In this document: piece by piece, positions 1-64,000 of the stretch | Layout of the letters: each line of letters begins with the position of its first letter | Position numbering within the stretch: position 1 is the first letter of the stretch | NCBI GenBank assembly: GCA_013697245.1 | Contig: JACCXH010000049.1 | Span: 248,001-312,000 of the forward strand | Source of the DNA: Bacteroidota bacterium | GTDB lineage: Bacteria; Bacteroidota; Bacteroidia; B-17B0; Aurantibacillaceae | Length of the DNA: 64,000 nucleotides | Reading direction: 5' to 3' | Program-made: the position numbers and the translations under genes | The notes under the pieces: model-generated | Databases searched by the model: none | What the model saw: the letters and a program-made list of their open reading frames with translations, nothing else | What the model was told of the DNA's origin: nothing

Positions 1-999
1 TACTGGGCCGTTATATATTTTTATTACAACTGTATCTTTTGTAGTTGCGCTGCATTGCTGTTTGGTTAAATAATAAACGGTGTTGGAAGTAGGCGTAATT
101 ACTGGATTTGGGCAATTAGTACAACTTAAACCTGTTATTGGCTGCCACTGATAGGTTGCATCCCATGTACTATCTGTACCTAATGTAAATGTTGTGTTGG
201 AGCATATTAAAACTGTGTCTTTTGATGCGGCCATTGCCGGGTTAATCTCTAATACAGATACATCATCGAGGTAATAATAAGCATAATCACCATACCATGC
301 TCCCAATGGTTTTAATTGCGTTTTGATGGTGCTGGCATTTGAATTAAAATTTCCAATTAACATAAAATTCTCATCCCCATTTGCAACATAGCTAAATTGA
401 ATTTTCGTCCAATTAATAGAATCTAATATGATACTTGTTGTTTCATAAACCGGTGTTTGATTAATATATTGATTAACTCCGGGATAGGCATGATCTATGA
501 GAGAATCTTTTTTAAAAACTACTCCCATATTTGCACACGCAAATCTGCTGAGTTCAGCTAAACTAACATAAAAAGTAACACAGTAACTTTTATTTTTGCT
601 TAAAGTTTGTTTTAATTTATTCTCCAAATATTCTTTATTGTCATTTGCAATAGCATTTTGAAAAACCTCCATCCCTAGATAGCCATTACCATCCTTTGGG
701 ACTTGATTACCTATTGCATTTATTGGCGTTGTATACAAAGTAGTGGTGGCACATGAATTAAAAAGATCAGGACTACTCGCATAAAATGGGGAAAACCAGT
801 CTTTACAAAGAGATAAAGGCAATACTGTACCGTTTGGGCAAGAAAAATAGTCTTCCGCGGAAAAATTTTTTATGAGATTTTGCGTTGTTTGACTTGAAAT
901 AAACGATGAAAACAAAACACAAAAACCCAAGGCGAAAGCCTTGAGTTTTTGTGCGTAAAAAAAACATATATATTTAAATATGATATTATAGTTTATCAT
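1..999 (-). CDS. Secreted jelly-roll/Ig-like surface protein, C-terminus cut by window edge
   Basis: An open frame of 333 codons runs off the left edge. ATG at 999-997 overlaps the stop of the upstream beta-helix gene as ATGA. The N-terminus has a basic, hydrophobic signal-peptide-like stretch (KLKAFALGFCVLFSSFIS) and then a domain that I recognise from Bacteroidota surface proteins. It has a CPNG segment, SSPDLFNSC, NREYL-like NKEYLENKLKQ, FYVSLAELS, IGNFNSNAST and finally YYYLDDVSV near residue 250. After that an Ig/PKD-like repeat begins (GLSCTNCPNPVITPTSNTVY). Proteins of this type usually continue into more repeats and a gliding-motility or T9SS sorting domain, which would lie outside the window. 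The reaction or ligand is unknown. The start is uncertain because a terminator-like hairpin lies inside the signal-peptide codons. Confidence 0.75.
   Translation of the reverse strand, partial: MINYNIIFKYICFFYAQKLKAFALGFCVLFSSFISSQTTQNLIKNFSAEDYFSCPNGTVLPLSLCKDWFSPFYASSPDLFNSCATTTLYTTPINAIGNQVPKDGNGYLGMEVFQNAIANDNKEYLENKLKQTLSKNKSYCVTFYVSLAELSRFACANMGVVFKKDSLIDHAYPGVNQYINQTPVYETTSIILDSINWTKIQFSYVANGDENFMLIGNFNSNASTIKTQLKPLGAWYGDYAYYYLDDVSVLEINPAMAASKDTVLICSNTTFTLGTDSTWDATYQWQPITGLSCTNCPNPVITPTSNTVYYLTKQQCSATTKDTVVIKIYNGPV
921..950 (-). terminator. Terminator-like hairpin within signal-peptide codons
   Basis: A 13-bp stem with one mismatch (AAAAACTCAAGGC / GCCTTGGGTTTTT on the minus strand), a 4-nt TTTC loop and a T-rich tail. 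By form it is an intrinsic terminator for the beta-helix gene ending at 996. It also reads through in frame as part of the signal peptide of the next gene. Whether it terminates, attenuates or is a coding coincidence cannot be settled from sequence. Confidence 0.5.
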
Positions 1000-3680
1000 T
1001 TATTAATAATCAGCTTATCAACTTTAATAATCTTATTATCTTTTACAATTTTATAAATGTATGTTCCATTTTTTAACTCGCTTACATTTATTTTGGTTAA
1101 AGTGTTTAGTTCATTTTCTATAAGCAACTGCCCCATGATGTTAAAGATAAGCAATTTTGCGCCATCTACATTAGTCGTAACTGTAATTTCGGTACTTGCG
1201 GGGTTAGGATAAACCAAAGTTGCTAAGGTTTCTTTAGTAGTATTCGGTTCTGTATTAGTACTTAAAAATCTATTGCTGCTTATCGGTGCATTATATTCAC
1301 AAGGATTTACAAAAACCGTTGTATCATAACGCCTCACTAAAGCCCTAGCCTGATATACAGATGTTCCATCCGTAAACGGACATAATGCGGCGATACTTTT
1401 TAAAGTGTTGATTTGCGAAGTTGTAACTAAAACCGGATCTTTCATATAGGCATGATAGATGGTATTAAAGTTTTTTTGGTTTGTTTCAAGATTTCCACTA
1501 GGCATTAATCCTGCATTCATGACCTTGGCTTGGTTTAAAGTAGCTGTGTTACCTGTTGCTGCAAACAAATGTACCAAACTATCCATTTTATAAAACTTAC
1601 CAATTGCATTATTCGCATTGGTATTCATAAAACTAGATGCGCCTGTTATGCCGTTTGTATTAATAGCGGATTTACGTACTAATTCAAAAACACTTTTATT
1701 TGCAATAGCTAAAGCATTAGAATTATTGGCGCTAAAACTTAAACCATTATTCATAATAACTGGTATACCAGCACTTAAATTATTAGTAGAAGAACTGGGT
1801 TGAGCACTCATTGCCATCATAAAACCGCTACTGCCACAACCAGCTTGGTTTATGGTACTGTTTGAAACGAGAGTAAAAGGTGTTGCCCATCCAGTTGCTG
1901 GAAAAGGTATGTTTGTATTCGTAAATGGACAATATTGATTTGAGCTTGTATAAGTACCCGGATAATCAATCGTAGAGCCAGCCGATGCGTTTTGGGCATA
2001 AGTATCTCCCGATGGACTAACTGAATAATTAAAATCACCAAAAATATTCTCTGCACATGCGCTGCTATATTTAATCGGGCCAACATAACCATTATTATCT
2101 AAAAAAATCCCAAACAAACAAGGGTCTGATGGCTTGCTGTTTAAATTATTCTTGTAAATATTACTGGCGCATGTCCCCTGAAATTTCATGGCAGATCCGG
2201 CACCTGTAATTAAATTATCGCAATAGGTATTGTTTGCGCTGGCGTTGGTAAAAACACCAAAGGTATTATAACTGCCGCTGTTTGTTGGCGTACAATCTAA
2301 AGTGTTGTGTTGTATAAAACCATTACCACTATTATCCAACCAAACAGGAGCATTAAACCCGCCGCCAATTGGCCACCTTACAGTTATAGTGTTGTTACTT
2401 ACAGATTGGCCATAGGTGTTCAAACAGTATACCCCAATAATTTTACCATATGCGTTATTAAAACTGATATTATATTTGGCGGTTGAAGGATTGGATATTT
2501 CGCTTACATATGCATGATAACAAACCTTAGGATGACTTGTCTGAAGAGGATAAGTAGCCACATTATTGCTAAAATTTACATTCACGGTTAAATTAGACGA
2601 TGCGTAAAGATCGTAGAGGCAAGTTGTAAATGTATTATTAGTTACTGCTAGCGTGCTTGTATTTGCTGTACTCTGTTTAAAGTTATCTATCCAAACACCA
2701 TATTGTGTAACGCCGTTAAATTGATTATTGTTAACAGACATTGTACCGTTGTTGGTTGAGTACACACCATTCAAAGAGTTATAAAATGTATTCGCATATG
2801 GTACACCAGCCGAACCATTAATACTCGATCCAACAATTGAATAATTCAAAGAATTATAAAAGCAAGATGAAGATGTACCACCATCTGCGCTTGAAACATA
2901 CGCAATGTTTTGGAAATAATTATTATATAACACACTTTTTGAAATTGCGCTAAAAACACCAAGACGGATATAATCGAAAATATTAGTGTAAGTAGCGTTA
3001 ATTGTCGGGGTAGACGATATATCACCAATTTGAATATTTCCATTAGGGTTAGCGGTACTCGTTTGAGCTGAGGCCGAAATAGAAGAGATGCCTGTTTGCC
3101 CTCTTTGTGTGCTTGAAAGACCTAAAGCAGTTGAGCCTTTCAAATAACCAATGCTATAAGCTGACAATGCTGTAGAATTGAAAGTTGATAAGCTTGTCCA
3201 TCGCGAGCCGGAAGTATAAACATAATTTGCTGTAGGAATATCACGAGATGTAAAAATACTGCCGGTGATCCTGACATTCTTAAAATAACTTCCATTTAGG
3301 TAGATACCCAAATTATTTTTATTAAAAATGGTATTGTCTACATAAAGATTAAAAGTAGGGGTAGAACTAGTTGCCAATATGTTGATGGCCGTGGCCGCAT
3401 CTTCAATTACTGAATTATTAACAGTTAACTGATTGTTGGATTTTATTCCTGTCCAGTTTTTATCACAACCATGCCAGTAGCTTCTGTCAATTGTTGTTAT
3501 AAAATTTTGATTAACAGATACATTATCTCCAAAAGCCATGTGAGTATTAGAGAAAGTACATGGCGTGCTAATTGTTAAGCCACCCAAGACATTATAAGTT
3601 CCTTGTATCGCATATCCGGCACTCGGCAAAGCAATGTTACCGCTGTACGAACCGCCAAAAGATAAACTGCCAAAAACCAA
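996..3680 (-). CDS. Parallel beta-helix surface protein with T9SS sorting domain (C-terminal part of a frameshifted gene)
   Basis: The product has 894 residues from a TTG start. The body is Asn/Thr/Ser-rich with regularly spaced hydrophobic rungs and NNxF/NNTF steps, typical of right-handed parallel beta-helix (pectate-lyase-like) surface proteins. The last ~75 residues form a type A T9SS sorting domain (VYPNPAS, IFNIMGQLL, LKNGTYIYKIV, KLIINK). It has no signal peptide. The frame is open upstream of the TTG to about 3755 and, if one base is dropped from the C5 run at 3752-3756, joins the signal-peptide-bearing gene at 3721-4731. The intact product would be about 1244 residues: signal peptide, Ig-like region, beta-helix, sorting domain. 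The stop overlaps the next start as ATGA. A substrate cannot be inferred. Confidence 0.85.
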   Translation of the reverse strand: MVFGSLSFGGSYSGNIALPSAGYAIQGTYNVLGGLTISTPCTFSNTHMAFGDNVSVNQNFITTIDRSYWHGCDKNWTGIKSNNQLTVNNSVIEDAATAINILATSSTPTFNLYVDNTIFNKNNLGIYLNGSYFKNVRITGSIFTSRDIPTANYVYTSGSRWTSLSTFNSTALSAYSIGYLKGSTALGLSSTQRGQTGISSISASAQTSTANPNGNIQIGDISSTPTINATYTNIFDYIRLGVFSAISKSVLYNNYFQNIAYVSSADGGTSSSCFYNSLNYSIVGSSINGSAGVPYANTFYNSLNGVYSTNNGTMSVNNNQFNGVTQYGVWIDNFKQSTANTSTLAVTNNTFTTCLYDLYASSNLTVNVNFSNNVATYPLQTSHPKVCYHAYVSEISNPSTAKYNISFNNAYGKIIGVYCLNTYGQSVSNNTITVRWPIGGGFNAPVWLDNSGNGFIQHNTLDCTPTNSGSYNTFGVFTNASANNTYCDNLITGAGSAMKFQGTCASNIYKNNLNSKPSDPCLFGIFLDNNGYVGPIKYSSACAENIFGDFNYSVSPSGDTYAQNASAGSTIDYPGTYTSSNQYCPFTNTNIPFPATGWATPFTLVSNSTINQAGCGSSGFMMAMSAQPSSSTNNLSAGIPVIMNNGLSFSANNSNALAIANKSVFELVRKSAINTNGITGASSFMNTNANNAIGKFYKMDSLVHLFAATGNTATLNQAKVMNAGLMPSGNLETNQKNFNTIYHAYMKDPVLVTTSQINTLKSIAALCPFTDGTSVYQARALVRRYDTTVFVNPCEYNAPISSNRFLSTNTEPNTTKETLATLVYPNPASTEITVTTNVDGAKLLIFNIMGQLLIENELNTLTKINVSELKNGTYIYKIVKDNKIIKVDKLIINK

Positions 3681-3720
3681 GGTGCTTGCACCTGGAGCAA
3701 CAACATTTACATTTATTAAA

Positions 3721-4731
3721 TTAACAATGGTTCTGCCGGATAAACAACAAGCCCCCTACACTGTATTCATATACAGCTGAATTAGTACAACCATTAGCAT
3801 TAATGGCGGTAACAGTATAGGTTGTGTTTACAGTTGGACTAACCACGATTTGATTACCAATCGTACCTCCTGGATACCATGTATAACTTGTAGCTCCAGT
3901 TGCACTTGCTGTTAATGTACCATTTTGACCAGTGCAAGCTACGGCGGTTGGCCCACTGATACTAACAGTGCCTAAAGCAGGAACTACAGTAAATGTTTTT
4001 GTTTGTGAGTTAAAGCAAAATTTCCCTAATCCAATAGAGGTTGTATTAGTTACTGTATAAGTTCCAAGACCGAACGCTGTAGCGGGATTGCAAGTTACAG
4101 ATCCTGTGTAATTAGGACTGACAAGATTTGCAACTATATTATTATATAATGTTTGCGTCATTGGCTGCATATAATATCCACCCCAGTTTTGAGTAGCTAG
4201 CGTATAAGGAGAAGCCGTTGCGCTAAAACAGACAGATGAATTAAGGCAAACAGGATTAGGAGAAATTATAAAATTCGGACTTGGTAATGGATAAATATCA
4301 AAAGTAAAAATATAGCAACCATCGCCGTCAAACTGAGGTGATGGCCCAACGGTAATAAGGGCCGGCAAGGTTTGGGTTGGATCGAAAACTGTTATAGGTA
4401 TAGAAATTGTATTAGTGCCGGTATTTAGTAATGTATATGTAATGGGTGTACTACTGGTGCCAATACTTACATAAGCTCCGGTTGTTGTAAATGAAGGGGT
4501 TATAAGTTTAACGATCAGATTAAGGCCCGGACATAAGGCTCCTAAAGAAATAGGATTTTGATTGCCTAGTGAACCAGAAGTAAGTACAATACCCAGTGCA
4601 TTAGTAACTGAATAACCAGCGGTACACGGTATTGTCATGCTAGGTGCTGATAATTCAGCTTTCAGTCCATTAAAGCCGAGCAAGGCTATTAGCAGAAGAA
4701 AGATTTCTTGTGTGATCTTTTTTTGTTTCAT
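3721..4731 (-). CDS. Secreted Ig-like repeat protein, N-terminal part of the frameshifted beta-helix gene
   Basis: The product has 336 residues. It begins with a clear signal peptide (MKQKKITQEIFLLLIALLGF...LKA). The rest is beta-rich, with an Ig/PKD-like C-terminal repeat (GPTAVACTGQNGTLTASATG, YTWYPGG, TTYTVTAINANGCTNS) of the kind found in Bacteroidota surface proteins. The last ~12 residues (GGLLFIRQNHC) do not fit the repeat. Reading one base differently in the G5 run (minus strand) gives VGACCLSGRTIVNLINVNVV, which continues smoothly into the beta-helix protein downstream. I therefore read it as the 5' part of one gene. It has no sorting domain of its own, so alone it would not be attached to the surface by T9SS. 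Confidence 0.8.
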   Translation of the reverse strand: MKQKKITQEIFLLLIALLGFNGLKAELSAPSMTIPCTAGYSVTNALGIVLTSGSLGNQNPISLGALCPGLNLIVKLITPSFTTTGAYVSIGTSSTPITYTLLNTGTNTISIPITVFDPTQTLPALITVGPSPQFDGDGCYIFTFDIYPLPSPNFIISPNPVCLNSSVCFSATASPYTLATQNWGGYYMQPMTQTLYNNIVANLVSPNYTGSVTCNPATAFGLGTYTVTNTTSIGLGKFCFNSQTKTFTVVPALGTVSISGPTAVACTGQNGTLTASATGATSYTWYPGGTIGNQIVVSPTVNTTYTVTAINANGCTNSAVYEYSVGGLLFIRQNHC

Positions 4732-5354
4732 GTTTTTAATTTTTTTAATGCGTTTTTTAGAACTTTATTTTTTCAAGAACACCTTGATAATAATTTATCC
4801 TTGGTTTTATTCATCCATAATAAAAAAGTTTTTAAAGGTTAATAATTTAGAGCTTTTTATTTGGAGATTGTATTTTGTTGCCGCCATAAACTTAGTTTGT
4901 ATTTATTTTTAAAATTGTTTTAATGTTTAATTGGTTGTAGGCAATTGATATGTGGTAAAGTGTTTTTGTTTAAATTTTACACCATTCTTTCTTACTAATT
5001 CAACACTGCTAAATAAAAACTAAAATGTTAGCCATTGTTTAAATTTTTGATCACCCTATATTAATTTTGTGACAATTTTTTTGTTGTATTTTTAAAATGA
5101 TTAATTTTTACTTTACACGAGATTAATGTTAGGAAATACAAATGACAAATGATATAAGTAATATTACCTACCTTTTTATAGGTAAATTTACCTATACAGA
5201 AATGTAAAAAACTGCTTAACATATTGAAGAACAAGAATGTAAGTATTTTAGTTTTTTTGCGGTTAAAAAAGAGTAAAACGTCAGTTAAACGTTTTTATAA
5301 GATCTATGATCTTCCGAAATTTAATTTTACTAAATATCATTATTCATCAAGCGA
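4732..5354. other. AT-rich intergenic region
   Basis: No convincing gene is seen. The segment is very AT-rich, with a 20-bp perfect palindrome at 5177-5196. The promoter of the minus-strand surface-protein gene starting at 4731 must lie in its left part, but no clean -33/-7 pair stands out. Confidence 0.5.
5177..5196. promoter_or_regulatory. 20-bp perfect palindrome, possible operator
   Basis: TATAGGTAAATTTACCTATA is its own reverse complement over all 20 bases. It has no loop and no T-tract, so it resembles a dimeric-regulator binding site rather than a terminator. It is ~450 bp from the minus-strand start at 4731 and ~160 bp before the decayed plus-strand frame at 5355. No adjacent regulator gene exists, so its role is open. 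Confidence 0.35.
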
Positions 5355-5597
5355 ATGATTAAAGCGCCTCGCGAGATACAAAAATCATCTTCGTACATGC
5401 CAACCCTTTTGAAGAATAAGATTTTTTATGAAAAATTTTATGAAGCCAATATACTGTATTTGCTTACGCGAACCATACCTCGTAACCACCCAAAGCTTGA
5501 AGGCCTAAAAGAAATTCTGTAAGATTTTGGTTTTTTAAAAAAAGTACAGGAAGTATCTCGCAATCACAAAAAACTTACTAACGCGTTGTACATTTAG
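5355..5597 (+). pseudogene. Decayed reading frame of unknown family
   Basis: ATG at 5355 opens 55 codons (MIKAPREIQKSSSYMP..., ending NHPKLEGLKEIL) to a TAA at 5520-5522. The same frame continues after the stop with plausible protein-like sequence (DFGFLKKVQEVSRNHKK) to a TAG at 5595-5597. Charged, helical composition across an internal stop suggests the remnant of a gene. I do not recognise the family. It could also be chance in AT-rich DNA. Confidence 0.25.
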
Positions 5598-5690
5598 AAA
5601 ATCGTTTTGTTAAATGTTCTCGATACGAAAATTTAAAGAGGCAAAATTTTCTACCCGAACTGACAGCAGCAGTTTTAATTTTTTGTTCAG

Positions 5691-8066
5691 CTATTTATCT
5701 ATCACTTCAAATTTACATTGCACAGATTCTCCTTTGTCATCTGTTAACTCTAAAACATGAGCACCCTTATTTGGTAAAATAGAAAGTTGATGGAATTTTT
5801 GTGTGCTGCCAATATAAACACCATCCATATGCCAAAAAATAGTTACTGCGGTATTTTTGTGCGTGGCTTTAAAAATGCACTTACTGCGCACACCGCTTTG
5901 ATCAATAGGTACATATATTTTAAATCCTTCTCTCGGGTAAATAATATCCAGTTGGTGCAAACTCATATCACCGGCGCATTGTGGTAAATAATTTGGTAAA
6001 GGCTTGTAAAATAAACTATGTTGTTTAAAAAAGTATTCCTGCGTGGGCGATACCACAAACCAGGGCACATGTTTCATTTTATCCACCGGGTAACAATTAC
6101 TGTTTACCCTGTATTGTTCTGTTTCATCTAAATGAATTAATTTATGAAAAGGGCATTGTTTTGTTTTGTTACAACCCTTTTGATAATATTTTACATCTAC
6201 ATCTTTACAAATTTCGGAGGCTTTAAAACCGCTTTGTTTGCAGACATTTATTTTTTCTACATCGCCGGTTGGTTTGTTAAACCAGGTTTTATTGGATAAG
6301 ATATTAAATATCGAAAATAATAATGGCGCAGCAGCAGCGGTACCGGTTAATTCCGGCCTGCCTTCGCCATCGGCATTGCCAACCCAAACGGCTACGGTAT
6401 ATTTAGAATTTAAACCAACCGCCCAGGCATCTCTAAAACCAAAGCTGGTTCCGGTTTTCCAGGCAATGCGGTTCTTAGAAAGGAATTGCATCCAGCCAAC
6501 ATACTCCTGCGGGCGCAGCAATTCTGTCATCGCATTAAACGTGTACCAGATACCGGAAGCGCTTAAAAGGTCAGTACCTTGGTTAGCAGTTTTATTTTTC
6601 AGGACTTCGCTTTTTATATAACAAAGCGAATGATAATTATTGGCACTGTATTTATTTTTTATGTTGGAATAATTTATCAATGCCCTGCCCATGGATGAAT
6701 AAGCTCCCGCAATATCCCACAAGGTGGCTTCGCCACCGCCTAAAATTAAAGAGAGGCCGTAATGTGTGGTTGGTTTTGTAAATGTTTTAAAGCCCAATTG
6801 TTTTAACCTTGCATGAAATTTTGCACTACTGTATTCCTGTAACATTTTTACAGCCGGCACATTTAACGAGCGCGCAATGGCTTTATTAGCCGGCACCAGG
6901 CCATCATAAGTTAAATTAAAATTCTTTGGCCCGTAAGAACCAATTTGCGTGGGCACATCCTCCAATAAAGTTGCCGGTAAGATCTTATCTTCACTTAGCA
7001 TAAAGGCATATAAAAAAGGTTTTAAAATGCTTCCTGTACTTCGCGGCGAATTAATAATGTCTACATAATTCTGATGTTCGTTCTTTAACGAAAAACTATT
7101 ACCAATATAAGCCAATACTTTGCCGGTTTCTGTTTCTGCAACAATAGCACAGGCATTATTTATTTGGTTGGCCGATAAATTTTGTACCCGTTTATTTAAT
7201 AATTCGTTTACCTGTAATTGTAAATTTTTATTGAGTGTAGAATAAATTATTTTTGAACCGCCTTCTTCAGTCACAAAGCGCCCCAGCAAGTGTGGTGCCA
7301 GTTGTGGAATAGGGTAGGGTTTGGTTGGTAAAGCCTCTTGTATGGATAATTTGTAAGTAGAAAGATCGATGATGTTTTTATTGTACAATTTTTTTAATAA
7401 GCGATTGCGTTTTTTTATTAAAGCATCGTGGTTCTTTCCCGGATAAATTAACGAGGGCGAGTTGGGAAGCACGGCTAACAAAGCACTTTCGGCCCAGCTT
7501 AATTTTTCGGGTCCACGCCCGTAATAACGCCATGATGCGGCAGATAAGCCAACCACATTACTACCAAAAGGCGCATGACTGCAATAAATATTTAAGATAG
7601 AAGATTTTTTATAAGAAAGTTCAATACGTATTGCTAATAGTATTTCAATTATTTTTTGATAATAATTCCGCTTTTGATTGTGGCGCATCATCCTTGCAAT
7701 TTGCATGGTAATGGTACTGCCGCCACTTTTTATTTTGCCCGCACCAAAATTGCGTTTAATGGATTTTGCAATAGAAAAAGGATTAACGCCCGGGTGATAA
7801 TTAAAATACTCATCTTCAAAAACGGTAATGCATTGTTTAAATTTTTGCGGCACGCTATCGCTTTGTGGAAAACGCCATTGCCCATCACTGGCTATTTGTG
7901 CGGCCAACAACTCATTGTTCTCATCTAGCAGAACGGTGCTACAGGAATTGTTGAATAATTTATTTGGCAGCCAGACCCAATAAACACTACTTAAAATAAC
8001 TAAACAAATCAACTTTAGTTTATGCCTGTTTACAAAAGGAAATATTTTAGTTTTAAAAAATGACAA
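5691..8066 (-). CDS. pbpC: Penicillin-binding protein 1C (bifunctional glycosyltransferase/transpeptidase)
   Basis: The product has 791 residues, normal for PBP1C. A single N-terminal membrane anchor lies at about residues 15-35. The GT51 glycosyltransferase domain follows, with catalytic EDEYF (84-88), GGSTITMQ and the NIYCSHAPFGSNVVGL region. The transpeptidase domain has the SxxK motif in STGSILKPF (about 340), SxN in RSLNVPA and KTGTSFG (about 536). The last ~90 residues match the C-terminal domain peculiar to PbpC. It polymerises and cross-links peptidoglycan in the periplasm. PbpC is commonly encoded beside an alpha-2-macroglobulin; here that gene is ~10 kb away on the same strand. The neighbour at 8183 is divergent. 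Confidence 0.95.
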   Translation of the reverse strand: MSFFKTKIFPFVNRHKLKLICLVILSSVYWVWLPNKLFNNSCSTVLLDENNELLAAQIASDGQWRFPQSDSVPQKFKQCITVFEDEYFNYHPGVNPFSIAKSIKRNFGAGKIKSGGSTITMQIARMMRHNQKRNYYQKIIEILLAIRIELSYKKSSILNIYCSHAPFGSNVVGLSAASWRYYGRGPEKLSWAESALLAVLPNSPSLIYPGKNHDALIKKRNRLLKKLYNKNIIDLSTYKLSIQEALPTKPYPIPQLAPHLLGRFVTEEGGSKIIYSTLNKNLQLQVNELLNKRVQNLSANQINNACAIVAETETGKVLAYIGNSFSLKNEHQNYVDIINSPRSTGSILKPFLYAFMLSEDKILPATLLEDVPTQIGSYGPKNFNLTYDGLVPANKAIARSLNVPAVKMLQEYSSAKFHARLKQLGFKTFTKPTTHYGLSLILGGGEATLWDIAGAYSSMGRALINYSNIKNKYSANNYHSLCYIKSEVLKNKTANQGTDLLSASGIWYTFNAMTELLRPQEYVGWMQFLSKNRIAWKTGTSFGFRDAWAVGLNSKYTVAVWVGNADGEGRPELTGTAAAAPLLFSIFNILSNKTWFNKPTGDVEKINVCKQSGFKASEICKDVDVKYYQKGCNKTKQCPFHKLIHLDETEQYRVNSNCYPVDKMKHVPWFVVSPTQEYFFKQHSLFYKPLPNYLPQCAGDMSLHQLDIIYPREGFKIYVPIDQSGVRSKCIFKATHKNTAVTIFWHMDGVYIGSTQKFHQLSILPNKGAHVLELTDDKGESVQCKFEVIDK

Positions 8067-8131
8067 TTGACGAAACTTTAAGCCTAAAATTACTCAATTA
8101 TGAGAGGCTTTAATAGGTTTTGTGGAAAATG

Positions 8132-8161
8132 TTTGTTTATTCGATTTCTTTATTAAATTTG
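8132..8161 (+). promoter_or_regulatory. Bacteroidota-type promoter for the 8183 gene
   Basis: TTTG at 8132-8135 is followed after 18 nt by TAAATTTG at 8154-8161, a full match to the -7 consensus TAnnTTTG. The -7 box ends 21 nt before the ATG at 8183. This supports 8183 as the true start rather than the in-frame ATG at 8120, which lies upstream of the promoter. Confidence 0.6.
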
Positions 8162-8182
8162 TTTAAACTTAAATTCATACTT

Positions 8183-9406
8183 ATGAAGAAAACTTTACTT
8201 TCGATCTTATCATTAATGTCGTTTGCTGCCTTTTCGCAATGGCAATCAACGCCTCAAACTTTCCAGGGAAAAGATTGTGCCGCTGCTTTTGGAAAACTAT
8301 TTACATCGGGTGTTTCGTATAATGCTTTGGATGTATCTACCGACGAGTGTGTAACCTTTAACCCCTCTAACACAGGTTTAACCAATGGTACACGCTTTGG
8401 TGTTGTAAATGCGGGTGTATTTTATTGTTTTAGCGGCAATAATATTTACCAATCTACCACCGGTAATAACTGGACAGTAATGGCTTCGGCAACTGCTACA
8501 AACGATGTGGTAAAAGCGATGACGGTTATTAATGGAACCGTGCTTGCGGTAACGAATCCGGTTAGTGGTGTAAGTTCAAAGATTTTTAGATTAAGCGGAT
8601 CAAATTGGGTGTTACATTCCAGCTCAGCTTCTTTAATATACACCACTATCGAAAACCTTAACGGTACGTTATATGCGGGCACAACTGCTACCTGTGTTTT
8701 AAAATCGAACGACGCAGGCTTAACATTTACAAATACGTCAACAGGCATTACACCTTTAACTAATTTTTTTGATAAATACATTGTAGCATTTGGTGCTACC
8801 AGTTCTGCCATTTATTGCAGCACGCTTGGCGGTAGAGTTTTTAAATCAACTAATAACGGGGTTAGCTGGGCTCAAACATATTATATTGGTAACGGATCTA
8901 GCACAATTGGCATTAGTGATTTTTATACGATGTCAAACGGTACGCTTTTAACGGCAAGCGATTCGGGTTTTGTTTACACTAATAATAACGGTGCTACCTG
9001 GATAAAAGATAATGCGGGTTTAACTACTACCAGCGGCAATTATCAGATCATTAAATTAGATCTAACGGCCAATTATATTGTAGCCGCTGATAGAAACGGA
9101 ACAGTTATGCGTAAAGGACTTAACCAATTATCAGTTGGTGTTAAAGAAAATAACCGTGTATCTGTTGTAAGTAACGTATATCCCAACCCGGCAACAGACG
9201 TTGTAATTATTGAGGCAAACGATCTTTTTTCTGATAGTAATTGCGAGGTTAAAATAACAGATGTACTTGGAAGGGAAGTGGCCATATATAATATGACAGA
9301 AGGTAAAACAAAAATAAATCTTCAATCCTACAGCAGTGGCATCTATACCTACAGGATCTATAAAAGCAATACTGTTTTAAGTACAGGAAAATTAATAGTT
9401 AACTAA
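8183..9406 (+). CDS. T9SS cargo protein with BNR/sialidase-like repeats
   Basis: The product has 407 residues. I start it at ATG 8183, which gives a clean signal peptide (MKKTLLSILSLMSFAAFSQ) just after a good promoter. The middle is a beta-propeller-like region with BNR/Asp-box-like turns (SNDAGLTFTN, STNNGVSWAQ, TNNNGATWIK), common in secreted sialidase-like or photosystem-stability-like folds. The last ~75 residues are a type A T9SS sorting domain (VYPNPATD, ITDVLGREV, YSSGIYTYRIY, GKLIVN). It should be exported across the outer membrane and anchored to the surface. No catalytic residues are evident, so an enzymatic role is not claimed. A strong terminator follows at 9417. Confidence 0.85.
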   Translation: MKKTLLSILSLMSFAAFSQWQSTPQTFQGKDCAAAFGKLFTSGVSYNALDVSTDECVTFNPSNTGLTNGTRFGVVNAGVFYCFSGNNIYQSTTGNNWTVMASATATNDVVKAMTVINGTVLAVTNPVSGVSSKIFRLSGSNWVLHSSSASLIYTTIENLNGTLYAGTTATCVLKSNDAGLTFTNTSTGITPLTNFFDKYIVAFGATSSAIYCSTLGGRVFKSTNNGVSWAQTYYIGNGSSTIGISDFYTMSNGTLLTASDSGFVYTNNNGATWIKDNAGLTTTSGNYQIIKLDLTANYIVAADRNGTVMRKGLNQLSVGVKENNRVSVVSNVYPNPATDVVIIEANDLFSDSNCEVKITDVLGREVAIYNMTEGKTKINLQSYSSGIYTYRIYKSNTVLSTGKLIVN

Positions 9407-9416
9407 ACAAAATATT

Positions 9417-9443
9417 AGCCCCTCTAAATGAGGGGCTTTTTTT
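9417..9443 (+). terminator. Rho-independent terminator
   Basis: The stem is AGCCCCTC / GAGGGGCT with a TAAAT loop, followed by seven T. It lies 11 nt after the stop of the T9SS cargo gene and before the WG-repeat gene, so the two are separate transcription units. Confidence 0.93.
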
Positions 9444-9465
9444 ATAAACAAAAATTATTGTAAGC

Positions 9466-10602
9466 ATGTTTGAGTTTTTAAAAAAATTATTTGGTGGCGA
9501 GAAAAAAGAAGAAAAGGGAGGCTATATACCACAAGAGTATGTGATTCCAAAAAAGCCTGCCAACAAAGATGATGTAATGAAAGATGAGGCACCGGTAATA
9601 ACTTTTTCTGAATCGGATAACGCCGATGAAATTTTAAAAAATAATTCAGACCAGGTAATCACATTTTCTAAATCTTCCAACATAGATGAACTTTTTAATG
9701 ATCATTCGATTAAGGAAGTATTATTTTCAGAACCTGTACCTACCTTTAACAATTTAGAAGAAACAACTAAAACTAAAAAGCAAGTTTACAGTATAGAAGA
9801 GGAGTGGGAGCTTTTTGAAGAAAATGGTAAAATAGGTTATAAAGATGAGAACGGTGATAAAATAATTGCCGCTAAATTTGATTCTGCCGGTGATTTTGTG
9901 AATGGCCGTGCCATTATTTCTTTAAATGGTAAAAAAGGAATAATTGATAGTAAAGGAAATTATATTCTTGAACCAACTTACGATGACATTGAAGAAGAGT
10001 TGGAAGGGCATTTTAAATTAGAAACCCATAACCGTTATGGATTTGCCAACAAAGATGGAAAAATAGTTGTACCACTTCAATATTTAGATGCAGGCGAGAT
10101 CTCGGAAGGCCTGGTATGGGTTGAAAAAGAAGATGCTTTGGTTGGCTTCATTAACCTGCAAGGTAAAAAGGTGATTGATTTTAAATTTGATTACTGCGGT
10201 AATTTTTCGGAAGGCCTTGCATCGGCCACCCAATACGCTGTGGAGGAGGGTAAAGAAGATACTTATGGCTATATAGATAAAACCGGCAAGTATGTTATTA
10301 AAATGGATCTGGATGACTCGGGCGATTTTAAAGAGGGGCTTGCTCCGGTTTCTATCGACGGCAAGTTTGGTTTTATTAATAAAAAAGGTGAGCTTATCTG
10401 CGAACCCAAATACATTGCTGCCGGCAATTTTGTCCGAGGTTTATCCTGTGTGCAACAGGAAAAGAATGGCAAATGGGGTTATGCCGATAAGAACGGGAAA
10501 TTAGTTGTTCCCTATGAGTTTAAAAATAACTCCGATTATATGGATGAGGAGGAACTGGATGAGCGCTTTGCTGTTTTAAAACAAAAGTATTTGAAAAAAT
10601 AA
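9466..10602 (+). CDS. WG-repeat (KWG) protein
   Basis: The product has 378 residues and no signal peptide. Residues ~105-365 are tandem WG repeats of about 35-50 residues (IGYKDENGDKIIAAKFDSAG, KGIIDSKGNYILEPTYDDI, YGFANKDGKIVVPLQYLDAG, FGFINKKGELICEPKYIAAG, WGYADKNGKLVVPYEF). The family is thought to form a beta-propeller-like scaffold, and its function is generally unknown. The first ~100 residues are charged and probably disordered. They hold three related short motifs (ITFSESDNADEIL, ITFSKSSNIDELF, VLFSEPVPTFNNL). The start MFEFLKKLFGGEKKE is the only plausible one. The cytoplasmic location is inferred from the lack of a signal sequence. Confidence 0.9.
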   Translation: MFEFLKKLFGGEKKEEKGGYIPQEYVIPKKPANKDDVMKDEAPVITFSESDNADEILKNNSDQVITFSKSSNIDELFNDHSIKEVLFSEPVPTFNNLEETTKTKKQVYSIEEEWELFEENGKIGYKDENGDKIIAAKFDSAGDFVNGRAIISLNGKKGIIDSKGNYILEPTYDDIEEELEGHFKLETHNRYGFANKDGKIVVPLQYLDAGEISEGLVWVEKEDALVGFINLQGKKVIDFKFDYCGNFSEGLASATQYAVEEGKEDTYGYIDKTGKYVIKMDLDDSGDFKEGLAPVSIDGKFGFINKKGELICEPKYIAAGNFVRGLSCVQQEKNGKWGYADKNGKLVVPYEFKNNSDYMDEEELDERFAVLKQKYLKK

Positions 10603-10624
10603 TTCGTATTATTTGTTGATTTAC

Positions 10625-10632
10625 TAAATTTG
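10625..10632 (+). promoter_or_regulatory. -7 promoter box immediately before the S9 peptidase start
   Basis: TAAATTTG matches TAnnTTTG exactly and ends only 3 nt before ATG 10636, which would give a leaderless or nearly leaderless mRNA. No well-spaced -33 TTTG is seen. It may instead be chance in AT-rich DNA. Confidence 0.3.
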
Positions 10633-10635
10633 TCC

Positions 10636-12768
10636 ATGAAAAATATCCTGACCTTATCAATCTTCCTGTTTAAGGTTTTTATTTGTCTTTCACAATCAAA
10701 ACTAGAATATCCTTCTACAAAAAAGATCCCTGTAAATAATTATTATTTTAGAGATACTGTAATTGATAATTACCAATGGTTAGAAAACATAGGCGATTCT
10801 TCCATTACTAATTTTATTGGCGTGCAAAATAAGTTTACAGAAAATTATTTTTCTAATATAAATTATGTAAAAAATATTCAAACAAATATTAAAGAAAACT
10901 CATCATACAGTATTAGATATTTCAATTCCACCAGACTTAAGGCCAACGAATTTTGGCTGAATGTTTTTAGTGAAACCCCGCTAACAAAGAACTATGAATT
11001 TACAAGTCCGATCTTATATTTTAAATATAAATATACAGGATGGGAAGAATTGGTTAACCCACTTTCATATAAAACTTATCACGATGAAAAAATATTTATA
11101 ACCAATTATTATAAATGCAATGATGATGAAAATGTAGCGTTTACTTTATCAAGAAATGGATTAGATTGGAATGAACTTTATTTTATAAATATAAATACAA
11201 AAAAAACGCACGATAAACTAGAGTACCTTTCCAGGTCGGAGGTTGTATTTTATAAACAAGGTTTCTTTTATTACAGATACAATAAAGTAGCAAATAAAAT
11301 AAAAGATAAAAAGGGAAATGAATATATCTATTTTCATGAGTTTGGTAAAAGCCAAACAGAAGATAAGCTAATTACGAGCGGCACTAACCTTAATTTTTCT
11401 TTTTATAAAGATACCAATATGATTGTGTCTGGGATAAAAATAAAAAATAATAAAGTATATAAATACTTAAGCACAGCAAATATAAAAACCTTAAATAATG
11501 ACTCGGTAGTTTTTAAACCTTTTCTCATTTTTCCAACAAAAAACAGGTACAGAATAGACATAATAAATCTTTCAATTGACTCGGCAATAATTTTAACAAA
11601 TATTCATCATCCAAACGGAATGATAGAAAAGTATGATATTAACTCTTTAAGTTTATTTGATACTATTATTAAACCTGCACAAGAAATACTTGTTGACGCT
11701 TTTTATTTTTGCGGAAAGATCAATTGTTTGTATTATATGGATCAGACTTATTATTTGGTTGGTTATAATTTAAAAGGAAAGGTGATAAATAGTTATGCGT
11801 TCCCAAAATGGTATTATATAAAAGGGTTTTCTGATTTTAAAAAATATACTTGTGATTTTGAAATGGGATCCATTGTAACTCCATCAAGAGCCATGCGCTT
11901 TAATTTTAAAGAATATTTTGCTGAATCAGATGGCAAAACATATGTACCATATAAAAACCTGGAATATGTAATTGAATCTAAAGAATACAAATCATTTGAT
12001 GGCACTATGATATCGATAGCAATTATTTATAAAAGAACTCTTGACCTATCAAAAGCTAATCCCGTTTTATATAGTGCTTATGGTGGCTTTGGCCTTATTT
12101 CTGATATAGAATATAATTTAAAAAATTTAATTTGGCTTGAAAGTGGGGGGATTTATGCATTTTCATATATAAGAGGAGGAGGAGAAAAAGGGAAAACATG
12201 GCACTTTTCAGGTGCTGCAAAAAATAAGAATGTTTGTTTAGAAGATTTTATTTCAGGTGCAAAATATCTTATAAATAATCATTATACCGATTGCTCAAAA
12301 CTTGCCATAATTGGATCTTCACATGGTGGAATTTTAGTTTCAAATGCAATAAACAAATACCCAGAATTGTTTAAAGCTGCTATTTGCAATGTTGGTCTTC
12401 TTGATATGTTAAGATACCAATATTACTCTTATGGAGATGGATTTGCTGATGAGTTTGGATTAAGTTCTGACTCTTTAGATTATAAAGTACTTAAAACATA
12501 TTCTCCTTACCACAATATAAAAAAACAAAATTACCCTGCAACTTTAATTTTAACAGGTGATCATGATGATAGAGTAGTGCCTTTTCATTCCTATAAATAT
12601 ACTGCCAAACTCCGTGAGTATAATCAATCCAATAGTCCTATTCTTTTAAATGTGATCAAATCTAAAGGACACAATGGAAGTAATTTGCAGGATAATAGCT
12701 ATGAAGATGCCCTCCAACTCTCATTTCTATTTAATGTTCTTAAGATGAAACCAAAGTATTTGGATTAA
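10636..12768 (+). CDS. Prolyl oligopeptidase family protein (S9A), secreted
   Basis: The product has 710 residues from ATG 10636, preceded by an in-frame TTG. The N-terminus is a signal peptide (MKNILTLSIFLFKVFICLSQ). Residues ~25-430 correspond to the seven-bladed propeller of S9A peptidases (YPSTKKIPVNNYYFRDTVIDNYQWLEN near the start is typical). The C-terminal alpha/beta-hydrolase domain has PVLYSAYGGFG, FSYIRGGGEKGKTWH, the nucleophile in GSSHGG (about 562), Asp in GDHDDRV (about 641) and His in SKGHNGS (about 678). GSSHGG replaces the more usual GSNGG but keeps GxSxG. It probably cleaves proline-containing peptides in the periplasm. The propeller is more divergent than the hydrolase domain. 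Confidence 0.88.
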   Translation: MKNILTLSIFLFKVFICLSQSKLEYPSTKKIPVNNYYFRDTVIDNYQWLENIGDSSITNFIGVQNKFTENYFSNINYVKNIQTNIKENSSYSIRYFNSTRLKANEFWLNVFSETPLTKNYEFTSPILYFKYKYTGWEELVNPLSYKTYHDEKIFITNYYKCNDDENVAFTLSRNGLDWNELYFININTKKTHDKLEYLSRSEVVFYKQGFFYYRYNKVANKIKDKKGNEYIYFHEFGKSQTEDKLITSGTNLNFSFYKDTNMIVSGIKIKNNKVYKYLSTANIKTLNNDSVVFKPFLIFPTKNRYRIDIINLSIDSAIILTNIHHPNGMIEKYDINSLSLFDTIIKPAQEILVDAFYFCGKINCLYYMDQTYYLVGYNLKGKVINSYAFPKWYYIKGFSDFKKYTCDFEMGSIVTPSRAMRFNFKEYFAESDGKTYVPYKNLEYVIESKEYKSFDGTMISIAIIYKRTLDLSKANPVLYSAYGGFGLISDIEYNLKNLIWLESGGIYAFSYIRGGGEKGKTWHFSGAAKNKNVCLEDFISGAKYLINNHYTDCSKLAIIGSSHGGILVSNAINKYPELFKAAICNVGLLDMLRYQYYSYGDGFADEFGLSSDSLDYKVLKTYSPYHNIKKQNYPATLILTGDHDDRVVPFHSYKYTAKLREYNQSNSPILLNVIKSKGHNGSNLQDNSYEDALQLSFLFNVLKMKPKYLD

Positions 12769-12837
12769 ATTTTACTCAATTTGCAACTTTTTTGTTTTTA
12801 GTCCGTAATGATAGGTGAACACAAAATCTCCAGGATC

Positions 12838-13329
12838 ATGACAACTAAACAGCAACAATACCAGTTAACTGTTAAGTGGACAGGTAACACGGGCAGCGGC
12901 ACCGCCAGTAAAGACTCCTACGAAAGAAGTCATGAAGTATCGGTAAAAGGTAAACAAAAGCTCAAGTGTTCATCCGACTCACATTATAAAGGCGATAAAA
13001 CAAAAAACAATCCTGAAGATCTTTTACTGGCATCACTTTCGGCCTGCCATATGTTATGGTTCCTTCATTTTTGTGCTATGGAAGGTGTTGTGGTAATTGA
13101 TTATGTAGATAATGCCGAAGGAAGGATCATACAAACCACAAACGGCGCCGGATATTTTACCGAGGTGGTTCTAAACCCAATGGTTATTGTACAGCACAAC
13201 TCTATGATCAATAAAGCACTTCAATTAAATAAAAAAGCAAGTGAGTTTTGTTTTATAGCCAACTCCATGAAGTTTCCTGTTTATAACAGGCCAAGCATAC
13301 TTGAATTAAAAGCAGGAGCGGCAGCTTAA
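12838..13329 (+). CDS. OsmC family protein
   Basis: The product has 163 residues from ATG 12838, which has AGG seven bases upstream. An in-frame ATG at 12808 would add ten residues. The sequence follows the OsmC/YhfA pattern: WTGNTGSGTAS, YERSHEVSVKGK, KCSSDSHYKGDKTKNNPEDLLLASLSACHMLWFLHFC. The Cys in SAC is the conserved redox position. The second usual Cys, ~60 residues later, is replaced in position by the FCFIA segment near residue 140. Members reduce organic hydroperoxides or are uncharacterised relatives. It lies 39 bp after the peptidase gene and is convergent with the next gene. Confidence 0.88.
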   Translation: MTTKQQQYQLTVKWTGNTGSGTASKDSYERSHEVSVKGKQKLKCSSDSHYKGDKTKNNPEDLLLASLSACHMLWFLHFCAMEGVVVIDYVDNAEGRIIQTTNGAGYFTEVVLNPMVIVQHNSMINKALQLNKKASEFCFIANSMKFPVYNRPSILELKAGAAA

Positions 13330-13339
13330 TAAATTATAT

Positions 13340-14674
13340 TTATTTTTTCTTTTCTTTTTCCTGCTTTAACTTAAGTGCATTTTGCAGATCAATAAATGGC
13401 TGGTAATCTTTTATTTTAAAAAAATCAGAGTCGATATAAAGATGGTTATAATTATCAAAACCCAAATCAATAGCTTCCCGCAAATATTTTACTGCATTTT
13501 CGCCATCGCTTTTTAAACCATAAAAATTTGCAAAGCCATACAAACATCTATTCTTCTCTAAATTTGTTTCTGTGTTTTTTAATGAGGTTTTAAGACATTC
13601 AAGCCCTTTTTCAAATTGTCCTTCCCTGGCATATATTACTCCGCGATACAGCCAAAAAACATAATTATCCGGCTCTAATAAGATAAGTGTATCAATTAAC
13701 CCTGCAGCTTTTACTAACTGATTGCTTTGATAATATTCTTGCGCTGATTTAACTTTTTGGCTGATGCTGTTAGTTAGATCCATACAAGTGTCATTTAGCT
13801 TAATTGAAAAAGGAAATTCTTCGGATTGACAAGAGGTTTTAACGTCGCTTATATAACGTTGGTTACTTGTTTGTATATAGGCATTTTTCATAGAGTAAAA
13901 ACTGGTTGTTGCCTTGGGGCTATCTGCCCATGTAGGATCAAATGCAACCCAATCGTACTGAGGAAAATAAACCTCCACCCAGTTATGGTGCCCAATTGTT
14001 CCATTACTATTTGGGATCAAGCCTTTTACGATCCGTGCAGGAATTTTTTTTGCCCGGCACAAGGTTATCATTAATTCAGAATATTCAGTACAATCACCCT
14101 TGCCGTCTTTCAACGCTTGTTTAGCGCCCCTGTCTTGAAAATAAAAAATATGGTAATCCAAAACACTATCCACGTAATTAAAAATGTTCTTTACAATTTC
14201 TTCCCGATCATTTCCTTTTAAATTTTCTGCAACAGCTTTAATACTTTTAGAATTAGACCTAAAATTTTCTTCATCTTTTAAACAACTTAGCGTATCTAGA
14301 TCTTTATTATTTTTTACCGGATGTTTTTTTGCAGTTTTAAGATCATAAATTTTTATTTTAACTTTCATCGTTACTTCCAGCTTCACAGTATTTAATTCAA
14401 AAAAACTTTTATTTTTCCAATTAAGAAAATAGTCATTATTTTCTGTCTTAAAAACATTGAATGGGGCAACAGAGTATTTATATTCGGATATTTCCTGCTT
14501 GCCGGGACGGCTGAAAGGCACTAAAAGGTTATAACTACAGCGATTGATAAAATACTCCGGGTTGGGGCATTTTATCGTAAGACTTCGCTTTAAAATAAGG
14601 TCGCGCTGAGCTAAAGAATTAAGATCTAATAAAACAAGAAAAATAAATAAAACATATTTTTGAAAATATATCAT
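13340..14674 (-). CDS. Transglutaminase-like domain protein with TPR tail, secreted
   Basis: The product has 444 residues. The N-terminus is a signal peptide (MIYFQKYVLFIFLVLLDLNSLAQ). After a beta-rich region comes a transglutaminase-like (papain-fold) core with a full triad: Cys in GKGDCTEYSEL (about 194), His in GHHNWVEVYFP (about 229) and Asp in AFDPTWAD (about 246). TPR-like helices cover about 300-440 (SAQEYYQSNQLVKAAGLIDTL, YRGVIYAREGQFEKGLECL). Related proteins are thought to act as proteases or amidases in the periplasm, and the substrate is unknown. It ends 11 bp from the convergent OsmC gene and heads a run of minus-strand genes. Confidence 0.88.
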   Translation of the reverse strand: MIYFQKYVLFIFLVLLDLNSLAQRDLILKRSLTIKCPNPEYFINRCSYNLLVPFSRPGKQEISEYKYSVAPFNVFKTENNDYFLNWKNKSFFELNTVKLEVTMKVKIKIYDLKTAKKHPVKNNKDLDTLSCLKDEENFRSNSKSIKAVAENLKGNDREEIVKNIFNYVDSVLDYHIFYFQDRGAKQALKDGKGDCTEYSELMITLCRAKKIPARIVKGLIPNSNGTIGHHNWVEVYFPQYDWVAFDPTWADSPKATTSFYSMKNAYIQTSNQRYISDVKTSCQSEEFPFSIKLNDTCMDLTNSISQKVKSAQEYYQSNQLVKAAGLIDTLILLEPDNYVFWLYRGVIYAREGQFEKGLECLKTSLKNTETNLEKNRCLYGFANFYGLKSDGENAVKYLREAIDLGFDNYNHLYIDSDFFKIKDYQPFIDLQNALKLKQEKEKKK

Positions 14675-14701
14675 TTTTAAATAGCTAAAAATTTAATAAG
14701 G

Positions 14702-15040
14702 CTATTTAATATCGTCGGGGTTTAAAATTTTAAATGGAGTAGGTACCATTTCGCAAAAAACAATCTTAAGATCAAAGGCTTGTCCCATTTTAAGATCAGA
14801 TAATTTTAACTCGTAAGCTTTTGTAACAGAAGTGGCGTTTGAAACCACTTCCTTATCATTAATATAGATCTTTTGAATACCATTTGTTGCCTGATTTTCA
14901 AAAAGTAAATTTTTACCGTTATATTTTCCTTTAATAACTTTTGAAGCTACGATACAATTACTTTGCTGCGCTACACCACAAATACTGAAAGCTGTAAAAA
15001 ATGCGCCAAGAAGTAAAGCTTGTTTAAATTTATTTTTCAT
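14702..15040 (-). CDS. Small secreted protein of unknown function
   Basis: The product has 112 residues. A signal peptide is clear (MKNKFKQALLLGAFFTAFSICGVAQ). The mature part is ~87 residues with two Cys (SNCIVAS and IVFCEMVP) that could form a disulphide, and alternating beta-like segments. I do not recognise a family. It lies 27 bp upstream of the transglutaminase gene on the same strand, so the two may be co-transcribed. Confidence 0.75.
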   Translation of the reverse strand: MKNKFKQALLLGAFFTAFSICGVAQQSNCIVASKVIKGKYNGKNLLFENQATNGIQKIYINDKEVVSNATSVTKAYELKLSDLKMGQAFDLKIVFCEMVPTPFKILNPDDIK

Positions 15041-15108
15041 GTTATTATTTTTTAATACAACGATCTATAATCAAATATAAAAAATTATTCGGATAATACC
15101 CCTTATTC

Positions 15109-15405
15109 TTACTTTAATTTGTCCAACATCTCATTTGTTAAGGCTTCGGAGCTTGTACCATAGCCGTTTACCAAAACACCCTTTAATTTATATTTATCGG
15201 ATGAGATGGCATATACAATGCTTTCATCGGCAGGATCGGTATTGCCTTCAAAACGAAAGAACTTATCGATATGAAATTCGTCATGAAAGATCTTGTAATC
15301 ACCGTCCCTGCATTCGATGCAATTTTGTTTCAGGTTAAGATCTTCGGTATATCCTTGTTTGCGAAGCCCGTTAATGGCTTCTACCATTGTATCGTAATTT
15401 TCCAT
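15109..15405 (-). CDS. Small conserved Bacteroidota protein (often named phosphoribosylpyrophosphate synthetase)
   Basis: The product has 98 residues. The pattern (YDTMVEAINGLRKQGYT, NCIECRD, FHIDKFFRFEGNTDPADESI, VYAISSDKYKLKGVLVNGYG) matches a small family common in Bacteroidota. Databases often call it phosphoribosylpyrophosphate synthetase, but it is far too short for that enzyme and has no PRPP-binding loop. Function unknown; probably cytoplasmic. The GNAT gene upstream ends 4 bp before this start, which suggests translation coupling. Confidence 0.85.
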   Translation of the reverse strand: MENYDTMVEAINGLRKQGYTEDLNLKQNCIECRDGDYKIFHDEFHIDKFFRFEGNTDPADESIVYAISSDKYKLKGVLVNGYGTSSEALTNEMLDKLK

Positions 15406-15409
15406 TTTA

Positions 15410-15958
15410 TTAGTTTTTTAGTTTATTATTCCAATCATTTCTTGTTAATTTAAACCAATCGCTTTCGTCACCTTCAAAATCAAATTTCTCGATGTATTTA
15501 AAGCCTAGTTTTAATAACACCTTATTTGAATTTAAATTCCGACTGTCTGTCATCCCATAAATTTCTTTTAAATTCAGTGCTTCAAAACCATAATTTACGC
15601 AAGCCTTGCCAGACTCGGTGGCATAGCCTTTTCCCCAATGCTTTTTATTGAACCTGTAACCCAATTCGTAAAAATTAATGTGGCCGTTTATTTTTTGTTT
15701 GTACAATTTTAAACCACACCAACCCATAAATTCGTTTGAGTTTTTATTTATAACCGCCCAACGCGCTATACCATTATCTTTATATTGCTGTTGGATCATT
15801 TTTATTACTTCTTTCACTTGTTCTTTGTTCTCAACAGGTTTATTGCCTAAAAAGCGGTGCACTTCCGGGTCAGCGTCCATTTCAAACAACGCCTCTTCAT
15901 CTGCCGAAACAATTTCCCTAAGGATCAGTCTTTCTGTTTCTAACAATGGTTTTAGCAT
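15410..15958 (-). CDS. GNAT N-acetyltransferase, RimJ/RimL-like
   Basis: The product has 182 residues, typical of the RimJ/L group. It opens with the family signature LLETERLILREI and DADPEVHRFLG. The acetyl-CoA-binding region is seen as ELGYRFNKKHWGKGYATESGKA, followed by NLKEIYGMTDSRNLNSNKVLLKLGFKYIE. Enzymes of this group acetylate protein N-termini or small amines; the substrate here is unknown. It is 4 bp upstream of the small conserved gene at 15405. Confidence 0.92.
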   Translation of the reverse strand: MLKPLLETERLILREIVSADEEALFEMDADPEVHRFLGNKPVENKEQVKEVIKMIQQQYKDNGIARWAVINKNSNEFMGWCGLKLYKQKINGHINFYELGYRFNKKHWGKGYATESGKACVNYGFEALNLKEIYGMTDSRNLNSNKVLLKLGFKYIEKFDFEGDESDWFKLTRNDWNNKLKN

Positions 15959-16014
15959 AAGGTTTATATTTTATAACTCATTAATTTTTAAAGATCATCT
16001 TTGCATTAAGATCT

Positions 16015-16830
16015 TTATTGGAGCTTAAATGTAAATGGCACTCTAAAATAAAAAGTAACTGCTTTTCCATGACGTTTAGCGGGAACCCATAAAGGCATTA
16101 ACGACACCACGCGAAGAGCTTCAGCATCGCAATCGGGACAATCTTTCATTTCTTTAAATACAGCAGGCTTTTCAATTTTTCCGTTTTTGTTTACCATAAA
16201 AGAGATCCATACTTTGCCGCTTAAACCATTTTCTCTTGCTTGCGATGGATAGTTTGTATTCTTGCTTATAAAATCGCGCATCTTGTTATAACCACCACCC
16301 GGAAATTCAGGCATACTCATCTCAGAGCCTTGCCTAAACACTGTATCATTTCCGCTTTTATAATAAGACAATAAGATCTCTCCTTTGTGATTGTATTTAA
16401 TATAATCGTAACTACCCAACAACTCGCAGGTCTCAATAGCTTCTTTGGTAACAAAATTTGTTGCGTCACTTTTATTTTGTGCAGCATCTTTATAAACAGT
16501 ATCTGTTTTAGAACAATCCTCCCTAAAAAGTACAAGCCCATCTTTGCTACCCATGTTGGCTGCTGAAGAAAGATCCATACAGGCCCCTTTTTTATCATTT
16601 AATTTTTGGCGACTTGCTGCTCTTTTTACATAAGCATCGGTGGTTGCTTTTAGATTGATTGATAACGTAAATAACGAATCTGCTGCGCGGTATTTTTTTT
16701 TGCCATAGGCTTTAGTGCCGGCGTTATAATATTCAAGGGCTTTACCGGCCTGGGCAAAAATTGTTGTACCCGAACATAAGAAGCATAGTAGGAGATAAGC
16801 CGGGAGGAATTTAAAAGTAAGTGTTTTCAT
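16015..16830 (-). CDS. TPR plus TonB C-terminal domain protein, secreted
   Basis: The product has 271 residues. A signal peptide is followed by TPR-like helices (~30-105) with the motif DKKGACMDLSSAANMGSKDG, then a linker, then a TonB C-terminal domain from about residue 165. That domain has the typical MPEFPGGGYNKMRDFISKN, YPSQARENGLSGKVWISFMV and a closing PLWVPAKRHGKAV. Such proteins are common in Bacteroidota. They have no TonB proline-rich shaft or N-terminal anchor, so they are unlikely to be true energy transducers. The gene at 17254 carries the same two modules in the opposite order. Confidence 0.88.
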   Translation of the reverse strand: MKTLTFKFLPAYLLLCFLCSGTTIFAQAGKALEYYNAGTKAYGKKKYRAADSLFTLSINLKATTDAYVKRAASRQKLNDKKGACMDLSSAANMGSKDGLVLFREDCSKTDTVYKDAAQNKSDATNFVTKEAIETCELLGSYDYIKYNHKGEILLSYYKSGNDTVFRQGSEMSMPEFPGGGYNKMRDFISKNTNYPSQARENGLSGKVWISFMVNKNGKIEKPAVFKEMKDCPDCDAEALRVVSLMPLWVPAKRHGKAVTFYFRVPFTFKLQ

Positions 16831-16843
16831 TATTTTTTGAAAT

Positions 16844-17212
16844 TTAAATATCTTTTGCGCTAAAAGTAACCGTTATAGTAATGTTCTCATTTTTACCACA
16901 CTTTAGTTTTTCAATAGTAGCATCGTACCAATAAGGCACCGAAAAATTTAATTTGTAAGTGCCCGGCTCTAAATGATCGGTGTAAACACCTTTTTCATCC
17001 ATCTCTGGAAAGATAATTTCGCCATTAACATCCATTTTTACATGGCTTTTAACCGGTTGTTTACTTGGACCAACAAATTTAATGGTTAAATTGTCTTCGC
17101 TTTTACCGGCAGCATTTATCTCGCGGGTAATAGTGACTTTGCTTTTTTTAGTTTGGGCGTTTAAGCTTAGTGAGGCTGTCACGAGAAGGGCTAGAAGGAG
17201 GAGTTGTTTCAT
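16844..17212 (-). CDS. Small secreted beta-rich protein of unknown function
   Basis: The product has 122 residues with a signal peptide (MKQLLLLALLVTASLSLNAQ). The mature part looks like a single beta-sandwich (LTIKFVGPSKQPVKSHVKM, GTYKLNFSVPYWYDATIEKL, ENITITVTFSAKDI), compatible with a carboxypeptidase-regulatory-like or transthyretin-like fold. It lies between the two TonB-C/TPR genes, 13 bp before one and 41 bp after the other, so probably belongs to their transcription unit. No function is assigned. Confidence 0.75.
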   Translation of the reverse strand: MKQLLLLALLVTASLSLNAQTKKSKVTITREINAAGKSEDNLTIKFVGPSKQPVKSHVKMDVNGEIIFPEMDEKGVYTDHLEPGTYKLNFSVPYWYDATIEKLKCGKNENITITVTFSAKDI

Positions 17213-17253
17213 TTTTTTATATTATATTATATTATATATACTCTGAAGAGACT

Positions 17254-17931
17254 TTACTTACAATTTTTATTTATTAATTCATATACCTTATCATCACCGG
17301 ATTTTTGCGCAAGGTTCCAATCAGTACAGGCACCTTTTTTGTCGTTGTTTTTTAACTTCACTAAGCCTCTTTTGCTTAAAGCATCTTTATAATTTGGTTT
17401 TTGTTCTAATGATTTTGTGTAGTAGAAAATTGCTGTCATATATCTATCTGCAAGAAATTCTTCATCAGCACGATCGTAATAATATTTTGACAAATAATTT
17501 GGATCTGTGTTTGGTGAATATGAACCACTTGCTGGGCAACTTTCGCATTTAAATTTTATTGGAAAATTCAATAGAACATTTACTTTTTTTCCTTTATCCA
17601 TTCCTGGTTTCCAAATTCCCGATGATTGTTTAATTAATTTTACAGCTTCTATGCCACAGTCGCCACCAATATCTTTCAATATTTTTATATTATTTACCTT
17701 TCCTAAAGTATCAACAACAAAAGATAAATAAACAGTGCCTTGTATATTATTCCGCATTGCTTTTGTGGGATACGTAAGGTTTATCTGAACAAACCTTTTA
17801 TACTGCTCTGGTCCATATAAAAAACTTGGCAAGGAGTCTGAAGAGATCAAGTAAAATAACGTGTCAGTTTGAGATCGCAATTGATTAGAACTTGTAATTG
17901 CTATTAGCAAGGCTAAAATTGTTTTTTTCAT
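17254..17931 (-). CDS. TonB C-terminal domain plus TPR protein, secreted
   Basis: The product has 225 residues and a signal peptide (MKKTILALLIAITSSNQLRSQ). The TonB C-terminal domain comes first (about 40-130: LTYPTKAMRNNIQGTVYLSFVVDTLGK, GGDCGIEAVKLI, GIWKPGMDKGKKVNV) and a TPR unit second (about 145-220: YYYDRADEEFLADRYMTAI, YKDALSKRGLVKLKNNDKKGACTDW). DKKGACTDW is the same motif as in the TPR of the gene at 16015, where module order is reversed. The role is probably periplasmic; partners are unknown. Confidence 0.88.
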   Translation of the reverse strand: MKKTILALLIAITSSNQLRSQTDTLFYLISSDSLPSFLYGPEQYKRFVQINLTYPTKAMRNNIQGTVYLSFVVDTLGKVNNIKILKDIGGDCGIEAVKLIKQSSGIWKPGMDKGKKVNVLLNFPIKFKCESCPASGSYSPNTDPNYLSKYYYDRADEEFLADRYMTAIFYYTKSLEQKPNYKDALSKRGLVKLKNNDKKGACTDWNLAQKSGDDKVYELINKNCK

Positions 17932-17978
17932 ATATTGAATTTTTTAAAAGAAAACTGTATATTCTAGTAATTTGGATC

Positions 17979-18022
17979 GGACATTGAGCACTCGAAATGC
18001 CGTTTCGACATGCTCAGCGTCC
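17979..18022. repeat. Interrupted palindromic element (TTCGAC/TGAGCA type)
   Basis: The left arm holds GGAC, TGAGCA and TCGAAA; the right arm holds TTTCGA, TGCTCA and GTCC, in mirror order with short mismatched spacers. It sits 7 nt after the alpha-2-macroglobulin stop. It has no T-tract, so it is more like a dispersed intergenic palindrome than an intrinsic terminator. A shorter element at 63944-63962 shares the TTCGACnnnCTnAG core. Confidence 0.6.
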
Positions 18023-18029
18023 TGTTAAT

Positions 18030-21000
18030 TTATTTCCCTGCAACTCCATCATTTTTCTGTTTCACCACTTTTATCCACATGCCTTTGGTGCGTGCATAAA
18101 TACTATTATCATACATGGCCTCTACATTAATAGCGGGTAAATAATATTTGCCTTCGTAACTGGCATTCATCATCACATTAAAAGTTTTAGCCTCATTCGT
18201 GTTCAAGTCAAAATAGGTAAGTACTTTATCGTCTTTAATATCCTGGTAAGTGTAGGGTGAGTTCTTTAACACGGCTTCGTTCTCATCCATGCGCGCATTG
18301 TGGATCTCCCAACCGGACGGTACGTAATTAATTAAAGCAATGTTTTTTATCTCGCCCATTAAACCTAAATTCTTCACCGTAACGCTCATCATAAAGTTAG
18401 TGCCCTGCACTAATTCATCCGGAGAAATACTATTACCGCTCATATCTTTATAAATGACAGAAGCCGTAATATTTTCGTTCTCTTCTTTTTCTTCGCCAAT
18501 TGGCGGTTTTCCACGGTTTATTAAACGCACATACAAGGTTCCTTTACCGTTATTGACAATACTATAATTAGCGGCACTATTATTTTTAAAGTCGATAGTT
18601 ATTTGCGCAATAGTTGCTTTGCCTTTTAAATTAACGGCTTTACCATTCACCGTTACTTCAGCCTGCATGGCTGATGAACCACCAAACTTTTTAATGAAAC
18701 TACTTACCGCCACCAAGCCAAAAGCCGTTGTTTGTGTGCTTAACCAGTTCTTAGAACCCAACGCGTCAGATACCTTTTTTAATTGTGCAAAAGCCTGTTG
18801 TTTTTTGTTCATGAGTGATAGCACATCTAAAATAATTGCCATATCACGGTCTGACGAACCGTAGGTATAATAATTAATTCGGTAAACCGGTACATCAGAG
18901 GTAGCTTTCGAAATTAATTTTTCTGCTTCGTCTGTTTGCCCGATTTGCGCGTAAGCACCTGCCAATAACCAACGCGCCTGGTTAGACAGGGCAGGGTACT
19001 CGCGTAAACGGTTCATGGCACTTAACACTGGTTGATTAGCTAAAGCCAAAACATATAAACGGTAAGCCTGCGGCTCATCATTATTAAAATATTTATTCTT
19101 GTTCATTTCAAAATTTTGCGCTACAGAAGTTTGATATTTTGCCCAGGCAGATTTAAAACCGCTAGGTAATTCGTAACCTTTTTTCTCGGCTAAAATCATA
19201 AAATGTCCGCCATAAGTTGTGCCCCAATCATCAGGCGTGGTAAGGCCCTGCCAATAAGAAAGGCCGCCGCCGGTGATCTGAAATTTGCGGATCTCGCTAA
19301 TGCCATGTTTAATGTTGCTTTCAATTTCGGTCTTACGTTCCGGCGAAAGTTCCATAATATCGTTCAAATACAATTGCGCAAAAGTTTGAGAAGTAGTTTG
19401 TTCGATACAGCCATGCGGGTAAGCAATTAAATATTTTAAGCGCTCATCTAAATTTATGGGTGGGATAGTGGAGACCTCCAACACACCTTTGTTAGTGCCT
19501 GGGAGGCCAAGCGCGTTAAATTTTTCTTTAATACTTTTTCCGGCATCTACCCAAAGATCTTTTATATCTGTTTGGTAAGGATTTGGATTTCGAATATCCA
19601 GTTCCATTTCATACACAGCAGTATGACCGCCGCCCGTAGCAGTAATTTTAGCTTTGGCAATTCCTGTTAGGTTTTTTACTTTCACATCAAACACAACTAA
19701 TTGCTCATCGTTCTTATTAATATTAACCGACTTAGAATTTTTGCCAACGGTTTGCAGTAAACCGTTAACTTCTAATTTTACGGTGGTATTGCCAATATTA
19801 TTATCGCCACCAAAAACAGATACCGGTAATTTTACTTCTTCGGTAACACTTAACACGCGCGGCAATGTGCCCAACACCATTAACGGCGCTTTAACCGGTG
19901 TGGTTTGTTCTGCCATACCATAAGCACCTTTTTCGCCGGCAATTACCATTGTACGCACCGAACCAACATACATTGGCATTTTAAATGTAATGGTACGTTT
20001 CTCACCTTTATTTAAATGGTAAGGACCAAAAAATTTAACCATTGGTTTAAAGCGGTTGGCTTTCGCGCCGTCATCGCCAACTTCGCTGCCATCACCACCA
20101 ATACTTAAAATGCGTTCGAGCTCTGCACCAAATGCACCAATTACATTATCGTAAACATCCCACGTTTTTACACCAAGCGCTTCTTTCGCATAAAAAGTAG
20201 AATGCGGGTTAGGCGTTTTATAACGTGTAATATCCAACAAGCCTTCATCAACTACCGCTAAGGTAAATGCCATTTCGCGGCCATTATCTTCGCCAACAGT
20301 AATACTTAAATTTTGTTCGGGCACAATTGTTTTTGGCATGCTAATGTTTGGACTCAAACGCGTTTCAGGATCATCAATACTAATAGGCACCACGCCGTAT
20401 AAACGAATTGGAAGATCGTTGGTACGCGAATGCGGCTGCATAAGTGAAACGTGCACATACACATTCGGCGCCATCTCGGAGGTAACTTTAAATTTAAATA
20501 CAGTACTTCCTTTTTCGGTCTCTAGCCAATGTGCTTCTAATACGCGGCTGCCATTTTCGATAGACACCAAGGCACGGCCATTTTGTGGAGAAGGAATGGT
20601 GATGGTAACTTCTTCGCCTGTTTTATATTTAGCTTTATCGGCACTAAAACTTAGCATGTTTGAAACGATCTTATTATCGCTACCGCCATCACGGTCCATC
20701 CAATTACTCCAGTCAAAATAAACTACTTGTGAAGTAGAGTGTCCGCCATCCAGATCAATAACACGCACCAAATAACGGCCCCATTCGTTCTGTTTAATTT
20801 TTACTTTAATTTTTGCAGAACCATTTTTAGAAGAAAAAGTTTCTTGTTGAATGCTGCGATGATAATCATCAGAAGCATAATTGGCCAGCTCGTTGTTATA
20901 CTGATCCCACCACCAGCGCCATTCCAGTTTATACAATTCAAATTTTAAATTAGAACGCGATACAGGATTACCAAGGGCATCAACCGTTGCCACATCAATA

Positions 21001-23687
21001 AAATGTTCTTTATCGGTGTAAAGGATCCCTGAATTTTTTTCGCCTTCCGGCATTTTTATTCCGGCATAATAAGCGTAAGGCGAATAGTCGATAGAAAAAC
21101 GATCTACACTAAAAGCACCACCGTCTTCAAACACCTGCGTATTAAAATTAGCTTTTAAAAGGCCCGGTGCATTTTTACCAAGATCTAATTTTAAAGGGAA
21201 ACTGGCATCGCCATTATTATCTACTTTACCATCAAAAATGGTTATTTGTTGTGCTTCAAAACGAATAGTTTGGTCATCAAAATTATGTTCAGGATATTTT
21301 GCAAATTCTGTTTTGGCCGAACTTAAAGATACATTGATGTTGGCTCCTAAGCCACGAGCCACAGCACCTGTTAACCAATTGGTGTGTAGCTTCACCTTAT
21401 TTTCTTTGGTACCAATTAATAATTTATTGTCACCAACATTCACTTCAATTTTTAAACGGTTAGGCATAATGGCTTCTACACGCACGCTTTTACTAAAGTG
21501 CATAGAGCCAATTTTTACATCTACGCCCCATAAACCCGTTGGTGCATTTTTATCGGTAGCGCATGAGAAATTATAAAAACCATCTACCCCTTTGTTGCTG
21601 ATGATGCGTTTGTATAACTGACCTTGTGGATTCATTAATTCAAATTGCACCGGATGGTTGGCTGGAATGGAGCCCAGCTTATCTTCTAAAATAAAATTAA
21701 GGAAGAGCGAATCGCCCGGACGCCAAACGCCACGCTCACCATAAATAAAACCTTTTACACCTTTTTTAATAGCATCGCCCGAAACATCGTACATACTTAA
21801 AGAAAGGGTTGAACCATCATCTAACTTTAAATAAGCGCGTTGCTTATCTTTTTTAGCCACAAGGAAATAAGGTTTTTGTCCGGGAGAGATGAAGGCCTGC
21901 CCATCTGAATTTGTTTTGGAGGTGGAGATGAGTTGTTTTTGATAATCGTACAATTCAAGCTCTACGCCGCTCATAGGGTTAGTAGTGACAAGATCATTCA
22001 CAACGGCAAACAAACTGCCGTCGTTGCCTTTTTTAAGGGTGATGCCAAGATCGGATGCTAAGATACTTCTTGATACAGAGCGACCGTATTGTGTATAATA
22101 CGCATTCTTACAAGGGTTATCGCGGAAGGTCCAGCTATTTTCATTTTCTTCGCCATCGCCTTCACCTTCGTAGCCATAATCGTAGTTATAAGAATACTCA
22201 TCATAATAATATCCAAAGTATGAGATCTCATCTTCATCTTCCGGCGCTTTGATCTCTTCCATTTCAAATTTATCATCGCCACTATTACCAACACAAGGAA
22301 AAGTAGAGTAGGCTTTTCTAAAGCTTAAATACACTTTATAAATAGCACCCGGCTCTGATTTAATAAGGCTGCCAAGATCTAACGAGAATTTTTTCCAAAC
22401 GCCGTAATCGGCCGGATTTGTGATACCAAGATTAATACGTTTCTCAATTACTTTTTTACCAACCTGTGCAATGTTGCCACTGCCATCCATATCGTTGGTT
22501 TGTAAGAACTGAAGTACATTGTTCTCGTAAATTTTAATGATCTTAACGTCAACAGCCCGCAGGTTAACCGTTTCAAAAGGCATGGATAAATTATTGCTGG
22601 ATGGTAAAATATTACCAGTGCCTGAAAATTTAACGGCCGGTTTTACTTCGCTAAATACAATGTTATGTTCGGAGGCCTCTTTTAAATACTGACTTTTTGT
22701 ATCCCTAACAGCTTCAACCTTTAAAACATAAGAGCCACTTTTTGCATTGGCAGGATAGATCATTACCTGGTTATTATTAACGATGTATTTTGTTTCAGTT
22801 AAATTCGCAATCATAATAAGGCCCTCTAGCGACTGATTTTGATCTATTGGATTTGAAAAATTAACCAATACATAAGGATCGGCCTCTGCCGAAATAACGC
22901 GGGTGTTTAAGAGTATCAATTCTCCTTTTGCGGGGATCTCGTAGCTTTGCTTAGTGGTATAAGTAACATCAAGTCCTTTGGCATCGCAATTAAGATCTAA
23001 TTTACCGGTAGTGCTACCCGGACGTTCGATACTATCGATTAAAAATTTATGTAAAGTTCCTTTTTCGTTGTGCACCCATTTAATATTTAAATTTTTGCTG
23101 TCTAATTTCACGTTAAGCGCTTTTTCAACAAGGCCGCCATCTGCAAAATCGGCGGTAGAAATGTTGCCGGTTAAACTGTAAAAATTAAAATCATTAGAGT
23201 GGTAACTTTTTAGATCGTTAACTTGTAATTGAGCCGATTGTTTAATGGCCTGAAACTGGAAATCAAAATCTTCCAGCTCTTTTTTTACTTCCATTAATTT
23301 ATTTAAATGAAAGGTTGCTTTATAGACCTGTCCGGGTTGCAAACGTCCGCTGGGCTTAAACTCCATGGTTTGCCCGTCTTTCCAGATGGTTTCACCTTCA
23401 ATAGAAGGATCAAAAGAGAAATAACCTTCCTTTAAAGGTGCGTTTAATTGTGTTGTTGTAGCGAACTCGCTGCTAAACTTAATTTTAATGGTAGAACCGG
23501 TTGAGATATAGCCGGTAGTAAAAGCATTGATATAGCTGGCAAACTCGGGGTTTATTTTATTGGTAATGCCTGAATTTTTATTGCTGCCGGTTAAATTTTT
23601 AAAAATATCGCGGTTATTGTAGATCAAAACTACACCTGTTGTCATAGCTACGCCAATAGCTATGTATTTAATTTTGTTTAATAACAT
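18030..23687 (-). CDS. Alpha-2-macroglobulin family protein
   Basis: The product has 1885 residues, in the range of bacterial alpha-2-macroglobulins of the YfhM type. It starts with one hydrophobic anchor (about 7-25) and no lipobox Cys, so it is probably an inner-membrane-anchored periplasmic protein. MG-type beta domains fill the first ~1200 residues (GERGVWRPGDSLFLNFIL is a typical segment). The thioester motif PHGCIEQ is intact at about 1424, inside the alpha-helical TED domain. Such proteins trap proteases that breach the envelope and often work with PbpC repair of the wall. A Tyr/Asp/Glu-rich stretch at about 470-525 is unusual. It is preceded by 105 bp of intergenic DNA and followed by a palindromic element. 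Confidence 0.95.
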   Translation of the reverse strand: MLLNKIKYIAIGVAMTTGVVLIYNNRDIFKNLTGSNKNSGITNKINPEFASYINAFTTGYISTGSTIKIKFSSEFATTTQLNAPLKEGYFSFDPSIEGETIWKDGQTMEFKPSGRLQPGQVYKATFHLNKLMEVKKELEDFDFQFQAIKQSAQLQVNDLKSYHSNDFNFYSLTGNISTADFADGGLVEKALNVKLDSKNLNIKWVHNEKGTLHKFLIDSIERPGSTTGKLDLNCDAKGLDVTYTTKQSYEIPAKGELILLNTRVISAEADPYVLVNFSNPIDQNQSLEGLIMIANLTETKYIVNNNQVMIYPANAKSGSYVLKVEAVRDTKSQYLKEASEHNIVFSEVKPAVKFSGTGNILPSSNNLSMPFETVNLRAVDVKIIKIYENNVLQFLQTNDMDGSGNIAQVGKKVIEKRINLGITNPADYGVWKKFSLDLGSLIKSEPGAIYKVYLSFRKAYSTFPCVGNSGDDKFEMEEIKAPEDEDEISYFGYYYDEYSYNYDYGYEGEGDGEENENSWTFRDNPCKNAYYTQYGRSVSRSILASDLGITLKKGNDGSLFAVVNDLVTTNPMSGVELELYDYQKQLISTSKTNSDGQAFISPGQKPYFLVAKKDKQRAYLKLDDGSTLSLSMYDVSGDAIKKGVKGFIYGERGVWRPGDSLFLNFILEDKLGSIPANHPVQFELMNPQGQLYKRIISNKGVDGFYNFSCATDKNAPTGLWGVDVKIGSMHFSKSVRVEAIMPNRLKIEVNVGDNKLLIGTKENKVKLHTNWLTGAVARGLGANINVSLSSAKTEFAKYPEHNFDDQTIRFEAQQITIFDGKVDNNGDASFPLKLDLGKNAPGLLKANFNTQVFEDGGAFSVDRFSIDYSPYAYYAGIKMPEGEKNSGILYTDKEHFIDVATVDALGNPVSRSNLKFELYKLEWRWWWDQYNNELANYASDDYHRSIQQETFSSKNGSAKIKVKIKQNEWGRYLVRVIDLDGGHSTSQVVYFDWSNWMDRDGGSDNKIVSNMLSFSADKAKYKTGEEVTITIPSPQNGRALVSIENGSRVLEAHWLETEKGSTVFKFKVTSEMAPNVYVHVSLMQPHSRTNDLPIRLYGVVPISIDDPETRLSPNISMPKTIVPEQNLSITVGEDNGREMAFTLAVVDEGLLDITRYKTPNPHSTFYAKEALGVKTWDVYDNVIGAFGAELERILSIGGDGSEVGDDGAKANRFKPMVKFFGPYHLNKGEKRTITFKMPMYVGSVRTMVIAGEKGAYGMAEQTTPVKAPLMVLGTLPRVLSVTEEVKLPVSVFGGDNNIGNTTVKLEVNGLLQTVGKNSKSVNINKNDEQLVVFDVKVKNLTGIAKAKITATGGGHTAVYEMELDIRNPNPYQTDIKDLWVDAGKSIKEKFNALGLPGTNKGVLEVSTIPPINLDERLKYLIAYPHGCIEQTTSQTFAQLYLNDIMELSPERKTEIESNIKHGISEIRKFQITGGGLSYWQGLTTPDDWGTTYGGHFMILAEKKGYELPSGFKSAWAKYQTSVAQNFEMNKNKYFNNDEPQAYRLYVLALANQPVLSAMNRLREYPALSNQARWLLAGAYAQIGQTDEAEKLISKATSDVPVYRINYYTYGSSDRDMAIILDVLSLMNKKQQAFAQLKKVSDALGSKNWLSTQTTAFGLVAVSSFIKKFGGSSAMQAEVTVNGKAVNLKGKATIAQITIDFKNNSAANYSIVNNGKGTLYVRLINRGKPPIGEEKEENENITASVIYKDMSGNSISPDELVQGTNFMMSVTVKNLGLMGEIKNIALINYVPSGWEIHNARMDENEAVLKNSPYTYQDIKDDKVLTYFDLNTNEAKTFNVMMNASYEGKYYLPAINVEAMYDNSIYARTKGMWIKVVKQKNDGVAGK

Positions 23688-23792
23688 AATTTTTAATTTG
23701 AACCTAAAAATAAGATTTTTACTTAAAGTATCGCTTTAAATACAAAAAGAAATGTAAGTACTTGTTAACCGCAAAAAAGGATCTAGAAAGCC

Positions 23793-24830
23793 TTATTTTT
23801 GTATAACAATAGGATAGGAATTTTTGAAGGATTGATTTTCAAGAACGATGGAATAAACACCATTATCAAGTCCGCTGGTGTTTAACTCATAGGTATTCTC
23901 GCCTTCGTTAAATGTAACGTTCTTATAGCTTAACAGCTCTTTTCCGGTAATATCATAAACTTTGATGTTTAACGTTTCTGTGGCCGCGAGGTTAATAGTG
24001 AGCACTAGTTTATTACTTGTAGGGTTGGGATAAATAGAAACATCTTTGTTTAGCTTATAGGTCCTTATTCCACTACAAACATTACCATAATTACATGAAT
24101 CGTAGTGTGGTATACAGCTATTAACTAAACTAACCGTACAACTTTGGTATTTTTTACTTTTTTTATCGCTTTTACATGCAAGGCCAAGCTCCCATAGATG
24201 CTTGCAAGGCCCGGAAGCCCACTGAAACTGACAGCCACCGTAACCATTGAAATTATAATTATAAAGTGCGTGAAAAGTAGAACCTATACTCTCTATATGT
24301 TCCAAATAATTTTCATAAGCCACCGGATTTTGATTAACATGCTTCTTTAAATAAAAATGTTTTCTTGAGCCGCAAACTTCTGTTTTTACAATTATGGAAT
24401 CAACGCGATAATAACCATTTAAATTACTTGAATTTGGAAAAGAATAATATGTTGAATCCGCCACATTTAAACTAAAATCATAAATCAATATTTCCGGGAT
24501 GATTGTACTCTCCTTAAAATAAACTCTTCGAGTTAAAGAGTCTTCACGCATATAACCTTTAAATTGTTTTCCTGTATAGTTTAATCCATAATTTGCAAGT
24601 TGATAAACCTTTTTATATAATAAGTTATTTATAGTAATTGTATCAATTGCAACAACGGGGAAAAAACCAAAATTTGGAGTTGCAGGTTGCTGGCCTGGAG
24701 CAATAACCGGTATATAACAATTAAAATGCTGCCAACTGGTGGTATCTTTAACTAACATTTTATTATAAGTTTGCGCTGATAAAATAAAACAAGTAATGCC
24801 GGCCAAGAAGGTTAATATTGCTTTTTTCAT
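23793..24830 (-). CDS. T9SS cargo protein, Cys-rich, unknown function
   Basis: The product has 345 residues. A signal peptide (MKKAILTFLAGITCFILSAQ) and a C-terminal type A sorting domain (VSIYPNPTSNKLVLTINL, VYDITGKELLSY, LDNGVYSIVLEN) are clear. The middle is of the kind seen in many Bacteroidota proteins that describe a conserved GGxxW/YNxYGGCQFQW plus Cys-rich tail (GLACKS, CTVSLVNSCIPHYDSCNYGNVC). No enzyme motif is seen. A -7-like box TACCTTTA ends 5 nt before the ATG, mirrored by one in front of the divergent ruvB. Confidence 0.85.
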   Translation of the reverse strand: MKKAILTFLAGITCFILSAQTYNKMLVKDTTSWQHFNCYIPVIAPGQQPATPNFGFFPVVAIDTITINNLLYKKVYQLANYGLNYTGKQFKGYMREDSLTRRVYFKESTIIPEILIYDFSLNVADSTYYSFPNSSNLNGYYRVDSIIVKTEVCGSRKHFYLKKHVNQNPVAYENYLEHIESIGSTFHALYNYNFNGYGGCQFQWASGPCKHLWELGLACKSDKKSKKYQSCTVSLVNSCIPHYDSCNYGNVCSGIRTYKLNKDVSIYPNPTSNKLVLTINLAATETLNIKVYDITGKELLSYKNVTFNEGENTYELNTSGLDNGVYSIVLENQSFKNSYPIVIQK

Positions 24831-24835
24831 AAAAT

Positions 24836-24896
24836 TAAAGGTACAAAAAAATCTATAAATTGTAGCAAGGTGCCATTGATCTTTAAATTACCTTTA
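24836..24896. promoter_or_regulatory. Compact divergent promoter region
   Basis: The 70-bp gap between the divergent genes holds TACCTTTA on the minus strand at 24843-24836 and on the plus strand at 24889-24896, ending 5 and 4 nt before the respective ATG codons. TACCTTTA is one base from the -7 consensus TAnnTTTG. For the minus-strand copy a TTG lies 22 nt upstream. Both mRNAs would have almost no leader. Confidence 0.4.
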
Positions 24897-24900
24897 TGTT

Positions 24901-25929
24901 ATGAATGAAAATTTAAACCCAGATGGTGAGAACCTGAACACAACGGATAAAGAGATAGAGCGCGCGCTGCGGCCTATTGCTTTTGAAGATTTTAGCGGGC
25001 AGGAATCTGTGGTGGATAATTTACGTGTGTTTGTTGCCGCTGCAAAGCAACGTAACGAAGCATTGGATCATGTCTTGTTACACGGCCCGCCGGGTTTAGG
25101 AAAAACAACTTTAGCACATATTATTTCGGCCGACCTTGGAGTGAATTTAAGAGTTACCAGTGGACCGGTTTTAGATAAACCCGGAGATCTTGCGGGATTG
25201 CTCACAAATTTAGAACCTTTTGATGTTCTGTTTATTGATGAGATTCACCGTTTAAGCCCAATAGTAGAAGAGTATTTGTATTCGGCCATGGAAGATTATA
25301 AAATTGATATTATGATCGATAGTGGCCCAAATGCCCGCACTGTGCAAATAAAATTAAACCCTTTTACATTGGTAGGGGCTACCACACGAAGTGGATTACT
25401 TACTTCACCATTACGCGCTCGTTTTGGTATTAATAGCCGTTTAAATTATTATGATAGCAAGGTTTTAACAGGCATTGTACAACGCAGCTCAGAAATATTA
25501 AACGTTGCCATTAAAGATGAAGCAGCTTTTGAAATTGCGCGCAGGAGTAGAGGAACACCACGTATTGCCAACGCCTTATTAAGAAGGGTAAGAGATTTTG
25601 CACAAATAAAAGGTAATGGTTCTATTGATATTGAAATGGCCACCTATTCTTTAAAAGCATTAAATGTAGATAAGAATGGCCTCGATGAAATGGATCACCG
25701 CATTTTATTATGCATTATAGAAAAATTTAAAGGTGGTCCCGTTGGTATTGGTACCATTAGCACCGCGGTTGGCGAAGAAAGCGGAACTATTGAAGAGGTT
25801 TACGAACCATTTTTGGTACAGGAAGGCTATTTGACCCGCACACCCCGAGGCCGCGAGGCTACAGAAAAAGCATACAAACATCTTGGTAAAGGCGTTTGGA
25901 AAAAAGATGGTGGTTTGTTTGATGTTTAG
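24901..25929 (+). CDS. ruvB: Holliday junction branch migration ATPase RuvB
   Basis: The product has 342 residues, the usual length. It has Walker A GPPGLGKT (62-69), Walker B DEIH (113-116), sensor 1 GATTRSG, the arginine-finger region SPLRARFGI and a C-terminal winged helix with [16 protein letters not shown]. With RuvA and RuvC it drives branch migration and resolution of Holliday junctions in the cytoplasm. RuvA and RuvC are not in the window. The start ATG 24901 is followed by a short non-conserved extension before the core begins at about residue 20. Confidence 0.98.
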
Positions 25930-26050
25930 TTTATCTCCTTCAGTAAACACATTTACAGGCTCTTAATTGACCATGCGCAAGTCCCTAAAATTTTCCTATT
26001 TTTGTATGCGTAAAACCTTTGTATGAAACTTAAACAACTTAACGTTACCA

Positions 26051-27142
26051 ATGACTAGAAGCTTTGGTATAGATCTGGTTAGAACTTTTGCTATTATAAT
26101 TGTAATATTTAGACACTGCGGGTTTTTGCCCGGATTTAATTTTGGTACTTATGCCATAGAGTTCTTATTTGTTGTGAGTGGTTATTTGATCGGCCAAATT
26201 TTAATTAAGGATTTTTATTCGACGCAATTTGTTGAAACGTCATCGGTAAAACGATTTATGATGCGCCGTTGGTTCAGGATCTTGCCATTATACTACTTTG
26301 CTATAATTGTAAAATTTATTTTTCATCCCGACGTTGGTGCTAACATTATTTATTATGTCTTCTTTTTACAAAATCACTTTTACGGTATTTCTTTTTTTCC
26401 CGAAACATGGTCGTTAGTGATCGATGAGTGGTTCTATTTAGGAACGCCAATATTGTTGTATTTATTTATGCGTTTTGTGAGCTCTAAAAGCTTTCAGGTG
26501 CTTCTATATTTTATAGGCATAATTGTAGTTATTAATATCTTGCGTTTTTATTGGGTATCAAGAACCAATTTACCCTGGGATGCTTTGAATGGTAATATTG
26601 TTTTACATCAGGACACGTTACTAATTGGAGTTATTTTAGCTTTTGTAAAAAGGAAATTTTCAGATCTGTTTAGTAAATTTAATTCTGTAAAATATTTTTT
26701 AGTGTCTACAGTATTTTTTATCGCACATACGTTTTTTATTAGATCAATTCGTTATCCGGTAGATATGATCGATGATTATTTTTGGGTGAAGGTGTTAGAT
26801 TTTAGTGGCTGTGCCTTTATAATTATTACAATGATGCCGTATATTGAAAACTCGGTAATGCCATTGCAAAATAAAAATTTTAAATGGTTCAATAAGTTTA
26901 TTGTTTGGGGAAGTAAACTATCTTACGCTTTGTATTTAGCGCATAACATGGCACATGAACTGGCAGTATTTATACTTTCGCCTATAACAAATAACCAAAT
27001 TATTACAGGTATTTTTGCTATTGGCCTGTCTATTTTTGCAAGCCATTTAATGTATCAATATATTGAGAAATATTTTTTGATATTAAGGGACAGATATTAC
27101 CCCGACAGACCGGAATTAAATGTAAATTTAAATAAAAGCTAA
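26051..27142 (+). CDS. Acyltransferase 3 family membrane protein
   Basis: The product has 363 residues with about ten hydrophobic segments. The first helix carries the family mark FGIDLVRTFAIIIVIFRHCGF, with RH being the catalytic pair of this family; ETWSLVIDEWFYL is another typical segment. Such enzymes O-acylate surface polysaccharides or lipids at the cytoplasmic membrane. It is followed after 1 bp by the crotonase gene and then a methyltransferase, suggesting an operon, although a joint pathway is not obvious. A -7-like TATTTTTG lies at 25997-26004. Confidence 0.9.
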   Translation: MTRSFGIDLVRTFAIIIVIFRHCGFLPGFNFGTYAIEFLFVVSGYLIGQILIKDFYSTQFVETSSVKRFMMRRWFRILPLYYFAIIVKFIFHPDVGANIIYYVFFLQNHFYGISFFPETWSLVIDEWFYLGTPILLYLFMRFVSSKSFQVLLYFIGIIVVINILRFYWVSRTNLPWDALNGNIVLHQDTLLIGVILAFVKRKFSDLFSKFNSVKYFLVSTVFFIAHTFFIRSIRYPVDMIDDYFWVKVLDFSGCAFIIITMMPYIENSVMPLQNKNFKWFNKFIVWGSKLSYALYLAHNMAHELAVFILSPITNNQIITGIFAIGLSIFASHLMYQYIEKYFLILRDRYYPDRPELNVNLNKS

Positions 27143-27143
27143 A

Positions 27144-27923
27144 ATGAATTATACTAATCTTTTTACTTTACTCGACGGTAATATTTTAATCATTACCATT
27201 AATAGGGAGCAACGGTTAAACGCGCTTAACAAACAAACTATCATTGAGTTGGAAGACGTTATTAAAAATGCGCAGACGCAAGCTGACATTAGGGCTATCA
27301 TAATAACCGGTGCAGGTAACAAAGCTTTTGTTTCCGGTGCAGATATAAAAGAATTTATTGGCCTTTCAGATTCAGAAGGAAGAGCTTTGGCAACGTTCGG
27401 ACAAAACGCTTTTAATAGTATTGAAACATCCATAAAACCAATTTTGGCAGCTGTAAATGGTTACGCTTTGGGTGGCGGTTGCGAGTTGGCAATGGCTTGT
27501 CATTTACGTATTGCAAGCGACAATGCTATATTTGGACAGCCTGAAGTTAAACTTGGTATTATTGCAGGTTACGGCGGCACACAGCGCCTTATACATTACA
27601 TTGGGAAGGCAAAAGCTATGGAATTGCACATGACCGGCAGAAATATTAATAGTGCTGAAGCTTTATATTTAGGATTGGTTAATTATGTGGTACCACAATC
27701 ACAATTATTAAATAAAAGTAAAGAGCTGCTCAACGAAATAATTATAAATTCTCCAAAATCAATTGAAGGTATTATTAAAAGTATTAATTCTTATTTCGAA
27801 TCAAACAACAGTGGCTTTAATAATGAGATTGAAGAATTCGGAAAATGTTTTTTAACCAACGATTCTAAAGAAGGGGTAAGCGCGTTTTTAGAAAAAAGAA
27901 AACCTAATTTTACCGGTAATTAA
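27144..27923 (+). CDS. Enoyl-CoA hydratase/isomerase (crotonase) family protein
   Basis: The product has 259 residues, typical of short-chain enoyl-CoA hydratase. The oxyanion-hole segments are seen as KAFVSGADIKEF and NGYALGGGCELAMACHLRIAS. Both catalytic glutamates are present (GGCELAM and QPEVKLGIIAGYGGTQRL). It would hydrate 2-enoyl-CoA in beta-oxidation or a related route. The start lies 1 bp after the acyltransferase stop. Confidence 0.93.
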   Translation: MNYTNLFTLLDGNILIITINREQRLNALNKQTIIELEDVIKNAQTQADIRAIIITGAGNKAFVSGADIKEFIGLSDSEGRALATFGQNAFNSIETSIKPILAAVNGYALGGGCELAMACHLRIASDNAIFGQPEVKLGIIAGYGGTQRLIHYIGKAKAMELHMTGRNINSAEALYLGLVNYVVPQSQLLNKSKELLNEIIINSPKSIEGIIKSINSYFESNNSGFNNEIEEFGKCFLTNDSKEGVSAFLEKRKPNFTGN

Positions 27924-27943
27924 TTTTAAACAGACTAAATAAC

Positions 27944-28708
27944 ATGTTTCATTTTCTTTTAAGAACAATACCAAGGCCTATATTAATTCAATTAAGTTTA
28001 ATTTTTAGTAAAATTGCGCCTTTTGTTTACTATGGTAAAAGTTACGAAGACCCAATTACCGGCAAAACCTATCGCAAATTTTTACCTTACGGCTATAGTG
28101 GAAAAGCAAAGCGCAAAAATGTATTATGCCCGGGTAGTTTATCATTAGAGCGTCATAGGTTGTTATGGTTGTATTTAAAACAACGTACCGATTTTTTCAC
28201 AAAGCCCCATGTCATGTTACATATTGCGCCGGAGCAATGTTTTTATAAATTATTTAAAGCACAATCAAACTTAAAATATACAACCGGCGATTATAATAGT
28301 CCAATTGCTGATGTCCATTTCGATCTTCATAAAGCGCCATTTGAAAACAATTCTTTTGATGTGATATTTTGTAACCATGTTTTGGAGCATGTTGAAGACG
28401 CCGATCAATGTATGCGTGAATTATACCGTATTATGAAACCAGGTGGCTGGGGAATTTTTCAGGTACCATTGGATACAACACGGGCAACTACTTACGAAGA
28501 TAAAACCATTACCAGCGAAGCCGACAGAGAGATCCATTTTTGGCAAAAAGACCATGTGCGTTTATTTGGCTTGGATTATAAAGATAAATTAGCGGCAGCA
28601 GGATTTAAAGTAAAAGCCGATGACTTTATAAATACTCTTGGCCCTGAATTAATTGACAGGTATCGTTTACCGGCCGGCGAACTTATTTATTTTTGCAGTA
28701 AAGAATAA
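27944..28708 (+). CDS. Class I SAM-dependent methyltransferase
   Basis: The product has 254 residues. The methyltransferase-11 core is seen as VMLHIAPEQCFYKLF (motif I region), KYTTGDYNSPIADVHFDLHK, FDVIFCNHVLEHVEDADQCMREL and RIMKPGGWGIFQVPLD. The substrate is unknown. It is 20 bp after the crotonase gene and convergent with the cytochrome gene 11 bp downstream. Confidence 0.93.
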   Translation: MFHFLLRTIPRPILIQLSLIFSKIAPFVYYGKSYEDPITGKTYRKFLPYGYSGKAKRKNVLCPGSLSLERHRLLWLYLKQRTDFFTKPHVMLHIAPEQCFYKLFKAQSNLKYTTGDYNSPIADVHFDLHKAPFENNSFDVIFCNHVLEHVEDADQCMRELYRIMKPGGWGIFQVPLDTTRATTYEDKTITSEADREIHFWQKDHVRLFGLDYKDKLAAAGFKVKADDFINTLGPELIDRYRLPAGELIYFCSKE

Positions 28709-28719
28709 AACATTAGCCT

Positions 28720-29088
28720 TTATTTTTTGGCGATCGTATTCTTCTTTTTATAACTTAAAAAGGTCATTATAATTCCCAATTCTTCTTCAGTAACTAAAGA
28801 ATCTGGCATATTCTTTTCATGCTGAGCATTTGCTACACGCAAAGTGTAACCGGTTAGTTGCTGCGGTGTAAAATCGGGAATAATCTTTTTGCCCCTAACT
28901 TTAGAAGTGTGGCATTTTGCACAATTAAGGTCGTAAAGTATCTGTCCTTTATCACATTGTTCTGCATAAAATACTTTTACATGTGGCAACATAGCCTCCG
29001 GCAACTCGTACTGCTCTTTTTTTTGAGACTGGCATTGCAATAACACAAGCTGCAAACTAAATAGAACGGGTAATTTAAAATATCTCAT
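28720..29088 (-). CDS. Lipoprotein mono-haem cytochrome c
   Basis: The product has 122 residues from ATG 29088, chosen because it gives a lipoprotein signal ending in LVLLQC; an in-frame GTG at 29109 adds seven residues. One haem site CAKCH is present at about residue 54, with a probable distal Met ligand in KNMPDSLV near residue 95. It should carry electrons in the periplasm, lipid-anchored. Its start is 7 bp from the stop of the di-haem peroxidase gene upstream, and it is probably an electron partner of that enzyme. Confidence 0.88.
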   Translation of the reverse strand: MRYFKLPVLFSLQLVLLQCQSQKKEQYELPEAMLPHVKVFYAEQCDKGQILYDLNCAKCHTSKVRGKKIIPDFTPQQLTGYTLRVANAQHEKNMPDSLVTEEELGIIMTFLSYKKKNTIAKK

Positions 29089-29095
29089 AGGTTTA

Positions 29096-31018
29096 TTAAT
29101 ATTCACCACTTACTTTTCGGTTATTTAATTTTTTTATTTTTGATGTTGGTAATTTCTCAGGAACATTCTCAAACTCTATTTTTTCGTCGAGCGATCTTAT
29201 AAAGGCCAGCAAATTTATTTTGTCTTCTTTGCTTAAATGCAAAGAGTCGGAAGATAAAGTTTGGTTATTTATTTTAAGGCCTTTACCAATACCACCACCG
29301 GCATCATAAAAATCTATTACCTGATCTAGGTTCCTAAAAACCCCATTGTGCATGTAAGGCATCGTTTTAGCTGCATTCCGAATAGTGCCGGTTCTAAAAG
29401 CATTTGCCATTTCTGTTGCAGGGTTAATACGAAACCTTCCGCTATCGGGACTTAAATAATTAAAATTTATATCTTTTGGTACGCCTAAAACTTCAAATTC
29501 AGAACCCACATAAGGTGGCTTAACACCATTGAACTGTGGCACAAAATGGCAAGTAGCGCATTGTGCTTTACTCATAAAAACATTAAACCCTTTTTTAGCA
29601 GGTTCATTCATCGCTTCGTTATTGTTCATAGCCATATCAAACGATGAATAATATTTACTGAATTTTGCGTAATATAAAGTAATGGCAGATGAAACATGTT
29701 CAATAGTAATTTCTTTTTCGGTGGGAGTATATTTTAAAAATTGTTTAAAGGCAGTCTTATATTCTTCGCAGCTCAATATTTTTTTTAAGACTTCCTGCTC
29801 ATTACTTCCTAGTTCAATAGGATTGGTAATTACATCTTTAGTTTGATGTTGCAGCGTAATATGTTTCCCATCCAATAAAATTAAATGATTATACTGGGCA
29901 TTAATAAGCGATGGTGAATTTCTTGGTAAATAATTTTTTCCGTCAAACTGCAAAGAGGTGTTGGTCAATGTATCCGTAAAATACTGTGTAGGCTTGTGGC
30001 AAGAAGCACAGCTGCGCAAATTGTTCCCGGATAGAATAGGGTCGTAAAATAATAATTTGCCAATTTTTTCTATTTCTGCTAGAATCTTTTGATCTTTAAT
30101 ACGCAGGTAAATTCCCTTTGAGTTTTGTCCGTTATATAAATTTTTACTAAAAATGGAAGTACTGTTCTTATTTAAAGAATAGTCGATATTACTTTTACTG
30201 CTAACATTATATTCTTTTATTAATTGTTGGTTAATTGTAAATAATGGATTAATGAAATCTTTAATAAATGTAAAGTGATCGAATTTCTCAAAATCCAGAG
30301 GTTGTTTATTTACAAATTGAACGGTTGCCTTGTATAATTCAAGATAGTTTTCTGTTAAAGGTGTTTCTGTAAAACTTGTATTAAAAACCGAATAGGTTTT
30401 GCCAACCTCTTTTAGCATAGCATTTAATTCAGGCACTATTTTTTCGGATGCAGGGCACTCAAAGCCTGTGGTATAAATTGCGGCAAGATTTAAAAGAAAA
30501 AGACGGTTGCATAAAAAAAAGTGATTGTAATCTTTTAATTGGGTGGCAATTGAATCTGAAGTATATACTTGCGTAGCATTGATGGATGAACGAATGAGAT
30601 CCAATAACACATCTTTGTTTAACTTTTTTTCTTCAAGATAAAGTGCTGCTAATGTTAAACCGGCGCCTTCTCTTTTATAGGGTTTCTCAAATTTTTCAAA
30701 TACTTCTGTTTCCCATTCAACGGGTAAAGGCCCGTTTATTTTTTTATAGGAAATGGGTTCCAGATAACGTAACCAAAAGTCAATACTTTTTAATGCAAGG
30801 CGCGCTTCATTTAATTGCGTTTTTATTTTTTCTATATCTTTTATAGATGAGAGGTCATTTTTTTCAATACAAGCAACTAGTGCAAGCTGCCGACTTTTAA
30901 AGATCAACAACTTTATATCGTAATCTGTTTTGTAATTGCCGGGAATTGTATTCTTAAAAGAAAAAAGCACAGTCAATGCAATTATAAAAAACACTATTAC
31001 AACTATCTTTTTCTTCAT
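29096..31018 (-). CDS. Di-haem cytochrome c peroxidase (MauG/CcpA family) with N-terminal helical domain
   Basis: The product has 640 residues from ATG 31018 (MKKKIVVIVFFIIALTVLF signal anchor); an upstream in-frame ATG at 31066 is less likely. Residues ~30-300 form a helical extension that I do not assign. The peroxidase part has two haem sites, CASCH in NLRSCASCHKPTQYFTD (about 340) and CATCH in SKAQCATCHFVPQF (about 500), and the usual closing region RTGTIRNAAKTMPYMHNGVF and FIRSLDE. It would reduce peroxide, or oxidise a protein substrate, in the periplasm using electrons from cytochrome c. It is followed by the cytochrome gene. Confidence 0.92.
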   Translation of the reverse strand: MKKKIVVIVFFIIALTVLFSFKNTIPGNYKTDYDIKLLIFKSRQLALVACIEKNDLSSIKDIEKIKTQLNEARLALKSIDFWLRYLEPISYKKINGPLPVEWETEVFEKFEKPYKREGAGLTLAALYLEEKKLNKDVLLDLIRSSINATQVYTSDSIATQLKDYNHFFLCNRLFLLNLAAIYTTGFECPASEKIVPELNAMLKEVGKTYSVFNTSFTETPLTENYLELYKATVQFVNKQPLDFEKFDHFTFIKDFINPLFTINQQLIKEYNVSSKSNIDYSLNKNSTSIFSKNLYNGQNSKGIYLRIKDQKILAEIEKIGKLLFYDPILSGNNLRSCASCHKPTQYFTDTLTNTSLQFDGKNYLPRNSPSLINAQYNHLILLDGKHITLQHQTKDVITNPIELGSNEQEVLKKILSCEEYKTAFKQFLKYTPTEKEITIEHVSSAITLYYAKFSKYYSSFDMAMNNNEAMNEPAKKGFNVFMSKAQCATCHFVPQFNGVKPPYVGSEFEVLGVPKDINFNYLSPDSGRFRINPATEMANAFRTGTIRNAAKTMPYMHNGVFRNLDQVIDFYDAGGGIGKGLKINNQTLSSDSLHLSKEDKINLLAFIRSLDEKIEFENVPEKLPTSKIKKLNNRKVSGEY

Positions 31019-31042
31019 TTTTAGTAGGGCATTATATACGTT

Positions 31043-31075
31043 AAAAGCCAGGTATGCATTGCACACCCGGCTTTT
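31043..31075. terminator. Intrinsic terminator hairpin between PhoX-like and peroxidase genes
   Basis: The stem is AAAAGCCAGGT / ACCCGGCTTTT (one G-T wobble) with an 11-nt loop and T runs on both strands. Read on the minus strand it follows the PhoX-like gene stop by 18 nt and precedes the peroxidase start by 24 nt, so it probably ends or attenuates that transcript. Confidence 0.75.
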
Positions 31076-31093
31076 ATAACTTAAATAAACTAA

Positions 31094-33193
31094 TTAGTGC
31101 ATAACAATCATTTCTATTTTTGTTGTTTTACCACTTGCAATAACTTCAACAAAATATAAGCCGTTTTTTAAATCAGCTGTATTTATTGTAATAAGATACT
31201 CTCCTTTATCAATGTTTTTTTCTACCGGCGATTTTACAATTCTACCTTGAAGATCATAAACATTTATATTTAATTTGCCGCTATTCTCGCTTACAACTTT
31301 AACAGTTGCCTCATCCCTTGTTGGGTTAGGGTATAAAGTTACCGATTCACTTAAAACATTATTCGTACTTATTCCGGTTGTAACAACTGCATTGCCATCT
31401 ATAACATAGTCATAAATATTTTCGCTATAATCATTATTGCTAATATTTATGGTGGCTGTTCTTAAACCTGCAGCAGCAGGATTAAATTGTACTGTAAGTG
31501 TTTGCGATGCACTTGGGCCAATTAAAAGCGGGTAAGTTGGTGGGCTTATTAATGTAAACTCACTTGCGTTGGTTCCATTAAAATAAATTCCGGATACGTT
31601 AAGAGTTCCTGTACCTGTATTTTGAATAACATAAGTTTTAGTTTGCGGAAAACTAATACCAACGGTGCCAAAGCTTGTATTATTACCGGCACTTGTTGTT
31701 GTACTACCGTCAACAATATTTACACTGTTACCCTGGATATTTATTTCCGGATTTGCAGCAAAAGTAGTTGGGTTATAAAATGCAAGGATCTGCCCACCCT
31801 CAACAACATCAGGGGTTGTAGTATAAGTAAAATGCGCCTGGTCTACGATCAAAAACATACCTGGACCTAAAACACTTTGCACATCAATTACGCCGGATGT
31901 TTCTTCATCCTGAGTTAAAAAACTTGGGCCGGCAGTTACAAATCTTGCTGGATCGTGTTGAGCGTATTGTGTTAGAACATCTGTAGCTATATCATATTGA
32001 AATACTATTCCATTGTGCGAATTATTACCAACATCTTCAAGCAACATAATGTGTCCTGAATTATCTATCGCCATATTATCCAACATCAATTGTCCTTCTG
32101 TGCCATCCAGAACGGCTGTAATGGTGCCACCGTTCTGAGGATTGTTAATGTCGTTAAAACGCAGTCTCCAAAGACGGCTGGGGCTAGCGATCGCATCGGT
32201 AGTGTTAAAATAAAAATCTCTCGGATTTGACGGATCCCATGCACCATCTTCTGGACGCAAAAAAGTAGTAACACCATTATTATTACTCATAGTATTTAAA
32301 GAGGCGCCCGTGATAGCAGATACGTTACCTAAATTAATTAAAGAAAATGTTGTGTTGGCAGCAGGAACCATTGTTGTGGTTTCTGCTAACATTCCTGAAA
32401 CGGCAACTCCAAAAAGGTTACCGCCAACTAAACCCGCTTTATTTATTTCTGAACCGGTGTTTGTTTTTGTACCAACATAAAAATACACCTGGCCGGAAGG
32501 CGAGGTATCGTCCATTTCACCAACAATTGTTTTATCGCTCATGTAAGGGCAGGCAACTGCGTTTTCAGGCGCAAATTTGCCCAAAAAAGGCAATTCATAA
32601 CTTGTACCAGCGTTTGGTCCGGTTGCTATATGTCCAAACACCCTTCCTTCAGCTCCGCTTTCTTCGCCATTCATAAAAATACGTTCAGGTGTTCCGTTAC
32701 CGGTTGTATTATTATAATATGCGGTAACAGGAGGCAGATCTGCAGAACAAAAACGTGTAAATGTTGCTAACGCATTAGAAGAAGAAGCATTATAAGTAAC
32801 ATAACTTGAACCATTCCAAATATTAACGTTTTGAATAAGATCGGCACCGCTTATTACAGCTAATGTACTTTTATTGATCACCCATTTAGAAACAAAAGAG
32901 CCCGGTTGTCCATGAGCTCTTGCCACACCGGCAGACTGAACAAATTCGTGGTTCATTAGCAAAGTAAATGTACCATTGCCATTATCAAAAACCCCACAGC
33001 CATCGGGCGTTCCACACATTCTATAACCACCAACTACATCACCGGCAGTTAAAATAGAAGTGATGGTTGAACCAGGCACCATTGAAACAATATAAGGTGT
33101 GGTAGAGGTGCTAGGGCCGGTTACCGCGGTTTGAGCTAATGATGTTGCCGTGGTTAGCACACCAAGTAAAAGAGTTTGTAAAATGTTTTTCAT
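31094..33193 (-). CDS. PhoX-like (DUF839) secreted protein with choice-of-anchor domain and T9SS sorting domain
   Basis: The product has 699 residues from ATG 33193 (MKNILQTLLLGVLTTATSLAQ); an upstream in-frame ATG at 33223 lies before the signal peptide. Residues ~25-470 resemble the PhoX/DUF839 propeller, with metal-ligand-type glutamates in LLMNHEFV, MNGEESGAEGR, VGEMDDTS and PEDGAWDPSN. Residues ~500-600 match a choice-of-anchor D / HYDIN-type Ig domain (NTGTGTLNVSGI, FNPAAAGLRTATINISNND). The end is a type A sorting domain (LYPNPTRDEATVKV, VYDLQGRIV, LKNGLYFVEVI). It may be a surface alkaline phosphatase needing Ca and Fe; activity is inferred, not shown. Confidence 0.85.
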   Translation of the reverse strand: MKNILQTLLLGVLTTATSLAQTAVTGPSTSTTPYIVSMVPGSTITSILTAGDVVGGYRMCGTPDGCGVFDNGNGTFTLLMNHEFVQSAGVARAHGQPGSFVSKWVINKSTLAVISGADLIQNVNIWNGSSYVTYNASSSNALATFTRFCSADLPPVTAYYNNTTGNGTPERIFMNGEESGAEGRVFGHIATGPNAGTSYELPFLGKFAPENAVACPYMSDKTIVGEMDDTSPSGQVYFYVGTKTNTGSEINKAGLVGGNLFGVAVSGMLAETTTMVPAANTTFSLINLGNVSAITGASLNTMSNNNGVTTFLRPEDGAWDPSNPRDFYFNTTDAIASPSRLWRLRFNDINNPQNGGTITAVLDGTEGQLMLDNMAIDNSGHIMLLEDVGNNSHNGIVFQYDIATDVLTQYAQHDPARFVTAGPSFLTQDEETSGVIDVQSVLGPGMFLIVDQAHFTYTTTPDVVEGGQILAFYNPTTFAANPEINIQGNSVNIVDGSTTTSAGNNTSFGTVGISFPQTKTYVIQNTGTGTLNVSGIYFNGTNASEFTLISPPTYPLLIGPSASQTLTVQFNPAAAGLRTATINISNNDYSENIYDYVIDGNAVVTTGISTNNVLSESVTLYPNPTRDEATVKVVSENSGKLNINVYDLQGRIVKSPVEKNIDKGEYLITINTADLKNGLYFVEVIASGKTTKIEMIVMH

Positions 33194-33474
33194 TTGTATA
33201 GTTTGTTTATTTGTTCGGTTCAAAATTACGCTGTGCCTTAAGCTGTTGTCATTATTCTTATCTGATTAAATTATTAAGATTATTGGTGATATGTTAATAA
33301 TTAGTTTATTTATTAAACTTTATTTAACCTAGATTATGCTTAAAACTTTGATTATATGACTTACGTAGTAGCAAAATTCATAAAAATCTTACATATGTTG
33401 ATATAATTACCCTAATTGACGGCTTCTTCTTGCTCATTAACATACCTTTATGTAGGTAACATAGCATCAAAAAA

Positions 33475-34596
33475 ATGAAAATAATTCAAAAAAAATTCAC
33501 ATCACAAAAAGGATGGGAAACAATTAGGAATGATAATTTTGATCTTGTCAAATGCAACTTAGTCATTGCCTTTGGAACTATGCCTGAGCTATATACTATT
33601 TTGAAAAATGATTTTCCAAATGCCACAATCCTTATTAATACTACAGCCGGTGAAATTATTGATACTCAGGTAAACGAAAATAGTATTTCCTTAACAGGTA
33701 TCTTTTTTGAAAAAACAGTGATTAAAACGTCAGCTGTGGACATAAATAAAGTAAAAAACAGTTATGAGGCAGGTGTTGAATTAGCGGAAGGTATTGAAAA
33801 AGAGGGGTTAAAAAACATATTTGTAATATCTGATGGCCAAAAAGTAAATGGCAGCGATCTTGTTTTAGGACTGCAAAAAACTTTACCAACCGGAACAATT
33901 ATCACCGGGGGACTGGCCGGTGATGGCGCTTCGTTTAAAAGAACGTTGGTTGGCTTAAATGAATCACCGGTAGAAGGAAGAATTGCGATTATTGGATTTT
34001 ATGGTGACGGTCTTATAATAAAATATGGAAGCTATGGTGGCTGGGATTCTTTTGGGCCAGAACGTTTAATAACAAAATCAAAAGCTAATGTCTTGTATGA
34101 ATTAGATGGTAAACCGGCTTTAGATATATATAAAATGTATTTGGGCGAATACGCCAGTGAATTACCGAGCTCGGCATTATTATTTCCATTAAGCATTCGA
34201 AGTGACGAAAACAATTCATTAGTTAGAACAATTTTATCGGTTAACGAAGATGAAAAAAGCTTAACATTCGCCGGTAATATGCCCGAGGGATATTATTCCA
34301 GATTAATGAAAGCAAATTTTGATCGATTAATAGAAGGCGCATCAACAGCAGCACAAAATACGATTGATAACAACAATATTAAACCCGATCTTGCAATTCT
34401 AATAAGTTGTATTGGGCGAAAATTAGTACTGAATCAGAGGGTTGAGGAAGAAGTAGAAGAAATAAGGGCTATTTATGGTGATAAAACTGCCATAACCGGA
34501 TTTTATTCATATGGCGAAATATCACCGGCGTTTAATTTTTTAAAATGCGAATTACATAATCAAACTATGACCATCACTACATTTACAGAAAGATAA
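33475..34596 (+). CDS. FIST signal-transduction domain protein
   Basis: The product has 373 residues. FIST_N covers about 25-215 (LVIAFGTMPELYTILKNDFPNATIL, TTAGEI, GGLAGDGASFKRTLV) and FIST_C about 220-360 (KPALDIYKMYLGE, SALLFPLSIR, DLAILISCIGRKLVL, ITGFYSYGEI). FIST domains are thought to bind small ligands such as amino acids and sit upstream of kinases or cyclases. It has no signal peptide. It is 3 bp upstream of a multi-PAS histidine kinase, so the two are co-translated and the FIST protein is the likely sensor input. A TACCTTTA box lies 24 nt upstream of the ATG. Confidence 0.93.
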   Translation: MKIIQKKFTSQKGWETIRNDNFDLVKCNLVIAFGTMPELYTILKNDFPNATILINTTAGEIIDTQVNENSISLTGIFFEKTVIKTSAVDINKVKNSYEAGVELAEGIEKEGLKNIFVISDGQKVNGSDLVLGLQKTLPTGTIITGGLAGDGASFKRTLVGLNESPVEGRIAIIGFYGDGLIIKYGSYGGWDSFGPERLITKSKANVLYELDGKPALDIYKMYLGEYASELPSSALLFPLSIRSDENNSLVRTILSVNEDEKSLTFAGNMPEGYYSRLMKANFDRLIEGASTAAQNTIDNNNIKPDLAILISCIGRKLVLNQRVEEEVEEIRAIYGDKTAITGFYSYGEISPAFNFLKCELHNQTMTITTFTER

Positions 34597-34599
34597 AAT

Positions 34600-37440
34600 A
34601 TGTTTAATAAACTATTACAAAGGCAGATTTCTAAATTTTACGGAAATATAGATGAAATTCCCGAAAAGTCGCTGGAGCTTTTAAAAATCATTAGTGAATC
34701 ATATGATCATAATGAGCGTGACAGAAGCATGTTGGAACGCTCTATCGAAATAAGCTCAGGCGAGCTTGTTGAATTGAATAATAAACTTAGAAAGGAGACC
34801 GTTGAGCTTAAAAAAACACACAATGAGTTAAATACATTATTTGAAAATATTGATGATGTATTTTTTACAGTTGATATAATAAACAATAAAATATTGCAAA
34901 TATCGCCCAGCTGCGAAAAAATGTACGGTCATACAATTAAAGATTTTTATGCAAATCCTAATCTTTGGTTTGATGTTATCATCGAAAAAGATAAACATAT
35001 AATACAGAGTAATCACTCAGTTATGAATGCCGGCAAACGATTTACCCAGCAATATAGGATCGTTAGGCAGGATAAGAATCTTCGGTACATTGAAACAAAA
35101 ATAACGCCTACACTTAATGAAAATGGAATCTTAATTAGAATCGATGGCATCTCTACTGATATTACTGAGCGTAAAAGAGCCGAAAAGAAAGCTCATCAAA
35201 GCGAGGTAAGATTTAGAAAATTAGTAGAAAATAGTCATGACGGTATTGCTTTATTAGATCCAAATGGAAAATTGAATTACGTATCACCATCTGCTTTTAA
35301 TATTCTTGGTTATTTGCCGGAAGAACTTGTTGGGAAAGATCCTTTAGATTATACCTATCCGGATGACAAAGAAAGACTAGTTAATATCCTTCAGGGACTT
35401 TTTACACGTTATGGCGAAACAGACCATGCTATTTATAGGATGAAAAGTAAAAATGGCGAATGGCGCTGGATAAATTCTAACATTACAAATATGCTTAATG
35501 AAGCAAGCATAAATGCCATTGTTTTTAATTATGAGGATATTACTGAAAGGGTTAATGCAGAATTACAAATCGAATCGGATAGAAGAAATTCTGAAGCATT
35601 GATAAATAGCACGAATGATTTGATGTGGAGCATTGATACAAAAGGCAAACTCATAAAAGCTAATAAAGCATTTATTTCTCTTATGCAATTAATATCAGGT
35701 GTGGTGTTTAAATCGGGCGATATTATGGATGATATTCCCGGAATACCTTTAGAAAATAAAAAAAGATGGGAGCCTCATTATTTTAATGCCTTTAATGGAG
35801 TAGGTCAGGTTTTTGAAGAGTGTAATAATTTTAATGGCCATGAAATTTGGAACGAAATATCCATGCAACCTATCTTTGAAAACAATGAAGTTACAGGTGT
35901 TTCATGTTTTTCAAGAAATATCACCGAAAGTAAAAAATCTCTTCAGCATATAAAGCAAAGCGAAGAAACAATGGCAGAAGCTCAAAGACTAGCTCATTTT
36001 GGTAGTTGGGAATTAAGCCTGGTTGAGACAGAAAATAATTCACTTAACACTTTAAGGTGGTCTGACGAGGTATTTCGCATATTTGGTTATGAGCCCGGCG
36101 GATACGATTCAACACTGCTTAACTTTTTTAATGCTGTTCATATAGAAGATCGATTATTCGTTACAAAAGCTATGGAAAAAGCTTTAAAATATAATTCCAA
36201 ATATAACATTGATCATAGGGTTACCCGGCCAAGTGGCGAGGTTCGCTGGGTTCGCGAAAATGGAACAATAATAATTGACGAAAGAACAATGCTTCCGCAA
36301 AAAATGATAGGAACCATTGAAGACATAACCGAAAGAAAAAATGCAGAACTTGCACAGAAAAAAGCGGAAGCTAATCTTCGCAATATACTTGAAAACACTG
36401 ATACAGCATATGTTTTATTAGACACAAAATCTGTTGTGCTTTCGTTCAATCATCTTGCAATAGAACTATCGCAACAACAAACCGGTAACGTCATTAAAGA
36501 AGGAGTAAATTATATTGACATGATGTTGGATCACCGAAAAGCGGAGGTGCAAATAAAAATAGATGCACTTTTAGCGCAACATTATAAGATTAGTTACGAA
36601 ACTGTTTATACCGACAAGAAAGGAAAAGAACAGTGGCTATTTGTAAGCATGAACCCTATTTTTAATGATGACAAAGAATTATTGGGATTAAGTATCGCTG
36701 CCAGGAATATTACAGAACGTAAATTACTTGAACTGGAAAGAATAAAAATAACAAGCGACATTACTCAAAGAAATAAAGACCTTGAACAGTTTACTTATAT
36801 CGTTTCACATAATTTAAGATCACCGGTGGCAAGTATTTTGGGGTTATCCATTGTGTTAGATACACCCGGCATTGACGAAAAAACAAGAAAAGAATGTTTA
36901 AAAGGTTTTGTTTCTTCTGTTAAAAATCTGGATAACACCATTATTGATTTAAATTATATTCTTCAGGCGAGAAAAGAAATAAGCGAGAAAAAAGAATTGG
37001 TTAAATTCGAAGATATTGTTAGTAGCATTAAAGAAAGCATAGCTAATATTATCACAAAAGAAAATGTAAAGATCAATGTTGATTTTTCGCATATTAATGA
37101 GATGTTTACTTTAAAAAGTTATTTGTATAGTATTTTTTATAATCTTATCTCTAACAGTATTAAATACAGAAAAACTACCGACTCACCCGTTATTGAAATA
37201 ATAAGTAAACGAGTAGACAAAAAAATTGTAATTGTGTTTAGTGACAATTGTATTGGTATTGACATGAAAGAACATGGCGATAAAGTTTTTGGATTATACA
37301 AACGTTTTCATATGAATATTGAAGGTAAAGGTATGGGGCTATACATGGTTAAAACGCAGGTTGAAACTCTTGGAGGTAAAGTTGGCATCAAAAGTGAAGT
37401 AAATCATGGAACCGAAATTACTTTAGAGTTTGAAACCTGA
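34600..37440 (+). CDS. Multi-PAS sensor histidine kinase
   Basis: The product has 946 residues and no membrane segment. After an N-terminal coiled coil (~35-85) it has about five PAS/PAC modules (roughly 85-190, 205-320, 330-450, 460-585, 595-710), each ending in an ITERK-type linker (DITERKRAE, DITERVNAE, NITESKKS, DITERKNAE, NITERKLLE). The kinase core has the phospho-acceptor in YIVSHNLRSPVAS (about 737), of the HNLR-type His kinases, and an HATPase domain with NLISNSIKYR and GKGMGLYMVKTQVE. It would sense cytoplasmic signals with the FIST partner. No response regulator is adjacent. Confidence 0.93.
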   Translation: MFNKLLQRQISKFYGNIDEIPEKSLELLKIISESYDHNERDRSMLERSIEISSGELVELNNKLRKETVELKKTHNELNTLFENIDDVFFTVDIINNKILQISPSCEKMYGHTIKDFYANPNLWFDVIIEKDKHIIQSNHSVMNAGKRFTQQYRIVRQDKNLRYIETKITPTLNENGILIRIDGISTDITERKRAEKKAHQSEVRFRKLVENSHDGIALLDPNGKLNYVSPSAFNILGYLPEELVGKDPLDYTYPDDKERLVNILQGLFTRYGETDHAIYRMKSKNGEWRWINSNITNMLNEASINAIVFNYEDITERVNAELQIESDRRNSEALINSTNDLMWSIDTKGKLIKANKAFISLMQLISGVVFKSGDIMDDIPGIPLENKKRWEPHYFNAFNGVGQVFEECNNFNGHEIWNEISMQPIFENNEVTGVSCFSRNITESKKSLQHIKQSEETMAEAQRLAHFGSWELSLVETENNSLNTLRWSDEVFRIFGYEPGGYDSTLLNFFNAVHIEDRLFVTKAMEKALKYNSKYNIDHRVTRPSGEVRWVRENGTIIIDERTMLPQKMIGTIEDITERKNAELAQKKAEANLRNILENTDTAYVLLDTKSVVLSFNHLAIELSQQQTGNVIKEGVNYIDMMLDHRKAEVQIKIDALLAQHYKISYETVYTDKKGKEQWLFVSMNPIFNDDKELLGLSIAARNITERKLLELERIKITSDITQRNKDLEQFTYIVSHNLRSPVASILGLSIVLDTPGIDEKTRKECLKGFVSSVKNLDNTIIDLNYILQARKEISEKKELVKFEDIVSSIKESIANIITKENVKINVDFSHINEMFTLKSYLYSIFYNLISNSIKYRKTTDSPVIEIISKRVDKKIVIVFSDNCIGIDMKEHGDKVFGLYKRFHMNIEGKGMGLYMVKTQVETLGGKVGIKSEVNHGTEITLEFET

Positions 37441-37496
37441 TTTTAAGATTTTTAGCCATGATTTAGTTTTGTACCTTTATCCAAAATTAATTTACC

Positions 37497-38276
37497 GTGG
37501 CAACATCCATAAAGAATGCAACACATTATAACTGGGGACAAAACTGTAATGGCTGGCATTTATTAAATACCAATTCATTAAGCGTTATTGCAGAACTTAT
37601 GCCTTCAGGCGCTTCCGAAGAACTACATTATCATAGTAACGCACAGCAATTATTTTATATTCTTTCCGGCAAAGCCAACTTTGAATTAAATGGTAGAAGA
37701 GAAATAATTTGTGCCAACGAAAGCATTCATGTTCCGCCAAAACATTTGCACAAAATCTCCAATAACGAAAACGAAGATCTTCGCTTTTTAGTAATATCCC
37801 AACCAATGGCGCAGAGCGATAGAGTTGATGTTATAAATCATACCGAAGAATTGAAAGAGGCTGTAAAGACACTTAATGTTGAGTGGCTGGAGAAATACTT
37901 TAAGGTAGAGCCAATGGATGTTATCCAACTTTCAGATCCACAAACCGAAATAATTGATAAAGGAGGAATGATCTATTATGCAAGGCATAATGATAAAATA
38001 GTTGGCACGGTATCATTATTAAAAGTTGAAACCGGTATTTACGAGCTTGGCAAAATGGCTGTAACCCAAACAGCACAGCGTATTGGCATAGGAACTATTT
38101 TAATGGAACATTGTATAAATATTGCAAAACAAAAAAAGTTGAGCAAGCTTATACTGTATTCAAACACTCAATTAAAGTCAGCCATACATCTTTACAAAAA
38201 ATATGGATTCGTTGAGATAGCATTAGAATCCGGCCATTATGACCGGGCAAATATTAAAATGGAAAAAATAATATAA
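37497..38276 (+). CDS. Cupin and GNAT acetyltransferase fusion protein
   Basis: The product has 259 residues from a GTG start at 37497. The N-terminal half (~10-110) is a cupin with the metal-type motif HYHSNAQQLFYILSG and a second His set in PPKHLHKIS. The C-terminal half (~130-259) is a GNAT domain with ELGKMAVTQTAQRIGIGTIL as the acetyl-CoA loop and LYKKYGFVEI near the end. The cupin may bind the substrate or act as a second enzyme. It starts a run of closely spaced plus-strand genes (GNAT, flavin reductase, WYL regulator). A TACCTTTA box lies 17 nt upstream of the GTG. Confidence 0.9.
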   Translation: MATSIKNATHYNWGQNCNGWHLLNTNSLSVIAELMPSGASEELHYHSNAQQLFYILSGKANFELNGRREIICANESIHVPPKHLHKISNNENEDLRFLVISQPMAQSDRVDVINHTEELKEAVKTLNVEWLEKYFKVEPMDVIQLSDPQTEIIDKGGMIYYARHNDKIVGTVSLLKVETGIYELGKMAVTQTAQRIGIGTILMEHCINIAKQKKLSKLILYSNTQLKSAIHLYKKYGFVEIALESGHYDRANIKMEKII

Positions 38277-38289
38277 GGGTTTTAAATAA

Positions 38290-38811
38290 ATGATCGAGAA
38301 CATAGACATTGCAAAAGTTGGTTTAGCTGAAATAGAAGCACTTGAAGAAGTAAGCAAGCGCACTTTTATAGAGACTTATGGCGAAAAGAATACAGCAGAC
38401 AATATGGAAAAATATTTGTTGGAAAATTTCAGCACTGCTAAATTGATAGAACAGGTAAATAACCCCGACTCCGAATTTTACCTTGCTGTTTTAAATACTG
38501 GTGTAATTGGTTATATAAAAATTAATATTGGCAATGCTCAAACAGAAACCGGCCATGACAATGCTATTGAACTGGAGCGTATTTATGTTGTAAAAGAAAA
38601 GCAAGGCAAAAAAATAGGGCAATTATTATGTAACAAGGCCTTTCAACTTGGACAAAAGTATAAAGCAGATTATTTATGGTTAGGTGTGTGGGAAGAAAAC
38701 CTTAAGGCCATTCGTTTTTATAAAAAATATGGTTTTGTTGAGTTCGGCAAGCATATTTTTAAATTAGGTGAAGATGATCAAAAAGATATAATGATGAAAT
38801 TGAAATTATAA
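38290..38811 (+). CDS. GNAT N-acetyltransferase (PaiA-like)
   Basis: The product has 173 residues. SKRTFIETYGEKNTADNMEKYL near the N-terminus and YVVKEKQGKKIGQLLCNKAF as acetyl-CoA loop, then WLGVWEENLKAIRFYKKYGF, resemble the PaiA/spermidine acetyltransferase-like group. The substrate is not known. It is 13 bp after the cupin-GNAT gene and 3 bp before the flavin reductase gene, so is probably part of one operon. Confidence 0.93.
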   Translation: MIENIDIAKVGLAEIEALEEVSKRTFIETYGEKNTADNMEKYLLENFSTAKLIEQVNNPDSEFYLAVLNTGVIGYIKINIGNAQTETGHDNAIELERIYVVKEKQGKKIGQLLCNKAFQLGQKYKADYLWLGVWEENLKAIRFYKKYGFVEFGKHIFKLGEDDQKDIMMKLKL

Positions 38812-38814
38812 TTT

Positions 38815-39345
38815 ATGCAGCAAAAAAAAATAATAATTGCTATTTGCGGAAGCACTAGAAAAAGTTCAACTAACCTGCACCTTATTCATGCAATAACTGA
38901 GCTTTCTAAAGATCTATTTGAAGTGAAGTTGTATACTACTATAGAAGAGCTTCCTCATTTTAATCCTGATCTGGATGTAGATCCTGCACCTATAAAAATT
39001 CATGAGTTTCGCCATTTATTAAAAAGTGCCGCTGGCGTTTTAATTTGTACTCCCGAATACGCTATGGGTGTACCCGGAACTTTAAAGAATGCCATTGATT
39101 GGACAGTTTCATCTGCCGAATTTTCAAAAAAACCGGTGGCATTAATCACCGCTTCATCAATGGGCGAAAAGGCTCATGCATCCTTACTGGAAACACTAAA
39201 AATAATTGAATCAACTATCACCGCCGAAACACAATTATTGATTCCCTATGCAAAAACAAAAATAAATGCAGATGGAATTATTACCGATAATGAAACTTTA
39301 GACAAAGTAAAAAAACTGATCATTTCATTCTCAAAATTTTTATAG
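38815..39345 (+). CDS. NADPH-dependent FMN reductase family protein
   Basis: The product has 176 residues with a flavodoxin-like fold. The FMN phosphate loop is CGSTRKSSTN and the second FMN contact region is CTPEYAMGVPGTLKNAIDW, both diagnostic of the NADPH-dependent FMN (azo/quinone/chromate) reductases. It is cytoplasmic. It is 3 bp after the GNAT gene and 1 bp before the WYL regulator, indicating co-translation. Confidence 0.94.
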   Translation: MQQKKIIIAICGSTRKSSTNLHLIHAITELSKDLFEVKLYTTIEELPHFNPDLDVDPAPIKIHEFRHLLKSAAGVLICTPEYAMGVPGTLKNAIDWTVSSAEFSKKPVALITASSMGEKAHASLLETLKIIESTITAETQLLIPYAKTKINADGIITDNETLDKVKKLIISFSKFL

Positions 39346-39346
39346 C

Positions 39347-40291
39347 ATGAATAGAATAGACAGGGTGTCAAATATCCTTATACAACTTCAGTCAAAACGT
39401 GTAGTCAAGGCGCAGGACATAGCCTCACGCTTCGAAATAAGTTTGCGTACCGTATACCGCGACATCAGAACACTTGAAGAAGCCGGTATACCTTTAATTG
39501 GTGAAGCAGGTGTGGGTTATTCCATAATGGAAGGATACAAATTACCGCCGGTAATGTTCACATTAGAAGAAGCTACCGCTTTTTTAACTGCCGAAAAATT
39601 AGTTGAAAAGTTAACCGATGCTTCTACAAAAGAAGGTTATAGGTCTGCCATGTACAAAGTAAGGTCAGTGTTACGTTCATCAGAAAAAGATTATTTAGAG
39701 AATATAGAAGAACATATTCATGTAATGGATAATCCTTATTTACCACAGGGCAAAGAACATAACCATTTTCAAACGATCCTTAAGAACATTTCCAATAAAA
39801 AGGTAATTGCTATAAATTATTTTGCTAATCACGATCAAAAGCAAACCCGCAGGAATATTGAACCAATTGGTATGTATTACCAATCAGGCCACTGGTACCT
39901 TATAGCCTTTTGCCAATTAAGAAACGATTACCGGAATTTTAGAATTGATAGGATCTCGGGCACCAAACCAACTGAATTTAAATTCAGCAAAGAGCATCCT
40001 TCTTTAAAAACATATTTAAAACAAATTACTAAAGAAAAGGAATTGCATACAGTAATCATGACTATGAACAAAGATGTTGTAAGACATTTAGGCGATCAAA
40101 AATATTATAATGGTTATGTTTCTGAAAAAGAATTAAAAGACCAGGTAGAAATGACATTTTTAACCTGTTCATTAGAAGGCTTTGCGCGCTGGTATATGAT
40201 GTTTGGGGATACTGCCGAGATCATTAGTCCCGATAGCTTAAAACAAACAATAAAGCAGTTAGCAACAACTATCTCTAAAAAAATAAACTAA
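39347..40291 (+). CDS. YafY-type transcriptional regulator (HTH plus WYL domain)
   Basis: The product has 314 residues. The N-terminal HTH_11 winged helix covers 1-60 (VKAQDIASRFEISLRTVYRDIRTLEEAGIP). The WYL domain covers about 140-215 (KVIAINYFANHDQKQTRRNIEPIGMYYQSGHWYLIAFCQLR), and a WCX C-terminal extension follows. WYL regulators sense ligands, often nucleic-acid-related, through the WYL pocket. Two copies of a TGACA-N6-TGTCA operator follow this gene, in front of the GyrI-like and DinB genes, which are its likely targets. The stop codon lies within the first base of the operator repeat. Confidence 0.94.
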   Translation: MNRIDRVSNILIQLQSKRVVKAQDIASRFEISLRTVYRDIRTLEEAGIPLIGEAGVGYSIMEGYKLPPVMFTLEEATAFLTAEKLVEKLTDASTKEGYRSAMYKVRSVLRSSEKDYLENIEEHIHVMDNPYLPQGKEHNHFQTILKNISNKKVIAINYFANHDQKQTRRNIEPIGMYYQSGHWYLIAFCQLRNDYRNFRIDRISGTKPTEFKFSKEHPSLKTYLKQITKEKELHTVIMTMNKDVVRHLGDQKYYNGYVSEKELKDQVEMTFLTCSLEGFARWYMMFGDTAEIISPDSLKQTIKQLATTISKKIN

Positions 40292-40337
40292 TTTTTTACT
40301 ACTGACATACTGTTGTCATTACCTGGGCCTTACTTTG
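40291..40337 (+). promoter_or_regulatory. Operator/promoter copy 1 before the GyrI-like gene
   Basis: A 19-base block (ATTTTTTACTACTGACATA, 40291-40309) is identical to that at 40820-40838. It contains the left half of the inverted repeat TGACA-N6-TGTCA (40303-40318). TACTTTG, a -7-like box, follows at 40331-40337, 28 bases from the TGACA start, exactly as in copy 2. The inverted repeat covers the place expected for the -33 element. Confidence 0.7.
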
Positions 40338-40357
40338 TTCTATAAATTATATGATAT

Positions 40358-40816
40358 ATGGAAAAAATTAAGATCAACCCCTTGAAGCTAATTGGTATTT
40401 CAGTTCGAACAACCAATGAAAATGGCCAGTCAGCAAAAGATATTCCTTTTTTGTGGAATAAATTCTTTGAAGAGAATATTCCTTCTCAAATTCACAATAA
40501 GATCGGTACAGATATTTATTGTATGTATACGGATTATGTAAAAGAACATACACAACCTTATACAGCTATTATTGGGCTTCCTGTTACAGATCTTGATTCA
40601 ATTCCGAAAGGTTTGATTGGGAAAGTAATAGATGGTGGAGATTATACTTCATTTTCTGCAAAAGGAAAGATCTCTGAAGGTATTGTATTTAATGAATGGT
40701 TAAAGATCTGGGCTTCTCCAATTGACAGGAAATATACATCAGATTTTGAAGTTTATGATCTTCAATCCCTGAGCTCTGAGAATGCAGAAGTGAAAATTTT
40801 TATTGCACTAAAATAA
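40358..40816 (+). CDS. GyrI-like / AraC effector-binding domain protein
   Basis: The product has 152 residues, a stand-alone GyrI-like domain. Typical segments are KLIGISVRTTNENGQSAKDI, IPFLWNKFFEE, YCMYTDYV, YTAIIGLPVTDLDSIP, YTSFSAKGKI and FEVYDLQS. It probably binds hydrophobic or cationic small molecules; related E. coli SbmC inhibits gyrase. It is expressed from operator copy 1 and followed by the DinB gene with operator copy 2. Confidence 0.9.
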   Translation: MEKIKINPLKLIGISVRTTNENGQSAKDIPFLWNKFFEENIPSQIHNKIGTDIYCMYTDYVKEHTQPYTAIIGLPVTDLDSIPKGLIGKVIDGGDYTSFSAKGKISEGIVFNEWLKIWASPIDRKYTSDFEVYDLQSLSSENAEVKIFIALK

Positions 40817-40819
40817 ATT

Positions 40820-40866
40820 ATTTTTTACTACTGACATAGGGCTGTCACTTACCCTTTGTTACTTTG
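40820..40866 (+). promoter_or_regulatory. Operator/promoter copy 2 before the DinB gene
   Basis: The second copy of the 19-base block (40820-40838) with inverted repeat TGACA-N6-TGTCA at 40832-40847 and TACTTTG at 40860-40866. The six spacer bases differ from copy 1 while arms and spacing are kept, as expected for a real regulator site. Confidence 0.7.
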
Positions 40867-40892
40867 TATTATAAACTTAAAAAACCAAAATT

Positions 40893-41390
40893 ATGACAAG
40901 GATAGACTTATTTTTAAAAGAATTAGAGGCAGAAGCCAAAACAACGCGTAAGATGCTGGCCATTGTTCCAAACGATAAATACGATTGGAAACCACACCCA
41001 AAAAGCATGAACATTAGAAGCCTTGCAACACACATTGCAGAATTACCAACCTGGGCAAGCCTGGTATTAACTACAACAGAATTAGATTTCGCAAAAGAAC
41101 CCTACAACCCAACAATAATAAATGACACAAAAGATCTGGTAGCCCTTTTTGAAAGATCAATGCTGGAAGCTAAAGGCCAATTGCTTCCTGAAAATGAAAA
41201 AAAATTGGAAGAAAAATGGATCTTACGTAATGGTGAACAAATTTATAGCGAACAAACAAAAGCAGAAAATATCCGTCATGCTATTTCGCAAACAATTCAT
41301 CACCGTGCGCAATTAGGTGTATTCTTACGATTATTGGATATTCCAATTCCGGGCAGCTATGGGCCAAGTGCCGATGACCAAAGTTTTTGA
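40893..41390 (+). CDS. DinB family protein
   Basis: The product has 165 residues, a four-helix-bundle DinB/YfiT-like protein. The three metal-ligand histidines expected in the family are seen in SLATHIAELPTW (about 47) and IRHAISQTIHHRAQLGV (about 130-138). Members are metal-dependent, thiol-linked or detoxifying enzymes and are often stress-induced. The gene carries its own copy of the operator shared with the GyrI-like gene and is followed by a terminator. Confidence 0.93.
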   Translation: MTRIDLFLKELEAEAKTTRKMLAIVPNDKYDWKPHPKSMNIRSLATHIAELPTWASLVLTTTELDFAKEPYNPTIINDTKDLVALFERSMLEAKGQLLPENEKKLEEKWILRNGEQIYSEQTKAENIRHAISQTIHHRAQLGVFLRLLDIPIPGSYGPSADDQSF

Positions 41391-41399
41391 AGATCAGTA

Positions 41400-41432
41400 G
41401 CGGATGCTGAGAAATTAGCATTCGCATTTTTT
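41400..41432 (+). terminator. Rho-independent terminator after the DinB gene
   Basis: The stem is GCGGATGCT / AGCATTCGC (one G-T wobble) with an 8-nt loop, then ATTTTTTAT. It separates the DinB gene from the DUF1801 gene, whose own TACCTTTA box overlaps the tail. Confidence 0.8.
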
Positions 41433-41448
41433 ATTTACCTTTAAAATC

Positions 41449-41826
41449 ATGTTGAGTGATCTTGATAATTTCTATCTTAAAAAAGAGGAGCCGTCCAAAA
41501 GCTGCCTGCTGGCCTTGCGTGAAATAATACTGGCGCAAGACAAACATATTACTACAGAATTGAAATATGGAATGCCTTTTTTTTGTTATAAAGGAAAAAT
41601 GTTTTGCTATTTATGGTTAAATAAAAAAAGTTCAGAGCCCTATATTGGTATTGTAGAAGGCAAATTGGTAGATCATCCACAACTTATTACCGAAAAAAGA
41701 TCAAGAATGAAGATCATTCTATTTAACCCTAAAAAAGACCTACCAATTAAAACGATTCGGTTGATCTTAAAACAAACACTTGATCTTTACCGAAAAGGAG
41801 TTATTAAATTTAAAGAGAAGAATTAA
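41449..41826 (+). CDS. DUF1801 domain protein
   Basis: The product has 125 residues and one DUF1801 (YdhG-like) domain: LLALREIILAQDKHITTELKYGMPFFCYKGKMFCYL, YIGIVEGKLVDHP, RIRLILKQTLDLYRK. Function is unknown; the fold is frataxin-like, by family knowledge. TACCTTTA ends 5 nt before the ATG. The stop overlaps the convergent FkbM gene by 4 bp. Confidence 0.9.
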   Translation: MLSDLDNFYLKKEEPSKSCLLALREIILAQDKHITTELKYGMPFFCYKGKMFCYLWLNKKSSEPYIGIVEGKLVDHPQLITEKRSRMKIILFNPKKDLPIKTIRLILKQTLDLYRKGVIKFKEKN

Positions 41827-42527
41827 TTAAAATCAATTATAACTTCACCTGTCAATATGTTTTCGGGTATTAATTTTTCTAATTGTTCTTTGAATTCGCT
41901 AATCGGCAACCATTCGCTTAAAGCAAGATCCATAAACTCATACTTAATAAAATTACAGTTGCAATTGCCAAGTTCTTCCAGTTTTTTTAAGCACAATAAC
42001 GTATCCGCAAGTAAAGGTCGGTTAAATTCAAACCCAATATATTTTACTTTTGAGTTTAAGCCTTTTAAAACCTCCGATTCATAACCTTCTACATCAATTT
42101 TAATAAATACCGGCTTGCCATATTGTTCAATTAGCTTATCCAATGTGGTCACCAATATCTTTTCTTTTTTTTGCCAATGCAACCCCGAAAATTTTGTATA
42201 AAAAGAAACAAAATCAGGCGATAAAGTCGCACACTCTGTAGTTTCATCGCAAAGTAATAGCTCATCTTCTTTTTCATTACTTCCTACAGCTTTATTGATA
42301 AGGGTAATTGATCTGTTCTCAGAATATTTGTTCTGTAATATTGAAAAACATTTTTTCTGAGGTTCAACCGCTACGATCTTTGCGCCTAATTGTTTAAATA
42401 TTTCGGTACGCTCGCCAATATTCGCGCCAATATCAAAACACAGGTCGCCAGGTTTAATAAAACTCCTGTAAAACCTGATCATTTCTCTTTTCTTTAAAAA
42501 AGAACGCACATATTTAGGTAGCCACAT
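41823..42527 (-). CDS. FkbM family methyltransferase
   Basis: The product has 234 residues. The SAM-binding motif I is seen as DLCFDIGANIGERTEIFKQLG, motif II as VAVEPQKKCF, and the FkbM mark is VFIKIDVEGYESEVLKGL. Substrates of the family include sugars of glycans and polyketides; unknown here. It stands alone, with its 3' end overlapping the DUF1801 gene by 4 bp. Confidence 0.93.
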   Translation of the reverse strand: MWLPKYVRSFLKKREMIRFYRSFIKPGDLCFDIGANIGERTEIFKQLGAKIVAVEPQKKCFSILQNKYSENRSITLINKAVGSNEKEDELLLCDETTECATLSPDFVSFYTKFSGLHWQKKEKILVTTLDKLIEQYGKPVFIKIDVEGYESEVLKGLNSKVKYIGFEFNRPLLADTLLCLKKLEELGNCNCNFIKYEFMDLALSEWLPISEFKEQLEKLIPENILTGEVIIDFN

Positions 42528-42670
42528 TTAACGAAGGATAGTACATCTAAAACATTAAATATATAATTAAACTCTTTATAAATAGTAATAATTACAACAT
42601 TTTTACCGTTAATAACTAAGGCTTTTAGGTGTTTTATCTTATTTAATAAACCTCTATATTTAATGCTTAA

Positions 42671-43354
42671 ATGAAAAGAGTTTTAAGTGCATTAATCCTG
42701 TGTTTCTCGCTATTTGGTTTTTCTCAAAAAGAGGGACAAGAAAACGCTTTGTTTACCATTCGCGGCAATATTGGTATTCCAAGGGTTATTGGCAGCCAAA
42801 TGTTTCGCACATCGTTTGCGGGTCTTTACGAAGGTAATTTATCGCTTAATGTGCGCTTATTTGGCAATTTTTTTGTTGGCGCCGGCTACCAGAACACGCA
42901 ATTTCAAAATAATAAATTCTTAAAGTTCCAATACTTCAATGCCAGCATCCCTTATAACACAAGACTTCTGTCAAGCGGAGCATTTATTAAATTAGGTTAC
43001 GACAAATTCTTTTCCGATAAAGGATATGCTACTTTTTCTTTAAATTCCGGTATAATGCTAAACAATTACTTTAACGTAAATGCAGATACCAGTTTGGCAA
43101 ACAGACCGTATGGACCTACAGGTTTTTCTGCGCCCTATATTCAACCGGAAACATCCCTAAATTTTATTGTAGAAAAACGTTTAGCCTTTTCAATCATGTT
43201 AAGCTACACAACCATGTTTTACAAATACGATCCAAAATCGCCACGCTTTGCACATTTTCAGGAAGTAAAAGATTCTCGTAACAGATATTTTATGAATTGG
43301 ATAAATATTGGATTTGGATTTACAGTATTATTAGATAAAAAAACTAAAGAATAA
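42671..43354 (+). CDS. Putative outer-membrane beta-barrel protein
   Basis: The product has 227 residues with a signal peptide (MKRVLSALILCFSLFGFSQ). The mature part consists of alternating amphipathic strands (FTIRGNIGIPRVIG, EGNLSLNVRLFGNFFVGAGY, RLAFSIMLSYTTMFY) and ends in a strand with aromatic residues (NWINIGFGFTVLL), as in small barrels. No specific family is recognised. It lies 7 bp before the E1 dehydrogenase gene. Confidence 0.8.
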   Translation: MKRVLSALILCFSLFGFSQKEGQENALFTIRGNIGIPRVIGSQMFRTSFAGLYEGNLSLNVRLFGNFFVGAGYQNTQFQNNKFLKFQYFNASIPYNTRLLSSGAFIKLGYDKFFSDKGYATFSLNSGIMLNNYFNVNADTSLANRPYGPTGFSAPYIQPETSLNFIVEKRLAFSIMLSYTTMFYKYDPKSPRFAHFQEVKDSRNRYFMNWINIGFGFTVLLDKKTKE

Positions 43355-43361
43355 TTGCAGA

Positions 43362-45362
43362 ATGATGATCACCGCTGAAATGCCCGTTAAATTTGACCGT
43401 AAAAAGCATAAGGATAATACTTTATTAGAGCTTTATGTAAATATTTTAAAACCCCGCATGATAGAAGAAAAAATGTTATTACTTCTTCGTCAGGGAAAAA
43501 TCGCAAAATGGTTTAGTGGAATAGGGCAGGAAGCCATCTCTGTTGGCGTGGCTTCAGCACTTGATAAAGACGAATACATTTTACCAATGCACCGTAATTT
43601 GGGTGTTTTTACAACACGTAAAATTCCATTGAACCGTTTATTCTCACAATTCCAAGGTAAGCCGGGAGGCTTTACACAGGGCCGCGACCGTTCATTCCAT
43701 TTTGGCAGTACCGAATTTAAAATTGTTGGAATGATCTCGCATCTTGGTCCGCAATTAGGCGTTGCCGATGGTATTGCACTTGCCAATAAATTAAGAAAGG
43801 ATAAAAAAGTAACGGTTGTTTTTAGCGGCGATGGCGGAGCAAGCGAAGGTGATTTTCATGAAAGTATTAATACTGCTGCTGTTTGGGACCTACCGGTTAT
43901 TTTTATTATCGAAAATAACGGTTACGGGCTTAGTACACCAAGTAACGAACAGTTTAAATGTAAGTCCTTTGCCGATAAAGCAATTGGCTATGGTATTGAA
44001 GGTGTAAGTATTGATGGTAATAATGTTTTAAAAGTTTACGAAACCATTAAAAATTTAGCAGAAAGCATGCGCGAAAACCCTCGCCCTGTAATTTTAGAAT
44101 GCGTTACCTTTCGTATGCGTGGTCACGAAGAAGCCAGCGGTACCAAATATGTTCCAAAAGAATTATTTGATGTGTGGGGAAGAAAAGATCCTGTAAACAC
44201 TTTCGAAAAATTTTTAATTAGCGAAGGAGTTTTAACTGAGGATCTGATTGAAAGAACAAGAGCAGAAATAAAACAGGAAATTGAAGCTGGGCTGGAAATT
44301 GCTTTTGCAGAACAAAATCCAACACCGGATACAGAAAAAGAATTAAGAGAATTATTTAAAGCTTTTGAAGTTTCAGATACACAACCAAGCGGTACAAAAA
44401 CCAATATGCGTTTAATTGACGCTATTAGTAATGCAATGAAGCTTGCTATGCAAAAACACTCTAACCTTGTATTGATGGGCCAGGATATTGCCGATTACGG
44501 CGGTGTATTTAAAATTACCGAAGGTTTTGTAGAAGAATTTGGAAAAGGAAGAGTAAGAAATACGCCCTTGTGCGAAAGCGCTATTTTAGGAACAGGCTTT
44601 GGTTTATCAATTAACGGGCACAAAGCCATGGTTGAAATGCAGTTTGCTGACTTTGTGACTGAAGGCATGACGCAAATAATAAATAATTTAGCAAAGAGTC
44701 ATTACCGTTGGGGACAAAATGCCGATGTTGTTGTGCGAATGCCAACCGGTGCGGCTGTTGCTGCAGGCCCATTTCATAGTCAGAGTAATGAAGCCTGGTT
44801 CTTTAAAACACCGGGATTAAAAATTGCTTATCCTGCTTTTCCAAGTGATGCAAAAGGATTATTGTTAACTGCATTTGATGATCCAAACCCGGTAATGTAT
44901 TTTGAACATAAAGCTTTATACAGAAGTATTAATGAAGATGTGCCGGATGAATATTATAACATTCCATTTGGTAAAGCAAGATTGGTACGCGAAGGAAGTG
45001 AGTTAACTATTGTTACTTATGGTCTGGGTGTGCATTGGGCTTTAGAAGCCTTAAATGAAAATACAGATCTAAGTGCAGATCTAATAGATCTAAGAACACT
45101 AGCACCTTTGGATATTGAAGCGATCTATGCATCCGTAAAAAAGACCGGGAAAGTGATCGTGATGCATGAAGATACATTAACCGGAGGTATTGCCGGTGAG
45201 ATCGCATCCTTAATTTCAGAAAATTGTTTTGACTATTTGGATGCGCCAGTCATGCGTGAAGGCAGTTTAGATACACCGGTACCAATGAACGTTGACCTTG
45301 AACATAATTTTTTACCGAAAGAAAGATTTAAAGAAAAATTAATAAAACTCTGGAAATATTAA
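43362..45362 (+). CDS. Fused alpha/beta E1 component of 2-oxoacid (branched-chain) dehydrogenase
   Basis: The product has 666 residues. The alpha half (~1-340) has the TPP site GDGGASEGDFHESINTAAVW followed by ENNGYGLSTP and the RMRGHEEASGTKY region. The beta half (~345-666) has VLMGQDIADYGGVFKIT, NTPLCESAILGTGFGL, EMQFADFV and MPTGAAVAAGPFHSQSNEAW. Fusion of the two E1 chains is common in Bacteroidota. It decarboxylates branched-chain 2-oxoacids, or a close relative, and reductively acylates lipoyl E2. E2 and E3 are not in the window. It is followed after 3 bp by threonine aldolase. Confidence 0.94.
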   Translation: MMITAEMPVKFDRKKHKDNTLLELYVNILKPRMIEEKMLLLLRQGKIAKWFSGIGQEAISVGVASALDKDEYILPMHRNLGVFTTRKIPLNRLFSQFQGKPGGFTQGRDRSFHFGSTEFKIVGMISHLGPQLGVADGIALANKLRKDKKVTVVFSGDGGASEGDFHESINTAAVWDLPVIFIIENNGYGLSTPSNEQFKCKSFADKAIGYGIEGVSIDGNNVLKVYETIKNLAESMRENPRPVILECVTFRMRGHEEASGTKYVPKELFDVWGRKDPVNTFEKFLISEGVLTEDLIERTRAEIKQEIEAGLEIAFAEQNPTPDTEKELRELFKAFEVSDTQPSGTKTNMRLIDAISNAMKLAMQKHSNLVLMGQDIADYGGVFKITEGFVEEFGKGRVRNTPLCESAILGTGFGLSINGHKAMVEMQFADFVTEGMTQIINNLAKSHYRWGQNADVVVRMPTGAAVAAGPFHSQSNEAWFFKTPGLKIAYPAFPSDAKGLLLTAFDDPNPVMYFEHKALYRSINEDVPDEYYNIPFGKARLVREGSELTIVTYGLGVHWALEALNENTDLSADLIDLRTLAPLDIEAIYASVKKTGKVIVMHEDTLTGGIAGEIASLISENCFDYLDAPVMREGSLDTPVPMNVDLEHNFLPKERFKEKLIKLWKY

Positions 45363-45365
45363 TTT

Positions 45366-46391
45366 ATGAATGCAATTGATCTAAGAAGCGATACTGTTAC
45401 CAAGCCCTCAAAAGCCATGATGGAAGCCATGTTTAGTGCTGAAGTAGGCGATGATGTTTTTAAAGAAGATCCAACAATTATTGAATTGGAAAAATTCTCT
45501 GCTAATTTATTTGGTAAAGAAGCGGCTTTGTTTTGCCCAAGTGGCACTATGACCAATCAAATTGCTATTAAAGTACATACACAACCCGGAGATGAACTTA
45601 TTTGTGATGTAAATTCTCATATTTATAATTACGAAGGCGGTGGAATTTCTTTTAACTCCGGCGTACAAGCAAAATTGTTACCGGGAAATGAAGGGCGTTT
45701 ATCACCGGAGCTTATTGAACCTGCAATAAACGGTGATTTTGACTGGTTAACACGTACAAGCTTAGTATCCCTTGAAAATACCGTGAACAGGGCAGGAGGG
45801 AGCTATTATACTTTAGATCAAATAAAACCAATACATGCTTTTTGTCAAAAACATAATTTAAAATTACATTTGGATGGTGCGCGTATTTTTAACGCATTGG
45901 CAGAATCTAATGAAACACCAAAACAAATTGGCGAATATTTTGATTCTATTTCTATTTGCATGTCAAAAGGTTTGGGTGCACCAATTGGCTCGTTATTGTT
46001 AGGCGAAAAAGATTTTATTAGAAAAGCGCGCAGGATCCGAAAAATATTTGGCGGTGGCATGCGCCAGGCTGGAATATTAGCGGCTGCAGGGTTATATGCA
46101 TTAAAAAATAATGTTACCCGCTTAAAAGAAGATCACGCGCGTGCAAAAAAGTTAGGCGATGTATTAAATAAATTGGGTTATGTTGATTCGGTTTTACCGG
46201 TTTATACAAACATTGTGATCTTTCATTTAAAGCCTGAAAAAATAACGGGCGATGCCTTCGAGAAAAAATTATCTGAGAACAACATAAAAATTTCGGCTTT
46301 TGGAAAACATACCATTCGTATGGTAACACATTTAGATTTTGATGATACGATGTTGGAGAAAACGATAGGGGTGTTGAAGAAAATTGAATAG
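45366..46391 (+). CDS. ltaE: Low-specificity threonine aldolase
   Basis: The product has 341 residues, usual length. It opens with the family mark IDLRSDTVTKPSKAMMEAM and EVGDDVFKEDPTI. The PLP lysine is in SMSKGLGAPIGS (about 203) and the PLP-binding segment SGTMTNQIA is near residue 62. It splits threonine into glycine and acetaldehyde. It lies 3 bp after the E1 gene, so both are probably translated from one message; the link to 2-oxobutyrate/branched-chain metabolism is inference. Confidence 0.94.
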   Translation: MNAIDLRSDTVTKPSKAMMEAMFSAEVGDDVFKEDPTIIELEKFSANLFGKEAALFCPSGTMTNQIAIKVHTQPGDELICDVNSHIYNYEGGGISFNSGVQAKLLPGNEGRLSPELIEPAINGDFDWLTRTSLVSLENTVNRAGGSYYTLDQIKPIHAFCQKHNLKLHLDGARIFNALAESNETPKQIGEYFDSISICMSKGLGAPIGSLLLGEKDFIRKARRIRKIFGGGMRQAGILAAAGLYALKNNVTRLKEDHARAKKLGDVLNKLGYVDSVLPVYTNIVIFHLKPEKITGDAFEKKLSENNIKISAFGKHTIRMVTHLDFDDTMLEKTIGVLKKIE

Positions 46392-46403
46392 TTGAGTGTA
46401 TTC

Positions 46404-46767
46404 ATGTTTAATAAACAAGTGAAGCAATTGTTTATTAATACTCCTTATTTGTGGTTTAGGGATTATTTATTATTTAAACCGAAAAGTAGATCTGAATTCA
46501 TCAGCACTTTCTTACTGTTTAAATAATGATAGCATAGAAATTAACACATTAAATTCAGCTTATTATATAAAAATCGACGATTCAGATTACAGTAAAAATT
46601 TGGATACTTTAAATATTAGATTAGTTCATATTATGGTTGGCGCTTTTTTGTATGGCGATTTAACCGGACAAATAATTATTGCAAAAAATAAAGAACTAAA
46701 ATATATCATTGCAAATAATGATTTAATATGCATTGATTCTATAAAGCAATGCTATATTCCAAACTAA
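46404..46767 (+). pseudogene. Frameshifted small membrane-anchored or secreted protein gene
   Basis: ATG 46404 starts MFNKQVKQ. In the next frame, from about 46424, a hydrophobic segment LLILLICGLGIIYYLN runs without interruption into a soluble domain (CLNNDSIEINTLNSAYYIKIDDSDY..., ending DSIKQCYIPN) to TAA 46765-46767. That second frame has no usable start, so one base gained or lost near 46415-46425 explains both. The intact product would be ~118 residues with an N-terminal signal or anchor. Family unknown. It sits just after ltaE and before the repeat array. Confidence 0.5.
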
Positions 46768-46790
46768 AACAATTGAACCTTCAATTAAAC

Positions 46791-47746
46791 TAATATTTCG
46801 TCCCTATGGGACTTTCTCTATCTTCTCTTCCTTGTTCCTATAGATATTTTGTCCCTACGGGACAAATTTGAATAATTAAATTTTTCTTTGAATACTAAAA
46901 TTATAGCCATTAGGGGTAATAAATCAATTTATTTTCCCTGTAATTAAATTTAAATCTCTTTAGGTATTAAATGTTTAGAAAACATAACAATGTAAAACAA
47001 AGTTGGGAAGATATCTTTCGTGTTAAATAATATTTCAGCCCTATGGGACTTTCTCCATCTTCTCTTCCTTGTTCCTATAGATATTTTGTCCCCACGGGAC
47101 AAGTTTGAATAATTAAATTTTTCTTTGAATACTAAAATCATAGCCATTAGGTATTACAAATCCATTTATTTTTGATTCATAATTTAAAAATCCCTTTAGG
47201 GATTAAATATTTTAGAAAATAAATAGTATCATAACAAAATCCTGTAGGGAAGATATCTTTCGTGTTAAATAATATTTCGGCCCTATGGGACTTTCTCTAT
47301 CTTAACTTCCTTGTTCCTATAGATATTTTATCTCTAGGGGACAAATTTGAATAATTAAATTTTTCTTTGAATACTAAAATTATAGCCATTAGGTATTACA
47401 AATCCATTTATTTTTGATTCATAATTTAAAAATCCCTTTAGGGATCAAATATTTTAGAAAATAAATAGTATCATAACAAAATCCTGTAGGGAAGATATCT
47501 TTCGTGTTAAATAATATTTCGTACCTATGGGACTTTCTCTATCTTCTCTTCATTATTCCTATAGATATTTTGTCCCTACGGGACAAGTTTGAATAATTAA
47601 ATTTTTCTTCGATATACTACAAATCATAGCCATTAGGTATTACAAATCCATTTATTTTTGATTCATAATTTAAAAATCCCTTTAGGGATTAAATATTTTA
47701 GAAAATATAATAATATCAAAACAAAGTCCCGTAGGGACGAAACAAA
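46791..47746. repeat. Tandem array of four ~240-bp palindrome-rich units
   Basis: Units begin (TAATATTTC) at 46791, 47028, 47270 and 47512, spaced 237, 242 and 242 bp. Each holds GTCCC-type hairpins: a left one near the start (TTTCGTCCCTATGGGACTTT at 46796-46815 in unit 1), TTTGTCCC-TAC-GGGACAAA about 50 bp further, AATCCC-TTTA-GGGATT in the middle, and a right-end hairpin. The right end of unit 4 (AAAGTCCCGTAGGGACGAAA, 47723-47742) is the reverse complement of the unit 1 left end with one difference. The array has no reading frame of its own and ends 4 bp before the transposase ATG. Confidence 0.88.
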
Positions 47747-48208
47747 ATGGCAAACACCTATTCACAAATATATCTTCAATTTGTTTTCTCTGTAAAATAT
47801 AGAGAAGGAATGATTCATAAAGATTGGAAGGATGAATTATATAAATATATAACAGGGATAGTTACAAATAATGGTCACAAAATGATCTGTATTAATGGCA
47901 TGCCTGATCATATCCATATTTTGATAGGCATAAAACCATCACAATCAATTTCAGACTTATTAAAAGATATAAAAGCTAATTCCTCGAGATGGATCAATGA
48001 AAAACGTTATTCAAAAGGTAAATTTGAATGGCAGGAAGGCTATGGAGCTTTTTCATATAGTCAGTCACAACTTAAAGATGTGATTACTTATATAGAAACC
48101 CAAGAAGAACACCATAAAAAAAGAACCTTTAAGGAAGAATATATTGATTTCCTGGAAAAATTTGAAGTTAAGTTCGATGAGAAATTTATTTTTAAAGAAT
48201 TGGCTTAA
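47747..48208 (+). CDS. tnpA: IS200/IS605-family TnpA (HUH Y1 transposase)
   Basis: The product has 153 residues, the length of IS200-type TnpA. The HUH motif is HIH in MPDHIHILIG (about 58-60) and the catalytic Tyr is probably in ITYIETQEEHHKK. YSQIYLQFVFSVKYREGMI at the N-terminus and GYGAFSYSQS are typical of the Bacteroidota branch. It nicks and joins single-stranded DNA at hairpins. No tnpB/IscB partner is present. Immediately upstream lies the array of GTCCC/GGGAC hairpins, which are probably its recognition structures. No matching hairpin is seen downstream of its stop. Confidence 0.93.
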   Translation: MANTYSQIYLQFVFSVKYREGMIHKDWKDELYKYITGIVTNNGHKMICINGMPDHIHILIGIKPSQSISDLLKDIKANSSRWINEKRYSKGKFEWQEGYGAFSYSQSQLKDVITYIETQEEHHKKRTFKEEYIDFLEKFEVKFDEKFIFKELA

Positions 48209-48249
48209 CTGATTGACACCGATAAAAAAATCCGTGTTCCATCTTCTGA

Positions 48250-48729
48250 TCAAAATACCATTTTTATCTCATCCATCTTATCCTGAAACTCAAATACCTG
48301 GCCGGCTTGCATGGTTTTAATATTTTCATAAAAAGGAGACCTTGAAGAAACTACCATTACTTTTTTATCTTCAATTTTTAACGGCCCTAAGCCAATGGCA
48401 ACAAAAAAAAGTAAACCCGATAATTCAAAAACAGAACCTATCTTAATTGTATCTTCTATTTTACTTATGTCTATTTTTTCTAAATAATTTAATTCCTGTT
48501 CGGCTTCCATTAATTGTTTGGCATTCATATCACTATCCAATTGACCCATAGCTCGCGAAATTTCGTATTTATCACCTGCAGTACTTTTATCATTACTGTT
48601 AGCGTTATCCTGCGCTTGCGCTATAGCAGCTTTAGCGTTAGTTATACGTTGATTGATCTGTTTAATGCACTCAGATTTGATCAGTTTCTTAAAGGCGATC
48701 TTATCGGCCAATGATTTTAATTCGTTCAT
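48250..48729 (-). CDS. GreA/GreB-like transcription elongation factor paralogue
   Basis: The product has 159 residues. An N-terminal coiled coil (~1-85) includes NDKSTAGDKYEISRAMGQLD, the loop region of Gre-like factors, and a small C-terminal beta domain (FFVAIGLGPLKI, VVSSRSPFYENI) replaces the FKBP-like domain. Members of this Bacteroidota group are often misnamed 3-oxoacyl-ACP synthase; there is no thiolase-fold or catalytic Cys here. It may bind RNA polymerase. It is 9 bp after the PorP/SprF gene on the same strand. Confidence 0.75.
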   Translation of the reverse strand: MNELKSLADKIAFKKLIKSECIKQINQRITNAKAAIAQAQDNANSNDKSTAGDKYEISRAMGQLDSDMNAKQLMEAEQELNYLEKIDISKIEDTIKIGSVFELSGLLFFVAIGLGPLKIEDKKVMVVSSRSPFYENIKTMQAGQVFEFQDKMDEIKMVF

Positions 48730-48738
48730 AAATAATTT

Positions 48739-49740
48739 TTAGAATTTTGGACAACTCACCAGTACTTTTTTGTTGCGTTTACGTTTAGAAGCAATTTCAT
48801 ATACCAAAGATACTTCATGAGAACCTTGCGTATTATTTATTCTTAAACTTGAAATCGTAGCATCATAACTATAACCGATTCTGAAATTTTTATCAGGCAC
48901 TTCCAAGCCAACTAACAAAGCAAGGCTCTCTCTATTTGGATAACCCAATTTATAATGTTTAAATGGCAAACCACGGTACCACAAACCAACATTAATGAAC
49001 GATTTAAAATAATAAGCGCCAATATCCAGCTGACTATATTTTTGTTCACTTCTGATATTAAAACTTGCACTCACAAATTCTTCCAGCTTTGTTTTACCCG
49101 AACCTCTTGCGCTTATTATAAAACGGTAACCGCCATGTAAACTGCTGGAGATAGGCAATGGCTCTATATTACCAACCATACTTGCGTTGGGTTGATTAAC
49201 GTGTTTTGCGGCAAAGCCCAACCAGTAATTGGTAGAATTAAACAAACCACCAATACCCATATCAAAAAAACTGATCTTATCTGCCGCTAGAGCGTCCTGA
49301 GAAATAGAAGCGCCAGTAATGAACTGATCATTAAATATCAAACGTGTTTGGTCTATTTTTTTCTGGTTCATTACTAAAGAAACGCCGCCTCTTGCTTCAG
49401 AGTATTTTCCAAGTTTTACACGGTAAGCATAATTTACACCGCCCATGGTTGTTACCAAATTAGAAGTCCCCGCACGATCCTGCAATACAAATGCGCCAAT
49501 ACCACTATTTACACTACTTAAATTTAAATCATAAGAAGCCATATAAGTACTGTATGCTGTTTTTACTCCTGGCCATTGATTGCGGTAGTTTGCAGCAAAA
49601 CGATGCTCATAGGTTAAACCTGTAAAAGCCGGATTTAAAAACATAGGTGCTGCATAAAACTGAGTGAATTGCGGGTCTTGTGCAAATGCACCAAATCCGG
49701 CAACAAAAAATAAAAATATGGTACAAAGTTTTTTAAGCAT
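48739..49740 (-). CDS. PorP/SprF family type IX secretion system membrane protein
   Basis: The product has 333 residues with a signal peptide (MLKKLCTIFLFFVAGFGAFAQ) followed immediately by the PorP/SprF mark DPQFTQFYAAPMFLNPAFTGL. The rest is beta-barrel-like (RFAANYRNQWPGV, GIGAFVLQDRAG, YRFIISARG, FRIGYSYDATIS). SprF-type proteins are needed for export or anchoring of a partner adhesin with a type B sorting domain. The partner here is the PKD protein two genes upstream. The start overlaps the stop of the preceding gene by 1 bp (TAATG). Confidence 0.94.
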   Translation of the reverse strand: MLKKLCTIFLFFVAGFGAFAQDPQFTQFYAAPMFLNPAFTGLTYEHRFAANYRNQWPGVKTAYSTYMASYDLNLSSVNSGIGAFVLQDRAGTSNLVTTMGGVNYAYRVKLGKYSEARGGVSLVMNQKKIDQTRLIFNDQFITGASISQDALAADKISFFDMGIGGLFNSTNYWLGFAAKHVNQPNASMVGNIEPLPISSSLHGGYRFIISARGSGKTKLEEFVSASFNIRSEQKYSQLDIGAYYFKSFINVGLWYRGLPFKHYKLGYPNRESLALLVGLEVPDKNFRIGYSYDATISSLRINNTQGSHEVSLVYEIASKRKRNKKVLVSCPKF

Positions 49741-51305
49741 TATTTTTTTATAATTTTAAATTCAAGGTCCTTATCTGTTTTTTCAAAAGCTAAAGGATCA
49801 AGGTCAACAACTAAAGTGGTATAACCCTCCGATTCTACAATTGCTTTATAGGATTTTAAAGGGTTCATTACTAAAATAAATTTTCCGGTTTTAGGATTCG
49901 AATTATAAGTTCCATTAACGACATTCCCTTCATTATCCAATAAAGTTATTTTTACTTTGGCGGGCATATCATCTTTAAAGGCCATCCCATGCTTCACTTT
50001 CAGATCATTATCTCCAAAACGTGTATCAATTTGGTAAATATCAAGGTTACCAATAGTTTCTTCTTTTAAGGATGAATAATACCCACGTTGTCCATCCACA
50101 CTTAATACAAAAAAAATGTCGTTACCAACATTATTTATAGGGTAACCTAAATTTTGTGCTTTCGAGAATTGGTTGCTTTCAGGATCAAAAACACTTTTAA
50201 AAACATCGTAATTACCCATGGTGTTATGTCCTTTACTGCTAAAATATAAGGTCACATTATCAGGGTGAAGAAAAGGGCTATCCTCATCGTAAAGTGTATT
50301 AATGCTTGGCCCAAGGTTAAATGGCAAAGCCCATCGGCCGTTAGGTAATTTTTTTATACGGTAAATATCTTTTCCGCCATAACCTCCCGGGCGATCGCTG
50401 CTAAAATACATTTGGCTGGTATCATTACTAAAGCAAGCGCTGGTTTCAATAAATTGAGAATTAATTTCTTTTGCCATTTTTTGCAATGGCTCCCATTTAT
50501 TATCGCTACCCAATTTTGTAATAAAAAGATCGCCCGTAACCTGATCCGGCGAGGTTCTGAAAACGATCATGCTTTGCCCATCAGGACTAATGGCCACGCA
50601 GGCATCATTGGTTTCAGAATTAATAGGTGCTTTTACATTTTCTGCTTTTGTCCATTTCCCTTTTTCTTTAGTTGAAACATAAACATCTTCATAAAAATTA
50701 CCATAGGCATCTTTTTTATTATTCGAGCTACCTTCTCTTCTTGAAGTAAAATAAAGTGTGTTCTCATCCGGTACAATTACCGGAACATAATCAGCATAAA
50801 CAGAATTAATTTCCGGACCCATATTATTGATAATAGAGCGGTGTGGCTTATTAATAAGCATGCTCGCCGATTTACAAATGTCTATTAAATAATTTGTCTC
50901 TTCAATGGTGTGCAAACGTTTCTTCGTGCTTTCTTTATTATAATCGGTTAATAATTGAATAGCTTCTTCAAAATTCTTTTGCAGATGTTTTACTTTAGCC
51001 AGATAATATTTTGCATCAATTAATTTTGAAGCAGTTAAGCTTGCTAAAAAGAACTGCGAACTATCCAAATTATAATTTAATTTAAAGAAAGAGATGGTAC
51101 TATTTACACCTGCTTTTTCGTTCTTTGGTTCAAGGATCAAAACCTGCCTGTAACTATTCCAGGCCCTTAAATGATCTTCAATATCAAAACTTAACTGGGC
51201 TTCTTTTAACAATTCTTTTACTTGCTTTTTATTTTCTTTGGTTTGAGCAAATACTCCAAACCCGCAAAAAATCAAACAAAATAAAATACACTTCTTCTTC
51301 AACAT
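49740..51305 (-). CDS. TPR/PD40 beta-propeller protein (PorE-like without OmpA domain)
   Basis: The product has 521 residues. Signal peptide (MLKKKCILFCLIFCGFGVFAQ), TPR-like helices ~20-150, WD40-like PD40 propeller ~165-430 (ADYVPVIVPDENTLYFTSRREG, NDACVAISPDGQSMIVFRT, CFSNDTSQMYFSSDRPGGYGGKDIY, SPFLHPDNVTLYFSSKG), then a carboxypeptidase-regulatory-like domain ~440-521. This matches the first three domains of T9SS protein PorE; the C-terminal peptidoglycan-binding OmpA domain is absent. It sits between the PKD adhesin and PorP/SprF genes, with 4-bp and 1-bp junctions, so the three form a translationally coupled cassette. Confidence 0.9.
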   Translation of the reverse strand: MLKKKCILFCLIFCGFGVFAQTKENKKQVKELLKEAQLSFDIEDHLRAWNSYRQVLILEPKNEKAGVNSTISFFKLNYNLDSSQFFLASLTASKLIDAKYYLAKVKHLQKNFEEAIQLLTDYNKESTKKRLHTIEETNYLIDICKSASMLINKPHRSIINNMGPEINSVYADYVPVIVPDENTLYFTSRREGSSNNKKDAYGNFYEDVYVSTKEKGKWTKAENVKAPINSETNDACVAISPDGQSMIVFRTSPDQVTGDLFITKLGSDNKWEPLQKMAKEINSQFIETSACFSNDTSQMYFSSDRPGGYGGKDIYRIKKLPNGRWALPFNLGPSINTLYDEDSPFLHPDNVTLYFSSKGHNTMGNYDVFKSVFDPESNQFSKAQNLGYPINNVGNDIFFVLSVDGQRGYYSSLKEETIGNLDIYQIDTRFGDNDLKVKHGMAFKDDMPAKVKITLLDNEGNVVNGTYNSNPKTGKFILVMNPLKSYKAIVESEGYTTLVVDLDPLAFEKTDKDLEFKIIKK

Positions 51306-51309
51306 AAAA

Positions 51310-54300
51310 TTATTTTAATAATAACACATCGCCGGTTTTATTAAAGGTTTTTCCATCAATAAACGTGGCGGTAATTTTCCATACGTAAACATCTTGCGTA
51401 CAAATTTTCCCTTTATAATAACCATCCCATCCTTCAGACGGGTTTTTGGTCTCAAATAATAATTCGCCCCAACGCGAAAAAATACTTAGTAAATATTTAT
51501 CTACCCCTCTAATATTCGGATGAAAAACATCGTTACTCTTATCCTGCGGATCAAAGGCGCTTCCCGGCGACCCACCGCCATTGGGTGTAAAGGCATTTGG
51601 TACCTGCACAAAAGTTTCTTCCAACGCAATAATTTTCGACGATAGATCAAACGTATCTCTGCAACCTTTATTACTGGTTGCAATTAATATTATTTGATAT
51701 TCACCCGGCTTAACATACATATGCGAAGGCTCAAAACTTGTTTCAGTTCCACCGTCACCAAAATTCCATTGATAAGAAACTGCGCCGGTAGATAAATTAT
51801 AACATTGCGTTGCCTGGTTGGGGACGAACACCGTTAAAGGATCGGCCTTAAAAAAAGCAGAAGGTTTTGGAAAGACCTTGATCTTGCGTGTCGTTGTATC
51901 AGGGCAACCATAACTGTCTTTCGCAATTAACTGCACAGTAAATGTTTTATTTACTGATGAAACGTTAATAAACGTATTACTTACGCTGCCTGTAGAGGCT
52001 GTATTTCCATCACCATAGGTCCATTGATATTGCGCAACGCCTACAATAGGAGGGAAGAATACTTTTAATGGTGTGCAACCACTATCGGGCAATGCGGAAA
52101 TAAAAAATACAGGTTTTGGATGAACAACTATAGGCACTTTTAACGTATCCTTACAACCGTTACTATTGGTTGAGACCAAAGTAAGCGTATAGGTTTGATT
52201 CGTTGGGAAAATGTTTGTATATACCTGTGAAGGACTTGTTAACGTAGACGTTTGAGCATTTCCAAAATTCCAATTATAAGAGGAAGCACCTAATGAAGTA
52301 TTTGTAAACGTTAACTTGGCGGGAGAACAGGCCGGCGTATCTACTAACATAGCAGACTTTGGTCTTGCAAATAAGCTTATTGGTTTAACTATCGAGTCGT
52401 AACAATTATTTGCTGTACCAACAACCAATTTAACACTGTATGTAATTGGACCGCCACCGGGCGTATTTGTAAAGGTTTCAACAGGGTTTGTTGTTATAGA
52501 CGCATTACCATTATTGAACAGCCAGGCGCTACTGTTATTACCGGTACTTGTATTGGAAAAATTGACCGGTAAAGGCGAACAGCCCGAAACAGGCGAAGCA
52601 TTAAAATTAGGAACAGGTTTTGGGAATACGATAGGATTTCCAAAACTAGAGTCAACACAGCCGAAACCGTTACTCGCAACTAATCTAACAGTAAATGTTT
52701 TTGTAGCAGTTGTAGTATTTGTGAACACATGCAAAGATGGAGCGGTGGACGTTATAACAGAAGGAGAACCATCACCATAGGTCCATGTATAGGAAATTAC
52801 ACCCGGTACCGATGGAAACGTAACAGTTAATGGCGTACAACCGCTGGCAGGTATCATAGTAAATGAAGTAAATGTTTTTGGAAAGATCTGTATCGTATGA
52901 AGGGATGTATCTGTACAACCTAAACTATTTGTAACAACCAGAGTTATTGTATTGGTCATTAATAAAAAAGAATTATTAGTGTAAGTGTGGCTCGGATTTA
53001 AAATTACAGAAGAAGTATTATCGCCAAAGCTCCATGAATAAGTAGTTGCACCAATAGAGTTATTGGTAAATGTTACCGGTAAAGGAGAACAACCCGGAGT
53101 TAAATTTCCTGTAAAAGAAGAAACAGGTCTAGGTAAAATAGAAACTGTTTTTTTGATCGTATCACTGCAGCCCAAGCCTGTACCGGCAATAAGGCTTACC
53201 GTATAATTTACGATGGCTTGTGTTGTATTACTAAACGTAAAATTAGTGTTTATAGCATTTGATGTTGCAGTTGGTATAACTCCAAAATTCCATACATAAT
53301 TTGTTCCGTTTAATGTGGTGTTTGAAAATGTTACCGGAAATGGCGGGCAACCAACTGTTGGGGTAAAAACAAAGTTGGCTGTAGGTTTAATGTTTGCAAT
53401 AACTGTATTAGTTGTTGAATCTTTACAAAAAGCAGTTGATACAATTAATTTTACGGTATAAGTTGCAGGAGCAGTATAGGTATGCGGCGGATTTTGAATA
53501 TTTGAATTTGGAGAACTGTCACCAAAATTCCAGGTATAACTATTTATAGCATTGGTACCTGTAACTGTTGATGTACTTGAAAAACTGGTGATAGAGCCTA
53601 CACAGGTTGAAATAGGCGTGAAGCTTGCAACAGGGTTTGAATGAACAACAATGGATGCTGTTTTGGTATTAACACAACCGTTTGCACCTGTTACTGAAAG
53701 CGAAACAACATAAGCTCCCGGAGCGCCATAATTTTGATTTGGTGGGATCTGCAATGTACTTGTATTTGAATTACCAAAATTCCAGCTCCATGAAATTGCT
53801 CCAATAGACGATTCGTTAAAGACCACATTATTTAAAACATTACAACCTACAGTTGGTGTATTTGCAAAATTGGCAGTTGGTGAAGGTAAAATAGTGACGA
53901 CGACCTGAGCGGTGGATGTACAAGCGGCCCCTGCACCGGGAATAAATGCGGCTAACTGAACAGTATAGGTACCGGGTGTTGTATAAATATGCGTCTGTGG
54001 CCCTATTCCCAAATTCACAAAACCGCCACCGGTTCCAAAATCCCATAAGTAAGAAAATCCGGTTGGACTTGCATTTGTAAACGTAAGCGGGGCGTTTTGA
54101 CAAAGCGGTCCTGGTGGTGCCACCACGCTGGCTGTTGGAGGATTTACGATCTGAACATTAATGATAGCAGTATCAACCCCACATAAATTACTATCACGCA
54201 ACATAACTGAATAAGTTCCTACTGCAGGATATGCGATAGAAATAGGAGTGGTTGGCGGCCAGGGATTCCAGTTAATAATGGAATCATGATTTATTGGCGG

Positions 54301-55080
54301 CCAGTACATTCCGAAGTTCCACCATTCCTGACGTTGAAAGGTATTACCTTGCGCTAAACAATTACGGTTGGTGGTGTTTGTAAATGTAAAAACATTGTCG
54401 GGCCAGCAGCGAATCAATTTGTCCGGCGTTATTGCAGCATTATCAACATCATAAATTTGTATTGGGTTAAAATTAGCGATAGTTGGATTGCCGAAGCTAC
54501 AATAATTGAGCGCCTGCAGGGTTATCTGTGTTTGACAATTGACCGTATTCTTGAGATAGGTATGCGTAATTGTTTGCCCGCCATTGGTATAAGTAAAAGC
54601 AACTGTCGGCGATCCGTCACCAAAATTCCAAACAAAATGGGTTGTAGGGCTAACATCCGTACTTGAATTGGTGAACGATAAAGTTTTAGGTGCGCAGGCC
54701 TGCGTAACGCCACCAATTGGAATTTGTATAGAAGCATTAACAGGCTTCTCCATGACAACTATTCCGGTTAATGTACAGTTTAATGCAGGAATAATTAAGG
54801 TAACAACAAAGGTATCAACCGTAGAGGTATAAGCATGTGTAAGAATGGTATTAGCAGCATAAGAAGCGCCGGGCACTGTTGGACTGCCATCTCCATAATT
54901 GATGGTATATGCTCCCCAGCTAGCATTGGATTGAAAATTTAAATTATACGAAGTGCCTGTACAACTAATAAAGTAAGGATGCGGAGAAAGATTACCTAAA
55001 TAATCGTACACCTGTGGGCATTGCGCCTTGGCAGAAAAGGAAATGATTAGAGATAATAAAAAAAGTAAGCGTTTAATCAT
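51310..55080 (-). CDS. PKD-repeat surface protein with gliding-motility-type (type B) sorting domain
   Basis: The product has 1256 residues. Signal peptide (MIKRLLFLLSLIISFSAKAQ), then about 13 PKD-like repeats of ~80 residues, each with a W-x-FGDG-type core (FVWNFGDGSP, YLWDFGTGGG, WSWNFGNSN, YTWNFGDSSP, YSWSFGDNTS, YQWTYGDGNT, YQWNFGDGGT). The last ~95 residues are the CHU_C/gliding-motility-associated domain (VQVPNAFTPNGG, VFHPNIRGVDKYLLSIFSRWGELLFET, GWDGYYKGKICTQDVYVWKI). Such SprB-like proteins are exported by T9SS with a SprF partner and act as adhesins. It is the first gene of the three-gene cassette ending with PorP/SprF. Confidence 0.95.
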   Translation of the reverse strand: MIKRLLFLLSLIISFSAKAQCPQVYDYLGNLSPHPYFISCTGTSYNLNFQSNASWGAYTINYGDGSPTVPGASYAANTILTHAYTSTVDTFVVTLIIPALNCTLTGIVVMEKPVNASIQIPIGGVTQACAPKTLSFTNSSTDVSPTTHFVWNFGDGSPTVAFTYTNGGQTITHTYLKNTVNCQTQITLQALNYCSFGNPTIANFNPIQIYDVDNAAITPDKLIRCWPDNVFTFTNTTNRNCLAQGNTFQRQEWWNFGMYWPPINHDSIINWNPWPPTTPISIAYPAVGTYSVMLRDSNLCGVDTAIINVQIVNPPTASVVAPPGPLCQNAPLTFTNASPTGFSYLWDFGTGGGFVNLGIGPQTHIYTTPGTYTVQLAAFIPGAGAACTSTAQVVVTILPSPTANFANTPTVGCNVLNNVVFNESSIGAISWSWNFGNSNTSTLQIPPNQNYGAPGAYVVSLSVTGANGCVNTKTASIVVHSNPVASFTPISTCVGSITSFSSTSTVTGTNAINSYTWNFGDSSPNSNIQNPPHTYTAPATYTVKLIVSTAFCKDSTTNTVIANIKPTANFVFTPTVGCPPFPVTFSNTTLNGTNYVWNFGVIPTATSNAINTNFTFSNTTQAIVNYTVSLIAGTGLGCSDTIKKTVSILPRPVSSFTGNLTPGCSPLPVTFTNNSIGATTYSWSFGDNTSSVILNPSHTYTNNSFLLMTNTITLVVTNSLGCTDTSLHTIQIFPKTFTSFTMIPASGCTPLTVTFPSVPGVISYTWTYGDGSPSVITSTAPSLHVFTNTTTATKTFTVRLVASNGFGCVDSSFGNPIVFPKPVPNFNASPVSGCSPLPVNFSNTSTGNNSSAWLFNNGNASITTNPVETFTNTPGGGPITYSVKLVVGTANNCYDSIVKPISLFARPKSAMLVDTPACSPAKLTFTNTSLGASSYNWNFGNAQTSTLTSPSQVYTNIFPTNQTYTLTLVSTNSNGCKDTLKVPIVVHPKPVFFISALPDSGCTPLKVFFPPIVGVAQYQWTYGDGNTASTGSVSNTFINVSSVNKTFTVQLIAKDSYGCPDTTTRKIKVFPKPSAFFKADPLTVFVPNQATQCYNLSTGAVSYQWNFGDGGTETSFEPSHMYVKPGEYQIILIATSNKGCRDTFDLSSKIIALEETFVQVPNAFTPNGGGSPGSAFDPQDKSNDVFHPNIRGVDKYLLSIFSRWGELLFETKNPSEGWDGYYKGKICTQDVYVWKITATFIDGKTFNKTGDVLLLK

Positions 55081-55108
55081 GCGCCAATGTTTTGTTTCTT
55101 ATATTTTT

Positions 55109-55486
55109 TGCAAGCCTGTAAGCCGGGTTCTGTTTCATCGCAAGTGTAACCTTGCGATATATTCTATCATTTATCTTTGCGACCTACCCATTGCGGCTCC
55201 TGATAAATCAGGATAAGACGAGCCGCCTTAATTACCGCAACCTATTTGGCCTTTCAACATCCGAGGTTTACCCAACACAATTATCACTAACCATGTTTGT
55301 GAGCTCTTACCTCACATTTTCACTATCACCGAGTAACTTGCGTTACAAGGCTACCTTGTTTTCTGTGGCACTTTCTGTTACGAGAACATTTCTGTTCTTG
55401 CACCCACCCTTTCAGGTGGCGGATCGCCCTATGTTGCCCGGACTTTCCTCCATGAGTTTAACCTCATGGCGATAGAACAACTTGCA
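55109..55486 (-). ncRNA. rnpB: RNase P RNA (bacterial type A)
   Basis: On the minus strand the 5' region has the conserved GAGGAAAGTCCGGGC and the 3' region the matching ACAGAACCCGGCTTA, with AGAAAGTGCCACAGAAA and GGGTAAACC in between, all diagnostic of RNase P RNA. P1 pairs TGCAAG at the 5' end (55486-55481) with CTTGCA at the 3' end (55114-55109). Length is about 378 nt, normal. It is the catalytic subunit that removes tRNA 5' leaders. End positions are set from P1 and may be off by a few bases. 55487-55634 holds nothing else recognisable. Confidence 0.96.
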
Positions 55487-55634
55487 TTTAAATTTACGCA
55501 AAATAAATTAAAAAGGTTACATGGAATAGTTAACAAAATACTATCATTACCTGCGACCATAAATTAAAGTACAGGAACTCAAAGCAATTTTGCCTTTAGC
55601 TATGAGTTAATCTTAAAATAAGTAAGAAATACTA

Positions 55635-56015
55635 CTAAAATATTTTCGCTTCAACACTAATTTCCACATTCGCATCCTTTGGTAGTCGCGCTGCCTGTAT
55701 GGTTGCACGTGCAGGAAAATCGTTCTTGAAATATGAAGCGTAAACTTCGTTCACATGCACGAAATTGTTCATATCAGTTAAAAAAATGGTGCTTTTTACC
55801 ACGTTATCGTATGTGCAGCCACCAGCCTTTAAAATTGCGCCAAGATATTCCATTACCATTTTGGTTTCTTCTTTAATGGTAGTTTTTACAAGTTGTTTAC
55901 TTTGCAGGTCCATAGCAATGGTTCCGCTAATAAACATGCTATCGCCAACAATTACTGCCTGGTTATATGGCCCAATTGGCGCCGGTGCATTTGGAGTATT
56001 TACGATCTTTTTCAT
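55635..56015 (-). CDS. ridA: RidA family enamine/imine deaminase
   Basis: The product has 126 residues. It matches RidA throughout: NTPNAPAPIGPYNQAVIVGD, MFISGTIAMD, YLGAILKAGGCTYDNVVKSTIFLTDMNNF, and the active-site Arg in FPARATIQAARLPKDANVEISVEAKIF. It hydrolyses reactive 2-aminoacrylate and related enamines to ketoacids in the cytoplasm. Confidence 0.96.
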   Translation of the reverse strand: MKKIVNTPNAPAPIGPYNQAVIVGDSMFISGTIAMDLQSKQLVKTTIKEETKMVMEYLGAILKAGGCTYDNVVKSTIFLTDMNNFVHVNEVYASYFKNDFPARATIQAARLPKDANVEISVEAKIF

Positions 56016-56187
56016 ATGTCGATTTTATTTTTTTAATTATCATATGGAACCTTAGATGCTAGTAAAAAGCACATTCAATTCGCTTAATCTTAACAAATAT
56101 AAATAAAGATTCGGAAAAAGGATATTGGTAATTTTGAACATTTATCTTGCATTATTAATTCCTATTTTGTTTCTTTGTATTTATACA

Positions 56188-56293
56188 ATGAAAGTTCAAG
56201 CTCATAAAACCTATTTTATTCCTGTCAATTTTAATAATTGCTGGCATATTATGGCTTGTTTTATTCGCCGTTATTGATTCTCCGGCATTTTAG
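56188..56293 (+). pseudogene. Possible disrupted small membrane peptide
   Basis: ATG 56188 begins a short frame of little character. If G at 56194 is skipped, the reading becomes MKFKLIKPILFLSILIIAGI followed by LWLVLFAVIDSPAF and a TAG at 56291-56293, a convincing single-span membrane peptide of 34 residues. The intergenic stretch 56016-56327 holds nothing else recognisable. It may be chance. Confidence 0.25.
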
Positions 56294-56327
56294 TTTTCAG
56301 TTTTCTCAATTTATTTTCTTTAAAACC

Positions 56328-57485
56328 ATGCAAACGATCTCAGATCTTGTATTAGACAAGTTAAACACATTATTAGTTATTGTAAATAACAAAGGCGAAG
56401 TAGAGTTCATAAGTAACTCATCAAAAGCCTTATTGGGTTTTGAACCGGAACAACTTTTGGGTAATAACTGGTGGATCATTCCTCGTCAAAGCGAGCACGA
56501 AGGAACTGCTGTAAAAGAAAAGATTATTAATATTATGTTGCACGATTCATACCAGGTGGAGCAGGGCTTTGAGCACGCCTTAAAAACATCAAAAGGACTT
56601 ATTAAATGGTTCAAATGGAGTTCCACTATTATGGCTGACGATAAACTGATAGGAATCGGTATTGATATAACTGAAAAGAAAAAATCGGAGCAAAAAACCC
56701 AGGAAATAAACCGGGCATTAACTGAAAAAAATAAAGAGATCACAGATAGTATCAGCTATGCTAAAAAGATACAGGAAGCGATATTACAGAACGATTCTTT
56801 TTTGAAAACTAAATTCAAAGATGGCTTTGTGCTATATCAACCAAAAGATATTGTTAGTGGCGACTATTATTATTTTTACGAGAACGCCGAAAGTATTTAT
56901 GTTGTAGTGATAGACTGCACCGGCCATGGCGTGCCGGGCGCTTTAATGTCGGTTATTGCCAACTCGCTTTTAAAAGAAGTGTTTTACAATAAAAGCTTAA
57001 CCCAACCCGATGAGATCTTGTATGCTTTGGATGAATTATTGTTTGATTCTATCAATAAAAACAACCTCGAAGAGATCCGGTACGATGGTATGGATATTGC
57101 CTTATGCGCTATTCATAAAAAAACAAATGTTTTGAGTTTTGCCGGTGTCATGCGGCCTTTATTTATAGTTAGGGATAACGAAATAATCGAAACTAAAGGC
57201 AGCAAATTTCCACTTGGTTATTACTTTGATAAAAAAGAATTTGTCTTGAATACCATTCAGCTAAAAGAGAACGACAGGCTGTATCTGACTACCGACGGGT
57301 ATGCTGACCAATTTGGCGGCAACAATAATAAAAAACTTAACCGGAAAGCGTTTAAGGAACTGTTGTTGTCGTTAAATGGAATGGATGGAGATGAACAAAA
57401 TTCTTTTTTAGATTATTCGCTAAAGAATTGGAAACAGGACGAAGAACAAACAGATGACATTTTAGTTGTTGGTATTACTATTTAA
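56328..57485 (+). CDS. PAS-domain SpoIIE-type serine phosphatase
   Basis: The product has 385 residues from ATG 56328, which begins a PAS domain directly (MQTISDLVLDKLNTLLVIVN); the upstream in-frame TTG at 56238 is rejected. The PAS domain covers ~5-115, then a coiled linker with NKEITDSISYAKKIQEAIL shared with the other phosphatases here. The SpoIIE/PP2C-like domain covers ~155-385, with metal-ligand motifs SGDYYYF, DCTGHGVPGALMS, DGMDIAL and DRLYLTTDGYADQFGG, ending VVGITI. It would dephosphorylate phosphoserine proteins such as anti-anti-sigma factors in response to a PAS signal. Confidence 0.92.
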   Translation: MQTISDLVLDKLNTLLVIVNNKGEVEFISNSSKALLGFEPEQLLGNNWWIIPRQSEHEGTAVKEKIINIMLHDSYQVEQGFEHALKTSKGLIKWFKWSSTIMADDKLIGIGIDITEKKKSEQKTQEINRALTEKNKEITDSISYAKKIQEAILQNDSFLKTKFKDGFVLYQPKDIVSGDYYYFYENAESIYVVVIDCTGHGVPGALMSVIANSLLKEVFYNKSLTQPDEILYALDELLFDSINKNNLEEIRYDGMDIALCAIHKKTNVLSFAGVMRPLFIVRDNEIIETKGSKFPLGYYFDKKEFVLNTIQLKENDRLYLTTDGYADQFGGNNNKKLNRKAFKELLLSLNGMDGDEQNSFLDYSLKNWKQDEEQTDDILVVGITI

Positions 57486-57567
57486 AAACAGATACCCAAC
57501 ATACAAACGTCATCAACCTGCTCAAGATCACCTTTCTATTGTTGGAAATTTTTAAGAAGGTTTGTAA
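57482..57567 (-). pseudogene. 3'-end relic of a further SpoIIE-type phosphatase
   Basis: The minus strand reads NLLKNFQQ*KGDLEQVDDVC followed by MLGICF and a stop at 57484-57482. It aligns with the C-terminus of the phosphatase at 59704 (LLKNFRDWKGELEQVDDVCV then IGIKF). The codon for the conserved Trp is TAG (57538-57536). Nothing similar continues upstream of it, so only the last ~28 codons survive. It overlaps the stop of the plus-strand phosphatase gene. Confidence 0.7.
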
Positions 57568-57686
57568 ATTAAGCCCTCGTTAATATTTTGCACTTTTAAA
57601 ATAGGGTAATTTAATTTTTGAACGACATATTTATGACAAGAAAAATGGAAAGGTGCCTAATTAACAATTTAAAAAAAAATTAATAT

Positions 57687-58142
57687 ATGATCAACCTTAT
57701 AAATGCCAGACTAAGTAATTTATTTGTGCTTCTTACTTTAATACTCCCAATTAAAGCCCAAAATATATATATAAACTCTTCAACCAATTTAGGAAATGTA
57801 CCTCAATTGTATAAGCCTAGGTTTAATCTTACTCCAAAAACAAATTTAGCAGCTTATGATTTTATAACTAATGGAGTGTATTATAATTCTATTAGGATAT
57901 ACAGTATTGAAGAAGCATTAAACTGGCCAGGAGTTAATTCAATAAATGGTGTTATGGCAGTATTAGAAGCGTCAAAACCGGGTATTCTGTTAGCAAAACA
58001 ACATTGTGATAAATTAATTATGCCTATTTTAAAAATGCCGGCTTGGTTAAGCTCATCCAGCAATACCACGCCATTTCCGGCATCTGTTGACCCAAATTGG
58101 ACAATTTTAAATGGCATGCCTCCCGCCAACTATAATACCTAG
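57687..58142 (+). CDS. GH39-like glycoside hydrolase, N-terminal part before an in-frame amber
   Basis: The product has 151 residues. A signal peptide (MINLINARLSNLFVLLTLILPIKAQ) leads to the start of a TIM-barrel hydrolase (YDFITNGVYYNSIRIYSIEE, LMPILKMPAWLSSSS). TAG at 58140-58142 interrupts the frame. The next codons (GCA ATT TTA ATG) continue in the same frame straight into the catalytic part at 58152. TAG probably replaces TGG (NYNTW). Together they make a ~646-residue secreted enzyme. Confidence 0.8.
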   Translation: MINLINARLSNLFVLLTLILPIKAQNIYINSSTNLGNVPQLYKPRFNLTPKTNLAAYDFITNGVYYNSIRIYSIEEALNWPGVNSINGVMAVLEASKPGILLAKQHCDKLIMPILKMPAWLSSSSNTTPFPASVDPNWTILNGMPPANYNT

Positions 58143-58151
58143 GCAATTTTA

Positions 58152-59627
58152 ATGGATAGCATTGTAAATAAAATTAATAATCAATGGGGTTTAAATCCAT
58201 ATTATGAGATATGGAATGAACCTGAAAATTATTATTGGCAGGGTACCACTGCGCAATATCATACCTTTTTTAAAAATACTTTTAAAGCTATTAAATTAAA
58301 TCATCCAACTGCTTTGGTTGGAGGGCCTGTTGTAGCAAGTTTTAGTTCCTGTTTTAATTTAAGTTTGCCAAAGGGTCATTTAACTAATAGCCAATATAAC
58401 CAAACTATCATTGCAAACGTAATTGATAGTTGCGTTTCCTGGAACATCAAGCTGGACTTTATTTCTTGGCATAAGTTTGATCCATTATTGCAATCGGTTA
58501 ATGAAGAAATTTTGTATTTAAACCAAAAACTTCTAACTTCCGGTCATGGCATTGTTCCCTATATCGTTTCCGAACATAATCAAACATCATCTCTTCGTGA
58601 TACTTATTTCTCGAATGCTTCTGTAACATCTAATATATTAAACATTGAAAAAATGGGCGTGTTAGCTCATTCTGTTGCTGCGTGGCAAGATTTTGATTCT
58701 TCTAATACTGAGTTCCATAAGGATTATGGTGTATTAAGTTGGAATTCATTGCATAAACCTGTATGGAAATCTTTACAACTACTTAATAGATTAAAAGGGA
58801 ATAAATTAAAGAACTATTGTAGCGATTCGCTTAATATATCGGTGGCCGCTTCGTATAATAATGATACTGTAAGAACATTTATTTCAAACTATCAATTACC
58901 CGCTTTTGCAGAAACTAAATCTTATTTATATTATTTAAAGAATTTCAACTCTACTGATTTTGCAGCCGAAGGACTTGCTTCAGATAACCATCTTGACTCA
59001 ATATTTAGAGGACTTATTGTATTACCTTCCACCAGTCTATTATCTCAATCCATTAATCAGGCAATACCATTTTATAATAGAGCAGACTCTATGTTTAAAT
59101 TCGGTAGAACAATTAATTTGCATTTTAAAGGGCTGACAGGTATTCATTCTGCAAATTTATATATGGTGGATTCAATTCAAAATAATATTATTTATAAATA
59201 TGATTCTCTTATTACAAATGGATATACACGAAATTCGGCAGTTACGTTTCTTTATCCGAACAACACAATTAGTTTTAAAACTATAACAATTAGCGATTCC
59301 ATTTATTCATTTCATTTAAAGTCTAATTCAGTAGCACTTATAGAAGCGCTAATACAAAATCCTCAATCTATTTATGAAAATTTGAGCTCACAGCATAATT
59401 TTAAAATATATCCAAATCCCTCAAAAGAAAAAATATTTTTTGAAGTAGAAAAAGGACAGTCTTATCTGCACACATTTCAGATCTTTAATACCCTTGGCGA
59501 ATGCGTAAGAGAAGCACAATTAGTAAATAGAAGTGAATTAGATGTATCTAATTTGTCCGAAGGATTGTATATTATTCAGGTAAAAGAATACCCCTCTCAA
59601 AAACAAAAGTTTATTAAAGTAAATTAA
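58152..59627 (+). CDS. GH39-like glycoside hydrolase, catalytic and T9SS sorting part
   Basis: The product has 491 residues and no signal peptide. Clan GH-A catalytic residues are present: acid/base Glu in YYEIWNEPENYYW (about 22) and probable nucleophile in YIVSEHNQTSS (about 140), with HPTALVGGPVVASF between them as in GH39 (beta-xylosidase/iduronidase-like). A beta domain follows, and the last ~75 residues are a type A sorting domain (FKIYPNPSKEKIFFEVE, IFNTLGECVRE, LSEGLYIIQVKEY). The true start is that of the interrupted gene at 57687. It would cut a plant or algal polysaccharide at the cell surface; the substrate is not known. Confidence 0.82.
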   Translation: MDSIVNKINNQWGLNPYYEIWNEPENYYWQGTTAQYHTFFKNTFKAIKLNHPTALVGGPVVASFSSCFNLSLPKGHLTNSQYNQTIIANVIDSCVSWNIKLDFISWHKFDPLLQSVNEEILYLNQKLLTSGHGIVPYIVSEHNQTSSLRDTYFSNASVTSNILNIEKMGVLAHSVAAWQDFDSSNTEFHKDYGVLSWNSLHKPVWKSLQLLNRLKGNKLKNYCSDSLNISVAASYNNDTVRTFISNYQLPAFAETKSYLYYLKNFNSTDFAAEGLASDNHLDSIFRGLIVLPSTSLLSQSINQAIPFYNRADSMFKFGRTINLHFKGLTGIHSANLYMVDSIQNNIIYKYDSLITNGYTRNSAVTFLYPNNTISFKTITISDSIYSFHLKSNSVALIEALIQNPQSIYENLSSQHNFKIYPNPSKEKIFFEVEKGQSYLHTFQIFNTLGECVREAQLVNRSELDVSNLSEGLYIIQVKEYPSQKQKFIKVN

Positions 59628-59703
59628 CAGGAGGGCTTACTTACTAAGGATTTTGAAGCAAATGTTAGTAAGACTATTTGTTGGTAGATGTTGATTCCGT
59701 TTT

Positions 59704-61698
59704 TTAAAACTTAATTCCAATAACACAAACGTCATCAACTTGCTCAAGCTCGCCTTTCCAATCGCGGAAGTTCTTTAATAAAGCCGCAGCCTGCTCAGCA
59801 GCGGTTAATTTGTTAATAGATACCAGCTGGTTATTTAATTGTTTGTATTTATATTTTTTTCCTTTTGGTCCGCCAAACTGATCGGCGTAACCATCAGTGT
59901 ATAAATATAAAGTATCGCCTTTTTGCATTTTTATCTCGTTCAGCGTAAACGCATCTTCCCGTTCGCCTTTGCCAACCGGCATTTTATCTTTTGGCAATTC
60001 AACAATTTCGTTATCCCTTATAATTATGGGCGAGTTGTTTGCAGAAGCATAGGTGATCTTATTATTGGACTTATCAATACAGAGAACAACACCATCGAAG
60101 CCATCTTTTTGTTCTTCTTTACTAATTGAGTTTATCAATCTTTCGCGGGTATAATTCAGTATCTTATCGGGTTGTAAAATTAATTTTTCGTTTATGGCCT
60201 CGCTTAAAAACCCAATGTTCAACAAGCTCATAAACGCGCCGGGAACCCCATGACCGGTTGAATCACAAACCGCCAGAAAAAATTTATTATCCTGCTCGCA
60301 GGCCCAGTAAAAATCGCCGCTTACAATATCTTTAGGATGAAATAAAGTAAAATACTTATTCTCACCCAAATGGTCATTTAAAAAATCGGTATGTGCCAAC
60401 AAGGTGTACTGAATACGTTTTGCATAATTGATAGAATCGGTGATCTCTTTATTCTTATTTTCAATGATCTCTTTTTGCTCTTCGGTTTGTTTGCTTTTTA
60501 TTTCGATAATCTCTTTTTGTTTTCTTGTTATCCTAAAGCGATTAAAGATCACCACACCAAAAATAAACACTAAAATAAAACCAACTGTTAGCGCAATTTT
60601 TAAGATCTTATCCTTATCGATCTGCGCTTTATTGGCTTTTATTTTTTCATCTTTAATAATATTTTCCTGCGCGTTCTTAATACTATCGCGCACGGTACGC
60701 CTGTTAAATTCAAATTCAATTTCTTTTTTGTGCAATTCTTCTTTTGAATTACTTTCATTTAATTTTTCAATAACAGAAACATATTTTTCATAACTCTCCA
60801 ACGATCTTTTAAGATCATTTGTTTCTTTATAGATAGAGTACATGCTATGATAAACATTTTGAAGATCGCTGTAATCCTCAATTTCAGTGGCAATTTTTTC
60901 GGCTTTTGTATAATACGGAATGGCCAGGTTATATTGTTTACGTTTTAAATAGATCTCGCCAATATCCATAGATGATGTACATTCTTCATAAGGATTTTCG
61001 GCTTCTTTAGCCAATTCATTGTTCTTCATGAAATTAATAAGGGCCTCATTCAAATTATTAAGGCCCATGTAAGAATTACCAATGTTGCCGTAAGCGGAAC
61101 AAATGCCATTTACACTATTCATTTTTTTGTAAATGATTAACGATTTTTTTCCATAATCCAAAGCGGTAGAATAATCCTGAAAATTATTATACAACAAACT
61201 TAAATTATTATAAATACTGGCGAGTTTATTTTCGTTATTTAATTTTTGAGCGATAGAAAGGCTTCGCAGTTGGTATTCAAGAGCCTTTTTGTTTTGGCCC
61301 AACGTAATATATATAGCGCCAATATTACCGAGGGCAACTAAAACTGCTTCGTCAATTTTTTGTTGTTCGCCAAGGTTCAATGATTTTTGATAATAGTCAA
61401 TTGCTTTTACAAAATCGCCCTTTACTTGGAAATAAGAGCCCATTAAATTTAAGATCTTTGTTTGAATGCGTGGAGAACCTGATCGTTTTGCAAAAGTAAA
61501 TGCTTTCTTTGAAAACATGTAAGCAGAGTCGGGGTTTGAATACAAATATTCCCAGGCCATATCATAATAAACAAAGAATTTGGTACTATCGGATGACGAA
61601 GGATTATTGGCAATTTTTAATAAAGAATCAGTATTGGTAGAATAAAGACCCTTTCCAAATAAAATGGCAATTAAAAGTATTAATTTCTTAAATTTCAA
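59704..61698 (-). CDS. TPR SpoIIE-type serine phosphatase
   Basis: The product has 664 residues. Signal peptide (MKFKKLILLIAILFGKGLYS), about six TPRs at ~60-320 (AIDYYQKSLNLGEQQKIDEAV, KALEYQLRSLSIAQKLNNENK), a membrane helix at ~370 (ILKIALTVGFILVFIFGVVIF), a coiled linker with NKEITDSINYAKRIQYTLLA, and a SpoIIE domain ~430-664 with VSGDFYWACEQ, DSTGHGVPGAFMS, DGFDGVVLCI and DTLYLYTDGYADQFGG. The periplasmic TPRs probably sense an envelope signal and the cytoplasmic phosphatase acts on a serine-phosphorylated partner. Confidence 0.94.
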   Translation of the reverse strand: MKFKKLILLIAILFGKGLYSTNTDSLLKIANNPSSSDSTKFFVYYDMAWEYLYSNPDSAYMFSKKAFTFAKRSGSPRIQTKILNLMGSYFQVKGDFVKAIDYYQKSLNLGEQQKIDEAVLVALGNIGAIYITLGQNKKALEYQLRSLSIAQKLNNENKLASIYNNLSLLYNNFQDYSTALDYGKKSLIIYKKMNSVNGICSAYGNIGNSYMGLNNLNEALINFMKNNELAKEAENPYEECTSSMDIGEIYLKRKQYNLAIPYYTKAEKIATEIEDYSDLQNVYHSMYSIYKETNDLKRSLESYEKYVSVIEKLNESNSKEELHKKEIEFEFNRRTVRDSIKNAQENIIKDEKIKANKAQIDKDKILKIALTVGFILVFIFGVVIFNRFRITRKQKEIIEIKSKQTEEQKEIIENKNKEITDSINYAKRIQYTLLAHTDFLNDHLGENKYFTLFHPKDIVSGDFYWACEQDNKFFLAVCDSTGHGVPGAFMSLLNIGFLSEAINEKLILQPDKILNYTRERLINSISKEEQKDGFDGVVLCIDKSNNKITYASANNSPIIIRDNEIVELPKDKMPVGKGEREDAFTLNEIKMQKGDTLYLYTDGYADQFGGPKGKKYKYKQLNNQLVSINKLTAAEQAAALLKNFRDWKGELEQVDDVCVIGIKF

Positions 61699-61787
61699 AA
61701 CTATATCAAAAACCTAAAATAAGAAAAAAAAAGCAGTGTTTACGCTAAATTCATGAACTAACAAGAAAAAATCACTAAACATATATC

Positions 61788-63911
61788 TTAGATTCTGATA
61801 CCAATTATGCAAATATCGTCAACCTGTTCAAGATCAACTTTCCAATCATAAAAGGCTTTATCTATAAGCGTACATTGTTTTTCCATCGGTTGTTCGGTTA
61901 CAGAAAGTAATACTTCTTTAAATTTAGAAGCTTTGAATTTTTTGGCAAATTCGCCACCAAACTGATCCTGGTAACCATCTGTAAAAATATAGATACAATC
62001 ATTTTTAACCAGATCGATTACATGATTTGTGAAGGATTTAGCCTGTTCAAACTTACCTATTGGCTGTTTGTCTGGTTTATACTCAATTATTTCGCCATTT
62101 CTTACAATCCATAAAGGATTATTTGCACCTGCCCAATTTAATTTTTTTGTTTTTGTATCTAATAAACATAAAGAAATATCCATGCCATCCAGCACTTCTT
62201 CTTCACTTTTTTCAAATTCGGCAATAACCAATTCTTTTGTTTTATCTAATATTTTTCCCGGCTCGGTAATACCATATTCTCGTACCGAACGGTTTAATGC
62301 ATTATGACAAACAACACTCACCAAAGCACCCGGAACACCATGACCGGTGCAATCTGCGGCGGCAAACAAAATACAGTTGGCAGTTGGCAAATTAACCGGC
62401 TCCATCCAATAAAAATCTCCGGCAACAATATCCTTTGGTTTATACAAAATAAATGAATCCTTAAAATACTGTTTCACATTACGGTTAGATGGCAGTATTG
62501 CCGTTTGTATACGTTTAGCGTAACTTATTGAATCAAGTATCTCGGTATTCTTTCTTTCAACGATTCTTTTTTGCTCTTCAATGATCTTTGATGCTTGTTT
62601 GTTCTTTTGTGAACCAAGGTAAATGTAAAAAGCTAAAACCCCCACAATTAAAAGCGAAAGAAGAGAGATGAGGGAAATATTTTTTTGTAAGGAAGCGCTG
62701 CGTTTATTATTCTCTAATTCCTGGCTAAGGTATTTTTGCTTTGATTCTGCTTCTAACGAATCTGATAAACTTTTTTTATCAAATTCGTAATACAATTGTT
62801 TTTTTGTAACCTCTTCGCGAATCTCATCATTGATAATAGAATCACGGGTATTAATATATTTTTTCATGTAAGTCACAGATCTTTTTAAATCGCCACCCAA
62901 CTCATAAGCTGTTGCCATTTGCTTGTAAGTACGCTCCATTAAAAGAGGGGAGCCCGTTTTTTCACTAATTGTTACACAAGTTTCAAGTACTTCAATTGCC
63001 TTTTTATACTTTTTTTCTTCAATAAAAATATCCGCATCTACACAGTAACAAGAAACGATACTATACGGATCTTTAAAGTCGGTAAAAATCTTTAGGGCTT
63101 CTTTATTATATTCTTTTGCCTTTTCAAGATTTTTTTCGATGATCTCGCAGGAGGCTAAGTTCATATAGTTATAACCAAGGTTATACTTATTATTTGACAG
63201 TAAATTAACTTTAACAGCTTTTAAATAATATTCTTTTGCCTCCTTATCATTTTTAAGGTTGGATAGGGATGAGCCTATGTTGTTGTAGGTTTGACCAATT
63301 ACTTTATTATCGTTTGAGCGGATGGCCATATACAATGTTTTCTTAAAATACTCAATTGCCATTTTAAAATCGAGCTGATCAAAATAGACCCCGGCAATAT
63401 TGCTATACAATTTCATTTGCATAGAAACATTCTTTAAAGATTCGAATAATGGTAACGACTGATGATAGAATTCTAACGCTTTTTTAAAATCGCCCAACCT
63501 GCCGGCGCACATACCCATATACATCTTACATTCGGCAATGCCACTTGTGTGATTTAAATTGATGGCAATGGGCAAGGCTTCTTCGCCAAGTTCGTAGGCC
63601 AGCTTAAATTTGCTTTTTTTATAATTAAAGAAAACATTCTTTAAGGCAATATATAATTCGGAGGTTTTGTTTTTCGCAATGGTATTTTCGTCATGTGCTT
63701 TACTAAGGAATTTTTCGGCCTTATCCATTTCACCGACATTAATATACTCGCCGGCAATTTTTACAAAAGCATTAATTCTTGCCGTATCTTTAAGTGAATT
63801 ACTAATATTTATAAGACTATCTGTATTAGAAAAATAAAATGATGGTATAGTAACAACTAAAAATAAGAGAGTATAAAGTTTTTTATATTTAAAATTAGGC
63901 ATTAGTGCCAT
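61788..63911 (-). CDS. TPR SpoIIE-type serine phosphatase
   Basis: The product has 707 residues; an alternative ATG lies 9 nt downstream. Same architecture as the gene at 59704: N-terminal hydrophobic segment (KLYTLLFLVVTIPSFYF), TPRs ~45-350, a membrane helix near 410 (LLSLLIVGVLAFYIYLG), linker with NTEILDSISYAKRIQTAILP, and SpoIIE domain to the end with VAGDFYWMEP, DCTGHGVPGALVS, DGMDISLCL and CIYIFTDGYQDQFGG, ending IIGIRI. It is 89 bp upstream of its paralogue on the same strand. Confidence 0.94.
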   Translation of the reverse strand: MALMPNFKYKKLYTLLFLVVTIPSFYFSNTDSLINISNSLKDTARINAFVKIAGEYINVGEMDKAEKFLSKAHDENTIAKNKTSELYIALKNVFFNYKKSKFKLAYELGEEALPIAINLNHTSGIAECKMYMGMCAGRLGDFKKALEFYHQSLPLFESLKNVSMQMKLYSNIAGVYFDQLDFKMAIEYFKKTLYMAIRSNDNKVIGQTYNNIGSSLSNLKNDKEAKEYYLKAVKVNLLSNNKYNLGYNYMNLASCEIIEKNLEKAKEYNKEALKIFTDFKDPYSIVSCYCVDADIFIEEKKYKKAIEVLETCVTISEKTGSPLLMERTYKQMATAYELGGDLKRSVTYMKKYINTRDSIINDEIREEVTKKQLYYEFDKKSLSDSLEAESKQKYLSQELENNKRSASLQKNISLISLLSLLIVGVLAFYIYLGSQKNKQASKIIEEQKRIVERKNTEILDSISYAKRIQTAILPSNRNVKQYFKDSFILYKPKDIVAGDFYWMEPVNLPTANCILFAAADCTGHGVPGALVSVVCHNALNRSVREYGITEPGKILDKTKELVIAEFEKSEEEVLDGMDISLCLLDTKTKKLNWAGANNPLWIVRNGEIIEYKPDKQPIGKFEQAKSFTNHVIDLVKNDCIYIFTDGYQDQFGGEFAKKFKASKFKEVLLSVTEQPMEKQCTLIDKAFYDWKVDLEQVDDICIIGIRI

Positions 63912-63943
63912 AAAGTTAAATTTTTATACCAATAATGCAATAG

Positions 63944-63962
63944 CCCTTCGACGAACTGAGGG
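63944..63962. repeat. Short palindromic intergenic element (CCCTTCGAC type)
   Basis: CCCTTCGACGAACTGAGGG has arms CCCT and AGGG and inner TTCG/CGAA. It resembles a dispersed palindrome often seen in Bacteroidota and shares TTCGACnnnCTnAG with the larger element at 17979-18022. It lies between two phosphatase genes. Confidence 0.4.
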
Positions 63963-63980
63963 TAAACAGGCTTTTTTACA

Positions 63981-64000
63981 TCAAATTTTTATTCCAATTA
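63981..64000 (-). CDS. C-terminus of a further SpoIIE-type phosphatase, cut by window edge
   Basis: The last 20 bases read, on the minus strand, as IGIKI followed by TGA (63983-63981). The neighbours end in IGIKF, IGIRI and VGITI, and spacing to the next gene is similar, so this is very probably the end of another SpoIIE-domain gene. Only five codons are visible. Confidence 0.5.

Follow-up and report, generated by a model that had tools for sequence, protein, structure and literature searches.

REPs and REPINs with their RAYT partners (TnpA-REP, TnpA_Y1 class 2) are short, inverted hairpin pairs that are intergenic, dispersed and non-autonomous and are tied to a low-copy cognate Y1/HUH enzyme; one genome can hold several such enzyme/repeat pairs. 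Pseudomonas fluorescens SBW25 has been described to carry REPINs that are clustered in tandem together with their flanks, in some cases beside RAYTs (PMC3116915), and BIMEs are reported to be often tandem (PMC8266576). The locus analyzed here lies in a stretch of 64,000 nucleotides (hereafter, the window) from a genome of a Bacteroidota bacterium (GCA_013697245.1, contig JACCXH010000049.1; G000 below). It shares all these traits of REP/RAYT systems, including the tandem cluster beside the enzyme gene known in Pseudomonas (PMC3116915). Unlike a RAYT, the enzyme scores as IS200-type, and the outer hairpins lack the GTAG foot; also unlike REP/RAYT systems, at most ends a CTA box accompanies two hairpins spaced by about 50 bp, and copy numbers are low in the genomes counted.

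The enzyme resembles TnpA of the IS200/IS605 elements (subclass 1.1; IS608 and ISDra2) in its predicted fold, HUH motif and position of the catalytic tyrosine, and in having small hairpins as presumed substrates; unlike IS608 and ISDra2, the genes here are syntenic and non-identical, the two-hairpin ends are inverted, and non-autonomous units outnumber tnpA. The dedicated classification of the family (Quentin et al. 2018, PMC6006769) describes a subclass 1.2, with the signature Y---Q--HH, the motifs DHxH and WQ, and low copy number, that is found mostly in Cyanobacteria and Bacteroidetes and generally lacks typical IS200 ends; the REP column of Table 1 in that paper reads ‘no’ for this subclass. 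The genes analyzed here agree with published subclass 1.2 in signature, DHxH, WQ, low copy number and occurrence in Bacteroidetes (PMC6006769), whereas, at variance with the ‘no’ for REPs given there, cognate hairpins are present at nearly all loci examined.

Other described repeat families are more distant. TIRYTs, as presented by Di Nocera et al. 2013 (PMC3733652), likewise combine a Y1 enzyme with flanking inverted repeats that form modest repeat families, but the enzymes belong to other subclasses (20 of the 26 TIRYT examples are subclass 2.1 according to PMC6006769), and no two-hairpin modules appear to be described for TIRYTs in PMC3733652. The CGTC-tagged REPs of the same paper are likewise palindromes present in Bacteroidetes, and their CGTC group is given there without a known transposase. 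This superfamily was considered for the CGTCCC in the hairpin and set aside because CGTC in that family is unpaired and precedes a stem of 8–9 bp, whereas GTC here is within the 5-bp stem (PMC3733652). RayT of Chryseobacterium was rejected as a counterpart: it is described as an abeS-linked gene, and no REPs appear to be described with it (PMC11194056). The open-access literature searched, which took in few subscription papers and no preprints, yielded no account of repeats linked to subclass 1.2.

Results

A tandem array of hairpin units upstream of tnpA

Tandem Repeats Finder reported a single strong array in the 64 kb, at window positions 46785–47737 on the forward strand (period 242, 3.9 copies, 90% matches, score 1490); besides this array, the program listed just a 20-mer in 2 copies. 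A repeat search of the window found four copies, all in register. This bears out the preliminary description of the locus, made from the DNA letters and their open reading frames, which had four head-to-tail units of about 240 bp ending 4 bp before TnpA. Its statement that the left-end hairpin of unit 1 and the right-end hairpin of unit 4 are inverted copies was confirmed by a repeat-pair search: TTTCGTCCCTATGGGACTTT and AAAGTCCCGTAGGGACGAAA are 95% complementary (19 of 20), and the inverted right-end copy stops at 47742, 4 bp 5′ of the ATG at 47747.

All four units (46793–47016, 47034–47258, 47276–47500 and 47518–47746) are on the forward strand and are built around two outer hairpins, A on the left and D on the right, and two inner ones, B and C. 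Hairpin A is intact in unit 1 (46800–46812, GTCCCTATGGGAC, with AATATTTC directly before it) and broken in units 2–4; D, the inverted copy of A, is intact in unit 4 (47726–47738, GTCCCGTAGGGAC, just 5′ of the tnpA start) and broken in units 1–3. The perfect pair is accordingly the outermost one only. The inner hairpins are intact in three units each: B in units 1 (46848–46866, about 51 bp from A), 2 (47086–47102) and 4 (47570–47586), being broken in unit 3, and C, with the stem ATCCC, in units 2 (47189–47204), 3 (47432–47445) and 4 (47675–47690, about 50 bp from D), being broken in unit 1. In the array scan (stem of at least 4 bp, at least three G+C pairs), the stems of 5 bp or more are those of A and B for unit 1, of B and C for unit 2, of C alone for unit 3, and of B, C and D for unit 4. 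The preliminary description was thus right about the presence of GTCCC/GGGAC hairpins but not about several of them in each unit, if intact ones are meant, because unit 3 retains C only. A CTA box precedes hairpin B (46838–46850 in unit 1, forward strand; the same word at 47075, 47317 and 47559), and its inverted counterpart, a TAG box, follows C (47691–47703 in unit 4, reverse strand; others at 46969, 47205 and 47447); CTATAGATATTTT before B and AAATATTTTAGAA (with one variant) after C each occur once per unit, in all four units.

Of the 18 hairpins detected in the whole 64 kb with a stem of at least 5 bp and at least four G+C pairs, five fall in the approximately 1 kb of the array. When folded as single-stranded DNA, the left module has z = −4.21, with 0 of 200 shuffles as good, and the right module z = −2.62, with 4 of 200 as good. 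Between 46300 and 48300, there is no Rfam match above the gathering score; the four hits are all far below it, among them CRISPR-DR66 (25.9 bits, cut-off 45), U6 (20.6, cut-off 44) and Acido-Lenti-1 (17.4, cut-off 37), and a known RNA family or CRISPR was rejected on these scores.

Two flanking genes served as synteny markers, one of the beta-eliminating lyase family on the left (45366–46391, forward strand) and one without a Pfam match on the right (48250–48729, reverse strand). The AT-rich DNA that separates the lyase gene from the array (46399–46767), which may be a decayed remnant, is matched in a DNA search in the related genome G023 and not in G003, G009 or G032. Beside the cassette, on the reverse strand (48739–55080), Pfam matches identify a PorP/SprF-like type IX secretion gene, a PD40 protein and a 1256-aa PKD/CHU_C protein.

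The tnpA enzyme

The tnpA gene (47747–48208, forward strand) is complete and encodes a 153-aa Y1/HUH enzyme of the TnpA_Y1 subclass 1.2 type, with DHIH, WQ and Y115...Q119..HH (YIETQEEHH). The protein matches Pfam Y1_Tnp with 104 bits and passes the cut-off of the NCBIfam IS200/IS605 transposase model NF033573 (80.1 bits against 55); with the REP-associated tyrosine transposase model NF047646, it scores 33.5 bits against a cut-off of 80 and therefore is not called a RAYT by that model. Sequence matches in PDB are to IS200/IS605-type TnpA (ISDra2, IS608 and others), and in a Foldseek search with a structure model (pLDDT 86.6), the predicted fold appears nearest to TnpA of ISDra2 and IS608 (2xqc, E 4.2e-10), with TnpA-REP 4er8 at rank 30. 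Residues H55, H57, Y115, Q119 and H123 are invariant in 21 aligned sequences, and Y...Q..HH is present in 73 of 77 related loci (among the best listed, from named genomes) and 29 of 29 from the phylum sample.

The 4.44-Mb genome contains three tnpA matches, with 100, 49 and 39% identity and no identical second copy, the low and divergent copy number that characterizes subclass 1.2; by motifs and phylum, the window enzyme can be provisionally assigned to this subclass. The tnpA cassette occupies one syntenic place in G000, G003, G009, G023 and G032, and in G012, G013, G031 and G037, only 46–147 bp separate the two flank matches, without the cassette. Among four orthologues, dN/dS is 0.03–0.11, with dS near or above 1; the gene is under purifying selection. 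The syntenic tnpA of G003 (locus L054, contig 1) has one in-frame TAG, though a unit with both ends lies upstream.

At the cut used, the 600 bp that follow the window tnpA contain no hairpin, the hairpins being upstream only. The second tnpA of G000 (49% identical; locus L002, contig 41, 1400–2150) is flanked by GCCCC, GCCTC and GTCCC hairpins, the downstream ones about 50 bp apart, making another enzyme/repeat pair in this genome. The third (39%; locus L003, contig 52, 1400–2500) lies between hairpins of the CGACCTTTAGGTCG type, which recur downstream.

Dispersed units and their anatomy

The word GTCCCTAYGGGAC occurs exactly 17 times in the G000 genome, compared to zero for the reversed control, and 13 of the 17 copies are outside the window array. 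Several dispersed copies are paired, inverted hairpins. The preliminary description had called for a count of copies elsewhere; besides these 13 exact copies of the word, there are units at further loci in the same genome and in eight congeneric ones. A survey of the genus covered 52 loci, of which 38, from nine genomes (G000 and the eight others), have a clear left/right pair; the other 14, which lack a clear partner end, form arrays or have several candidate ends, were dropped.

The 38 paired units have a median length of 164.5 bp (range 81–584). Set in register, their ends read AATATTTCGTCCCTACGGGACTT; conservation of the T and A that immediately adjoin the search word is 91%. At 46 of 72 ends, an inner hairpin is centered 44–52 bp inside the outer one, whereas seven other windows of 8 bp yielded 0–4 of 72 each, and 26 of the 72 ends have none at this distance; in a slightly wider window, CTA stands just before the inner hairpin at 43 of 52 ends, against 0.19 expected from random 11-nt windows within units. 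In 35 of 36 dispersed units, the midpoint is outside open frames of 120 aa (two units adjacent to tnpA were left out of this count and of that of inner hairpins). The consensus of the 5′ foot at the outer ends is AATATTTC, and the GTAG tetranucleotide was not found at this foot in the 38 paired units. Two inverted palindromes forming a dispersed, intergenic unit tied to a Y1 enzyme are what defines a REPIN, and this is the arrangement observed. A mosaic of several hairpin types on contig 11 of G000 (14600–15000; locus L015, 1150–1560), a contig with no reported tnpA match, is possibly a relic of a lost tnpA family.

Presence and absence of units between relatives

Single units differ in presence between related genomes; some are specific to a lineage, and relatives have empty sites in their place. 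The unit on contig 57 of G000 is absent, with the flanks joined, from G003, G031, G013, G012, G032 and G009, and its site in G023 holds about 105 bp of other sequence without the unit. The unit on contig 62 of G031 is absent in G003 and G000; that on contig 69 of G031 is absent in G003 and G013 and also missing from G023, its site being taken by a different short sequence of 85 bp in G000 and by unrelated longer sequence in G009 and G012. No end of the respective unit was found, allowing up to 4 mismatches, at the contig-69 site in G009 and G012 or at the contig-57 site in G023. G003 and G031 are sisters in a tree of one flanking gene (bootstrap 69), which makes gain by G031 the preferred explanation of both G031 cases. 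G013 lacks two further units of G000, one on contig 41 and one on contig 33 (150.6 kb); at the contig 41 site, G003 has a short, different palindrome and no unit, and G031 has a unit. The unit on contig 44 of G032 is absent in G000. Target duplications were sought by eye in these alignments, which at this divergence show neither them nor the exact unit boundaries. As to the mobility of single units raised in the preliminary description, the presence/absence differences are observed directly, and insertions, putatively made by the enzyme, are deduced from the empty sites only. On contig 149 of G031, two units 14 kb apart (loci L133 and L134) have flanks whose counterparts in G023 (L118) and G032 (L138) form a single uninterrupted region; the units may mark the ends of a rearrangement.

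Many other units occupy the same place in several species, so that many copies must be old; given also that the dispersed copies of G000 have diverged, movement appears to be slow or old. At such shared sites, the stems differ and the pairing is kept: one site has GTCCC/GGGAC in G023 and GTCTC/GAGAC in G032, and a further example is GACTCC/GGAGTC, shared by three genomes, versus GTCCC/GGGAC in G012 (paired changes read by eye, with no control count).

Co-occurrence of hairpins and tnpA in the genus

A tnpA match is present in 20 of 40 genomes of the genus. With at most one mismatch, the hairpin TTTCGTCCCTAYGGGACT is found in 10 of the 40, eight of them among the 20 genomes with tnpA and two among the 20 others (Fisher 0.065); its reversed control matched once, in G034. 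Taken over every genome of the genus that has tnpA, co-occurrence is weak. A tnpA at least 60% like that of the window goes with the hairpin in 8 of 8 genomes, versus 2 of 32 others (Fisher 5.9e-7), the 60% line having been drawn after the data were seen. The two exceptions, G012 with two matches and G013 with one, have the hairpin and no tnpA match, and the syntenic tnpA locus is empty in both. The preliminary description had held that units confined to this locus and unrelated to other TnpA copies, or occurring in genomes lacking such a TnpA, would speak against the partnership. For the most part, such counter-evidence did not turn up: the units are not confined, and the hairpin occurs in two of the 20 genomes that have no tnpA match.

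A second, unrelated pair shows the same pattern. The hairpin CCACGACCTTTAGGTCGTGG, with at most one mismatch, occurs only in G000, G003, G025 and G031, that is, in 4 of 4 genomes with the third tnpA type (at 82% or above; the gene of G025 is cut by the contig end) and in 0 of 36 others.

Cognate hairpins beside tnpA across Bacteroidota

A profile search with 21 relatives yielded at least 80 loci in named genomes, of which the best were listed; 3 of 80 were dropped for want of a long enough open frame, leaving 77. Sampled Bacteroidota genomes contain tnpA relatives in 167 of 395 cases at E 1e-15, and the signature was checked in the best 30 loci of this sample, 29 from other genomes and our own; the two sets may share genomes (there is one identical protein pair). 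A G+C-rich hairpin lies within 300 bp of tnpA at 70 of 77 loci among the best listed in named genomes and at 28 of 29 in the phylum sample. In the same two sets, hairpin density near tnpA is 5.67 and 5.52 per kb; within the gene itself it falls to 0.08 and 0.00, and 0.8–1.4 kb away the values are 0.65 and 0.74. Dinucleotide shuffles gave 0.19 hairpins per kb, against the 5.67 observed, and chance or low-complexity hairpins were rejected for this reason.

These hairpins are regularly spaced and mirrored. Neighboring hairpins are 46–56 bp apart in 80 of 139 cases (best named loci listed) and 28 of 47 (phylum sample), compared to 0 of the 7 spacings that arose in shuffles. Among 55 two-hairpin modules near tnpA, chosen as 46–57 bp apart, the spacing is 51.2 ± 2.2 bp; in the 5′ flank of the hairpin farther from tnpA, CTA stands at −13 to −11 (0.87, 0.91, 0.95), followed by AA and AT. 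The nearest upstream and downstream stems have the same five bases at 22 of 31 of the best named loci listed (shuffle mean 5.45, maximum 14) and at 14 of 17 in the phylum sample (shuffle mean 5.53, maximum 12). The loops are exact reverse complements at 15 of those 31 loci (shuffle mean 4.5) and identical at 1 of 31; in the phylum sample, the counts are 6 of 17 and 0 of 17.

Between loci, the stems vary (GTCCC, GCTCC, ACCCC, GCCCC and others), and the four common types require 12 changes on the tnpA tree versus 31–41 in 500 shuffles (75 rows, after 21 of 96 labelled rows with rare stems were left out; 109 proteins in all). Inheritance with neighboring DNA adds to the tree signal and could produce part of both the cognacy and this signal. 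Exact copies of two hairpin words were counted in 16 named genomes, picked from among the 80 loci above, most of which had 0–8 (controls, 0–1), and therefore dispersal is patchy rather than universal. High counts were 24 in Flavobacterium daemonense and 12, for GCTCC, in an Epilithonimonas in which the tnpA examined is accompanied by different stems; the hairpin words thus do not strictly follow the tnpA type seen, and such genomes may hold further tnpA types.

Growth of the array

The array units of G000 are 82–95% alike among themselves and 56–73% like those of other species, and units 1–3 share the same damaged right end and the same junction. The number of units before tnpA is one in G003 and G009, three in G023, four in G000 and about five in G032. 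Given the high similarity of the G000 units and the shared damaged end and junction, recent growth of the array fits ordinary tandem duplication beside tnpA. The preliminary description had seen in the tandem growth a sign that the enzyme copies or rolls out its own units; this interpretation was abandoned as unneeded, plain duplication being sufficient.

Discussion

The units are likely to be non-autonomous, REPIN-like mobile elements partnered with the adjacent stand-alone Y1/HUH enzyme of subclass 1.2. The REP/RAYT-like relationship with an IS200-type enzyme that the preliminary description had proposed is upheld by the dispersal of the units, the empty sites, the cognate hairpins found across the phylum and the tendency to co-occur with close tnpA relatives. 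The best reading is one of REP/RAYT-like working, with the qualification that the protein failed the RAYT profile and the hairpins lack the GTAG foot, and that this is not an ordinary IS200 element either.

By analogy with IS200/IS605 TnpA and RAYT/TnpA-REP, a mechanism can be outlined. The typical end is a two-hairpin module, in which TATTTC-like bases precede the outer hairpin and a CTA box precedes the second one, about 50 bp inward, the two ends being inverted. The enzyme most likely would recognize the hairpins as single-stranded DNA, for example, at the replication fork, cut near them via Tyr115, and move or copy the unit into intergenic AT-rich sites. The fixed distance between the two hairpins would suit a dimer bound at one end, with one hairpin per subunit. 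The TnpA-REP of E. coli is reported to cut at a CT dinucleotide, and the CTA box holds the same CT; because the box is inside the element, it is not simply the insertion boundary and may rather be a guide or nick site.

Among the alternatives, the one that fares best, improbable as we consider it, is that the hairpins are RNA-level elements, such as terminators, mRNA stabilizers or regulators of tnpA, that were duplicated and are not transposition ends. The position of hairpin D in the tnpA leader, just 5′ of the start codon, which is the same in G003, G009, G023 and G032, is compatible with such a role, and so is the location of nearly all dispersed units outside open frames, some of them, as judged by eye, beside terminator-like stretches; the stems that keep pairing through two-sided changes at shared loci fit any folded strand. 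Against a role in RNA stand the presence/absence differences between relatives with joined flanks, the mirrored modules with cognate stems on both sides of tnpA, the retention of the outer ends as inverted pairs and the lack of any Rfam family above the gathering score.

We regard as slightly less probable still that the locus is an ordinary IS200/IS605 insertion sequence with MITE-like derivatives, that is, autonomous jumping copies with single-hairpin ends. Such an origin would agree with the passed NCBIfam IS200 cut-off and the predicted ISDra2 TnpA-like fold, as well as with non-autonomous units that differ between relatives. It is at odds with the two further tnpA relatives of the genome being divergent from the window gene (49 and 39%) and none identical, with the single syntenic locus of the gene in five genomes, with the 600 bp 3′ of tnpA that are free of hairpins at the cut used, and with inverted ends, most of which have two hairpins; neither near-identical mobile gene copies nor one hairpin per end was found. 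Purely local tandem duplication without a functional tie to tnpA, although the shared damaged junction and the high identity of the G000 units show that duplication enlarged the array, is highly improbable and contradicted as a full account by the arrays or single units at the same place before tnpA in G003, G009, G023 and G032 and by the presence of the hairpin in ten genomes, with clear unit pairs in nine.

Beyond the mobile-element reading of the units themselves, we see the scales as evenly poised on a broader proposition: subclass 1.2 TnpA would form an unrecognized partnership with hairpin elements throughout the phylum, parallel to that of REP and RAYT, in which a site of two hairpins about 51 nt apart plus CTA, rather than a single hairpin, is read by a dimer, and elements with such a site at both ends spread on single-stranded DNA, with stems co-diverging with the enzyme. 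The NCBI model names the window protein an IS200/IS605 transposase, and the dedicated classification assigns the subclass, as given in PMC6006769, neither REPs nor IS properties. If these enzymes were tied to cognate two-hairpin elements, they would gain a substrate, and a REP/RAYT-like partnership would be placed in the IS200 branch of the family as well. The role of stand-alone Y1 enzymes would then become directly testable in vitro with defined DNA.
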